A DNA stretch of 44,748 bases from an uncultured Pseudomonadota bacterium (GTDB taxonomy: Bacteria > Bdellovibrionota_B > Oligoflexia > Oligoflexales > CAIMVM01): NCBI GenBank assembly GCA_903844895.1, contig CAIMVM010000180.1, positions 1 to 44,748 on the forward strand, given 5' to 3'. Of this stretch, positions 1 through 44,748 are shown in pieces. The first letter of the stretch is position 1; every line of letters starts with the position of its first letter. The notes beneath the pieces were generated by a model. It searched no databases and was not told the origin of the DNA. It saw only the letters and a list, made by a program, of their open reading frames with translations. The position numbers were made by a program, and so were the translations under genes.

Positions 1-587
1 AAGGCGCCATTGTTGAGAGCTTCATTGTTGACAAATAGCTCTTGTACAAACCTTAAATTAGACAGGGTATATTCATGGGCACAGTAAATAAGAGTGTCTT
101 CTGGAAGTGAGCGAATCCATTTCAGGCTTTCCCACATTTGCGCTGCTGTTCCACCGAGTAGTCGTCCACAGCCTAAAGCAAATAACGTGTCGCCTACAAA
201 AGCTTTTTTTTGGTCTTTGAACCAATAGCAAATGTGTCCTTCTGTGTGTCCGGGAATTGCCTTAATGCATCCTTTTATCGAGCCAATTTCGATAGTATCT
301 CCATCTTGAAGCCAGTGGTCAACATCTGCAATTCGGTTTTGGTCTTTAAAATGCGCATAAACTTTAGAACCAAATTTTGCTTTAAGTTTCCGAACTCCAC
401 CAATATGATCGGGGTGATGATGAGTAAGAAAGATTTGATCTACTCGTTTTGAATGGCTGGCGCACCAACGATCGACTTCACGGAAGGAGCCAGGATCGAT
501 AACGGAAATATGATTTTGAGTCTGTGTCTGGTCTTCTAAAATCCAAAAATAATTGTCTTCAAAAGCTTCAATGGGAGTAGTCAGCAT
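1..587 (-). CDS. gloB: Hydroxyacylglutathione hydrolase (glyoxalase II), 3' end outside window
   Basis: Metallo-beta-lactamase-fold thioesterase that hydrolyses S-D-lactoylglutathione to lactate and glutathione, the second step of methylglyoxal detoxification in the cytosol. The minus strand reads an uninterrupted frame from ATG at 587 to the window edge (195 codons). It begins MLTTPIEAFEDNYFWILED and carries the zinc motif THHHPDHIGG, then GHTEGHICYW, GDTLFALGCGRL and the YCAHEYT segment, all in glyoxalase II order. The family is about 250 residues, so roughly 55 C-terminal residues lie outside. It is followed upstream by plsC and the CoaBC-like gene on the same strand with short spacers, so it may be the last gene of that operon. 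Assignment to glyoxalase II rather than another lactamase-fold hydrolase rests on the GCGR and AHEYT segments. Confidence 0.9.
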   Translation of the reverse strand, partial: MLTTPIEAFEDNYFWILEDQTQTQNHISVIDPGSFREVDRWCASHSKRVDQIFLTHHHPDHIGGVRKLKAKFGSKVYAHFKDQNRIADVDHWLQDGDTIEIGSIKGCIKAIPGHTEGHICYWFKDQKKAFVGDTLFALGCGRLLGGTAAQMWESLKWIRSLPEDTLIYCAHEYTLSNLRFVQELFVNNEALNNGA

Positions 588-604
588 CTTTAAGTCCTAT
601 TCCA

Positions 605-1342
605 CTAAACCTCAATGCGAGCGCTAGCTTTTGCGTTTATGATGTAATCCCTGGTTCTAGCTGCCCAATCATCAAGGTCTTCCCCCGGCAGGCATGGAAA
701 AGGTTTAAGAATCATAACCTCTACATCTGATTTTCCTGGAGTAATTTCGCCTTTAACCAGCAGCTCCCTTGTTCCTTTAAGGCATATGGGCAGAATCACC
801 GAGTCGGTGTCTTGGGCCAATTTAAAAGCGCCAACCTTAAAAGGAAGGACCTCGCCGGTGGAAGAGCGAGTACCCTCAGCAAAAAAAAGCATGGGCGTTC
901 CTTCATTTACGACTCGTCGACATTCCTTCAAGGCTGCTACTTGACTTCTCCTGTTTCCTCTGTCAACTCCGATATAGCCAGCCCCTTGCATGGCCTGGCC
1001 AATTAAGGGAACCTTAAACATGGAAGATTTTGAAAGATAGCGAAACTGGATTCCTAGAAGCAGAATCACAAAAATATCGGTAATGCTTTCATGGTTGGCT
1101 ACCATGACAATTTTTTTACCCGCGGGTATATTTTCCATTCCGGATACCCGTGCGTGCCAACCCGGTATCAACCAAAGTATGGCCTTTGCCCAATAGATTG
1201 CTATTTTATGACCTGCATCATGACCAGCCTTTTCTCCTTTGAATTGCCTTACAATAAAGTTAGCAATCACAACTGTGGAGCAGAAGATGGTGCAGCAAGT
1301 AAATAAAACAATAACGAGCCAAATAGCGGAAATTTTCTTCAT
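605..1342 (-). CDS. plsC: 1-acyl-sn-glycerol-3-phosphate acyltransferase (PlsC family)
   Basis: Membrane-bound acyltransferase that adds an acyl chain to lysophosphatidic acid to make phosphatidic acid in phospholipid synthesis. The 245-residue product has a hydrophobic N-terminus (about residues 5-30). It has the catalytic NHESITD motif (HX4D), the FAEGTRS substrate motif and the following PFKVGAFKLA segment, in the family's order and at its usual length. I chose ATG at 1342 over an in-frame GTG at 1354: AGGTGAG lies 7 bases upstream of the ATG, and the GTG start would overlap the preceding CoaBC-like stop. With the ATG, the two genes are separated by a single base, so they are almost certainly cotranscribed. 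PlsC paralogues can differ in acyl acceptor, so the exact substrate is inferred. Confidence 0.88.
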   Translation of the reverse strand: MKKISAIWLVIVLFTCCTIFCSTVVIANFIVRQFKGEKAGHDAGHKIAIYWAKAILWLIPGWHARVSGMENIPAGKKIVMVANHESITDIFVILLLGIQFRYLSKSSMFKVPLIGQAMQGAGYIGVDRGNRRSQVAALKECRRVVNEGTPMLFFAEGTRSSTGEVLPFKVGAFKLAQDTDSVILPICLKGTRELLVKGEITPGKSDVEVMILKPFPCLPGEDLDDWAARTRDYIINAKASARIEV

Positions 1343-1343
1343 G

Positions 1344-2501
1344 TCAGGTCTCACCTAAAATTTTTGTGAATTTAAGTGCAACTTCAGATTTCGAATTAAG
1401 GTTCCAGGACTCATTCTGCGAAAAAAGAGTTCCATGGTGTTCTGTGGAGCTCACTGCTGATATCCGATTCGTAAACAAATAGTCCAGTGAGTACTTATTC
1501 AAATATTCTTTTGACTTCATTTCAAGATCTGAGCCCTCAGGTTCTAACTTAAATGCAATTCTTTTTTTCCCGTTAGGCGCAATTTGAGACAAAATCTTAG
1601 AAGTTGGGATCAATTCTATATTTTTTCCGGAGGTTCCAGAGCGCATTTTTCCTGAAATTCGCTCTTTTGGTACATAGTCAAGTACGGCGGCCGCCATAAT
1701 AAGATGGGGTGTTCTAGTCTTCGTGATGGTTTGAATAGCTTCAAGCATCTCTATATGAGTTTCTACATGCGTCAACGTATGAAAAACTTTTGGCTTAATA
1801 TTGGAAGGTCCGCAGATACAGTAGACGGAGAAGCCGTGACGATAGAGCTCTGTCACAATGGCGCTTCCAAGAGCTCCGCTAGAGTAATTTGAAAGATATC
1901 TCACATCATCCAAATAGGCTTTTGTAGGGCCCATGGTCACTAATACTTCACTCGTATTTTTACAAATTTCATGGGAAATTCGATCAGCTGCCTCGTCAGG
2001 GTCGGGGATTTTTCTTTTGCCTTCTTCTCTACGTGGTTCTAGGAAAGTCATCCACTTTTGCGAAGTTTCCAAGTTTTTTTGGGTCGCAGCACTGTTCCAA
2101 AGGGAGTCATGCATGGCTGGAAAGGCAATTATTTTTTTGCCTTGTCCTATGGCGGACTGAACGAGCGCGGAGGCTGGGTCATTGCAAATGCCCAAAGCAA
2201 TCTTTGCCATAAAATCGGCTGTTATGGGCGCGATGACTATGGCGTCGGACGTAGCAAGATGAGTCGAAAGTCCTGTAAAAGAATCTACAACGGGCTTTGC
2301 GGCCGCCCACTCTAGAGCCATCTTTGTTACAAACATGGCCCCTCCCTCTGTTTGAAAGGGGCGGACTTCGGCGCCTAAGCGCCTTAGGGCTCGGATGAGT
2401 TTGGGTGATTCTATAGAAGCGATGGAGCCACAAACAATAAAGTCTATATTTTTGTCGGAGAGGCACGTAGAAATTTGGTCAACTGTCAAGTCGGTCTGCA
2501 T
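1344..2501 (-). CDS. coaBC: Divergent bifunctional phosphopantothenoylcysteine decarboxylase / phosphopantothenate-cysteine ligase (CoaBC-like)
   Basis: CoaBC makes 4'-phosphopantetheine from phosphopantothenate and cysteine in CoA synthesis. The product (385 residues) has an N-terminal flavoprotein domain (CGSIASIESPKLIRALRR, then STHLATSDAIVIAP with the expected His). A C-terminal ligase-like domain follows (TMGPTKAYLDDVRYLSNYSS, AAAVLDYVP, IPTSKIL). It departs from the family: the substrate clamp PAMN reads PAMH (AFPAMHDSLW), and the segment that normally holds the catalytic Cys of the decarboxylase (ACGEVGxGR in other members) reads EPRREEGKRKIP without Cys. The ligase half also lacks the usual GFAAET (here IAFKLEP). 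ATG at 2501 is chosen because GGAG lies 6 bases upstream; a TTG at 2519 has no such site. It could be a functional variant or a repurposed paralogue. Confidence 0.75.
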   Translation of the reverse strand: MQTDLTVDQISTCLSDKNIDFIVCGSIASIESPKLIRALRRLGAEVRPFQTEGGAMFVTKMALEWAAAKPVVDSFTGLSTHLATSDAIVIAPITADFMAKIALGICNDPASALVQSAIGQGKKIIAFPAMHDSLWNSAATQKNLETSQKWMTFLEPRREEGKRKIPDPDEAADRISHEICKNTSEVLVTMGPTKAYLDDVRYLSNYSSGALGSAIVTELYRHGFSVYCICGPSNIKPKVFHTLTHVETHIEMLEAIQTITKTRTPHLIMAAAVLDYVPKERISGKMRSGTSGKNIELIPTSKILSQIAPNGKKRIAFKLEPEGSDLEMKSKEYLNKYSLDYLFTNRISAVSSTEHHGTLFSQNESWNLNSKSEVALKFTKILGET

Positions 2502-2551
2502 TCTAAACTCCAACCGCAATATCTATTTTTTAATTTTGGGCTTTAATAAAT

Positions 2552-2583
2552 AAAAAACCAAGCTCAGATTTGACTTTGCTTGG
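2552..2583 (-). terminator. Rho-independent terminator of the 54-residue basic protein gene
   Basis: Read on the minus strand, CCAAGC and GCTTGG pair around a 14-base loop and are followed directly by six T residues. It lies 85 bases past the stop of the small basic protein gene and just upstream of the CoaBC-like gene, so it separates the two units. The stem is short, so strength is uncertain. Confidence 0.5.
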
Positions 2584-2668
2584 CTATATTATCCCAACTG
2601 TTATGTGGGTTCAAAGAAATCTAAATTAATTTCGGCTGCAGCAATTCCCGAGATTTCAGCTTAGGAGA

Positions 2669-2833
2669 TTATTTGTTGGCAGCGATCTGAGCTCTTTCGT
2701 TAGCATTTGGCATGTTTAATGGCAAACGCGCTGCTGTTGATCCGTGGTTAGCAGCAAGGGCTTTGCGTGCTCTGCCGGCACGTGCTTTATTCATGATTCT
2801 GCGTACTTTTACTTTTTTTGTTGGTGAAGCCAT
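2669..2833 (-). CDS. Small basic protein (54 residues), possibly RNA- or ribosome-associated
   Basis: The product begins MASPTKKVKVRRIMNKARAG and ends PNANERAQIAANK. Its first half is dominated by Lys and Arg (NKARAGRARK), followed by a GSTAARLPLNMPNA segment. A strong ribosome binding site (GAGGA, 7 bases before ATG at 2833) and a downstream terminator make it a convincing gene although it is very short. Small proteins with a comparable basic core followed by a Gly-Ser/Thr-Thr turn occur in deltaproteobacteria-like genomes, and I suspect an RNA-binding or ribosome-associated role from composition alone. No family name can be given. It is monocistronic and divergent from the exported protein at 3006. 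Confidence 0.75.
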   Translation of the reverse strand: MASPTKKVKVRRIMNKARAGRARKALAANHGSTAARLPLNMPNANERAQIAANK

Positions 2834-3005
2834 GTCTTAATCCTCGAAAATGGTCTTGAGTCGCGGCATACTAAGCGAAATATCCAATGGTTTCAATTAA
2901 AAAACGGGGGTAATGTAGAAATTTTAGAAATTCCTAGAAGTTGGTTTCAATTTATCAGATTTATTGGCAAAATCAGCCTCTAACTATCTCAATTATGAGG
3001 CTTGA

Positions 3006-3728
3006 ATGTTAAAGAAATCACTTATTGGCTGCCTAGCTGTCTTACCTATTTCTGCTTTTTCGGCAGAGCGCAGCGATAACTCTACCTATTCCTCAGAGAA
3101 TTCGGAATATCAGGCTCCTAAAACCCCCGAACTTTACGACTCTTCTAAGCCCAAAGGAATGCCGATAACGTTTCCTTCCGCTGCAACTCTAGGCGCTTTT
3201 GTCGGCTTTGGACAAAGTAAGTCTGGACAATCAGAGGAAAACCCAAAAGTGGCATGGTTTACTGGGGCGTCCTTTAATTACCTAAAAGGAACGAGCACTT
3301 GGAGTCGGGTCGAGTTTGGTGCAGATCTTTTTAAGGGCTCTGTCGGGCATTCTGCTGCAACGATTCCAGTAAATGTAGGGTTTGTCGCCCACGCTGGCTA
3401 TGGTTATTCCCTTGGGGGAGATCTATTTGGTACGGTTCAAGTAGGGGCTGGCCTAGCAAACGTCGGATATGACGGAAAGTATGAAGGTAACGACGTTGAG
3501 CTTTCAGGCTCAGAGGCAGCTACTGTGCTTCAGTTCGGCTGGCACATGGCTCTCCCGGTAGGATCAAATTATGGATTTACTGCTGGTCTTGATGTGACCA
3601 AGATTGACTTTACAGTGGGAGATGTGGATTTGGTTCAAAATAGTGGAAGCAAAATCAAAACTGATATTAATAAGCGCGAAAGCCTTACCATTCCAAGCCT
3701 TCAACTTGGGTTCAGAGTTGCTCTCTAA
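3006..3728 (+). CDS. Exported outer-membrane beta-barrel-like protein
   Basis: A 240-residue product with a signal peptide (MLKKSLIGCLAVLPISAFSA, cleavage expected after residue 20). A polar Ser/Tyr/Pro-rich linker (about 21-55) precedes a region of alternating Gly- and aromatic-rich segments typical of outer-membrane beta strands. It ends in SLQLGFRVAL, which resembles a barrel C-terminal strand. GAGG lies 5 bases before ATG. Repeated Gly-x-Gly and Val-Gly patterns (GTVQVGAGLANVGY, FGWHMALPVGSNYGFTAGLD) support a barrel, but I do not recognise a named family. Its 3' side carries competing inverted repeats and a terminator. A role as porin or surface protein is inferred. Confidence 0.8.
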   Translation: MLKKSLIGCLAVLPISAFSAERSDNSTYSSENSEYQAPKTPELYDSSKPKGMPITFPSAATLGAFVGFGQSKSGQSEENPKVAWFTGASFNYLKGTSTWSRVEFGADLFKGSVGHSAATIPVNVGFVAHAGYGYSLGGDLFGTVQVGAGLANVGYDGKYEGNDVELSGSEAATVLQFGWHMALPVGSNYGFTAGLDVTKIDFTVGDVDLVQNSGSKIKTDINKRESLTIPSLQLGFRVAL

Positions 3729-3750
3729 TTTAAAAAGATACTTTTTTAGC

Positions 3751-3791
3751 AAGCTGGCTTGTGTCTTGGGTTAGTGCCAGCTTAACCTAAG
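3751..3791 (+). other. Overlapping, mutually exclusive inverted repeats
   Basis: AAGCTGGC at 3751-3758 can pair with GCCAGCTT at 3776-3783, while CTTGGGTTA at 3765-3773 can pair (one mismatch) with TAACCTAAG at 3783-3791. The second repeat lies partly inside the loop of the first and they share base 3783, so only one can form at a time. They lie between the stop of the barrel gene and a possible short ORF. This layout resembles a switchable leader, but it could also be ordinary 3' mRNA structure. Confidence 0.35.
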
Positions 3792-3803
3792 AAGGAATTA
3801 TCT

Positions 3804-3914
3804 ATGATTTGTTCAAAATGGGTCGCAACGTTCGGCCCATTTTCGTTTTTACATTTCGTTCCAAGAGGCGGCCGTGCGCTGCCAGGTGAATGTAGCTATA
3901 GCTTTGGATGCTAA
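3804..3914 (+). CDS. Possible short ORF (36 residues), doubtful
   Basis: ATG at 3804 is preceded by GAAGGA at a 7-base spacing and opens a frame beginning MICSKWVATFGPFSFLHF and ending GECSYSFGC, with three Cys. A good ribosome binding site is the only support. A strong hairpin with T-run (3815-3848) lies inside the frame and would end transcription before the stop codon. The last bases overlap the convergent acetyltransferase gene. I recognise no family. It may be a leader peptide or a chance frame in the 3' region of the barrel mRNA. Confidence 0.2.
   Translation: MICSKWVATFGPFSFLHFVPRGGRALPGECSYSFGC
3815..3848 (+). terminator. Rho-independent terminator after the barrel gene
   Basis: AAAATGGG and CCCATTTT form an 8-bp stem around a 13-base loop, followed by CG and five T residues. 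It lies about 90 bases past the stop codon of the exported barrel gene. Confidence 0.65.
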
Positions 3915-4405
3915 AGATTTTCTAAAATATAATATCCGGGCACATCCTCAATGATCATACTTCCATCTTTGCGCTTTCCTAGAACCGGCCGGAATCCTTT
4001 TCTTTGAAAAAGTCTTTGGGCTCCTGACATAGTGGGAGTTGTTTCCAAATATAGAGTCTTATATCCCTGCGATTTAGCAAACTGAATGCACCCATCAATG
4101 AGTTGAGCCCCAATTCCTTGTTTTCGGTAGCTTGCATCAACCACGATATCTCTTAGCTCAGCGATCCCTTCGCTTGTGGACAGACCATGAAGGGGACCCA
4201 CGCCAGCTGCTCCTACTAATTTCGTTTTGTTTTTAGCAATCAGCATAGTGCTTCCAGGCAAGCTGTATATGTTAAAAAGTTTTTCAAGCCTTCTCAAAGT
4301 AGCAGCAGCTACCGTGCCTTCGGAATACTGAAGCATAGCCGTTCGAATAAGCTCTTGGATATCTTCTTCTTCGGTGAGTATTAGAGGCGTGATAGATATC
4401 TGCAA
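3911..4405 (-). CDS. GNAT-family N-acetyltransferase
   Basis: The 164-residue product has the GNAT fold: strand segment LRDIVVDASYRKQGIGAQLI with the acetyl-CoA pyrophosphate-binding Q/RxxGxG/A loop (RKQGIG), then YLETTPTMSGAQRLFQRKGFRPV, where the last helix closes the acetyl-CoA site. The N-acetyltransferase usually moves acetyl from acetyl-CoA to an amine; the substrate cannot be told. It most resembles the ArgA/PhnO-like single-domain enzymes. I place the start at TTG 4405 because AGGAG sits exactly 7 bases upstream. A longer GTG start at 4459 would run into the promoter of the divergent gene at 4539. It is convergent with the barrel gene. Confidence 0.8.
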   Translation of the reverse strand: MQISITPLILTEEEDIQELIRTAMLQYSEGTVAAATLRRLEKLFNIYSLPGSTMLIAKNKTKLVGAAGVGPLHGLSTSEGIAELRDIVVDASYRKQGIGAQLIDGCIQFAKSQGYKTLYLETTPTMSGAQRLFQRKGFRPVLGKRKDGSMIIEDVPGYYILENL

Positions 4406-4480
4406 TCGAGGTCTCCTGATCGTTAGGTTTAATTTATATAATTTTGGACAGTATGTCACCTCATCCTTTTCACTTGTCGG

Positions 4481-4507
4481 TTGTTCTTTAATTGAACTTG
4501 GTATACT
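4481..4507 (+). promoter_or_regulatory. Candidate promoter of the second exported protein
   Basis: TATACT at 4502-4507 is a good -10 element, 31 bases ahead of the chosen start. The best -35-like match is TTGTTC at 4481-4486 with a short 15-base spacer, so only the -10 is convincing. Confidence 0.35.
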
Positions 4508-4538
4508 CTCTAGCCAGAAAATTATGGGAGATATTTTG

Positions 4539-5126
4539 ATGCTGCGTAAGTCTATAGCCCTAGCTTTTTTATTCGTAAGCTCTATTTCTGTTGCTGCAGA
4601 AGTCAGCTTATTGTCGGGCGGGTACTCATCTATAAAAAAGGGCTCTGAAAAGTCCAGCGCATTTGAACTAGGTGGCAGATACCATGAAGCTTACGATCAA
4701 AACATTGAGCTCTATTATTTGTTAGGTTTAATCTTTCGCAACTATTCAGAAGGTGGGGATAGTAATGGGATTGAAATTGGCGGAGGTGCTAGGTATTACG
4801 GAACTCCCTTCTCACCACAAATAAAGCCCTTTGTCGCTCTTCAGGCTTGGTATAAGAATGACGAGCAAAAGCTTTTCCAAACCAAAGAAAGTGGACTTTA
4901 TTACAGTGGGATTTTAGGGTTTAGATTTGGATTTAATGAGAAAGTGTTTTTTGATCTTGAGGGCAATTTGTTTGAAAGTGCTCTAGCATCCTCTAAAAAA
5001 GAGACCAAGAGTACTTCGGCTACTCAAACAGAGGAAACGGAAACTACAACGTCTCAGCTTCGGGCTTCTTCAAGAAATGACAATTTCTTTAGCAGTCTAA
5101 AAGTTGGTGTGGGGATGGCACTCTAG
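4539..5126 (+). CDS. Exported beta-barrel-like protein
   Basis: The 195-residue product has a signal peptide (MLRKSIALAFLFVSSISVAA) followed by repeated amphipathic strands rich in Gly and Tyr (GLIFRNYSEGGDSNGIEIGG, ARYYGTPF, SGILGFRFGF). A Ser/Thr/Glu-rich loop (about residues 150-175, several TE and TS pairs) follows, and a C-terminal strand SSLKVGVGMAL. This is the pattern of small outer-membrane barrel proteins. ATG at 4539 follows GGGAG with an 8-base gap; an upstream ATG at 4524 overlaps this site and is less likely. It resembles the protein at 3006 in architecture (similar C-terminal strand) but not visibly in sequence. Function unknown. Confidence 0.75.
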   Translation: MLRKSIALAFLFVSSISVAAEVSLLSGGYSSIKKGSEKSSAFELGGRYHEAYDQNIELYYLLGLIFRNYSEGGDSNGIEIGGGARYYGTPFSPQIKPFVALQAWYKNDEQKLFQTKESGLYYSGILGFRFGFNEKVFFDLEGNLFESALASSKKETKSTSATQTEETETTTSQLRASSRNDNFFSSLKVGVGMAL

Positions 5127-5198
5127 CGTTTTATCTAGAAGTCTTTGTGGTAAAGATTCTAGCCTGATTTAGAAGTTCATGGAAATAAGGGAGTTTAT

Positions 5199-5300
5199 AT
5201 GAAGAGAGCACGTAGGTATCGAGCAAAAAAGAGAAGTCGAGTGGCCCGCAAAAGAAAAATTTCGACTCATGGCAAAAGAAACGGCGGATGGATTAGATAA
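5199..5300 (+). CDS. Tiny, extremely basic protein (33 residues)
   Basis: The product begins MKRARRYRAKKRSRVARKRK and ends ISTHGKRNGGWIR; about half of its residues are Lys or Arg and none is acidic. AAGGGAG lies 5 bases before the ATG at 5199 and a rho-independent terminator follows at 5348, so it is set up as an independent gene. It is about the size of the smallest ribosomal proteins (such as bL36 and Thx) but does not match one I recognise. Likely to bind RNA or DNA, judged only from charge. Confidence 0.65.
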   Translation: MKRARRYRAKKRSRVARKRKISTHGKRNGGWIR

Positions 5301-5347
5301 ACAAAAGAGATTTTTGAATCTCAAAGTTTCATTTGCTTCGATGGATG

Positions 5348-5383
5348 CGAATTCAATAAGTAGCTCTTATTGGATTCGTTTTT
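5348..5383 (+). terminator. Rho-independent terminator after the 33-residue basic protein
   Basis: CGAAT-t-CAATAAG (5348-5360) pairs with CTTATTG-g-ATTCG (5366-5378) around TAGCT, a 12-bp stem with one mismatch, followed by five T residues. It ends directly before the stop codon of the convergent pfkA gene. Confidence 0.75.
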
Positions 5384-6442
5384 CTATCTTCCCAAATGGA
5401 TTCCTATTCTTTCTGCTGATGTAATGTGATCGTCTTGTAATGAGATTTGCTTGCGTTCACCCATTTTTAAACCCTTGTAAGATAGGGCTACGATGCTACT
5501 TCCTTGAAGTGCCAAATAGGTTCCAAAGTTTTGTTTCAGTGCTTCTTCAACAGCTTTTACACCAAACCTAGTGGCTAAAATACGATCATTTGCTGAGGGG
5601 CTTCCGCCTCTTTGAACATGCCCTAAAACGGTTACCCTAGTCTCCATTCCTGTGGCTTTATGTAAGGTTTTCGCAAGTTGATTTCCAACGCCTCCTAAAA
5701 CTTCCTTTTGATCTGCAGACTTCATATAAAATGGCGATTCTCCCTTTCCGCAGGCCCCTTCAGCCACAACTACAACGGAATAGTGAATCCCTCTTTTCTT
5801 TCGAAGGTCAATGGCAGCAGCGATTTTTGAAACTTCAAATTGGATTTCTGGAATCAGGATAACGTTTGCGCCTCCTGCAAGGCCTCCGTGGAGGGCAATA
5901 TAGCCGGAATCTCTGCCCATAACCTCTAATATCATAATGCGGTCATGGGACTCGGCAGTCGACTGGAGTCTTTCGACAGATTCCCTTACGATATCAACAG
6001 CGGAGTCAAAACCGATAGTTTTGTCTGTAGCCGGCAAATCATTGTCAATTGTTTTTGGCACGCCAATCACCGGGAGTCCGGCGTCAGAAAGCAAGGCGGC
6101 AATGGCCTGTGTTCCTTCGCCCCCTATAACTATGAGCACATCGAGTCCCAACAATTTGGCATTTTCAAGTGTGGTCTTGATTCTTTGGTCTCGTTTTGTA
6201 GGATCGCTATAGGGATTACCAGAATTATCGGTACCCAGTATCGTACCTCCACGAGTGAGGATATCGTCCACATGATTCCACAAAAGTGTTTGGTATCGAG
6301 GTGGAGACTCCAAAAGCCCGGTTAAACTATCTCTAATTCCAATGACTTCATGGCCCTGTTGGATGCTTGAAGCTACGATAGCTTTTATGGCAGCGTTTAA
6401 TCCGGGGCAGTCGCCTCCTCCCGTGCAGATTCCAATTTTCAC
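5384..6442 (-). CDS. pfkA: 6-phosphofructokinase
   Basis: Phosphorylates fructose 6-phosphate to the 1,6-bisphosphate in glycolysis. The 352-residue product shows GICTGGGDCPGLNAAIKAIV at the N-terminus. The catalytic loop is PKTIDNDLPATDKTIGFDSA, followed by MGRDSGYIALHGGLAGGAN and LGHVQRGGSPSANDR. The phosphoryl-donor signature reads GGEGT with Lys in PKTIDND, the pattern of actinobacterial-type group III enzymes. This pattern includes both ATP- and pyrophosphate-dependent members, so the donor is not settled. GTG at 6442 overlaps the upstream stop as GTGA, showing translational coupling to the exported protein gene before it. It is convergent with the tiny basic protein gene. Confidence 0.93.
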   Translation of the reverse strand: MKIGICTGGGDCPGLNAAIKAIVASSIQQGHEVIGIRDSLTGLLESPPRYQTLLWNHVDDILTRGGTILGTDNSGNPYSDPTKRDQRIKTTLENAKLLGLDVLIVIGGEGTQAIAALLSDAGLPVIGVPKTIDNDLPATDKTIGFDSAVDIVRESVERLQSTAESHDRIMILEVMGRDSGYIALHGGLAGGANVILIPEIQFEVSKIAAAIDLRKKRGIHYSVVVVAEGACGKGESPFYMKSADQKEVLGGVGNQLAKTLHKATGMETRVTVLGHVQRGGSPSANDRILATRFGVKAVEEALKQNFGTYLALQGSSIVALSYKGLKMGERKQISLQDDHITSAERIGIHLGR

Positions 6443-7020
6443 AGGGGTTTCCCCCGTAATTTTGCAAGTGCTTTTTCATTGAGGAGTCGAATGTCTTTAA
6501 TGAGGGCCTCATGCTTAGGGTATTTAGCCAGCTCAGGGGTGTTAATATATACGGACTTAATCTTAATGGACTGGCCGGTAAATCCTACTTCTTTCTTAAG
6601 GATTACAATTTCCCAATTCAGATTGTCAAAACTGACCGCATCGATATTTTCCAGGGGGAAGTGTCTTTTAATATTAGCTAAGTCAAAGTCGGACTGCGGC
6701 AGCTGAAGGATTTGCATTTTTTCTAAGTCGCCAGCATTAAGGCCAGGATTCGCATAGAGATACCTAATGCTTTTGTCACTCTGCTCCATAAATAAAGCCT
6801 GCCCCTCATGAGACCATCCTCCTGAGCTGAAGAAACCAACAGCCTCCACTGTCTTTGGGTCCTTCTTAAATTGCTCATAAAAAACGGCCTGCCATTCCTT
6901 TTGGATATGGGGCGCTAATACATCTTCAGCCGGAAGAAGTTGAGCTCCCGTTCCTGAGGGAGCAGGGCCGATACATGCCAGCGGGAGTGCAATGGAAAGT
7001 AACAGATACAATAGTCTCAT
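6439..7020 (-). CDS. Exported hypothetical protein coupled to pfkA
   Basis: The 193-residue product starts with a clear signal peptide (MRLLYLLLSIALPLACIGPA). The Cys at residue 16 sits in LPLAC, close to but not a perfect lipobox because Pro is at -3. It may be a lipoprotein or may be cleaved later at GTGA. The mature part is mixed alpha/beta with no motif I recognise; it has a YINTPELAKYPKHEALIKD segment near the end. GGAG lies 7 bases before ATG at 7020, and the gene overlaps pfkA by 4 bases. A link to sugar metabolism is only suggested by this coupling. Confidence 0.75.
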   Translation of the reverse strand: MRLLYLLLSIALPLACIGPAPSGTGAQLLPAEDVLAPHIQKEWQAVFYEQFKKDPKTVEAVGFFSSGGWSHEGQALFMEQSDKSIRYLYANPGLNAGDLEKMQILQLPQSDFDLANIKRHFPLENIDAVSFDNLNWEIVILKKEVGFTGQSIKIKSVYINTPELAKYPKHEALIKDIRLLNEKALAKLRGKPL

Positions 7021-7047
7021 TCTCTATCTCCATGACTTAAGGCGCAC

Positions 7048-7065
7048 AACTATTGTATCATAGTT
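7048..7065. promoter_or_regulatory. Inverted repeat with a -10-like element between divergent genes
   Basis: AACTAT at 7048-7053 and ATAGTT at 7060-7065 are an inverted repeat in the 70-base divergent spacer. Read on the minus strand the interior contains TACAAT, a plausible -10 for the exported-protein/pfkA operon 32 bases downstream. No good -35 is seen. Confidence 0.3.
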
Positions 7066-7090
7066 TTCTATCATTGAGCAGGGATTCCAA

Positions 7091-8056
7091 ATGCAGGAAA
7101 CAAGATTAGAGCGTTTAAAAAAAGAATTGCTATTTCTTAGGGAGCGATTGTCGTCTTTACCTAAATCCGAACAAGTAGCTCACGATATTTGGGAGATAGG
7201 AGTTTCCTCTCCTGATTTTATCCCTCTCACGATTTCCGTCTTGGTTCATGGAAATGAGACTGGTGGAATTGGCGTACTTAACGAACTTGTCACCCTTTTG
7301 CAGGCAGGTTTTCCGATTCCCAAAGGAGGGGTTTGTCTCATAATTGGAAATGATATAGCTGCCCTTCAGGGAAAGCGTTTTTTAGATCGAGACCTGAATC
7401 GAAGTTTTGGAATGACTCTTGACGGGACCCGGGAGGCCCTACGTGCTTCAGAAATGGCGCCATTTTTAAAAAAATCTCGACTTTATTTGGATATCCATCA
7501 GACGTTGATGTCCTCGGATAGGGGATTTTTCATTTTTCCCTATAAACCGAAAGCCTTAAGTTTTTCCAAATCGATTCTTCCAAGAGCCACGACGGTCACC
7601 CATTGGGGGAAGCCTTTCAGCGCTGCGGGAATGTGCACCGATGAGTATGTCGGGCAATTCGGTGGCGTAGGGATTACTCTTGAGCTCGGACAAAACGGAT
7701 TTGATCCTTTTCAAGTTTCCTTGGGCCTACAGGCGGTAGTGAATGCCTTCTATTATGCAATGGATCCTTACTCACTCCGGCATCCTGAGTGGCTTAAAGG
7801 GGAGTTATTTACCTGGCAAAAAATAGTGGACTGGCCCCTTGACGGGGATGCTCAGATGGATGAAGGTTGGTCAAACTTTAGGCCAATTTTAAAGGGAGAA
7901 AGAATGGGGACACACGATGGCAAGGTCGTCACAGCCCCAGAGTCCGGGTGGATGCTGTTTCCAAAATACTTTACCCCAGAAGTTCCTCAAACCTCTAGGC
8001 CTTCAGAAATGTATAGAATCATGAAAAAAATTACGGAATTGGACCTGCCTGATTAA
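7091..8056 (+). CDS. Succinylglutamate desuccinylase / aspartoacylase family zinc deacylase
   Basis: The 321-residue product belongs to the AstE/AspA branch of the M14-like zinc enzymes. It has the first zinc ligands in VHGNETGGIG (His and Glu), the DLNRSFG substrate-binding segment, the second His ligand in YLDIHQTL and a catalytic Glu in ITLELGQNG. These enzymes remove an acyl group from an N-acyl amino acid. Family members cut succinylglutamate, N-acetylaspartate or larger amides, and nothing in the neighbourhood (no ast genes) decides between them. ATG at 7091 follows AGGGA by 6 bases. The 3' end overlaps the convergent CHASE2 kinase gene by 26 bases. Confidence 0.85.
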   Translation: MQETRLERLKKELLFLRERLSSLPKSEQVAHDIWEIGVSSPDFIPLTISVLVHGNETGGIGVLNELVTLLQAGFPIPKGGVCLIIGNDIAALQGKRFLDRDLNRSFGMTLDGTREALRASEMAPFLKKSRLYLDIHQTLMSSDRGFFIFPYKPKALSFSKSILPRATTVTHWGKPFSAAGMCTDEYVGQFGGVGITLELGQNGFDPFQVSLGLQAVVNAFYYAMDPYSLRHPEWLKGELFTWQKIVDWPLDGDAQMDEGWSNFRPILKGERMGTHDGKVVTAPESGWMLFPKYFTPEVPQTSRPSEMYRIMKKITELDLPD

Positions 8057-9854
8057 AAGTCAGCCTCAAAGTATCACCATCTTGGTCCTGAATCAGGTTG
8101 AAATTTGTTTTTCTTTTGATAGTAAAATTTAAAATAAAGTTAAAAATGGGGTCGTCACTTTGCTTGAAGTCCGGCGATGCTATGGTGCTCCAGTCTGGTA
8201 CAACAGTGGTGGAAATCCACTCTAGTGTGATTACGTCCCCTTCTGAAGTTAAGGAAAAAAATAGAGACGAATCTTTAGGCGCTAAAAAACCAAGACTTGA
8301 AGCTAGTGTTACGATCAACTTACGGTCGTCAACAAGTGGAGAGAGTATCTCCAGTTCATAATGAAAGTCTAAATATCTTCTTTTTAATAAAGCTTTTACA
8401 TCAAATCGGAGATCATCTTCAATGCGGTCACTTGGAATCGCTTCATTGGCGATATGTCCTTCCTCTAGGCGCGTGCTACTTAAAATCGCTCGTATAGCCA
8501 TTTGCATGTCGGCGAGATAATAACTGATGTCAAGAAACGGTTTTGGATCTCTCGGATTATTCTTCAAGATTCTTTCACACAAAACTTTTATCTTAGCAAC
8601 GGGAGTATTTAAGTTGTGACTGATAAGTGAAATAAAATTATATTTAATATCAACTTTATTTAGTAAAAACTTTTCTTTGTTTTGAGCAGCCTTGTATCGA
8701 GAATATTCCAAGGCATATTTTACAAATCCTCCACCTGTTAAGCATAAAACGCTTAAGAAAATGCAGTTGTAGTCAGGGAAGTATAAATGGAAATGCTTAA
8801 TCGAAATAATGTTTCCAAAGACAATAATACATGCGGAACTCAGAAAGAAAGTCGTTGCAAATGCAATGCTAAAGTTGAACAGAAATAGAAGCAGTAACAA
8901 GGGGACGGCGTAGGTGATGGATAAGGCAACCTCGCTCCTAACAACTGATATCCAGCCATGACTCAGAATATTTTCGACGCTTAAGGCCAAAAATTCATGG
9001 ATAGGGGTTCCATTTGCCCGTAAGGGTTTGCTTTGACTGTCGTAGAGCGAAGGTAGTCGAGCAATATCCTCAGGAGCCGTCATGCCTGAAGAGCCTTGCA
9101 AAAGGTCAGTTCCTAAAAAGACAATTTTGTTTCGGAGTTTATCTGCTGGTATAGAGTTTAGGTCTCCATAGCTATATAGCGGAATAGATCCTCTTTTTAG
9201 GGGGGTGAATATGTAAGATGGATTTGCATTCGGAAGCAAATTGCTTAAACTTCTGTTAGAAACGTCGCCGTAGGTTTCAGCTAGCTTCTGAATCGCCAAA
9301 TAGTTCCAATTAGGATTAAAAGGGCAGACAGTTCTACTTTTTCCGTTACAAAAGTCAGCCACTAACACTTCAAAGATACCAGGAAAAACTTTCTTCAATA
9401 CCTCTGCTCGGTCGAAAGAGGAGATGATTGATAGCTTAGATTTTTCAGGGAAAGTTGTTAAAATATCTCTAATTTCCATTGGTGTGGGGTCGGTTGGGAA
9501 AAACCAATGCAAATAGATGTGTTGGGGGTCTGATTTTAATATTTTTTTGGCAATTTTCAAGTGATCGGCAAGAGATATGTTTTGAACCGCTCCAGACCTC
9601 TTTAACTCAAAGTGCTTCAAATCTGAATCAGTTAAAGAAAAAGCAACAACACTTTCTGTCAAATTACTGCGCTCACCCGCGAGAGCAAGCTCAAACTCTA
9701 AGAGATCTAATTTCTGAAATGTAGATTTTTGAGAATTTCCTGTTAGCTCCATTGTGAAATTACCATAGAAAACCCAGACGGTTCCCATAAGCACAAGAAC
9801 TACAAAGGAAAGTGGGTAAATGATTTTGATCCACGCCAATAAAAATTTCTTCAT
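8031..9854 (-). CDS. CHASE2-type sensor protein with intact His box and degenerate ATPase domain
   Basis: The 607-residue product has an N-terminal transmembrane segment (about 10-30) and a CHASE2-like extracytoplasmic domain (to about 300, ending KIVFLGTDLLQ and ANGTPIHEFLALSVENIL). Three transmembrane helices (about 308-375) and a dimerisation domain with a normal phospho-acceptor box follow: SLISHNLNTPVAKI, His 413. The rest (about 470-607) has the length of a histidine kinase ATPase domain but lacks its motifs: no N-box Asn (ASSLGFLAP where NAxxYAP is expected), no DxGxG and no GxGLGL. It should not bind ATP normally. Its ATG overlaps the stop of the upstream kinase gene as ATGA. See the finding on complementary loss. 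Confidence 0.85.
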   Translation of the reverse strand: MKKFLLAWIKIIYPLSFVVLVLMGTVWVFYGNFTMELTGNSQKSTFQKLDLLEFELALAGERSNLTESVVAFSLTDSDLKHFELKRSGAVQNISLADHLKIAKKILKSDPQHIYLHWFFPTDPTPMEIRDILTTFPEKSKLSIISSFDRAEVLKKVFPGIFEVLVADFCNGKSRTVCPFNPNWNYLAIQKLAETYGDVSNRSLSNLLPNANPSYIFTPLKRGSIPLYSYGDLNSIPADKLRNKIVFLGTDLLQGSSGMTAPEDIARLPSLYDSQSKPLRANGTPIHEFLALSVENILSHGWISVVRSEVALSITYAVPLLLLLFLFNFSIAFATTFFLSSACIIVFGNIISIKHFHLYFPDYNCIFLSVLCLTGGGFVKYALEYSRYKAAQNKEKFLLNKVDIKYNFISLISHNLNTPVAKIKVLCERILKNNPRDPKPFLDISYYLADMQMAIRAILSSTRLEEGHIANEAIPSDRIEDDLRFDVKALLKRRYLDFHYELEILSPLVDDRKLIVTLASSLGFLAPKDSSLFFSLTSEGDVITLEWISTTVVPDWSTIASPDFKQSDDPIFNFILNFTIKRKTNFNLIQDQDGDTLRLTFNQAGPIP

Positions 9855-11710
9855 TTCCGTATTGCCCTAAGTATGAAGTCCGTTCCTTTTTCAGGCGCAT
9901 CTCGTACGTCTATTTTGAGGCCCAAGGCATCGGCAAAAAACTTTGACAAATAGAGTCCTAGACCCGTGCCTTTGACTGTAAATGCGCGATCGTCCTTAAT
10001 TCTGTAGAATTTCTCAAAAATTTTTTCTTTAAATTCATCGTGGATTCCAGGTCCTTCATCGCGAATTACAAGTGATTGAATGACATCTGTATTCTGAAAC
10101 GAAAAAATCGTAATTTTGGAGTTTGCTGGCGCGTACTTTATGGCGTTGCTGAGTAAATTAAATAAAATCGGCTCTAAGTAAACCTCGTCGCTTTTGATCA
10201 AAGTATGATTTTTAAGATTGATTTTAACATCAATCCCTTTTGCGCTTGCTCCGATTTGTGACACAAGTCTTTCTAGAATTGGGACGAGACGGACTAGTTT
10301 GAGGTGGGTGAGTCCAGGACTACTATCATTTAACGTTACTAGGGTATTTATGTTTTTTAGATATTCAATAAGCTCCTCACCGCTTGAAACCAAATCTTTA
10401 AGAAACTCTGAATTTTCCTTAGAAATGTCGGCGCTCGCGGATTTAGCGGAATCTAATATATGAGACGTTTGATTCATAAGGCGTCTACTAAACTGATCTA
10501 AAAATCGTTCGTGTAATTTTGAGAGATTGTCATGAGCTTTAATTTCGATGCGAGACTTCAAATTTGAGGCAATTACTCGAGTAGTTGAGCTGAATGCTCC
10601 AATTGCAGAAAAAATAATGCCATAGACAATGATTCTCGCCATGGGGACTTCAAATCCTAGTGTAGATTCTAGAAGAGCTGTTATAGCAATAATCGAAACA
10701 AAGATGCCTAAGCTTATTATAACGGCAGCGCCTGGGGGAAAACTCCAAACGCGATAGGCACCGATACAGATGAGCAAAAGGAAAGCCCAAGAAATGAGGC
10801 TTGAAATAGGCACCAAAGATTTCTCATGAAGTAAATTATCGATGGCGACTGCTTGAATCAAAGCTACGGGCGTACCGGATGAACCAAGCTCATGGGTACC
10901 ATCTGAATCCTGAAAAGGAGTGTTTCCAAATGTAGCTTCTGGGCCACCTGGAATTCTTTTTCGATAGGTGTCAAAGTAGAAAATAACAATTTTTTTTGTA
11001 AGATCTAATCCTGCCAGAGATTCAAGGGGTACTTCATGCAACAAACTTGGTCGGAAGTAGTTTAGCTTCAATTCAGGGAGGCGAGGATTGAATTCCCTAG
11101 TGCCTTCTTCAAACTTGGCGCTGTTCCAAATGTAATCAGCTATTACAGAGGAAATACTTTCTTGAAGTCTTTGGGCGTCCTCTTTTTCTAGAGCAGCACC
11201 GGCCACTGCGGGAGCGATGGTTGAGTACGACTTTCCGCTAAGTTGATCCGTCAATGGAACAGCGACGATGGTGTCTTTGTTGTATTCGCGGCTAGTTTGA
11301 GCGGATCTCAGCTGTGGAAATACAGAGGCTGAAACACTCGTAAAAAGAGAATCGTCTGTCATACTTCCGATCAAACCTAAAAACAAGTTTTTCTTGGAAC
11401 TCAGGGAATTAGAAAGTCTATCTAAATCGTGTTTCGAAGCGTTTATTTCCCGACCCTGTACAAAAAAAACTGCAGCGGATATGTCTTTTGTTTTTAATTT
11501 CGAAAATGCGTCAACTATTGAGGATGTAACATTGCTCTCTTCTTTCTTAAGTTTGACTACAATGAGGCGATCTGAGGGGGTTGAGAAATGAAGCTGAGCT
11601 CGCATTCTAAAGGCAATTAAATCTAACTCCTCGCCGATTTCAGGCCTGGATTCGAAAAAGGCGACTAAAATCGCCAAAAAAATCAAGACTACAACTGATG
11701 AGTATTTCAT
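9851..11710 (-). CDS. CHASE2 histidine kinase with intact ATPase domain but Arg at the phospho-acceptor position
   Basis: The 619-residue product has an N-terminal transmembrane helix (5-20), a CHASE2 domain (about 25-300, ending KIVIFYFDT and GTPVALIQAVAIDNLL) and three transmembrane helices (about 303-378). A coiled dimerisation region and a full ATPase domain follow: NLLSNAIKYAP (N box, Asn 522), DEGPGI (551), FEKFYR and KGTGLGLYLS (581). Where a kinase should read S-H-E-L-R-T-P, this one reads SRRLMNQ (Arg 409), so the canonical phospho-acceptor is missing; another His (417) lies 8 residues on. The gene begins at ATG 11710, sharing one base with the stop of the radical SAM gene (TAATG), and overlaps the next kinase by 4 bases. 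Confidence 0.88.
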   Translation of the reverse strand: MKYSSVVVLIFLAILVAFFESRPEIGEELDLIAFRMRAQLHFSTPSDRLIVVKLKKEESNVTSSIVDAFSKLKTKDISAAVFFVQGREINASKHDLDRLSNSLSSKKNLFLGLIGSMTDDSLFTSVSASVFPQLRSAQTSREYNKDTIVAVPLTDQLSGKSYSTIAPAVAGAALEKEDAQRLQESISSVIADYIWNSAKFEEGTREFNPRLPELKLNYFRPSLLHEVPLESLAGLDLTKKIVIFYFDTYRKRIPGGPEATFGNTPFQDSDGTHELGSSGTPVALIQAVAIDNLLHEKSLVPISSLISWAFLLLICIGAYRVWSFPPGAAVIISLGIFVSIIAITALLESTLGFEVPMARIIVYGIIFSAIGAFSSTTRVIASNLKSRIEIKAHDNLSKLHERFLDQFSRRLMNQTSHILDSAKSASADISKENSEFLKDLVSSGEELIEYLKNINTLVTLNDSSPGLTHLKLVRLVPILERLVSQIGASAKGIDVKINLKNHTLIKSDEVYLEPILFNLLSNAIKYAPANSKITIFSFQNTDVIQSLVIRDEGPGIHDEFKEKIFEKFYRIKDDRAFTVKGTGLGLYLSKFFADALGLKIDVRDAPEKGTDFILRAIRK

Positions 11711-13056
11711 TATAGGCTTTCAAGTAGTTTAGGATCTTCTGCGTTTATAGCTAAATAGGCCTCTAAGGCAAGACTAAGTTCAATCTCTTGCAGTCTACAA
11801 AATATCACGCTCGGCTCAAACCATGATCCATGCTTTAGTTTGTTCTCTTGAAAACAGCCGCCCCTACAATATTTTTGCATCCAGCAGGTATTGCAAGGAG
11901 CGTGATTGCCTGAACGGTAGTCTTGAAATTGTTCCAGTTTTTTCAAATCGAGACCCGATCTTACATCGCCAATCTTTTCCTCTGCTGATTCTGTAAATCG
12001 ATGGCAAAGGAAATATTCACCTTTGGTTGATACAGACATATATCCAATACCGGCTCCGCAGGTCATGCGATTTACATACCCGCGGTGTATAATCCGCAGG
12101 CTCGCAGCTATATTTGTAATTCGAAGTAGTTTCTTAAAGTCTTTTTTTTCTATGAGGCTGTGAACCGTCTTTGACAAGGCGTCTCCTAAGAGCTCTACAT
12201 CTTGTTCGTCAATGGATTGACTTATATCCGAACTCGCAACTTTAGAGTAAGAGAGTTTTGCTGAAAAATCCGAAAGAATTCCTTCAATCGAATCCGCAAA
12301 ATCATGAACAGCATTCTTGCTAATCGTTGCGCGAATACTCATATTGAGTTCTTCTAACTCGTCTTTAAATTTTATCATTTTCTTTTTAACAAGCGCGGCA
12401 GCATTTTGCTTTTTGTCCATTAAAAGCCGCTGTTTCGCTTGTGCTTTGTCGCCATCATAGGAGATTTTGATTGAGATGGCGTGGTCTTTGAGGAATTTTA
12501 GTTGGGTAGAGTTTAACAGTGTTGCATTGGTGGTCATACCAAAGGTGTAAGAAGTTTCTTTGTTTTGCTCACACCAAGCTACTACCTCTTTTATAAGGGG
12601 AAAATTTAATAAAGGCTCGCCACCAAAAAAGGCAATATGAAAACGCTTCTTTCCTTTCGAAAGACTTTCAACGGCTTTTATGGCAAGATCAGAATGCATA
12701 GTGGAATCATGTCCATAATTGCCATCACCTGCATAGCAGTAGGTGCAACGAAGGTTGCAGCTTTCTTCAACATTTAAAGCGATCGATACGATGTTAATGG
12801 GCTCTTTGGTTAAGGGAGTCCCTGGGCCTAGGGCCTCATGGGCTCTTTGTAAAAATGATGCGACTTCTAGCGGGATCGTTCTGGGAACTCCTGAGGGCTC
12901 CATGGGCTCAAACGACTCAAAAATAGACTTTTCCACTTGAATTATTGTCGATGTAGGCAAATGCAGTAGCCCGTACTGCTTTCCATTGGAAAAGGGCTTC
13001 CATGGTAACAATTGACTACCGGGGTTCCATAATTTGTCCTGCAAAGGAAACCTCAT
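11710..13056 (-). CDS. Radical SAM/SPASM peptide- or protein-modifying enzyme
   Basis: The 448-residue enzyme has the radical SAM cluster motif C100-NLR-C104-TY-C107 and the GGEP motif (FFGGEPLL). Its C-terminal SPASM domain is complete: CX12GX4C (CGAGIGYMSVSTKGEYFLC), then CX2CX5CX3C (CNTCWMQKYCRGGC) and a last Cys about 18 residues later. This spacing ligates two auxiliary 4Fe-4S clusters, as in sulfatase-maturing and quinohemoprotein-maturing enzymes. The first 80 residues include a small domain (QYGLLHLPTSTIIQVEKS) that could be a leader-recognition element. It heads a three-gene operon with two CHASE2 kinases. No sulfatase or obvious peptide substrate is adjacent. ATG at 13056 lacks a close ribosome binding site; TATTAT four bases upstream hints at a leaderless message. 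Confidence 0.9.
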   Translation of the reverse strand: MRFPLQDKLWNPGSQLLPWKPFSNGKQYGLLHLPTSTIIQVEKSIFESFEPMEPSGVPRTIPLEVASFLQRAHEALGPGTPLTKEPINIVSIALNVEESCNLRCTYCYAGDGNYGHDSTMHSDLAIKAVESLSKGKKRFHIAFFGGEPLLNFPLIKEVVAWCEQNKETSYTFGMTTNATLLNSTQLKFLKDHAISIKISYDGDKAQAKQRLLMDKKQNAAALVKKKMIKFKDELEELNMSIRATISKNAVHDFADSIEGILSDFSAKLSYSKVASSDISQSIDEQDVELLGDALSKTVHSLIEKKDFKKLLRITNIAASLRIIHRGYVNRMTCGAGIGYMSVSTKGEYFLCHRFTESAEEKIGDVRSGLDLKKLEQFQDYRSGNHAPCNTCWMQKYCRGGCFQENKLKHGSWFEPSVIFCRLQEIELSLALEAYLAINAEDPKLLESL

Positions 13057-13141
13057 TCTAATAATATCAGCCTCTTAGGACTACGTCTGATACATAGCCT
13101 AGGGTCTTAGCGACGTCTATGCAAGTTCTATGCTGAAAATG

Positions 13142-13147
13142 TATAAT
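13142..13147 (+). promoter_or_regulatory. Candidate -10 element for the secreted protein gene
   Basis: A perfect TATAAT lies 31 bases before ATG 13179 in the divergent spacer. No recognisable -35 hexamer is found at 16-18 bases, so activation by a regulator is possible. Confidence 0.4.
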
Positions 13148-13178
13148 AGACGAGAGTCTTCAAACTGGTGAGGCAAAG

Positions 13179-14444
13179 ATGAAAGCATTTCTAATCCCTT
13201 TCTTTTTGGGGGTGTTGGTCGCAAGTTATACGGCCTTTGGGGGCTCTGGATCTCTTCCAAGAGCAAAGCTTCCCGTCCCAGCGTCCACTGGTCCAAAAGG
13301 CGAGGCTCCGGCGGCTAGCACGGCTACTGGGGGTGTAGCTTCTGGCACGCAAATTAGGCCTGGTTCCTGTCATTCTTTATTTGGAAGTGCTCTAGGTTCT
13401 AAAGGGTTTATTACTGAAGATGGCAAATTCTATTATCAACTTTACACATTAGAATCTAAGGGTAATGTTTTTCGGCAAGTTTTTGAGGAAATTGATTTAA
13501 GAACCTTTAAGCAAAAAGACTTACTCGCCTTCAATCTTCCGCTTGTTGATATTGTTTCCTACGAAAGCAGAGCTCAAGGTGAAGGTGTTAGCTTTGTAAC
13601 TTTTGATAGTAACCAAGATAATTGTTATTCAGGTCCAGCTACCATGATATCGATTCCCATTAAGCGGGATTTAGTTTCAGATAAGACAGAAATTAAAAAG
13701 GAACAAGGTAAAGTTTCTTCTCTCATAGATTTGAATTATATATGGAATTTTTATGATCTTGCTGCCAAAAGTTTATTTGAGATGTCTTACAATCCTTTTT
13801 TGAAAAGGCGATTGAGTTTTCCAGTGCAGCAAAATCAGCGAATTGTTTTCATTGGACAAGGAAAGATTAAGCGGCCCTTTATCACCTTGAAAGATCGTGA
13901 TCCTAAGGATCAAAAAAGCGCACCGACACTTACTAATTACGATATGAATGCCAATGAAGTCGGGCAGATAAAATTGCGAGAAAACGAAAAGGTTTTATTT
14001 GAAAGACTCGGAAATGTAGGTACTCTGGTGTTAGAAAAGAAGGGTCTTGCTTTTGAAGTCAATGAGTTTAAAAGTTGGGGTTCTGGGAATCGCGATCAAG
14101 TGTTTAAGGCGTCCTTTCCCGTTGGTTTTTTACCTTCTCAGTCCAATTTTTTGGTGAACTTTCAAAAAAGAGTCATCGTAGGATATCCTGTTTCGAGCTT
14201 TTTTAAATCTAGATGGCCTAGCGTTCTCATTTTGGACTACGAGACGGGGAAGGAATTAGGTCGTATTTCTTTCAAAGATGGAGTGGTAGGACAGGTTTCA
14301 ATGAATCATGATGGAACTCGCATTGTGGCTGAAGAAATTGACGGGACTTCCCTCGTACGTAAATCACTAGTTCTTTATGACATCGCAAGTAAAAAAGCGA
14401 CTTTTATAGGAAAATCTGTCGGGAACTCTAGTAAGCCTCGCTGA
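13179..14444 (+). CDS. Secreted protein, possible beta-propeller, divergent from the radical SAM operon
   Basis: The 421-residue product has a signal peptide (MKAFLIPFFLGVLVASYTAFGG). A low-complexity Pro/Ala/Gly/Thr linker (about 22-60) precedes a beta-rich body. The end shows repeat-like blades: SVLILDYETGKELGRISF, then QVSMNHDGTRIVAEE and SLVLYDIASKKATF, reminiscent of a WD40 or TolB-like propeller. The mature protein contains only two Cys near the start (SCHSLF and DNCYSG). GAGG lies 5 bases before ATG. It shares a 120-base divergent promoter region with the radical SAM/CHASE2 operon, so it could be a substrate or a ligand-binding partner of that system; this is inference only. Confidence 0.75.
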   Translation: MKAFLIPFFLGVLVASYTAFGGSGSLPRAKLPVPASTGPKGEAPAASTATGGVASGTQIRPGSCHSLFGSALGSKGFITEDGKFYYQLYTLESKGNVFRQVFEEIDLRTFKQKDLLAFNLPLVDIVSYESRAQGEGVSFVTFDSNQDNCYSGPATMISIPIKRDLVSDKTEIKKEQGKVSSLIDLNYIWNFYDLAAKSLFEMSYNPFLKRRLSFPVQQNQRIVFIGQGKIKRPFITLKDRDPKDQKSAPTLTNYDMNANEVGQIKLRENEKVLFERLGNVGTLVLEKKGLAFEVNEFKSWGSGNRDQVFKASFPVGFLPSQSNFLVNFQKRVIVGYPVSSFFKSRWPSVLILDYETGKELGRISFKDGVVGQVSMNHDGTRIVAEEIDGTSLVRKSLVLYDIASKKATFIGKSVGNSSKPR

Positions 14445-15053
14445 GGTTTACGTAGATTTTAACGATCTGAGATCTCATTTTCATAAAATGGAAATCTTGG
14501 TTATAAATTTGATATTCATCTAGATGAGCGTTTTTTATGATTCAATGAGCTGAATTAGAAAGTATCTATTTATACTGTGGTGCTTTTTGAGCGCTGGCAC
14601 TTTTTGAACAGGGTGGCTACCTTCAAGGATTCTAGCGTATAAAGTTTAACTAAGCGATAGTACCGCTAAATGCGCTAGGGTTCTTTTGGAAGTAAGTCTT
14701 GGTTTTTTTTCTTAATTTGGCCATCAAAATGCTAGGGTTTTTTTTAGGGTCTTCAGTAAAGTTATGAGTCAAGGCATAAATAGTTAGTTCTGGGACACTC
14801 GCAATTGAGATCTCAATCCGCTCATGGATTTATTTAGGTTTGGTTTTTGGGGGATGCAATGTTGGGTTGATGAAAGCACTTGGCTTTATCATAGTAGAGG
14901 GGCTCTTTAAAGCTGTCATTTTGTAGAATGCTTACCATTTTTGTTGATAGAAAAGTGCCTCGCGCGCCCCATTGGGTCGATCTGGGGGCAAATAAACTTC
15001 GTTTGTATTTGCGATATTTTAAGTTAAACTGCTGTAAATTGTTGGAGCTTTTA
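14445..15053. other. Intergenic region without a supported gene
   Basis: About 600 bases. I see a weak hairpin (ATTTTCAT/ATGGAAAT near 14480), a repeated GCTAGGGTT with T-rich tails at about 14670 and 14732, and two copies of CTTTTTGA near 14586 and 14603. No ORF has a ribosome binding site. The uppP promoter presumably lies near its right end. Confidence 0.5.
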
Positions 15054-16121
15054 ATGATGCGGCTAGTTTCTATGCTAATGGTGACAGTTTTTATAATATC
15101 TATGAGTTCCTCCATTGCTAAGGCCGATGATAATGTAGGATTGGAGACTGCTTCTCAAGGGGGGAACGCCAATCAAAATGAGGAGGCTGCTGCTGTGACT
15201 CCTTTGTCAAGTAGTGAGTCCGCGCCGTTTAACGTGGCCGATACTGCCAACATCGGACAATCGACTGATGAGTTTAAAAGTGTGATTACTCCCTTTCAAG
15301 CAGTTATCTTGGGGTTAGTCGAAGGACTTACAGAATATTTGCCCGTGTCCTCAACGGGGCATTTGGTGATTGCGAGTGAGTTGATTGGCGTTAGGGCCGA
15401 GGGCCTATCTAAGGGTGAAATAGAAGCTGTAGAAGCGTTTGAGATAGTCATTCAGGGGGGGGCTATTCTTGCTGTTCTATTGCTCTACTTTGGGAAATTG
15501 AAACTGATGATACTTGGACTTCTAGGCAAGTCTAAAGAAGGGCTAAGACTTTTTATAAATATTGTTGCCGCCTTTGTCCCAACAGCGGTTTTGGGTCTAC
15601 TGTTCAATAAGGTCATAAAAGAACATCTTCAGCATCCCGGCCCCGTTATTGGCGCGTTGGCTGTTGGGGGCATATTGATGATTTGGTTTGACCGCTCCGA
15701 TAGGGCTAAAAATGCTCGAAAATACGGAAAAAATATCGGTGAGATGACGATAGCAATGGCGATTGCGATAGGATTGTTTCAAAGCATTGCTATGTGGCCA
15801 GGTACCAGTCGATCGATGATGACCATTATGGGTGGGATGTTGCTAGGACTTAATCCGATAGCAAGCGCCGAGTTTTCTTTTTTACTCGGACTGCCGACTT
15901 TACTTGCAGCTACCCTGTTTAAAAGTTTCAAAGAGGGCCATATCTTGTTGGCTCATGTGAGCTCTACGGCCATGGCATGTGGATTGATAGTCGCGGCAGC
16001 TAGTGCGTTTCTTGCCGTTCGTGTGTTTGTGTCGTGGCTTAATAAACATGGACTTGCGCCATTTGGTTACTATCGAATCGTGATTGCTATAGCGTTAATT
16101 TTTATTATAGGTGGCAAGTAG
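15054..16121 (+). CDS. uppP: Undecaprenyl-diphosphate phosphatase with an exported N-terminal extension
   Basis: Integral membrane phosphatase that recycles undecaprenyl diphosphate to the monophosphate carrier for cell-wall synthesis and confers bacitracin tolerance. The core (from about residue 80) has the signature LGLVEGLTEYLPVSSTGHLV, with both catalytic Glu and the SSTGH segment, and WPGTSRSMMTIMGGMLLGL. The usual PGTSRSG Gly is Met. Multiple transmembrane helices run to the end. The protein is 355 residues against about 270 normally. The extra N-terminus has a signal-peptide-like start (MMRLVSMLMVTVFIISMSSS, then IAKAD) and an acidic, Ser/Ala-rich linker. I chose ATG 15054 because GGAG lies 6 bases upstream; the frame extends to 14928 but with no ribosome site. 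Confidence 0.9.
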   Translation: MMRLVSMLMVTVFIISMSSSIAKADDNVGLETASQGGNANQNEEAAAVTPLSSSESAPFNVADTANIGQSTDEFKSVITPFQAVILGLVEGLTEYLPVSSTGHLVIASELIGVRAEGLSKGEIEAVEAFEIVIQGGAILAVLLLYFGKLKLMILGLLGKSKEGLRLFINIVAAFVPTAVLGLLFNKVIKEHLQHPGPVIGALAVGGILMIWFDRSDRAKNARKYGKNIGEMTIAMAIAIGLFQSIAMWPGTSRSMMTIMGGMLLGLNPIASAEFSFLLGLPTLLAATLFKSFKEGHILLAHVSSTAMACGLIVAAASAFLAVRVFVSWLNKHGLAPFGYYRIVIAIALIFIIGGK

Positions 16122-16156
16122 GCTTATTTTCTAAATAGCCTTATTTTTAAGCAGCC

Positions 16157-17062
16157 TTATTTTCTTAGTAGCTTTTTACTAAGAGTAATGAGGTTTTCAG
16201 AAGATAAATTTTCATTTTGAAGTCTAATATCGCTGGAAATCTTATGAAACCAAGTGCATTGCCTTTTGGCCAATTGACGCGTTGCAAATAGAATTTGCTC
16301 ATGAAGCTGCCCTGCTTCAAGATGGCCTTGAAGAAAAGCCAACACTTGCTTGTATCCTATGGTTGAGAAAGGTTTTGCTGTAGGGGGCACTCCGCTGGCA
16401 AGGATTTGCTTAACTTCTTCTACGAGTCCTTCCTCTAACATTTTTTCAGTGCGTGATGCGATTCTTTGGTGAAGAATTTTGCGATCGGGGTCGATGGTAA
16501 TGATGATGGCGTCTTGTTGGCTTTCTTTGGAGGGTGCCTCAGTTAGCTCTGCCATGGTTTTTCCAGTAAGGGTAAAAATCTCTAGGGCTCGCGCGAGTCG
16601 AAAATGATCATTTTGATGAATTTTGAGTGCGCGCTCCGGATCGACAATTTGGAGTCGTTTGAAAAGTTCGTCGTTACTAAGAGCTGATAGTTCTGATCTT
16701 AAAGTCGGCGAATGAGGTAAGTCATGGAATTTTTGCCTCATCAATGCTCGCAAATAGAGGCCCGAACCGCCGACTACAATGGGAAGTTTTCCCATGGATT
16801 GCAGTTCTGTAATCTTAGCTAAGGCTAAATCGCCATAGCGCGAGGCATCGAGTTCTTCCTCTGCGTCTAAAATATCGATAAGATGATGAGCAACTAATTT
16901 TCTGTCAACCAGACTTGGTTTTGCTGTGCCAATATCAAATCTTCGGTACATAGCAACGGAGTCGGCATTAATAATCTCCCCATCGAAGTCTTGTGCAAGT
17001 TTGATGGCTAAGGCGCTTTTGCCACTTGCTGTTGGCCCACCAATAACTAGAAAAGGTGTCAT
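16157..17062 (-). CDS. miaA: tRNA dimethylallyltransferase
   Basis: Transfers the dimethylallyl group to N6 of A37 in tRNAs that read codons beginning with U. The 301-residue protein shows the P-loop GGPTASGKSALAIKLA, INADSVAMYRRFDIGTAKP (tRNA/DMAPP site; the common DSMQVYRG reads DSVAMYRR), VGGSGLYLRALM and STIGYKQV. Length is standard. ATG at 17062 directly follows the mgtE stop (TAA then ATG), so the two are cotranscribed. Confidence 0.95.
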   Translation of the reverse strand: MTPFLVIGGPTASGKSALAIKLAQDFDGEIINADSVAMYRRFDIGTAKPSLVDRKLVAHHLIDILDAEEELDASRYGDLALAKITELQSMGKLPIVVGGSGLYLRALMRQKFHDLPHSPTLRSELSALSNDELFKRLQIVDPERALKIHQNDHFRLARALEIFTLTGKTMAELTEAPSKESQQDAIIITIDPDRKILHQRIASRTEKMLEEGLVEEVKQILASGVPPTAKPFSTIGYKQVLAFLQGHLEAGQLHEQILFATRQLAKRQCTWFHKISSDIRLQNENLSSENLITLSKKLLRK

Positions 17063-18385
17063 TTAAAGTCCTAATACCATTTTAGCCACACTGAAATAAA
17101 GTATCAGTCCTGTAACGTCTACAAGCGTTGCGACTAGGGGTGCGGAAGCAGTAGCAGGATCGAGTTTGATTGACTTTAATAGAAAAGGAAGCATGGCCCC
17201 TAAGAGATTACCCCAAAGAACCACACCCGTAACTGCAGCCGATACGGCAATTGCGAGGAGATGGTATTCTTGGCCGTAAACTTTTTCTGCATTCGGGTAG
17301 AAACTGATTCTCAGCCAAACTAAGGTTGCAAGTATGGCGCCTAGGGCGAGTCCACAGAGTATCTCTCTTAAAAAGACTCGTATCCAATTGTTGAGCCTTA
17401 GGTCCCCTAAGGCCAATGCCCGCATGATGAGAGATGTAGCTTGAGAGCCAGAGTTGCCTCCCGAACTGATGATCAAAGGAATAAACATGGCAAGAACAAC
17501 GGCTTTTTCAAGCTCATTTTCAAAAATCCGCATTGCGGAGGCAGTAAACATTTCTCCGATGAATAAGATACTTAGCCAAAAAGCTCTTTTTTTAATGAGA
17601 TTAAAGAGTGGTACCTGCAAATATCCTGACTCCAGAGATTCCATACCACCCATTTTCTGCATGTCTTCAGTGGCATCTTCCGTCACTACGTCTAAAACAT
17701 CGTCAAGGGTGATGATTCCCTGCATAAGGCCTTGATGATCTAGAACTGGTATGGCGGCTAGACCCGTCTGGCTAAAAAGACGAGAAATTTCTTCTTGATC
17801 CATGTCAATGGGCACGCTGATTACGTCGCTTTCCATAATATTGTTAATGATGGCATTATTCGGTGCCATGATAAGATCGCGAAACGAAAGAACCCCTAAA
17901 AGCTTTTGATGAATATCAAGAACATACAAGTAGTGAATGGTTTCAATAGGGCGTTTTGATTGGGCACGTAGGTAACGAATAGCAACGTCGACCGAGACAT
18001 CTGGCCGTAGGCGTATAAATCTTGGGCTCATCAATCCGCCGGCCTCATCCTCTTGATATGCCAATAATGCGGTTAATTCTTTGCAGGTAACTGCGTCTAG
18101 GGAGCCCAAGATTTCTGAACGACGCTCTGCTTCAAAATGCTGAAGTAAATCTACAGCATCGTCTGGGTCCAGCTTTTTAACGAGATCACGCAAAATTTGA
18201 ACGGGTTTATCTTCCACAAGTTCAAATTGATCGCCAGAGTTTAAAGAAGTAAAAAGTTCCTCAGCATCCTCCCGCTCCAATTTCTCAAACTCGTCTAGTC
18301 TAAGTGCTGATGGCAGAGAAGCCCAAAGTTGAATGAGAGAGTCAACTTTTGACTCGACCGTCACCTCGTTTATAGATTCATTCAT
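17063..18385 (-). CDS. mgtE: Magnesium transporter MgtE
   Basis: Homodimeric Mg2+ channel of the inner membrane, gated by cytosolic Mg2+. The 440-residue protein has the helical N domain (about 30-125, EAERRSEILGSL), a CBS pair (about 120-245, AGGLMSPRFIRL and AAIPVLDHQG) and the connecting helix. The five-helix membrane domain (about 265-440) contains PLIISSGGNSGSQATSLIMRAL, the pore-lining signature. ATG 18385 is the only sensible start. It leads the mgtE-miaA unit. Confidence 0.94.
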   Translation of the reverse strand: MNESINEVTVESKVDSLIQLWASLPSALRLDEFEKLEREDAEELFTSLNSGDQFELVEDKPVQILRDLVKKLDPDDAVDLLQHFEAERRSEILGSLDAVTCKELTALLAYQEDEAGGLMSPRFIRLRPDVSVDVAIRYLRAQSKRPIETIHYLYVLDIHQKLLGVLSFRDLIMAPNNAIINNIMESDVISVPIDMDQEEISRLFSQTGLAAIPVLDHQGLMQGIITLDDVLDVVTEDATEDMQKMGGMESLESGYLQVPLFNLIKKRAFWLSILFIGEMFTASAMRIFENELEKAVVLAMFIPLIISSGGNSGSQATSLIMRALALGDLRLNNWIRVFLREILCGLALGAILATLVWLRISFYPNAEKVYGQEYHLLAIAVSAAVTGVVLWGNLLGAMLPFLLKSIKLDPATASAPLVATLVDVTGLILYFSVAKMVLGL

Positions 18386-18427
18386 GCTTGGTCTCGTTTC
18401 TTAATCTCTACGTAGGGCCTTGACTTC

Positions 18428-18433
18428 ACTATA
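18428..18433 (-). promoter_or_regulatory. Candidate -10 element for mgtE-miaA
   Basis: TATAGT on the minus strand lies 42 bases before the mgtE start. The best -35 match (TTATGA, 16 bases upstream) is weak. Confidence 0.3.
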
Positions 18434-18566
18434 GTCTATCTGAAGAGCATCATAACAGGAAATTTATATAAAATTAGATCCCGATAGAATCAAGGAAAAC
18501 TAAATGGAGTTTGCCTATCAAGCTAAGTGCATATAAGCCATTCAAAATCATGGCGCTTTGATTCGA

Positions 18567-20600
18567 TTATCGGTCGAACCAGGAGCCAACATCTTTTTCA
18601 TCAAACCATCTAAATACGCGCCTTCCGTGCGGACAGTTGTGGTAAAAATCTACTTGAGACGCCTGGCTTAAGAGATCTCGAATTCCATTTTCAGTAAGGT
18701 CTTCACCCGACCTAACTGCGGTATGGCAGGCGATAGTTTCTAGGACTTCGGAGCTTATATCTGAAGACATGGAGTCATGATGGGCCCAGGATTTTTCAGA
18801 AAGTTCGGCTAACAAGGCTTCTTTATTAGAGTTCACAAGGATCGAGGGAAGAGCATTTATTTCCACCGTTCCATTCGTCCAAATTTTTAAGTCAAATCCT
18901 ATGTTTTTCAACTTACTGAGATTGTGTTCTAAGCTCGCTGCTTCTTCGGGAGAAAGCGTGTAGACTTCCGGAATAATCAAGGGTTGAACTGTTTTTAAAA
19001 GTTTTGGGTCATGGCTGAGTTTTTCAAAGAGGATTCTTTCATGAAATGCGTGCTGATCGGCCAGTAGTAGCTTTTTTTGATATTCAAAAATGAGGTAACA
19101 TTTCGCGAATGTTCCGATATAGGTGAGGTCTCCCCACGGGATAGCGCCCACTTTCTTGTCAGCTTCAAAAAGTTCGCGCCCAGGCTTCCAGGTGGTTGCT
19201 TTGGGTGAGGGGGCTGCCCATAACGGGCTGCTGGAGGTGTCCCTTCGGTCTTCATAGCTTTGAGAAACTCTTTGGCTTCCGTAAGATGAGCCATCATAGG
19301 ACTTAAGTGAGACTTTAGTCTCGGTGGTTTTCCGCCAGGGAGTTGCCTGCGAAGTCGTGGCAATATCAAAGTCTTTGCTAAATGCCTGCGGGGAATTTGA
19401 ACTTGAGGCGTCACTGGATGTAGAAGATAGAGTGTCATTTCCGAGGGAATCTGCTGTGAAACGGCTCGTCGGGGCTATAGGGGCTTTAAAGGAATTAGCC
19501 CTGAACTCTTCAGGGGCTTCTAAGTCTGTCCCAACAGATGTTACAGCGGCAGTGGAAGATGAACTTGAATCCCCGTATTGGGGTGCTGCCCAATTGGCGT
19601 TGCGAATGGCTGTTCTAATCGCAATGGAAATCAGGGATTGCACGTCTTCAGGGTACTGAAAGCGAATTTCAGTTTTTGCGGGGTGGGCATTGACGTCCAC
19701 CAGAGAAGGGTCCATTAGCACTTGAATCACCGCAACGGGATGGCGGCCTTTTAAAAGGTGTCCGTGGTAGCCGCGCTGAAGTGCAAAACGTAATATTTTA
19801 TCTTTAACCAGTCTGTGGTTTACAAAGGTATAGATGTTTCGCGCCGTGGAGCGATCAAGTCCAGGTGGGCTAATGAGACCTGTCACCTGACCAAAGGATG
19901 TTTCATCTTTTATAAACAACAATTGATCGACATCTTCGATTATTTGTTTGGCACGGGCTCTGAGGGTTGATTCTGTATCTGAAAGGGCAACTTTTTCTGC
20001 CTGGAGCACATATTTTCCGTTGCTCATGGCACTAAAGGAAATACCCGGATTACAAAGTGCAATATTTTGAATGAGTTCTAGGCAAGCCGCTGATTCTGAG
20101 GTCGATTTTCTTAAAAAATTAAGCCGCGCAGGTACATTATAGAAGAGGTCTTCCATAATGACCGTCGTGCCATTGGGGCCAGACCACGGCGAAATTTTAG
20201 GGGAAAGAAGTTCATAATCGGAAAGAATCTGTAGTTTCGAGCCTTCGCTATTTGGTGGCTGAGTTAGGATCGTAAACTTGGAAACACTGGCAATACTTGC
20301 CAGAGCTTCGCCTCTAAACCCCATAGTTTTTATAGTAAAAAGATCATCAGCCGTTTTGATTTTGGATGTGGCATGTCTAATTATAGTTTTAGGCATATCC
20401 AGTCTATCTATGCCTGCGCCGTCATCTCTCACAGAAAGACGAGTCATACCACCGGCGTCCCATTCCACATCAATGCGGGTTGCGCCAGCGTCAATGCTGT
20501 TCTCAATCAGCTCTTTTAAAACGCTTGCTGGCCTTTCCACAACTTCGCCGGCAGCGATTTTAGATGCGACTTCGTCACTTAAAATCTCAATTCTTGTCAT
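18567..20600 (-). CDS. mutL: DNA mismatch repair protein MutL, endonuclease type
   Basis: Links MutS recognition to strand incision. The 677-residue protein has the GHKL ATPase motifs ELIENSIDAGATR, RDDGAGID and TMGFRGEALASIASVS near the N-terminus and a VDVNAHPAKTEIRF transducer segment. A Ser/Thr-rich linker (about 350-470) follows, then the C-terminal dimerisation domain. That domain carries DQHAFHERILFE (DQHAX2EX4E, near residue 513), AxHTAVRSGE and NCPHGRR, the metal-binding motifs of MutL endonucleases, so repair is expected to be independent of MutH and Dam. ATG 20600 is preceded by GGGAG at 5 bases; the frame runs to 20651 but upstream ATGs lack a ribosome site. Confidence 0.95.
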   Translation of the reverse strand: MTRIEILSDEVASKIAAGEVVERPASVLKELIENSIDAGATRIDVEWDAGGMTRLSVRDDGAGIDRLDMPKTIIRHATSKIKTADDLFTIKTMGFRGEALASIASVSKFTILTQPPNSEGSKLQILSDYELLSPKISPWSGPNGTTVIMEDLFYNVPARLNFLRKSTSESAACLELIQNIALCNPGISFSAMSNGKYVLQAEKVALSDTESTLRARAKQIIEDVDQLLFIKDETSFGQVTGLISPPGLDRSTARNIYTFVNHRLVKDKILRFALQRGYHGHLLKGRHPVAVIQVLMDPSLVDVNAHPAKTEIRFQYPEDVQSLISIAIRTAIRNANWAAPQYGDSSSSSTAAVTSVGTDLEAPEEFRANSFKAPIAPTSRFTADSLGNDTLSSTSSDASSSNSPQAFSKDFDIATTSQATPWRKTTETKVSLKSYDGSSYGSQRVSQSYEDRRDTSSSPLWAAPSPKATTWKPGRELFEADKKVGAIPWGDLTYIGTFAKCYLIFEYQKKLLLADQHAFHERILFEKLSHDPKLLKTVQPLIIPEVYTLSPEEAASLEHNLSKLKNIGFDLKIWTNGTVEINALPSILVNSNKEALLAELSEKSWAHHDSMSSDISSEVLETIACHTAVRSGEDLTENGIRDLLSQASQVDFYHNCPHGRRVFRWFDEKDVGSWFDR

Positions 20601-21113
20601 CGCCACTCCCATTACCGAAGGATGCGTTCTTTTATCATAGGATGAAGTCATGTTTAAGCTCTAAAGCTTCTCAGCTGTGGGAAGAGGCTAGGGCTGCGGC
20701 AATCCCTAAATGTGTCTATTTCTAGTTCAGTCGCTAAAAATACCAAAAGAGCCCCAGAATCCTCTTTGGAGCACCGGCAGGACAAAGTTCTTTAGCATTG
20801 CAGGTTAAGATCAAGAGGATTTCTAAACGAGGAGAGACGGGAGGTTTAAGTCTTTTTTAGGCGAACTTTAGGCAATTCCCGCGTGAGATGTTTAAGATTT
20901 CCCTACAAGAAACATCAAAATCCATCTGATGGAGAGGTAAAGTGAATGGTTCGGGTCCGCCTAAAGCGCTAAATAATTAGCTGGTTACAAAATTTAAAGA
21001 GCAAGGTCTTGCTACGTCAGTCCACTTCTTGATAGTAAGTCTCGGCAGTTAAGTAAGTTTGAAGCCTCTCTTTATTCTAGAGGCACATTTATTAGAAAAG
21101 GCTTTGTTAAGCT
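20601..21113. other. Divergent spacer between mutL and engB
   Basis: About 510 bases with no ORF that has a ribosome binding site and no convincing hairpin with T-run. Promoters of the two divergent genes are expected here but I cannot point to clear hexamers. Confidence 0.5.
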
Positions 21114-21716
21114 ATGGATGCTAAATATATAACCAGTGCGGCCAAAATGGATCAGTTACCAGCCTATGAGCTGCCGGAAGTCGCTTTTATCGGCAGGTCG
21201 AATGTGGGTAAGTCTTCACTGTTGAATTCCCTTATGCAGCGCAAGAGTCTGGCCCGCACTAGCTCGACCCCTGGTCGGACTCAAATGGTAAACTTTTTTC
21301 TTTTGAACCAAAAAATTATCTTTGCCGACTTACCAGGCTATGGCTTTCATGAGGCCCCGACCGAAATTCGCAATCATTGGCATTCTTTAATGGACGCTTA
21401 CTGCGAGCGACCAAATGTTAAGCTCTTTTTGTACCTTTTGGATATTAGACGTGAGACCGAAGACTATGAGTTTGACTTTATGGATCAATTGGGAAAATTT
21501 GCTCCCGTGATGATTGTTTTGACTAAAGTCGACAAGTTAGGCGTAAAAGAATTCGAAAAAAGAAAAGCATCCCTGTTAACCCAGATTCAGGAGCAGGGTG
21601 TGGCTAATGATGGTATCTTTGCGGTTTCCTCTCTTAAAGGTGGCGGGATCGACTCCCTAAGATCCGAAATCATGAAGCTAAATGACCCGCAACAAAACCT
21701 ATCTCCTCCGAAGTAA
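21114..21716 (+). CDS. engB: Ribosome biogenesis GTPase EngB (YsxC/YihA)
   Basis: Essential TRAFAC GTPase acting in assembly of the large ribosomal subunit. The 200-residue protein has all G motifs: GRSNVGKSSLLNSL (G1), SSTPGRTQMVNFF (G2), DLPGYGF (G3), TKVDKL (G4) and VSSLKG (G5). Length is normal. A TAA codon lies two codons upstream in frame, so ATG 21114 is the earliest start, although the nearest purine run (AAAAGG) is 12 bases away. It borders the accessory segment to its right. Confidence 0.94.
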   Translation: MDAKYITSAAKMDQLPAYELPEVAFIGRSNVGKSSLLNSLMQRKSLARTSSTPGRTQMVNFFLLNQKIIFADLPGYGFHEAPTEIRNHWHSLMDAYCERPNVKLFLYLLDIRRETEDYEFDFMDQLGKFAPVMIVLTKVDKLGVKEFEKRKASLLTQIQEQGVANDGIFAVSSLKGGGIDSLRSEIMKLNDPQQNLSPPK

Positions 21717-21985
21717 ATTCGAATTTGAGAACTACCTAGTTTCAAAATTTCATGAATAAGAACTCGAGGTTTTAGACTCCTGCCTAATGTAGAGGTTCCA
21801 CGGCTCATAAGTTAGAATTTTGGGCTTTAACGGGCCTCATGGCTCATCCCAAAGGCTTTCATTAAGGCTCTCGACAGTACATTACTTGCAATTGAGCCTC
21901 TTATCAGTTTACTCATGAAAGCACATCCCCATGAATCATAAAAAATCCAACGATATGGAAATGATGCGGTTCATGTTGACGCCTT

Positions 21986-22776
21986 ATGGCATGGAAAAAG
22001 GCCTTCATTTCCGGTCCTAGGCAGTCGGGTAAATCAACCTTAGGACGGGCTCTTATTTGACATTTCCTTTAGATGATAGTGTGCCACTCACTGGTTTTCC
22101 CGGACCACTGCAGCGCGGTAGCGAAGGACATGCCAAACGTTGGAGCCGGTTACGGATAGAAAGGCTCCTGAACGAAGATGTTTGTGACTTGCGGAATGTG
22201 GGCGATCTGAATGCATTGCACATTCTGGTGGATTTGCTCCTAGGGAAAGTTGGGTCGCAGCTTTCTGTCAATAGTCTGCGAGAAGGCGTTGGAGGTGCCT
22301 ATGGGACTGTTCGTGATTGGATGCTGGTATTGGAGGCTCCGTACATTTGTTTCACTATCCGCCCTTTTTCAGGCAAATTAAAGCGCAGCCTCACGGCCGA
22401 ACCCAAGCTTTATCTCTACGAATTTTCCATGGTTGAAAGTCTTGGGGCCAAACTGGAAACCTTATGCGCATGTCATCTTTTGAAATTGTGTCAATACTGG
22501 ACCAACTTAGCTATGGGTTAGTTTTCGTTGCGCTATTTCCGCAACAAAGAAAAAGAAGAGATTGATTTTACAGTCACCCGCGATCAATCACCTAGGATTC
22601 TTTTGGAGTGCAAATCTGGAAAATCGGAACCAACCCAGGTGCTTAAGAAATACAATGAAATTTTCAAGTCAAAATTCTTTTTCCCGGTTTTTTACAAGCG
22701 TGGTTTTGAAAAGAACTATCCGGCTGTTGGTATAATGGCTAATGACTATGAAGCATTCTTTGCTCGTCTTGTTTAG
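21986..22776 (+). pseudogene. Eroded AAA-type ATPase (ATPase plus DUF4143 family)
   Basis: Remains of a single-gene ATPase of the AAA_14/DUF4143 type, often toxin-antitoxin-like or mobile. A first fragment (frame from ATG 21986) reads KKAFISGPRQSGKSTLGRAL with an intact Walker A and stops at TGA 22058. The central ATPase part with Walker B is missing. A second fragment in another frame continues with GFPGPLQRGSEGHAKRW and the typical RDLRNVGDL... domain. A TAG at 22519 interrupts it (family GxFxLRY; here G-stop-F-SLRY), and the same frame then runs to the natural-looking end, including EEIDFTVTRDQ and LLECKSGK, the nuclease-like C-terminal tail. Deletion, frame change and nonsense codon together show a dead gene. 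Confidence 0.85.
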
Positions 22777-22900
22777 GATTTATAAAGAGAGTGGATCTAC
22801 TTCCTACCTAAAGAGATTACACTATAATTGTAGAATGTTGACATTAAAGTCCACTGAAGAGATGCCTACAAGACAATCCAAAATCATAGGGTGAGCTGCC

Positions 22901-22996
22901 CATGTTTCCGCGTATGTTTCCGCTTATGTTTCTGCTTATGTTTCCGCTTATGTTTCCGCGTATGTTGCCGCGTATGTTGCCGCCTATGTTGCCGCC
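22901..22996 (+). repeat. 12-bp tandem repeat, eight units
   Basis: Eight consecutive units of TATGTTTCCGCT-like sequence (first unit CATGTTTCCGCG). The left units carry TTTCC, the last three TTGCC, so the array grew by stepwise duplication with divergence. The 12-base period keeps one reading frame open on both strands. Confidence 0.95.
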
Positions 22997-23048
22997 CAAG
23001 AGTGTCGCCAAATTTCAATTGATCGGTAGTTTTCGACGAGCCATATAA
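22902..23048 (+). CDS. Possible ORF encoding tetrapeptide repeats (48 residues)
   Basis: ATG 22902 opens a frame over the tandem repeat, giving MFPR-MFPL-MFLL-MFPL-MFPR-MLPR-MLPP-MLPP followed by a 16-residue tail ending GSFRRAI. AGGGTGAG lies about 6 bases before the ATG, a reasonable ribosome site. The repeat is Met- and Pro-rich and hydrophobic. Its stop overlaps the ATG of a second small frame (23048-23140, MSEVFKKMKPAFPRM, 30 residues) as TAATG. Neither frame resembles a known protein. It may be chance, since any 12-bp repeat without a stop stays open. Confidence 0.25.
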   Translation: MFPRMFPLMFLLMFPLMFPRMLPRMLPPMLPPKSVAKFQLIGSFRRAI

Positions 23049-23138
23049 TGTCAGAAGTATTTAAAAAGATGAAACCTGCTTTCCCCCGAATGGCAATTCT
23101 ACAAAATGTTATGCGTCTAGATCAGAGATCTGCGCTTT

Positions 23139-23166
23139 AAAAAATCGATGACCTATCAGCCGATTT
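23139..23166 (-). terminator. Rho-independent terminator downstream of the MATE gene
   Basis: On the minus strand AAATCG (from 23166) pairs with CGATTT (to 23142), with an inner TGA/TCA pair, and runs into six T residues. It lies 28 bases past the MATE stop codon and closes the peptide/GRDP-like/MATE unit. Confidence 0.6.
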
Positions 23167-23193
23167 AAATGAAGGGTGCTTTAGGCGGCATCA

Positions 23194-24462
23194 TCAAGGG
23201 CTCCATCTTGAAAAGACCAGTTTAGCATTATATTTAAGATAAAGAACTCTGCACATCGATGGTGCCAGGTAGGCAACAGCTAAGGTCAGTATGGGTGTTT
23301 GCAGATAGCTTCCCAATATAAGAAGTGGAATGGTGACACAAAGAGTCCCCAAGATGTCGGTACTTGCTCCGATGTGAGAATTTTCCGCAACTTTAAGAAT
23401 CGCTGTGTCGCGTAAACTGTGAATGCCAATGAGGTGGGCAGCAAACGGCGCAAGTGTAAAAAAAACTGTGGTCCCATCTGCAGGCATACCTAGACTGGCA
23501 ATTACGATCCCACCTAGTATGAGGCAAAGTGATGTTACAGTCACAGTTAGGTTATGCTCAAATTTGCCAGCTTCCTCTAAACATGATTTTTTTGTGCCCA
23601 CAGCTTGGCCTATAGCTTGGACAGTCAGAGAGGCTGCCGCAGCCCACGGGGTTAAAAAGATTCTCCCAAGTCGATAACCTAAGGCCGAAGCATTTGCTAC
23701 CTGGGCCGAATAGAACAAATTCATGATATACATTATTACAAATGGCGTGGCGTTCAATGCTATGATCCACAAAGACTCACCTAAGATGATCATGCGCCCT
23801 GTCCGGAGAAAGCCCCGTATGTCGATCGCGACTGGGGGACATAAATGAACTATTCTATAAACGCAGATGACCACTGCGGCTATTTTTGATGCTAGGGTAG
23901 CCCAGGCAATGATCGTGAAGGTCGGGCCATCACTTTGACCATAGTTGAGAGCGTATTCATTTCCGCAAAGGTTAATGATGGCGCTAGCAGCTGCGACGAG
24001 AAGTATCCCTTTTCTGTCCTTAAGTAGGTTGAGCACACTGGCGCTGGCAGCTAAAAAAATGGACATACCATTAGCTACAACAAATAATGTCACATACTGG
24101 TCTTTTCCCGGAAGGCCATCGAAAGATCGAAAAATAAATTGAGAGCAGATCATTTGGACTAGTATAGCTGGCAATGCAAGACCAGCCGTCAAGCATATTC
24201 CAGACCATACGTTTATGTTTCTCTTGTCTTCATTTTTGCTTGATAGAAGTAATATGGAAAATCCCAAAATATTTCCTATCGATGCAAAAGCCATAGACAT
24301 TGTGCTCACGCAATTATGTAGATTTAAATAGAGATGACCCAATTTCCCTGTGTAATACTGATCTATGATTTCGCTCGATTGAGAAATTAGAGCCGCGAGA
24401 CTCAATGCCGCAATGGAAGCCAGTAACATTTGAGTTTTTTCTTGCAATTTACCGTTAAGCAT
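23194..24462 (-). CDS. MATE-family transporter
   Basis: The 422-residue protein is almost entirely hydrophobic with about 12 helices in two similar halves. The N-terminal half has EIIDQYYTGKLGHLYLNLHN, matching the D-x-x-x-x-G-x-LG-x-x-x-L opening of MATE exporters. The second half has a comparable ANASALGYRLGRIFLTPWAA segment. MATE proteins export drugs or small molecules in exchange for Na+ or H+; some export ribosomal peptides such as methanobactin. The ATG shares one base with the stop of the GRDP-like gene (TAATG) and GGAG lies 8 bases upstream. Being coupled to a peptide cassette, the cargo may be the peptide product; this is inference. Confidence 0.8.
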   Translation of the reverse strand: MLNGKLQEKTQMLLASIAALSLAALISQSSEIIDQYYTGKLGHLYLNLHNCVSTMSMAFASIGNILGFSILLLSSKNEDKRNINVWSGICLTAGLALPAILVQMICSQFIFRSFDGLPGKDQYVTLFVVANGMSIFLAASASVLNLLKDRKGILLVAAASAIINLCGNEYALNYGQSDGPTFTIIAWATLASKIAAVVICVYRIVHLCPPVAIDIRGFLRTGRMIILGESLWIIALNATPFVIMYIMNLFYSAQVANASALGYRLGRIFLTPWAAAASLTVQAIGQAVGTKKSCLEEAGKFEHNLTVTVTSLCLILGGIVIASLGMPADGTTVFFTLAPFAAHLIGIHSLRDTAILKVAENSHIGASTDILGTLCVTIPLLILGSYLQTPILTLAVAYLAPSMCRVLYLKYNAKLVFSRWSP

Positions 24463-24818
24463 TACATAAGCTCCGGAAAATGTTTAGCGACTAAATTGAT
24501 TGTAGTATGGAATGGCTCGTGAGCTGATTTTTTCGTGGAGGGTGTGTGATGCATGTATCCACCAAATAGCGCATTGCAGTCGGCGAAATATTTTTGTGTA
24601 TCCAAAATATGCTCATGCCAAAAACTGTCGATGATTTCAGTAGGACTTAGGTTCAGATGGGGGTAACTTATTTTAAGCCAAAGGAAGCTTTTGTATAGAT
24701 CTCTGATTTCTGAGACGTCCCTTTTACTTAAATTAAGGTGTTTATGTGTAGATTTGAAGCGACCGCAGACCGCAGAAAGATCTAGATTATCAAGTTTTTC
24801 ATGTCCTGTTTTAAGCAT
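24462..24818 (-). CDS. Small GRDP-like (DUF1399-type) protein
   Basis: The 118-residue product carries DSFWHEHILDTQKYFADCNA followed by LFGGYMHHTPS. This His/Asp/Tyr-rich block is typical of the bacterial relatives of glycine-rich-domain (GRDP/DUF1399) proteins, whose WHxHxLDTxxYxxDC pattern looks like a metal site. The biochemical function of the family is unknown to me. ATG 24818 is chosen because GAGG lies 6 bases before it; an in-frame ATG at 24830 overlaps that site. It is coupled to the MATE gene downstream and follows a 37-residue peptide gene past a terminator, so it may modify or escort that peptide. Confidence 0.7.
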   Translation of the reverse strand: MLKTGHEKLDNLDLSAVCGRFKSTHKHLNLSKRDVSEIRDLYKSFLWLKISYPHLNLSPTEIIDSFWHEHILDTQKYFADCNALFGGYMHHTPSTKKSAHEPFHTTINLVAKHFPELM

Positions 24819-24847
24819 TATTTTCCTCATTTTTTGCGAAAAAATCT

Positions 24848-24875
24848 AAAAAAAGGAGCATTGATCGCTCAATGC
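24848..24875 (-). terminator. Internal terminator between the peptide gene and the GRDP-like gene
   Basis: On the minus strand GCATTGA-GCGA-TCAATGC is a perfect 7-bp stem with a tetraloop, followed by TCC and seven T residues. It lies about 100 bases after the peptide stop and 30 bases before the GRDP-like start. Partial termination here would give more peptide than enzyme and exporter messages. Confidence 0.8.
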
Positions 24876-24971
24876 CCCGTTCGCCCTATTGAGATTTAAA
24901 TCTTTCTATCGAGCTACTTAACGGCCTGTCCTGATGGAGCTATTAAAATATGTAGCTCAGCAAGCGGCTAA

Positions 24972-25085
24972 TTAAGCGGCTGAGTCATAGAAGCAAGTTG
25001 ATTGCGCGCCTTGAGACCAAGAAAAACGCTTTGCTTTGTCTTTTACTGTGTGTCGAGCCTGATCATTCTTTTTTTTCTGTAGCAT
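24972..25085 (-). CDS. 37-residue peptide, candidate precursor of an exported modified peptide
   Basis: ATG 25085 is preceded by a near-perfect ribosome site (AAGGAG, 6-base spacing). The product starts MLQKKKNDQARHTVKDKAKR, a polar leader-like half rich in Lys and Asp. It ends FSWSQGAQSTCFYDSAA, a distinct half rich in Ser, Gly, aromatic residues and with a single Cys. A leader/core split, a terminator directly downstream, then a coupled putative enzyme and MATE exporter match the layout of ribosomally made modified peptides. I recognise no precursor family. An 8-A tract in codons 4-6 could allow slippage. Alternative: a small regulatory or toxic peptide. Confidence 0.65.
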   Translation of the reverse strand: MLQKKKNDQARHTVKDKAKRFSWSQGAQSTCFYDSAA

Positions 25086-25102
25086 AAAATACTCCTTAAT
25101 TT

Positions 25103-25127
25103 TTTTTGTAGGACCGTCCTACAAAAA
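25103..25127. promoter_or_regulatory. 25-bp perfect palindrome ahead of the peptide gene
   Basis: TTTTTGTAGGAC and GTCCTACAAAAA are exact 12-base arms around one C, ending 17 bases before the peptide ATG and just upstream of its ribosome site. Neither strand has the T-run order of a terminator on the outgoing side. It is a likely operator or a 5' leader hairpin; the LysR-type gene at 25810 is the nearest regulator. Confidence 0.7.
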
Positions 25128-25809
25128 GTTCGTGATTTCTTCCACGAAGAGGCTTGTATTGAAATTTTTGAATCCTCGCAAGATTGGTAAATTGTTTAAA
25201 AATCAATTAGCCATGCATAAAAAGCATGGATTATTTATCCCCAGAAAATCAGCTATATAGTTCGCTCATGTAAAGCGAGATTGCCCAGAGTAGGATTTGT
25301 GAAAGCCGTTAGTTCTTATCATACTCGCTCCGAAAGGCGTAAATAGATAGCCTCTCGAGGGGGTGTCAAATCGGCTTTCGCGCGGCAAAGTAGCTGATTT
25401 TGGTGACATTAGGTGGCGCAACTTAGGTGAGATCCGGCACTATGAGGGGCTCCCACACAGAATCTCTACCTTTTCTCTACCTTTTTTCTACTAGTTGATT
25501 TGAATTTTGATCATCACCTCTGTAACTAGCATTATTAAACCAAATGGGGTGTACAAAACCTATAACAAATGTGTTACCAGATATGCCAAAATGTAGGATC
25601 AGGTTTGTCAAACTTTGAGCAAGTGTGGAATCATAATGCCGCATTCCTTCGGTCCGCTCGGCCGGTGGCTCAAACTATGTGAAATTGACTGGCTCATTCT
25701 CGTCAAATTCCCCATTTGGTAAGGCCAATCTATCTTTAAAGCAAATATTTACTCGATCCGTATAGCTGTTATGGCTATACTTGTTCATCGGGTAAGTGGG
25801 AGTTTTTTC
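25128..25809. other. Divergent regulatory spacer between the peptide operon and the LysR-type gene
   Basis: About 680 bases without a supported gene. It holds an inverted repeat CCATGC-ATAAAAA-GCATGG at 25211-25229. On the minus strand there is a possible promoter (TTGCGA, 17 bases, TACAAG, near 25153-25181) for the peptide operon. No clear promoter for the regulator gene is seen. The T-N11-A type LysR site was not located with confidence. Confidence 0.45.
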
Positions 25810-26709
25810 ATGCTTAAAGATCTGAAAATTGCTGAGCTGCGGATGCTTTGTGAGATACCTAATCAGCCGTCACTGCGTTCTTTGGCGAGAATGTTTGGAG
25901 AGACTCCGCAAAACATGTCAAAAATCGTAAAAAACATGGAACAAAAAACTGGGGAGAAGTTAGTCTTTCGTTCAGCGCACGGTTATGAGCCGACTGAGGC
26001 AGCCTTTCAAATAGCTAAGAGCTTGGAGACTATCGTACTCAAGCTTTCAAATTTTCAGTTGGAAAATAATTCGGAGGAAAACGAAAACGCAACGACGTAT
26101 TCGTTTTGTAGTCGTGCCTTCATGAACTTTTGTTTCGCTCTTTCGATTGTAGAGTCCTTTTCAAATCTCGAATCGCAAATTGGCTTTAGATTTTTAGATG
26201 CTTCTCCTCGAAAGAAAGAAGAGTGGTCCCGTCTAGGTGTGTTGGATATTATTTTGTCGGTTGGCGAGTTGAATCTTTCTAAGGAATGGAGCCAAGAGGC
26301 AATTGGGGAAATTAAATGGGCTTTTTTCACCCGCCTGAATCATCCGCTAGGCCCAGTTGCCACCGTCGCTAAGCTTCAAAAGTATCCGCTGATTTTGCAT
26401 AGCCATATTGATGGGTCACGAGTTTTAGATGGTCTATCCATTGGAGAAAAGAAGCTCGTTCCAAAGATTTTTGGAGCCTATACGGAAACAAATCTGGCTG
26501 CGCTACAGATTGCTGCTAAAACGAACCAAATCTGTTTCGTGCCAGAGGTGATTGTTAAGTCCCTTGGGCTTAATTATCAAGTCCAAAAACTTGTGGTAAG
26601 TGACTTTGGCGATGCGCCTCCCTCACTGATGCTTTACGCGCATAAAGACAGGGTTAAAATGATTCATTTGAGTATTGTAAAAAAAGCAATTTTAAAGATG
26701 TTCGCCTAG
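25810..26709 (+). CDS. LysR-family transcriptional regulator
   Basis: The 299-residue protein has the N-terminal winged helix-turn-helix of LysR regulators: LRMLCEIPNQPSLRSLARMFGETPQNMSK, then EQKTGEKLVFRSAHGYEPTEA. An effector-binding domain follows (about 90-299), ending normally. The first helix pair reads SLRSLARMFGETPQNMSKIVK, slightly unusual but in register. I place the start at ATG 25810 because GGGAG lies 7 bases before it; an upstream ATG at 25771 has no ribosome site. LysR regulators often control the divergent neighbour, here the peptide/GRDP-like/MATE unit across a 680-base spacer, or their own gene. Confidence 0.88.
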   Translation: MLKDLKIAELRMLCEIPNQPSLRSLARMFGETPQNMSKIVKNMEQKTGEKLVFRSAHGYEPTEAAFQIAKSLETIVLKLSNFQLENNSEENENATTYSFCSRAFMNFCFALSIVESFSNLESQIGFRFLDASPRKKEEWSRLGVLDIILSVGELNLSKEWSQEAIGEIKWAFFTRLNHPLGPVATVAKLQKYPLILHSHIDGSRVLDGLSIGEKKLVPKIFGAYTETNLAALQIAAKTNQICFVPEVIVKSLGLNYQVQKLVVSDFGDAPPSLMLYAHKDRVKMIHLSIVKKAILKMFA

Positions 26710-26863
26710 AAAATCCTTAGCTAGATTAGAGGATGCCTGTTCCTTTCGAAACGAAGTGCATAAAAAGACTTGATCCAAAAGAAGCTGCCGTGTTTCGAGG
26801 TGTAAGGTGTGGTTTTAGAAATGAAAATTTAGGTTGCCATGAAACCTAGCTCATACTTTTTGA

Positions 26864-26946
26864 GGTTTCCAATCTAGGAAAGCGGGTTTCATTTGACCAC
26901 TGTCCTAGCAGGTTGACGATTTGTTTAAGGTTCCAGTCTAGGAAGC
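26864..26946. repeat. Two imperfect copies of a short palindromic element
   Basis: GGTTTCCAATCTAGGAAAGC at 26864-26883 and GGTTCCAGTCTAGGAAGC at 26929-26946 share a TTCC-N6-GGAA core. A third inverted repeat, AGGTT-N7-AACCT, lies at 26831-26847. They sit in the spacer between the LysR-type gene and the convergent 85-residue gene, and no other gene is seen there. Possible protein-binding or small mobile repeat remnants. Confidence 0.5.
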
Positions 26947-26980
26947 TTCAGAAATAGCTGGCAGATTCCGTGGAAACTAG

Positions 26981-27238
26981 TTAGCTGGCAGTTTCATCGA
27001 GTTCAGCTTGCTTTCTAGCCACTTTTTGGCAGATGGCAAAAAGCTTCTGTTTATTATCCATGTGCTTCATGAGTGTCCCCAGCCTGTGGGCTAGTAGGCC
27101 GGCAAGCTCTTTAGGGTCTATATCAGAGTCATTCAGGGAACTTATAATGACCTGATCTAAGGCGTCCGAGGCTCTTTTCAACTTGATAACTGTAGCGTTT
27201 AGCGTTTTTCTCTCTGGAAAGTTGATTACGTTTCCCAT
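26981..27238 (-). CDS. Conserved-looking small hypothetical protein (85 residues)
   Basis: Begins MGNVINFPERKTLNATVIKL and is otherwise helical (ALDQVIISSLNDSDIDPKEL, then LGTLMKHMDNKQKLFAICQK and a charged tail ending QAELDETAS). The start is well supported by GGAGG 6 bases before ATG 27238. A short VINFPxR-type opening is common in small hypothetical proteins, but I cannot name a function. Probably cytosolic, since no signal or membrane segment is present. It is divergent from lpd. Confidence 0.7.
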   Translation of the reverse strand: MGNVINFPERKTLNATVIKLKRASDALDQVIISSLNDSDIDPKELAGLLAHRLGTLMKHMDNKQKLFAICQKVARKQAELDETAS

Positions 27239-27463
27239 AGTAGACCTCCAATCCTGCCGTGTTCAAGTATGATTATCGGCTAATTAGCCCCCACCCTTGA
27301 ATTATACTCAACTTTTGCTAGATAATCTTTCCCTAAATGGTATAACTTTTTGCTTTTTAGATTATCTTCCCCAAGTCTTACGGGTAGTTGCGTTAAATAT
27401 GGGGATTTGTGTTTTAAAAAGCAAAATAGAAGCTAAAGTGCCTTTTTGAATAGGGAGACTATC

Positions 27464-28861
27464 ATGAGTCAGGATTTGTATGATTTGGTTGTCATCGGTG
27501 CGGGTCCTGGTGGATATGCTGGTGCTATCAGAGCTGCGCAGTTAGGTCTTAAAGTTGCCCTAATCGAGAAGAGAGAAGGCCAGCATCTAGGGGGGACTTG
27601 CCTTAATGTGGGATGCATTCCCACCAAGTCATTATTAGAGTCCGCTAAAACTTGGGAGAAATTGTCTCATGCCACTGAGCTGGGTTTTAACATAGGAAAT
27701 CCGACCTATGATTGGCAGAGAATTATGGAACGGAAAGACAAGATTGTAGAGACCCAGAGAAAAGGTCTTCAGTTTTTAATGAAAAAAAATAAGATTGACG
27801 TTTTCTATGGGGCGGGACGCCTTGAGTCTAAGACTCAAGTTTCTTATACCGATAAATCTGGCAAAAAAGAAGTTTTGAACTGCAAATTCATCTTGCTTGC
27901 AACAGGGTCAAAAGTTCGTGAGTTGCCTTTTGCTAAGGCAAATGGAACCACTATTTTAACCTCCGATTCTATCTTATTTATAGACCAAGTGCCTAAGTCA
28001 CTTTGTATCATTGGCGGTGGTATTGTGGGGATGGAATTTGCAAGTCTATTTGGTCGTTTTGGTACCCAAGTGACTGTCCTAGAGGGAGCCCCACAAGTCC
28101 TGCCGAGTCTTGATGAAGAATGCGCAAAAGAGCTCGTTAAGAACCTTAGAAAACAGAATGTGACTGTGGAGGCCGGGGTCACGATTACAGGTGTTGAAGA
28201 TTCCAACGGTCAAGTCGTAGTAAAGTTGAAAGGTGCCGAGGATCGTCGATTTGACCGGGTTTTGGTTTCGGTAGGAAGGGCTCCCGTTACCGATGATTTA
28301 GGTCTAGAAAAGGTTGGGCTTAGTACGGATCGCGGCTATATCAAAACTGATGCTCATTACCTCACAGCAGTGTCAAATATATTTGCAATTGGGGACATTC
28401 TAACAACGCCAGCTTTGGCTCATACAGCGACTGCTGAGGCTGTTCACGCTGCCGAGGTTATGGCTGGGCATCATCCTAAGGTAATCGACTATCAAACCAA
28501 CCCAAATGCCGTTTATACGTATCCAGAAGTTGCTTCCGTCGGTATGACCGAAAAAGAGCTTCGTGAAAAAGGGATCGAGTATAAAGTTGGTAAGTTTCCA
28601 TTTATGCCAATGGCTAAAGCGAAGATTGAAGATGGAACGGAAGGATTTGTTAAGATTCTATTTGACCCTATTTATCATGAGCTTTTAGGTGTACACATTG
28701 TAGGATCCAAAGCAACAGAGATGATTGGTGAATTTGTTTTAGGGAAAATCCTGGAAACTACCGTTGATGAAATTGGCCGAGCTATTCATCCCCATCCCAC
28801 GTTGTCGGAAGCTTCCATGGAGGCTGCGCATGCTGCATTAGGCCATGCTATTCATGGATGA
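27464..28861 (+). CDS. lpd: Dihydrolipoamide dehydrogenase (E3)
   Basis: FAD enzyme that reoxidises dihydrolipoyl groups of 2-oxoacid dehydrogenase complexes with NAD+. The 465-residue protein has the FAD loop VVIGAGPGGYAGAIRAAQLG, the redox disulfide GGTCLNVGCIPTKSLL, the NAD-binding GGGIVGMEFASLFGRFG, GRAPVTDDLGLEKVGL and the catalytic HPHPTLSEA. ATG 27464 has AGGGAG 6 bases upstream; a TTG at 27446 is less likely. It is followed 26 bases later by the E2 gene. Confidence 0.96.
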   Translation: MSQDLYDLVVIGAGPGGYAGAIRAAQLGLKVALIEKREGQHLGGTCLNVGCIPTKSLLESAKTWEKLSHATELGFNIGNPTYDWQRIMERKDKIVETQRKGLQFLMKKNKIDVFYGAGRLESKTQVSYTDKSGKKEVLNCKFILLATGSKVRELPFAKANGTTILTSDSILFIDQVPKSLCIIGGGIVGMEFASLFGRFGTQVTVLEGAPQVLPSLDEECAKELVKNLRKQNVTVEAGVTITGVEDSNGQVVVKLKGAEDRRFDRVLVSVGRAPVTDDLGLEKVGLSTDRGYIKTDAHYLTAVSNIFAIGDILTTPALAHTATAEAVHAAEVMAGHHPKVIDYQTNPNAVYTYPEVASVGMTEKELREKGIEYKVGKFPFMPMAKAKIEDGTEGFVKILFDPIYHELLGVHIVGSKATEMIGEFVLGKILETTVDEIGRAIHPHPTLSEASMEAAHAALGHAIHG

Positions 28862-28887
28862 ATTTGAATTAGTCGAGGAGAGATAAA

Positions 28888-30270
28888 ATGGCAATTGAAG
28901 TAGTAGTACCTTTGATGGGAGAAGGTATTTTTGAAGCCACTCTCGTGAAGTGGTTAAAAAAACCAGGTGACAAAGTAGAAAAAGATGAACCTTTACTTGA
29001 AGTCTCTACGGATAAAGTAGATACGGAAATTCCCGCCATAGCGGGTGGCTATGTAATTGCACTCTATGCCCAAGCAAGCGATGTGGTATTAGTGGATCAG
29101 GTTATTGCGCATATTGGTGCTTCTCCAGATGAAAAGGTGACTGCTCCCGCAAGGGCAACCCCAGCAAAGAGTCCAACCCCCAATCCATCTCATGTGTCAG
29201 CAGGTCCTGGTCAGAAATCAGGGGCAGCTAACAAGTCTGCGATGTCGATTGGATCCCAAATGACAACCCTAGGGGCAAGACCAGCATACCAAACGGCTAC
29301 AGTTCCCCTGGAATTAGCGGGAAGTGTAAGATCGTCTCCATTAGTGCGCCGAATGGCAAGTGAGATGGGGGTCGATTTGCGATTTGTGGAAGGTACGGGG
29401 CAATTTTCTAGAATTACGAAGCAGGATTTACAGCAGTTTTTGTCAGGAGGAGGTTCTCGTGTTCCTAGGGTAGAGCTCACTGGTTCCTCGCCAGAAAGCT
29501 CGGTTGCTCAAGCGGATATGGCTCCATTTCGTGTTAAGACCCGAGAATCTGACGGCGTGGAAACTTTAGAAGGTGTCGGAGTTCGCAGAGAACCCATGAC
29601 GAAGATGAGAAAATTGATTGCAGATCACATGGTGCAGTCCATAAGGACGAGCGCTCACGTCACTACAACGATTGAAATTGATTTAGAAAAAGTTGTACAA
29701 CTCAGACGCGACAAAAATGAGATTTTTTCAGAACGTAATGGTTTTAAACTTACATTTACTCCTTTTTTTCTTCATGCAGCTATTCAGGCCATTAAAAAAG
29801 ATATGATTTTTAATTGCTCTGTCGATGGCTACGATATTCTTTGGAAAGACGATATTAATTTAGGATGCGCAGTAGCTATAGATGAAGGCCTAATTGTGCC
29901 AGTCATTAAAAAAGCTCAAGATTTGTCCTTGACAGATATTGCTGGGAGGCTCAATGATCTTGCGATAAGAGCTAGATCCAAGAGCTTAAAGCCCGACGAA
30001 GTAAAAGGCGGAACTTTTTCCGTGACAAACCCCGGCATGTTTGGGTGTTTGGTTTCGACTCCCATTATTAATCAACCCCAAGTGGCAATTATGTCCGTGG
30101 GCGGGATTATTCGTCGGCCAGTTGTGGTTGAAAATGATCAGATCGCGATTCGCTCCATTGCATCTCTGGGAATCACATTTGACCACCGCGTGATTGACGG
30201 GCAGGGGGGGGCACGCTTTTTGTCAAACATCAAAAATGCTTTAGAATCTCCTACAGACTTGGGTATTTAA
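28888..30270 (+). CDS. 2-oxoacid dehydrogenase E2 (dihydrolipoamide acyltransferase)
   Basis: Core component that moves an acyl group from E1-bound thiamine to CoA. The 460-residue protein has one N-terminal lipoyl domain (about 1-75, lipoylated Lys in EVSTDKVDTEIPA). An Ala/Pro linker and an E3-binding domain follow (SPLVRRMASEMGVDLRFVEG, about 150-185), then the catalytic domain ending TFDHRVIDGQGGARFL with the active-site His and Asp. Single lipoyl domain and TDKVDTE context fit succinyl or branched-chain types as well as acetyl, so the substrate is open. No E1 gene is in the window. Together with lpd it supplies the shared core of such a complex. Confidence 0.9.
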   Translation: MAIEVVVPLMGEGIFEATLVKWLKKPGDKVEKDEPLLEVSTDKVDTEIPAIAGGYVIALYAQASDVVLVDQVIAHIGASPDEKVTAPARATPAKSPTPNPSHVSAGPGQKSGAANKSAMSIGSQMTTLGARPAYQTATVPLELAGSVRSSPLVRRMASEMGVDLRFVEGTGQFSRITKQDLQQFLSGGGSRVPRVELTGSSPESSVAQADMAPFRVKTRESDGVETLEGVGVRREPMTKMRKLIADHMVQSIRTSAHVTTTIEIDLEKVVQLRRDKNEIFSERNGFKLTFTPFFLHAAIQAIKKDMIFNCSVDGYDILWKDDINLGCAVAIDEGLIVPVIKKAQDLSLTDIAGRLNDLAIRARSKSLKPDEVKGGTFSVTNPGMFGCLVSTPIINQPQVAIMSVGGIIRRPVVVENDQIAIRSIASLGITFDHRVIDGQGGARFLSNIKNALESPTDLGI

Positions 30271-30357
30271 GAGTTGCTGTTTGAGAGGGCGGCGGTTTTT
30301 TCTTAAATTATGTAAAGATTTCTTCCGATGGTATTTAAGAAGCTATCGGAGTGACAA

Positions 30358-31320
30358 GTGTCAGGTAAGAACTATACATTAAAACCGGGACAGATTCTTT
30401 TCAAAGAAGGTGAGAAGTCCAATGGCATGTTCTTAGTGCGAAAAGGTGAATTGCAAGTCTTTGTCACGCAGGGGACTAAAGAAGTCAATTTGGCCGTCGT
30501 CGGGGCAGGTGGCATGATCGGAGAAATGGCCCTCTTTGACCAAAAACCTAGATCTGCTTCGGTGCGAGCTAAAGAAGAGTCAGAAGTCTCTCATATTACC
30601 AACGACGATTTTGTAAATTTGATGAAACAGATTCCCAAGTGGTTCGTGGGTTTGATGACCACCTTATCCGGCCGTTTAAGAACGACAAATGATCGCCTCC
30701 AAAAAATCGAAGCAAAATCGAGTAGGCCCTATCAGGGGCTTTTGAGAATTCTTCATGTCTTGGATTTGATTTGGAGCGTATATGGCGAAAAAGAAGGGAA
30801 GTCGTCTAGCTTAGTAAAAGCTGTGGCGATGGATGCGATTCGTCAAATACTGCCAGACGACTATGGGATATTTGAAGAGGTACTACTTACCCTAGAAGAA
30901 TCTCATTTGATTACTTCAACCAAGACGGGCCGAGGAATTACGCTGCAGACCCAAAGCAAGGGAAGCTTGGCGAGATTTGCCGAATATTTAGCTCAATTTG
31001 TGGAGACTCACCCGGGGGTTCCCTGCTTAAGTGACGATGCGATCAATATATTGCACACGATCGATAGCCATCTAAAACAATCACCCTATGAAAGCTTGCA
31101 GATGGGTTTTAAGGACCTAGTCCAGGCCGGAATAGACGCTAAGCACGACATTACTCAATGGGCAGCAACTTTGGCTGTTTTTAAAGACTTCGGCGATTCG
31201 ATTCAGCTTGTAAAGGGTTCTGACGGCAAACCTGCCCTCAAAGTCCATAAAGACAGCATTAATAAGGTCTTAGAGTACCATCAGGTCATTAGACGGCTCG
31301 CCCTCAAGAAATTCGCCTAA
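30358..31320 (+). CDS. Cyclic-nucleotide-binding domain protein
   Basis: The 320-residue protein begins with a cNMP-binding beta-roll (about 1-120). The phosphate-binding cassette reads GGMIGEMALFDQKPRSASV, with the conserved Glu and Arg that hold cAMP or cGMP, so ligand binding is likely. The rest (about 125-320) is helical and lacks a recognisable DNA-binding helix-turn-helix or enzymatic motif, though the region around EEVLLTLEESHLITSTKTGRG looks like a winged-helix end. Starts at GTG 30358 with GGAG 6 bases upstream. It could be a CRP-like regulator or a signalling adaptor. Not obviously in one unit with the E2 gene, 87 bases upstream. Confidence 0.8.
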   Translation: MSGKNYTLKPGQILFKEGEKSNGMFLVRKGELQVFVTQGTKEVNLAVVGAGGMIGEMALFDQKPRSASVRAKEESEVSHITNDDFVNLMKQIPKWFVGLMTTLSGRLRTTNDRLQKIEAKSSRPYQGLLRILHVLDLIWSVYGEKEGKSSSLVKAVAMDAIRQILPDDYGIFEEVLLTLEESHLITSTKTGRGITLQTQSKGSLARFAEYLAQFVETHPGVPCLSDDAINILHTIDSHLKQSPYESLQMGFKDLVQAGIDAKHDITQWAATLAVFKDFGDSIQLVKGSDGKPALKVHKDSINKVLEYHQVIRRLALKKFA

Positions 31321-31461
31321 ACACATTTTTATGGTCCTAGTGATCTTTAATTGACTAAAATCCATCCTCGGTATTAGTATGCCGACCTCTGGTCTAAAGG
31401 TAAACTCTGCTATTTTTATGCATCAGATATTCAATAGCCATTTTCTGTTAGGAATTTTCAA

Positions 31462-32739
31462 ATGAAATCAGTAATTGAAGAGATTAACTCTGTCCAGCGC
31501 CGCATTAAAGTTTCTGTTCCTGGTGAAACTGTGAACAAGGCATTTCATACAGTTTATTCTAGAATTCAAAAACAAGCCAAAATACCTGGATTTCGACCTG
31601 GCAAAGCCCCGATTCCTATGATTAAGAAAATGTATGGTAATTCCATTGCGAATGATGTTGTTGATAGTTTAGTTAAAGAAAATTTATTTCAAGAGATTGC
31701 GAATGCTGCGATCCGTCCTGTAGCTCCGCCAGTACTTGAAGTAAGTAGTTTGCCGGTACCAGATACTGAGTTTGTTTTTTCCGCTATTTTGGATATTTTG
31801 CCCGAAATAAAAATTTCAGGCGGTAAAGAACTAGAAGTTTCTGCAAAGAAGGTAGTATTTGAAGAAAGCCAAGTTCAAAAGGAATTGGAACTATTGGCAA
31901 GTAGAAATGCAAAGGCTCGTGAAGTTACAGATCCCAATGTAGCGGCCGAGAAAGGGAATTTAGTTCAAGTCTCCCATAAAGTGAGCGTAGATGGGGAAAC
32001 CGTCGATTCAATGGCGGCGGAAAAAATGGCTGTAAAATTGGGCGTGGATGAAATTCATCCTGAACTTGAGGCCGCTCTTATAGGCTTAAAAGTTGGCGAG
32101 TTGAAAAAAGTTTCTATCGTTGTTGCGCAAGATTTTGAAGATTCTTCGATAGCCGGTAAAACCGCTGAATTTGAGCTTCAAATTACGGGCATTTCAGTTA
32201 TGGAAAATCCTTCTATAGACGATGAATTTGCTAAAGATTTAAATTTTGACTCGCTGGCAGATCTTGAGAAGAGGATCAGAGAGTCTATAGAAGTAAATCT
32301 CAAGAATCAAAATAAGCGAGAACTTGATCAGGCTCTTTTGACTGCCCTTAGAACTAAGAATACATTTGATGTACCGCCTGCTATGGTTGATGAAGTTGTT
32401 GATTCTATGATTACGGAAGCTGTAGGTGAAGATAAGAACAGAGCAAAAGAACTAGCTAAAGATGAAAATGTTCGCAAGAGCTTTAGAGATCAGGCGAAGA
32501 TGAGAGTTCAAAATTCACTTTTGCTATGGGAACTAGCAAAACTGGAAGAACTGAAAGTTGAAGCCGATGAAATTGTAGCACATGTACGGAGTACGCTTGG
32601 GCCAAGTCAAGAAGGGCCTAAAGCTGAAAAATACATCACCGATGTTGTTAAGCAGTTTGGTTCTAGGATTCAGGAAAACATATTGCTAGAAAAAGCTTTA
32701 GAAGTACTTAGAACGAGTGCGAAAATAACTTATATTTGA
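31462..32739 (+). CDS. tig: Trigger factor (ribosome-associated chaperone)
   Basis: Peptidyl-prolyl isomerase and chaperone that binds near the ribosome exit tunnel. The 425-residue product has the N-terminal ribosome-binding domain with the signature PGFRPGKAPIPMIKKMYG, an FKBP-like middle domain (about 150-245) and the helical C-terminal arm. ATG 31462 follows AGGA by 8 bases. It heads the common bacterial order tig-clpP-clpX-lon and is closed by a strong terminator. Expected abundance is high. Confidence 0.95.
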   Translation: MKSVIEEINSVQRRIKVSVPGETVNKAFHTVYSRIQKQAKIPGFRPGKAPIPMIKKMYGNSIANDVVDSLVKENLFQEIANAAIRPVAPPVLEVSSLPVPDTEFVFSAILDILPEIKISGGKELEVSAKKVVFEESQVQKELELLASRNAKAREVTDPNVAAEKGNLVQVSHKVSVDGETVDSMAAEKMAVKLGVDEIHPELEAALIGLKVGELKKVSIVVAQDFEDSSIAGKTAEFELQITGISVMENPSIDDEFAKDLNFDSLADLEKRIRESIEVNLKNQNKRELDQALLTALRTKNTFDVPPAMVDEVVDSMITEAVGEDKNRAKELAKDENVRKSFRDQAKMRVQNSLLLWELAKLEELKVEADEIVAHVRSTLGPSQEGPKAEKYITDVVKQFGSRIQENILLEKALEVLRTSAKITYI

Positions 32740-32790
32740 TCCGTTATAAGAATTTTTGATTTAGGTCGAGTTTTTTAGTTTGCCTTTGTT

Positions 32791-32827
32791 AAGTTCTACC
32801 AAATAGTAGTATTTGGTAGAACTTTTT
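32791..32827 (+). terminator. Strong rho-independent terminator of tig
   Basis: AAGTTCTACCAAATA (32791-32805) and its exact complement (32810-32824) form a 15-bp stem around GTAG, ending in five T residues (32823-32827). It lies 51 bases past the tig stop and isolates tig from the clp genes. Confidence 0.9.
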
Positions 32828-32881
32828 ACTTAGTGCGTACCTCTGAACACAAATATTTACATTCCTGTGATTAAATGACTG

Positions 32882-33036
32882 CGACATTCATAGATTTTAT
32901 GAATGTCGTCATAATTTGAAGTCACTTCCTTTGAGAACGATGGCGGCATTTGAAGTGTCGTACTCAAGGGTAGGCGCTTATTGCCTAAATGATTTCCATC
33001 TCACCCTTCTGATTTTCTGAGGGTAAGAGTTTTTTT
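32882..33036 (+). ncRNA. Candidate structured RNA between tig and clpP
   Basis: Four consecutive hairpins. H1: CGACATTCATA/TATGAATGTCG (32882-32908, 11 bp, loop GATTT). H2: CCTTTGAG-a-ACGA paired with TCGT-a-CTCAAGGG (32928-32970). H3: TAGGC/GCCTA (32971-32987). H4: CTC-ACCCT paired with AGGGT-aa-GAG (33000-33029) followed by seven T residues, a terminator. A free-standing small RNA or a clpP leader with built-in termination would both fit. No promoter was identified and no known RNA family was recognised. Confidence 0.45.
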
Positions 33037-33395
33037 GAAACGTACCCGTGGCGTATTTTTATACAACCGAAACTAGGTTATTTCTCATAGCGAGACGGAT
33101 TTTGCCTGGCTCAATTACTACCAAAATATGGTCAATAAATCACCAAACGACATACAACCATTGCTGGTGATGCTCTCTAGCTGGGGTGGGGTTGTGGAAA
33201 TTGTGTGGGAAAAAACGAAAATTCTCTTTGGTTGTCGCTAGATAAGATATCCATGAAAAGGTCGTCCTAAAGTAATTTGTGATGCACCCGAACCTCAAAG
33301 CGAGGAAGGTAGTTTACTTGATCTTCCTTCTGGCTTAACCTGAATGTTCCTATGTTGGGTCGTTTATTGAGCTATTTTACGGAAAGGTTATTCTT
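33037..33395. other. Long leader or spacer before clpP
   Basis: About 360 bases with no supported ORF. A weak repeat pair AGGAAG/CTTCCT occurs at about 33303-33328. No CIRCE-type or other heat-shock operator is seen. The clpP promoter is presumably here but is not clear. Confidence 0.45.
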
Positions 33396-33995
33396 ATGCC
33401 TCTAGTTCCTGTGGTCGTAGAACAAACAGCACGTGGTGAGCGCTCTTGGGATATTTATTCTCGTCTTTTAAGAGACCGAATTATTATGCTTGGAACTCCA
33501 GTCAATGATGATGTTGCAAATATTATTGTGGCTCAGCTCTTGTTTTTAGAGTCAGAAGATCCAGATAAGGATATTCACCTATATATTAACTCTCCAGGTG
33601 GCTCCATTACAGCGGGCATGGCGATTTATGACTGTATGCAGGTTATTAAGCCACGAGTTCGGACCTATTGCTTAGGGCAGTGTGCTTCTATGGGTGCTTG
33701 GCTTTTAGCAGCTGGTCCCAAAGGATTTAGGTATATCCTTCCAAATGCTCGCGTCATGATTCACCAGCCACTTGGGGGAGCGACAGGCCAGGCGACGGAT
33801 ATATCCATTCAGGCTCAAGAAATTATTAAGATTAAAGGTAAAATGACTGAAATATTAGCCAGACATACTGGACAGTCCGTAAAGAAAATAACCGAAGACA
33901 TAGATCGTGATTACTTCATGTCTGCTGAAGAAGCAAAAGCGTATGGAATTGTGGATGAGATCGTAGCGGCACGCATGAAAGATAAAAAGGACTAG
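33396..33995 (+). CDS. clpP: ATP-dependent Clp protease proteolytic subunit
   Basis: Forms the tetradecameric serine-protease chamber that works with ClpX. The 199-residue protein has the catalytic Ser in [11 protein letters not shown], the His in [14 protein letters not shown] and the Asp in [20 protein letters not shown]. It begins [20 protein letters not shown], with a short propeptide-like N-terminus typical of the family. ATG 33396 follows AAAGG by 8 bases. It lies 17 bases before clpX, so the pair is cotranscribed. Confidence 0.96.
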
Positions 33996-34012
33996 AAGTC
34001 TTTGGAGGATTT

Positions 34013-35302
34013 ATGGCAGGAAAAGAAGCTGGCTTACATTGTAGTTTTTGTGGAAAAAGCCAAAAAGAAGTGAAAAAATTGATTGCTGGTCCAAATGTTT
34101 ACATTTGCGATGAATGCATATCTCTTTGCAATGATATTATTGCCGAGGAAGTGGATAAAGAAGAACTTCTAACTCCATCAGGCAAAGTACCAAGTCCTAA
34201 AGAGATCAAAAGAATTTTGGATGATTACATCATTGGACAGGACAAGGCTAAAAAGACTCTTTCTGTAGCGGTACATAATCACTATAAGCGCATTGAGACT
34301 AAAGCTAATAAGACGGCTGATAGTATTGAGCTTCAAAAATCGAATATTTTGATGTTGGGGCCAACGGGAAGCGGTAAGACTCTTCTCGCTCAGACTTTAG
34401 CCAAGATTCTAAATGTTCCATTTACAATTGCTGATGCTACCAATCTTACCGAGGCCGGTTATGTTGGCGAAGATGTCGAAAATATCATTTTATCACTTCT
34501 TCAAAATGCGGATTATGATGTTGAGCAAGCTCAAAGAGGTATTGCTTATGTAGATGAAATCGATAAGATTGCACGTAAAAGTGAGAATCCCTCCATTACC
34601 CGCGATGTTTCGGGCGAAGGTGTGCAGCAAGCTTTGCTTAAAATCATTGAAGGTACCATAGCTAATGTTCCTCCAAGAGGTGGAAGAAAGCATCCTCAGC
34701 AAGAGTTTTTGCAAGTGGATACTACGAATATTCTATTTATTTGCGGAGGCGCTTTTTCAGGACTTGAAAATATTGTCGCTCAGCGAATGGAAACCTCAAG
34801 TATGGGATTCGGTTCTGAAGTGACTTCAAAAACGGAGCGAAATCTTACCGACCTTTTCTTAAAGGCAAGAACCGAAGATCTTATCCGCTATGGGTTGATT
34901 CCTGAGTTTTTGGGACGTGTGCCGGTTGTTGTGGCTCTTGCCCAGTTAGATGAAGCAGCTCTTATCCAGATATTGACCGAGCCTAAAAATGCAATTACCA
35001 AGCAGTTTCAAAAGCTGTTCGATTTTGAGAAAGTCCTACTTAAGTTTACAGAGGGGTCTCTTCGTGCTGTTGTTAAGGAAGCGATTAAGCGCAAAACAGG
35101 GGCTCGGGGTCTAAGAGCTATCCTAGAAGACGCCATGCTCGATATCATGTATGAAATGCCCGGTGACGAGAATTTGAAAGAAGTTGTTATTACTGAAGAG
35201 GCGGTTGTTGGGACTGGGGAGCCCATCAAAGTTTACCTCTCTGACGAAGAGAAAAAAGAAAGATCTCAACGATCGGAAGTGGCCGCAAGTCAAAAGAAAT
35301 AG
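34013..35302 (+). CDS. clpX: ATP-dependent Clp protease ATP-binding subunit ClpX
   Basis: Hexameric AAA+ unfoldase that feeds substrates to ClpP. The 429-residue protein has the zinc-binding domain ([17 protein letters not shown], then CDECISLC), Walker A ([12 protein letters not shown]), pore loop (GYVGEDVE), Walker B ([10 protein letters not shown]) and the RKH loop (GGRKHPQQ). Its IGF-like ClpP-contact region is within the usual segment. GGAGG lies 5 bases before ATG 34013. A terminator 24 bases past the stop closes the clpPX unit. Confidence 0.96.
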
Positions 35303-35325
35303 CTGGCGATTTGCTAAAATACCAA

Positions 35326-35366
35326 AAAGAATGTGTGCGGAGGAACTCGCACACATTCTTTATTTT
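35326..35366 (+). terminator. Strong rho-independent terminator after clpX
   Basis: AAAGAATGTGTGCG (35326-35339) and its exact complement (35348-35361) make a 14-bp stem around eight bases, followed by TTTATTTT-like sequence. It separates clpPX from lon. Confidence 0.88.
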
Positions 35367-35450
35367 AGTTAAAATAGAAATACCAATCATTACCTCAAAA
35401 CTCATATTTGTCCGGCGGGGCGAAATGGGAGAGGCTCTAGGAGGATGGGA

Positions 35451-37949
35451 ATGTCCGATAAATCGAGTTCAAGTCAGGTGTTTCGAATCCCTCTTCTTCC
35501 GCTGCGAGACATTTTAGTATTTCCAAATGCAGTGGTGCCCCTTTTTGTCGGTCGCGACAAATCTATTGCTGCGCTAGAGCATGCCATGTCTACTTCAAAA
35601 GAGATCATGTTGGCGGCTCAAAGAAAGGCCAAAACGAATGATCCCACCGAAGAAGACATCTTTGATGTGGGAACAATCTCCACAATTCTTCAGCTACTCC
35701 GTCTTCCAGACGGTACCGTAAAGGTGTTAGTTGAGGGTCGTAAGAGAGCTAAAATAGCTAAGTACATAGACTCAGAAGAGTTCTTTGTTGTGGAAGCCGA
35801 GGAGCTTAAAGAGCAACATGCTTCCGATGATAACGAAGCGCTTGTGCGTACTGTGAAAACTGCATTTGAGAATTATGTACGTCTTAATAAGCGTATTCCA
35901 CCAGAGATGCTTTTGTCGATTTCTCAAATCGAAGGAGACGGGAAGCTAGCTGATACGCTAGTAGGTCATCTTACAAACTTGAAGCTACAGGAAAAACAAG
36001 CTCTATTAGAAGAGGCTAGTCCCTCCAAGCGCCTTGAACAAATTTATGGATATATCCAGTCTGAAATCGAAATTATGCGCGTGGAAAAAAAGATAAGAGC
36101 ACGAGTGAAGCGCCAGATGGAGAAGAATCAGAAAGAATACTATCTCAATGAGCAGATGGCAGCGATTCAAAAAGAACTCGGTGACCGAGAAGATGGTAAA
36201 AATGAAATTCAAGATTTTGATGAGCAAATTAAAGAGAAAAAACTTTCTGACGAAGCTCGCGAAAAATTAACTAAAGAAGTGAAAAAACTTAAGCAGATGA
36301 GTCCGATGTCTGCTGAGTCTGCTGTGGTTAGGAATTATTTAGAAACGGTTTTATCACTACCTTGGGGTGAATACACCAAGGAGATTAGGAACATTTCCTA
36401 TGCCGAAACCATCCTAAACCGTGATCATTATGGGCTTGACAAAATCAAGGACCGAATTCTTGAATATCTTTCTATTCGTTCACTATCAAAGGAGCTAAAA
36501 GGTCCGATTCTTTGTCTTGTAGGGCCTCCAGGTGTAGGGAAAACGTCCTTGGCTAAATCCATAGCGGATTCTACGGGAAGAAAGTTTAACCGCATAGCAC
36601 TAGGTGGAGTAAAAGACCAAGCTGAAATCAGAGGACATAGAAAAACCTATATTGGTTCCATGCCCGGCAAAATCATTATGTCACTTAAAAAAGCTGGTTC
36701 GTCAAATCCTGTGGTCCTATTGGATGAGGTTGACAAGATTTCAGCCGATTATCGCGGTGATCCGACAGCAGCATTGCTTGAAGTTTTAGATCCAGAACAA
36801 AATCATACTTTTAGCGATCATTATTTGGACTTGGATTATGATCTTTCGAAGGTTTTGTTTTTGGCTACAGCAAATAGTTTGTCGGGGATTCCTAGGCCAC
36901 TGCTTGACCGCATGGAAGTGATCAACCTTAGTGGGTATACGGAAGATGAGAAATTAGAGATATCCAAGCGATATTTACTTCAAAAGACAAAGAAACAAAA
37001 TGGACTTGAAGGCCAAAATGTCGAAGTAACAGATGAAGCTATTCGAGAGATCCTTCGCTACTATACTCGGGAGTCAGGTGTAAGAAACCTCGAAAGAGAG
37101 TTAGGTAAGCTTTACCGCAAAGCTGCTAGAAAGCACCTCAAAGTATTCTTTAAAGAGCAGCCAGGTAACGAGATCAATGTTTCAGATACTGGTGAAATCA
37201 ATATTCCTGAGGATGTTGACTTCTCTAAGTTTGCGGTGAACGAGACCATTACCGCAGCAAATATTGAGGACTATCTCGGGCCTAGGCGATATAGAATTGG
37301 TGTTCAAAATGAAGTTCATGAAGCTGGGCTTTGCACAGGACTAGCGTGGACGGAAGTGGGCGGAGAACTTCTTGTTACTGAAGTAGCTGTATTTGCAGGG
37401 AAAGGTAAAGTTACAGTAACCGGCAAGCTCGGTGATGTTATGCAAGAAAGCTCTCAAGCTGCCTTGAGTTATGTTAGGTCGCGCGCTGCATTTTTAGATT
37501 TGGATCCAAATTTTTATGAGAAAAATGATATTCATATCCACCTTCCCGAAGGTGCAATTCCTAAAGATGGCCCAAGTGCTGGCATAACTATGGCGACCGC
37601 GCTTACATCTGCCCTTACTGGTAGGCTCGTGAATAAAGACGTCGCCATGACCGGTGAAATTACACTTCGTGGACGCGTTTTAGCTATCGGGGGACTTAAG
37701 GAAAAAGCACTTGCAGCCCACAGGGGAGGCATTAAAAAGATTCTATTTCCTAAAGATAATGAAAAAGACCTTCGCGACATTCCGGACGCAATTCGGAAAG
37801 AAATTGAGTGGGTTCCCGTTGAGCATATGGATCAAGTTCTTATGCATGCTCTCGTTTGGAATCAATCGGGAGAACGGGAGATTCAGGACAATTTATTTGA
37901 ACGACTAAAGGACATCACAAAAATAGAAAGCTTTGATCTTCACCATTAA
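35451..37949 (+). CDS. lon: ATP-dependent protease La (Lon)
   Basis: Homo-oligomeric AAA+ serine protease that degrades misfolded and regulatory proteins. The 832-residue protein has the N-terminal LON domain ([20 protein letters not shown]), a coiled helical region (about 190-280), Walker A ([11 protein letters not shown]) and Walker B ([10 protein letters not shown]). The protease domain's Ser-Lys dyad ([14 protein letters not shown], and [14 protein letters not shown]) is near the end. I chose ATG 35451: AGGAGG is 6 bases upstream, whereas the ATG at 35445 directly abuts it. A terminator follows, so lon is likely transcribed alone. Confidence 0.96.
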
Positions 37950-37983
37950 AAGTTGGAAGTCTAACAGTATTTCGATCTTGGTT

Positions 37984-38010
37984 GCCCTCTTAGAGATAAG
38001 AGGGCATTTT
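37984..38010 (+). terminator. Rho-independent terminator after lon
   Basis: GCCCTCTTA and TAAGAGGGC form a perfect 9-bp stem with a GAGA loop, followed by ATTTT. It lies 34 bases past the lon stop. Confidence 0.85.
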
Positions 38011-38155
38011 CGTGGGTTCGAGAAGATTTTGGTGGATATGTCATCTGCGGATTTCAAAGGAATATGGCCGTCTAGTTTTTTTGGGGGGAATTGTGCCTGA
38101 TCTGGCTGTCTGCTCCCATTCCATGGGGAAGTGCGGTCTAATTGTGAGATCTTCT

Positions 38156-39120
38156 TTAGAAACTTCGTCCTAGTGAAAGGAACATGAGCTGCAAATGTGG
38201 CCTTAAGAATGCCTTATTGAGTCTTTGTGTGGCTAAGTCGAGCTCTGGGTCTGGTGATCCATTGTATTCTCCAGATCTGCTTTTTTTAAGGAGAACAGGC
38301 ATGGCTAGTCCCAGCCATTCGCAGCCTAGAATCATGCCATTTTGAAAAGTGTATCGATTTCCTATAGAACTCGACAACACAAGATAGTGGGCCCTAGTTG
38401 CTAGGGAGAAGTCGAGTTCGCCAATATCAGATATACTTTTGAAGCCATTCATACCGGTCTCTAAAAAACGATAGGACGTTGCAAATTTTACGAAGAAATT
38501 TTCAGAAAATGAGAATTTCTTGCGAAAAAAACCGCCAATCTGAAGGAATCTCAATGCAATATTTCGATATTGTAGTCCATCCTCGTAGTGATTCTCTCTT
38601 AGGTTTAGCGAGTTCATTGTCACTTCTAGGCCGAGATTTAGCTCGGAATTATAGCTGTACGAGCCAGAGGCTCCATATCCAGGAATGTCTGCGAAGAATA
38701 AACCCGCAAAAACCGAAAATTCTCTATATTTTGGACAGGGGGGGCTATTGGGGCTAGGAAGTGAGGAGCATAGAGTTGCTTTTCTTTTGTAAGTTATGGT
38801 GCTATTGCCGCTTGATTGCAGTGGCTTCGAATTGTTAGCTCCAATGCCAGATTTCCCTTTGTTGCTTTTAATATCTTCTGGTGGGGCGGCTACAGGAGGA
38901 GCATCTGCCAAGCTCAAGGGTTTGGCTTCTTTTCTACCTGAGGGGGAATCTTATGGTCAGTGTTTTCCCCACTATTTTGAGTAATAGAGCTCTTCCCGAT
39001 GCTAGAGCGCTCCTTGGTGGGTTTCGAAAATTCTTGGGCAGAGTCCAATGAACTCGCAAAGTTGGATTGTGGTAAAGCCACGGCGAAAACGAAAAAACTA
39101 AACTTTAATGAAAATTGCAT
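38156..39120 (-). pseudogene. Exported beta-barrel-like protein, split by a frame change
   Basis: Two minus-strand frames look like one gene. The first (39120-38914, 68 residues) has a signal peptide (MQFSLKFSFFVFAVALPQS) and a polar Ser/Lys linker ending EKKPNP. The second (38917-38156, 253 residues) has no signal, has only a TTG for a start, opens with a Pro/Ala linker (LADAPPVAAPPEDI) and then barrel-like strands (FSVFAGLFFADIPGYGASGS, LFMSLGRSF-like end). The frames overlap as TTGA without a ribosome site. A frameshift in the C5 run (about 38949) or the A-rich tract following it would join signal, linker and barrel. Sequencing error, natural decay or programmed frameshifting are possible; real two-gene coupling is less likely. 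Confidence 0.6.
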
Positions 39121-39242
39121 AAATTCTTCCCATCTTCAGGCTATTTTACTTGAGAAAGACAGTAGTGTCGATTTTACCTGGTGAAATATTGGATCTTTAG
39201 ATTTGAGTTTCCGAAAGAGAGCTGTCAATTTGAGGAGGTGCC

Positions 39243-40352
39243 GTGGGCAAAGAGGTAGATAAGTCATTAGAGTTCGTGGAAGGCCTAAAGCGTCAGTGGA
39301 TGGCTATGATCGATGCCTTAGTGGATCCTTTAATGATTGTAAGAGACGACTACGTGATATTAAAAGCCAACTTAGCGTTGGCGAAAATGAATCATAAGTC
39401 CAACTTCGGAGATGTTCTAGGCCAAAAGTGCTACGAGGTCTTCGCTGGTCGCAAGATGCCATGTAATGGTTGCCGGATGCAAGAGGCTGGAAAAACGAGA
39501 CAGGCAATCCATGGAACTCTTGATGAGATAGGTGGCAAGCGTTACTTTGAAACTGTCAGTCAGCCGGTTTTTGATTTGAACGGTGAATTGGAAGGCGTTG
39601 TCCAGCTCTATCGCGATCGAACTGATGCAAGGCGGATGCAGAGTCAACTTCTACAAAGTGAAAAATTGGCATCTATTGGTTTACTTGCGGGAGGTATTGC
39701 CCACGAAATCAATAACCCTCTGGGTGGAATTCTGATATTTTCGCAAATGCTACTCCGAGAAATGGATAAAGCGAGCCCTCACTATCAAGATGTGATTGAG
39801 ATCGAAAGTGCTACACAGCGTTGCAAGGAGATAGTTGAAAGACTGCTTGATTTTGCTCGCCAGCGGCCTGAAAAACTAGAGGTTCTTCAAAATGTACGTA
39901 TTTTTGACGTCGTCTCTAGCGCCTTAAAGTTTGCGATGGTGGCCCCTCAGGCGAAGAAAGTTGAGCTTAAGCAGAATTGGCAAAATCAAGACGTAACGGT
40001 TGCAGCAATTGCAAATAAGACCATTCAGGTTTTTTTGAATCTTTTACAAAATGCGATTCAGGCCATGAAGAGAGGCGGTACGCTAACAATCAGGCAATAT
40101 GAAGCTATAGAGGCTTCTATTCCATATGTTGTTATTGATATAGAAGATACCGGTATGGGAATGGATGCGGCTACGTTGAATCATATTTTCGATCCTTTTT
40201 TTACGACGAAAGAACCAGGGGAAGGGACAGGCTTGGGTTTAGCGATTTGCTATGGAATTATGCAGGAGTTTGAGGGGCGATTGTCTGTTGTTAGTGAAGT
40301 GGGAAAAGGTACTACCTTTAGTGCTTGGTTTCCAAAGAATAGCGTGAAATAG
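39243..40352 (+). CDS. PAS-domain histidine kinase, all motifs intact
   Basis: The 369-residue cytosolic kinase has an N-terminal PAS domain (about 10-125). It carries a Cys cluster (GQKCYEVFAGRKMPCNGCRM, CX11CX2C), which in related kinases can be a redox or ligand site. A dimerisation domain with LAGGIAHEINNPLGGI (phospho-acceptor His) and a complete ATPase domain follow (NLLQNAIQAM, EDTGMGMD, FFTTKEPGEGTGLGLAICYG). No transmembrane segment. Starts at GTG 39243 behind GAGGAGG. No response regulator is nearby, so it is an orphan. It is 6 bases ahead of the 799-residue membrane protein, suggesting a functional pair. Confidence 0.92.
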   Translation: MGKEVDKSLEFVEGLKRQWMAMIDALVDPLMIVRDDYVILKANLALAKMNHKSNFGDVLGQKCYEVFAGRKMPCNGCRMQEAGKTRQAIHGTLDEIGGKRYFETVSQPVFDLNGELEGVVQLYRDRTDARRMQSQLLQSEKLASIGLLAGGIAHEINNPLGGILIFSQMLLREMDKASPHYQDVIEIESATQRCKEIVERLLDFARQRPEKLEVLQNVRIFDVVSSALKFAMVAPQAKKVELKQNWQNQDVTVAAIANKTIQVFLNLLQNAIQAMKRGGTLTIRQYEAIEASIPYVVIDIEDTGMGMDAATLNHIFDPFFTTKEPGEGTGLGLAICYGIMQEFEGRLSVVSEVGKGTTFSAWFPKNSVK

Positions 40353-40358
40353 GAATCT

Positions 40359-42758
40359 ATGAGTTTAGAAAAACTTAAATATTACTATAGAGCAAAGACG
40401 ATTCGAGACGTTTATCTCATCGTTCTTCTAGGTGGTTATATTCTAGGATTTCTATTTCCTGTTGTACTTTCTATTGTCGAAAAATCAGCTTCCATTCTGT
40501 GTCTGTTTTTATTGTTAGTTTCCTATTTCGTCATTCCTCCATCGAGGGCGAAAAATGCAAAAAAAATAATTATTGGATTTATATTTTCCCAAGTAGCCTT
40601 GTCTTTGTATGCGTACAGCAAAGACTTGGCTCTGCCTCTAGGCGTGGCTGGGTCTCTCTTAATTTATTTTGGCGCATTAGACAGTGTAAAGCGGGCATTG
40701 GCGGTTGAAGATCATGAAGCTAATTTAACTATCGGGGCTTTTTCTGGATTAGTTCTTCTATTGGTTGGGTTTGGAATTCATAGTGAGGGATGGGCAGCCA
40801 AGTTTGCACCTCTCCTAGGGGTTTACTTCTTGCGAGATTTTTTGCTGTTTTCGTCCGTTTTCATAATAGTTCTTTTTTTGATTTTCCATCCTCGCTACAC
40901 GACAAGTTCTTATGTTGCGCCAGATTTTTTTATTCAAAGATATAGGCATGTTGTTAATTTTTTTGAGACTTCTAAATTGCTTTCACCTATATTTTTATTT
41001 AGCTTTTTGGGTTCGTTTCAAAACGCCATTGCTGGCTACAAAGTTGATACATTATATTTCCAAAATAGTATTGATTATAGTTTGGTGTGGTTTCCTGCAA
41101 TCGTTCACTTGCTGGTTCTTCTGTTTGAATTCAAATTTCTGGGGCAACAAAACGAGGTGAGCGCAAAGATTTTAGCTGAAGGAAGTCGTAAGTTTTTAAG
41201 GAAGACAGGTTCGGATGGGAAAGCTCATACATTTGCTGTCCAAACTTTTATTTATACCTTTGATCACGATCCTACTGGGGATATAGACAACGCCAGCCCA
41301 GCAACGCTTATGCAAATTCGAACGGAGGAGGTTCGAAAGCTATTAGGTGGTATCTCAGAGGGTAAGGTTATGGATGAGTCCAGCACAGGATCTCGAATGT
41401 ATGGGGCCCTAGATCCAGAACAAGCGATTTGTCTCTCTCAAGAGATTCTTTTAATTTCTACGATTTCATATCTTAATGTTTCTTCCATAGTGAACCGACG
41501 CATGCAGGGTTTGACGTCCATTCTTCCGATAATTGATCCACTACTTGCTAATGCTACAGATCGCGAAAAAATAGAAGAGGCACAGACCAAATCCCTCTGG
41601 CTTTTCTATATAGATTTTGACTGGGTAGATCAGCATTTGGTCCCCACGGGGAATGGAGCTCACTTTTGTTCCAATTATTTGACACTCCCAGAACATTTAA
41701 AGGCTTCCATTTTGAGTGCTAAGGGATGCGGAGTCCCTATTGGAAGTATGCTGTGGCTAAGCGAGAAAGCTGGAAGTAAAGTCATGCAAGAGATGCCTCA
41801 CTTAAAGTCAATTGTTCAGATTTTTCCTGTTACGCTTGTAAATTCAAATGATGAATACGTACTCTATGCAATTAAATTTAGTGAGCTGGCTCCTAGGTTG
41901 CAGGGGCTTTATGATATGGATTTTAGGCGAAGACTCTTACTTGACTTTGAGCCTAGGGAAGAGAGTCTCCGGCTAGTAGGTAGTCTCAAAAGAAGATTGC
42001 CAGTGATTTCTGGGGAAATTGAAGTTAGACATATGATTAACGCTATTACTAGCTATGATTGGCGAGGTTTTAAAGAAAAAGACTTAGCTATTAACCTCTT
42101 AGTTGATGTTTGGGTGAATATTAATCAAAAACAGAGTTTTGACGTAAAAGCGAAGAAAGATATTTCAGAGCTCGTCGTGCAGGTGGTATTCGAGATCGGT
42201 TATCCAAGCCAACATCTCCATTTAGCTCAGTTTCAGAAGAATTCCCTTAGATCTTTACAAACATTGAGGGAAGCCGCCTTAGATGTAAATCATCAGAGAT
42301 TTGTGGAATCTTGGACTCTTCTTGCAGCAGGGGTTGCCTCAGTAGTCATGACTGAAATGGGCGGACGTGCTTTATTAGATATCATTCATGTTGGGTTGGG
42401 GCGAAGTGAGATTAGATCCTCTCAGATATTTCAATATCGAGTTATGGATGTAATATGTTTTGTTTTAGCAAAGATAGAATGGATAAAGGATGCTGAGCTT
42501 TCTGAAGTAGTGAGTAAAACCATTCGAGTGCTGGGTGATGATCATATGGAAGTTGACCTAGTTGTTACGTGGCTTGATCGAATTCAGTGGGTCCAGCAGT
42601 CTCTTTCTAGAACCCTGGTTCTTGATTCTGCAGATATTGTTTTTCTAATGAAGATAATTGATTCCATTGAGCACAATCGCAGCAGAAACTTGGGTTTTTT
42701 AAGGACTCGTTTATCTTCTGTAGGGTCAAAAGACAATTTGGACTATCGTGCAGGATAG
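40359..42758 (+). CDS. Large membrane protein of unknown function, operon partner of the histidine kinase
   Basis: The 799-residue product has about eight hydrophobic helices in residues 18-270, followed by a cytosolic region of about 520 residues. The tail is alpha-rich with no motif I recognise. Parts such as VQTFIYTFDHDPTGDIDNA and LVDVWVNINQKQSFDVKAK suggest a structured domain, and residues 560-790 look like helical repeats. TAGGA lies 4 bases before ATG 40359 and it begins 6 bases after the kinase stop. It may be a sensor or scaffold for that kinase. No homologous family comes to mind. Confidence 0.75.
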   Translation: MSLEKLKYYYRAKTIRDVYLIVLLGGYILGFLFPVVLSIVEKSASILCLFLLLVSYFVIPPSRAKNAKKIIIGFIFSQVALSLYAYSKDLALPLGVAGSLLIYFGALDSVKRALAVEDHEANLTIGAFSGLVLLLVGFGIHSEGWAAKFAPLLGVYFLRDFLLFSSVFIIVLFLIFHPRYTTSSYVAPDFFIQRYRHVVNFFETSKLLSPIFLFSFLGSFQNAIAGYKVDTLYFQNSIDYSLVWFPAIVHLLVLLFEFKFLGQQNEVSAKILAEGSRKFLRKTGSDGKAHTFAVQTFIYTFDHDPTGDIDNASPATLMQIRTEEVRKLLGGISEGKVMDESSTGSRMYGALDPEQAICLSQEILLISTISYLNVSSIVNRRMQGLTSILPIIDPLLANATDREKIEEAQTKSLWLFYIDFDWVDQHLVPTGNGAHFCSNYLTLPEHLKASILSAKGCGVPIGSMLWLSEKAGSKVMQEMPHLKSIVQIFPVTLVNSNDEYVLYAIKFSELAPRLQGLYDMDFRRRLLLDFEPREESLRLVGSLKRRLPVISGEIEVRHMINAITSYDWRGFKEKDLAINLLVDVWVNINQKQSFDVKAKKDISELVVQVVFEIGYPSQHLHLAQFQKNSLRSLQTLREAALDVNHQRFVESWTLLAAGVASVVMTEMGGRALLDIIHVGLGRSEIRSSQIFQYRVMDVICFVLAKIEWIKDAELSEVVSKTIRVLGDDHMEVDLVVTWLDRIQWVQQSLSRTLVLDSADIVFLMKIIDSIEHNRSRNLGFLRTRLSSVGSKDNLDYRAG

Positions 42759-42780
42759 TCCAATTATGCCAACTTTTTTT
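42738..42780 (+). terminator. Possible terminator spanning the end of the 799-residue gene
   Basis: TTGGACTATC and GATAGTCCAA form a 10-bp stem that covers the stop codon, followed 10 bases later by an eight-T run. The gap between stem and T-run is unusually long, so function as a terminator is doubtful. Confidence 0.4.
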
Positions 42781-43586
42781 TAGAAACCGCCACAGCCTGG
42801 TATGGAAAGAGCATTTAGCCCCAACCAGCTATTATTTTTATAGACGATTACTCCCAGGGGATTGCAAGCAGAGTAGGTCATTGCTGATACGAAAGTCGTT
42901 TGCTTGATACAGTATACTGCTCTTGGATTATTTAAGTATACGGTTCCTGCATTAAGAATATTGATCGTCCTAAGCATAACTACATGTGGAAACGGAAAGT
43001 TTGTAGAAGATGCTCCGTCAATGCTGTAACCCATGTTGCCCACGTTTCCTATGATACCTGCCTGAATGCCACCGTCAAATATGGGCCAGCCACCGTTTAC
43101 TGGAATTCCTCGCTCCATGGCGCGACCCATGCATGAAATCACATCTTGCTGCGAATAAAAACTTGCTGTTAGGCCTCCAGATATAACTCCGCCTTGTGGT
43201 CCGCCGCCCATATTGCAGTAGTATCCTGGAGGGCAGTTCTGACCTGGGTTTTGAATATACTCTTTTGGTCCCTGGTATGTGTGGGGTGGGTATGTCACGC
43301 TGCCTTTAGCATCATAGCCTGGATAGGGCGCCGCTGGAGTACATGGCACCTTTCCGGTGTTGGGCAGGCAATTAGATTGAGACCCAGGTAGGGTCTGCTG
43401 ATATTGTGTAGGGTTTGATTGTGGATTGTAGACAGGGTTTGTTACAGGTCCTGGCACACCTTGGTTTTGCATGACAATCGGGCCTGGTGCAGTGCTTTTC
43501 TTCTTCGAAGGTGTTTGCCCACAACCACTGATGATGAGGCAAATGTAAGTTATTGCTGCCGTTGAAGTGAGTTTTTTCATTGTCAT
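42780..43586 (-). CDS. Lipoprotein of unknown function, Cys-rich
   Basis: The 268-residue product has a lipoprotein signal peptide with lipobox LIISGC (Cys about residue 22). A Pro/Gln/Gly/Asn-rich disordered region (about 25-130, with PGPVTNPVYNPQSNPTQYQQ) follows, then a more ordered domain with about eight Cys (GQNCPPGYYCNMGGG, VISCMGRAM, AVYCIKQ, YSACNPLG, IPGCGGF). The paired Cys suggest disulfides in the periplasm or on the surface. ATG 43586 is chosen since GAGG lies 6 bases upstream; an ATG at 43598 overlaps that site. No family recognised. Confidence 0.8.
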   Translation of the reverse strand: MTMKKLTSTAAITYICLIISGCGQTPSKKKSTAPGPIVMQNQGVPGPVTNPVYNPQSNPTQYQQTLPGSQSNCLPNTGKVPCTPAAPYPGYDAKGSVTYPPHTYQGPKEYIQNPGQNCPPGYYCNMGGGPQGGVISGGLTASFYSQQDVISCMGRAMERGIPVNGGWPIFDGGIQAGIIGNVGNMGYSIDGASSTNFPFPHVVMLRTINILNAGTVYLNNPRAVYCIKQTTFVSAMTYSACNPLGVIVYKNNSWLGLNALSIPGCGGF

Positions 43587-43937
43587 TTTAAGCCTCATTA
43601 AAAGTCAAAAGGGGTGCGGAGATTACTCCACCACGGCTTTACAGCAAATTCGGGGCCATCCCCAGCTCGGCACCAAAGCTCTGTAATATTGGGCAGTTAT
43701 GTTTGTGGGGTGGCGCCCTCAGTTAAATCAACTAAGCATTTCATCATGCATTTGTAAACGATTTAGCCAGCAAAGTGTTGATCTTGCTTCCTAGGTTGGC
43801 GCCGATCACGCCTTGTTCGCTGGACGGATAGTACTGTAAAATGGGAATCAGGCTGATGCAAAAATAGAAAGTAGTAGATAGCAAGTCGATAGGTTGAGCC
43901 GCTAATTCAAGAGACCCAGACATGTAGAGAGGCTGAT
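43587..43937. other. Spacer between the lipoprotein gene and the truncated kinase
   Basis: About 350 bases with no supported gene. A minus frame of 72 codons (43744-43962) has no ribosome site and overlaps the kinase start. A small imperfect palindrome (GGAGATTACTCC) lies at 43618-43629. Confidence 0.4.
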
Positions 43938-44645
43938 TTGAGTAAACAATTTGATATTTCAAAACTTCAAGTTTTAGAAGTGGGGCTAGCTGAAAATTTG
44001 TGTCTAGCTTTTGAGGTTAGTGCCTCAGGCCAGGTGATTTCCGTAACAAAAAACTGGCCCCTTTACTTTCCAGCTGGAAATTATAGTTGGCAAGAGATGT
44101 TTCCAGGGGCCGACGTTGTTAAGCTTCTAAGTAGCAAAGTTCATATGGACTGTTTGTCTCGAAGGTCTTCTCATCCGAAAATGTTTAGATGCACGGCATA
44201 TGACGTGCAGGGACGCCATATTTTTGTTGCCAGGGTTCTTGATCAATATTCCCAATCCACTCTGGAAATGATGGGCCTCGCTTCCATTGCCCAGCAGAAT
44301 TCAGGTGTAGCACACGATTTGTCCAATATGGTGATGATTCTAATGGGCTATCAGAGGCAGATTCAAGCATCACTGGAACAAGATCCTATGTCAGTAGATC
44401 GTATTACTAGAGCTAATGGGAAAATTTTGGATGTATCGAATCGAATGGTTGCCTTAGTGGCCAGCATGAAGTCATTGGCTAATAGAAGAAATGTATCGGC
44501 TTCAGCGCCTTTAGATATTTATGAAATTGCTGCGGAGGCTATGGAGCGGTGTGAACCAAAATTCAGTAAGTATAATATACAATCTAGCTTGCTCTCAGAA
44601 TCTAAAACTGTTAGTCATCAGGCATCTTGCAGGCTAAGTCCATGA
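43938..44645 (+). CDS. Histidine kinase lacking its ATPase domain (truncated)
   Basis: The 235-residue product has a PAS-like N-terminus (about 1-110) and a dimerisation domain with NSGVAHDLSNMVMILMGYQR (phospho-acceptor His in AHDL). It then reads into the linker before the ATPase domain (ASAPLDIYEIAAEAMERCEP) and stops at SCRLSP, exactly where the N box would begin. No further frame restores the ATPase motifs before the terminator at 44679. Either a deletion truncated a former kinase or it is a dedicated phosphotransfer protein. TTG 43938 has AGAGG 5 bases upstream. No response regulator is in view. Confidence 0.75.
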   Translation: MSKQFDISKLQVLEVGLAENLCLAFEVSASGQVISVTKNWPLYFPAGNYSWQEMFPGADVVKLLSSKVHMDCLSRRSSHPKMFRCTAYDVQGRHIFVARVLDQYSQSTLEMMGLASIAQQNSGVAHDLSNMVMILMGYQRQIQASLEQDPMSVDRITRANGKILDVSNRMVALVASMKSLANRRNVSASAPLDIYEIAAEAMERCEPKFSKYNIQSSLLSESKTVSHQASCRLSP

Positions 44646-44678
44646 TTTTCACCACGCTAAGCACCTGTTTTAAAAACA

Positions 44679-44735
44679 ATCCCCTCATTTAGCTTGATTA
44701 AACTAATAGAGGGGATCATTTAGTCCTTTGTAATT
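44679..44735 (+). terminator. Terminator after the truncated kinase
   Basis: ATCCCCTC (44679-44686) pairs with GAGGGGAT (44709-44716). An inner TTAG/CTAA pair lies around a 10-base loop, and a T-rich stretch follows. It lies 34 bases past the stop codon. Confidence 0.6.
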
Positions 44736-44748
44736 TTATTCGCAGTAA

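Follow-up and report, generated by a model that had tools for sequence, protein, structure and literature searches.

Methanobactin operons encode the precursor MbnA, the proteins MbnB and MbnC, the MATE exporter MbnM and the TonB receptor MbnT (PMC3621798). In the borosins, the enzyme carries its substrate as a C-terminal tail (fused form) or acts on a separate, leader-bearing precursor (split form) (PMC8429565). Fused and split forms also occur among the burpitides, in which plant BURP-domain proteins act as copper peptide cyclases (PMC11253845). The GRDP proteins of plants have been studied in stress and development (e.g., PMC4299439).

The window, i.e., the whole 44,748-nucleotide stretch analysed here, from an uncultured Pseudomonadota bacterium, carries a minus-strand cassette consisting of, in order, a peptide ORF, a hairpin, a GRDP-like gene and a membrane-protein gene. 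To our knowledge, no GRDP-like protein has a known catalytic activity. The nearest functional parallel is methanobactin: its layout, in which a short precursor precedes a compact enzyme core and a MATE exporter, has a counterpart at some GRDP loci with GRDP as the putative enzyme; some GRDP loci also have TonB receptors, and the MATE protein of one locus, L185, resembles MbnM. In contrast, no sequence similarity between GRDP and MbnB or other MNIO proteins was detected, nor could any precursor be recognised as belonging to an Mbn-type family. MNIO genes of the MbnB/TglH/ChrH type (PF05114) were absent from the window and from the surroundings of GRDP in the 15 genomes or records searched; 10 of the 15 carry them elsewhere, one about 12 kb from GRDP in genome G413, and in the window's own genome they lie on contigs C1 and C169. 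Because the defining MNIO is not beside GRDP, the cassette was not filed under the methanobactins.

The likeness to borosins and burpitides is one of architecture only. The GRDP family shares its fused and split forms with the borosins, whereas GRDP is an all-helical domain of 120–160 residues rather than an N-methyltransferase, and its putative cores are centred on Cys. The burpitides likewise join a small domain, in their case metal-dependent, to tandem core repeats in one protein, or use a stand-alone precursor, and have aromatic residues at their cores; however, they are plant proteins of another family, and the repeats of the GRDP fusions are C-terminal and contain Cys. Neither an N-methyltransferase nor a BURP domain was matched by Pfam or NCBIfam in the scanned GRDP proteins. 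The plant and fungal GRDP proteins (PF07173, formerly DUF1399) belong to the same domain family, as judged by the Pfam matches of relatives.

A radical-SAM/SPASM protein of the window (11713–13056, minus strand) resembles the ranthipeptide maturase PapB (236 bits, cut-off 340). It lies about 12 kb from the cassette and has other neighbours, and a ranthipeptide assignment of the cassette was rejected. It is followed by two genes, of which 9854–11710 encodes a sensor histidine kinase, and no obvious precursor ORF adjoins it; this locus is a candidate second peptide-modifying locus of the window.

No account of a bacterial, peptide-linked GRDP branch was found in the open-licence PMC literature, although it may have been described elsewhere. 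The peptide motifs were not found in open-licence PMC papers, and no curated family describes the GRDP–Cys peptide cassette.

The cassette and its putative precursor peptide

The features of the cassette and its flank are as follows.

25771–26709, plus strand: divergent LysR-type regulator (PF00126/PF03466 slightly below cut-off; NCBIfam LysR models match)
25105–25131, no strand assigned: near-perfect palindrome TTTTTGTAGGAC/GTCCTACAAAAA, candidate operator or 5'-UTR hairpin, read from the sequence
25092–25097, minus strand: AAGGAG, Shine–Dalgarno sequence located six bases ahead of the peptide's ATG, read from the sequence
24972–25085, minus strand: 37-residue putative precursor peptide MLQKKKNDQARHTVKDKAKRFSWSQGAQSTCFYDSAA, an ATG ORF of 37 codons with a Shine–Dalgarno sequence
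24849–24878, minus strand: perfect 10-bp hairpin GGGGCATTGAGCGATCAATGCTCC plus T7, between the peptide and GRDP genes (p = 0.007 against shuffles)
24462–24830, minus strand: GRDP-like protein of 122 residues without a Cys tail (relatives match PF07173; shared invariant residues)
23194–24462, minus strand: polytopic membrane protein of 422 residues, putative exporter (hydropathy; TAATG coupling to the GRDP gene)

This arrangement agrees with the cassette placed at 23139–25127 by the initial annotation, which had named no strand and had also described the 37-codon gene with AAGGAG at six bases (seen at 25085–24972), the perfect hairpin plus T7 downstream of it (24878–24849) and the TAATG coupling, by which the GRDP and membrane-protein genes share one base.

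The N-terminal part of the window peptide is basic, and its one Cys lies seven residues from the end. Within the 940-nt intergenic region, it is the only ATG ORF of 20–65 codons that contains Cys and is led by a Shine–Dalgarno sequence. In dinucleotide shuffles of this region, scored for Cys-containing ATG ORFs of 20–65 codons, one with an equally strong Shine–Dalgarno sequence arose anywhere in 0.8% of shuffles, and one with its stop within 200 nt of GRDP in 0.2%. The peptide also occupies the position at which Cys mini-ORFs are found at 49 of the 72 tail-less GRDP loci described below. The evidence for its translation thus consists of the Shine–Dalgarno sequence, the position and this chance estimate. 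No homologue of the 37-mer was detected, its score against the leader profile of a Legionellales-like order was zero, and the peptides matched no known peptide family in NCBIfam and Pfam.

For the window only, the 37-codon ORF might be a chance or attenuation leader ORF, so that the cassette would comprise just GRDP and the membrane protein. The lack of a homologue, the gap of 141 nt to GRDP (usually 45–95 nt) and the terminator-like T7 hairpin that follows would be in line with this reading, but the strong Shine–Dalgarno sequence, the Cys near the C terminus, the hairpin and the tail-less GRDP all fit the family pattern, and such an ORF is expected by chance at only the frequencies given above. 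We therefore regard it as highly improbable.

The hairpin between the peptide and GRDP genes is a candidate leaky terminator, or a candidate 3' terminus of a peptide mRNA made in abundance. Strong hairpins were observed in 23 of 29 peptide–GRDP gaps, that of the window included, so that the split form retains the order of peptide, hairpin and GRDP; the hairpins are unrelated in sequence, and most of those elsewhere have no U-tract. The terminator claimed for the end of the cassette was not supported: the sequence that follows the membrane-protein gene, from 23194 on, is no more stably folded than its shuffled versions (z = +0.8), and the terminator scan listed none there. Tandem short repeats of the ATGTTTCCGC type lie right past the cassette end (22902–23000, plus strand).

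The palindrome is located directly upstream of the Shine–Dalgarno sequence of the peptide gene, and the LysR-type gene, judging from its position, could regulate the cassette. In Legionellales-like genomes, too, genes assigned by eye as LysR- or HxlR-like adjoin GRDP. Control by iron and Fur was rejected, as no Fur-like boxes were found upstream of the peptides. No known RNA family was found in the window.

The GRDP-like protein and the membrane protein

The GRDP-like protein of the window falls below detection with PF07173. Three of its relatives exceed the cut-off of 22.7 bits (L023, 25.0 bits; L030, 27.1 bits; L038, 25.7 bits) and share its invariant residues, which favours the label GRDP-like. 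A single-sequence scan of genome contigs with the window protein gave no match; an alignment was required. Across 168 GRDP loci, D68, W71, H72, T78, Y81 and H95 are invariant (99–100%), and C85, H94 and P97 are kept at 96%. AlphaFold2 gave a confident, all-helical model of the window's GRDP-like protein (pLDDT 88.9), which matched no fold in the PDB at E ≤ 0.001. From this conservation, we infer that D68, H72, H94 and H95, within the invariant Asp/His(/Tyr/Cys) set, may form a metal or active site that acts on the Cys or its neighbours.

The 422-residue protein had been called a MATE transporter. It is polytopic; however, it matches neither the MatE nor the MbnM profile, nor any other entry in Pfam, NCBIfam or the PDB, and its similarity to an MbnM-like MATE protein of the window's order is weak and confined to 40 residues. 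No relatives were found in its own class or among 369 genomes of another class, making it an orphan across the about 430 genomes searched, and AlphaFold without relatives gave a pLDDT of 39. Its identity as a MATE protein is thus unproven.

Split and fused forms of the GRDP loci

GRDP loci were gathered by tblastn on plasmids, by a search of related genomes and by an alignment-based genome scan, of which 471 confirmed relatives matched one narrow pattern and 80 were retained; genes outside annotated records were called by a simple script. The loci come from Pseudomonadota, Cyanobacteria, Bacteroidota, Nitrospinota, Bacillota and candidate phyla, and 85 of 143 genomes of a Legionellales-like order (the order being inferred) were positive. 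The split/fused comparison covers 159 loci, 72 tail-less and 87 tail-bearing.

A Cys mini-ORF led by a Shine–Dalgarno sequence was observed directly upstream of 49 of the 72 tail-less GRDPs, compared to 12 of 203 control genes (p = 3e-25), whereas GRDPs with a Cys tail of their own had one in 5 of 87 cases, equal to the control. An earlier, narrower scan gave 15/37 against 5/130 (p = 8e-8). Peptide and tail are mutually exclusive (p = 1e-14); sampling is heavy in one order, and all of these p-values ignore relatedness and so overstate independence. No upstream Cys mini-ORF was seen for 23 of the 72 tail-less GRDPs, some of which have a downstream peptide (L025, L034 and L045); that of Stanieria contains MNSQAAFCFLMPEAGFCFL. 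On the GRDP tree, built from a short alignment with many unresolved forks, fused and split forms changed at least three and at most seven times. The peptide and the tail are alternatives, split versus fused, and their exclusivity together with these switches suggests that they do the same job.

For the split loci, the peptide ORF that the initial annotation expected beside homologues of the GRDP-like/MATE pair was found in a Halomonas plasmid and at L185, as it was beside tail-less GRDPs in many phyla, which supports its interpretation. The Halomonas plasmid (NZ_CP130702) encodes, in this order, a 42-residue peptide ending in GGGHCQGGGSW, a hairpin, GRDP and a MatE protein. Two gammaproteobacterial genomes encode peptides that end in GGHCQGGGGW with unlike N-terminal parts, and the core GGHCQGGGxW is common to Halomonas, G413 and G573, again with differing N-terminal parts. 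In the window's order, L185 encodes a 34-residue peptide, GRDP, two TauD-type 2OG oxygenases and a MATE protein (234.8 bits with the MbnM model, cut-off 285), and L187 encodes a peptide ending in CKAKCCRRFH, GRDP and a cytochrome P450-like protein (by eye). The KCCR-type peptide seen at L187, a locus of the window's order, recurs in the Legionellales-like order. Piscirickettsia-type loci combine peptides ending in NCSGNCQS with GRDP, an ABC ATPase and a TonB receptor. Across loci, the neighbours include 2OG oxygenases, a P450-like protein, a JmjC protein, a methyltransferase, ABC transporters, TonB receptors and the MbnM-like MATE protein.

Most of the fetched loci of the Legionellales-like order have peptides of 23–32 residues, with ends such as KGWCGPGTCIG or KCCR. 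Many share the leader M-K-x-x-[LI]-I-x-x-I-[VI]-x-x-K, and the leader is conserved and the core variable within these families. In addition, pN/pS values of 0.27 and 0.39, and synonymous to nonsynonymous ratios of 5:1, 8:2, 6:1 and 5:0 for the closest peptide pairs, indicate coding sequences under purifying selection; the non-coding substitution pattern that would have spoken against the peptide gene was absent from these related families. At many of these loci, peptide, GRDP and regulator stand without a neighbouring exporter or second enzyme.

For the fused loci, three or more A[WFY]C repeats make up part of the tail in 33 cases; many tails have 5–16 aromatic-Cys units, with up to 16 in L092. 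Examples of the repeats are AAWCSLEAGKP, KAAYCVTSAAPS and AFCSIEPSQA, and other tails have Cys-rich ends, e.g., HACHVPTSCACRVPGACK or ARSC.PQ.CP. The Cys in GRDP tails is preceded by Y, W or F in 288 of 496 instances. Conservation does not extend to the CFYD-type tail proposed from the window peptide; the recurring feature is a C-terminal Cys, or several, frequently next to an aromatic residue.

Several fused loci have characteristic surroundings. The Burkholderiales fused GRDP genes with A[WFY]C repeats (L039, L043, L044, L092, L096 and similar) sit directly behind a gene for a large membrane protein of about 950–1140 residues; that of L044, the sole one scanned, is a CHASE-PAS-GGDEF-EAL cyclic-di-GMP protein. 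In Alteromonadales, the fused GRDPs of L032, L036, L046, L072 and L094 have the tail HACHVPTSCACRVPGACK or close variants and are preceded by an 87-residue protein (in L046, a near-cut-off ParE_like match), and in most of them also by proteins of ~240 and ~157 residues. L018 (Azospirillum ramasamyi), L031 and L067 have the tail ARxCxxQxCP followed by a gene for ~230 residues, a methyltransferase in L018, where a TauD-type gene follows as well, together with one for a large ABC-ATPase-like protein. The small mobilizable E. coli plasmid pEC16II (L022, 3620–6830) encodes a GRDP-like protein with the Cys-rich end GSVCGCSGKGCGAGCSCNSR, an ABC transporter and a JmjC/cupin (JmjC_2) protein; among 5,426 complete E. 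coli genomes, 30 carry the whole set, on plasmids only, and it is a candidate fused-form peptide system in a tractable host. GRDP proteins with Gly-Cys-rich tails (GGGGCGGG) are also encoded on large viral contigs of IMG/VR (L108, L109 and L112).

The fused forms bear on the possibility that the locus encodes a bacteriocin or toxin with its immunity protein or antitoxin, the cationic peptide being active unmodified and GRDP shielding the producer. The peptides are indeed short, cationic and amphipathic, two-gene modules with a regulator occur in Legionellales-like genomes, and there are plasmid copies. However, Cys repeats are fused to GRDP in dozens of genomes, which would make little sense for an immunity protein, and the defence and phage libraries (padloc, phrogs) gave no match, so that this reading seems to us very unlikely.

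Proposed role of GRDP in peptide maturation

Since a Cys peptide usually lies alongside GRDP or is fused to it as a tail, GRDP probably processes the peptide. The sequences are best read as a new class of RiPP-like peptides whose maturation partner is GRDP. We consider it reasonably probable that the cassette makes a Cys peptide that is bound and matured by its dedicated GRDP-like partner and exported by the adjacent membrane protein. A more tentative proposal, to which we give slightly less than even weight, sees in the GRDP-like domain a hitherto unrecognised metalloenzyme that modifies peptides, has a fold without counterpart in the PDB and defines a new phylum-spanning class of fused and split RiPPs, acting on Cys. 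Within such a class, the fused form would be a self-substrate with tandem cores, the split form would be guided by a leader, and the target Cys would often lie beside an aromatic residue.

According to this proposal, the peptide leader would deliver the core to GRDP, with fusion standing in for the leader as it does between the fused and split borosins and burpitides, and the hairpin would keep the peptide mRNA in excess of the GRDP mRNA. The His/Asp site of GRDP would alter the Cys or neighbouring residues, extra oxidases (2OG, P450-like, JmjC) or methyltransferases may tailor the peptide in some relatives, and the adjacent membrane protein would export the matured product. The TonB receptors at some loci suggest peptide uptake, and with the tailoring enzymes of relatives they make a metal-binding or signalling/antagonism role of the product plausible.

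Alternatively, GRDP could be a leader-binding carrier or metallochaperone, with the unmodified Cys peptides or tails serving as ligands of Cu, Zn or Fe and the transporters moving the metal–peptide complex. Tails rich in Cys and Gly/His, the TonB receptors of the Piscirickettsia-type loci and the loci that consist of peptide and GRDP alone would all suit such a carrier, which we nevertheless consider unlikely: the 2OG, P450-like, JmjC and methyltransferase genes at several loci imply covalent chemistry, the invariant Asp/His/Tyr/Cys set of GRDP looks catalytic or metal-binding, and the peptides have no upstream Fur-like box.

The GRDP–Cys peptide family is apparently widespread and undescribed. 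If its proposed role in maturation is true, a natural-product class is present in hundreds of genomes, and GRDP-like proteins, hitherto known mainly from plant stress genetics, gain a first testable function. The switch between fused and split forms would offer an easy route to the chemistry, because one polypeptide may contain both the enzyme and its substrate.
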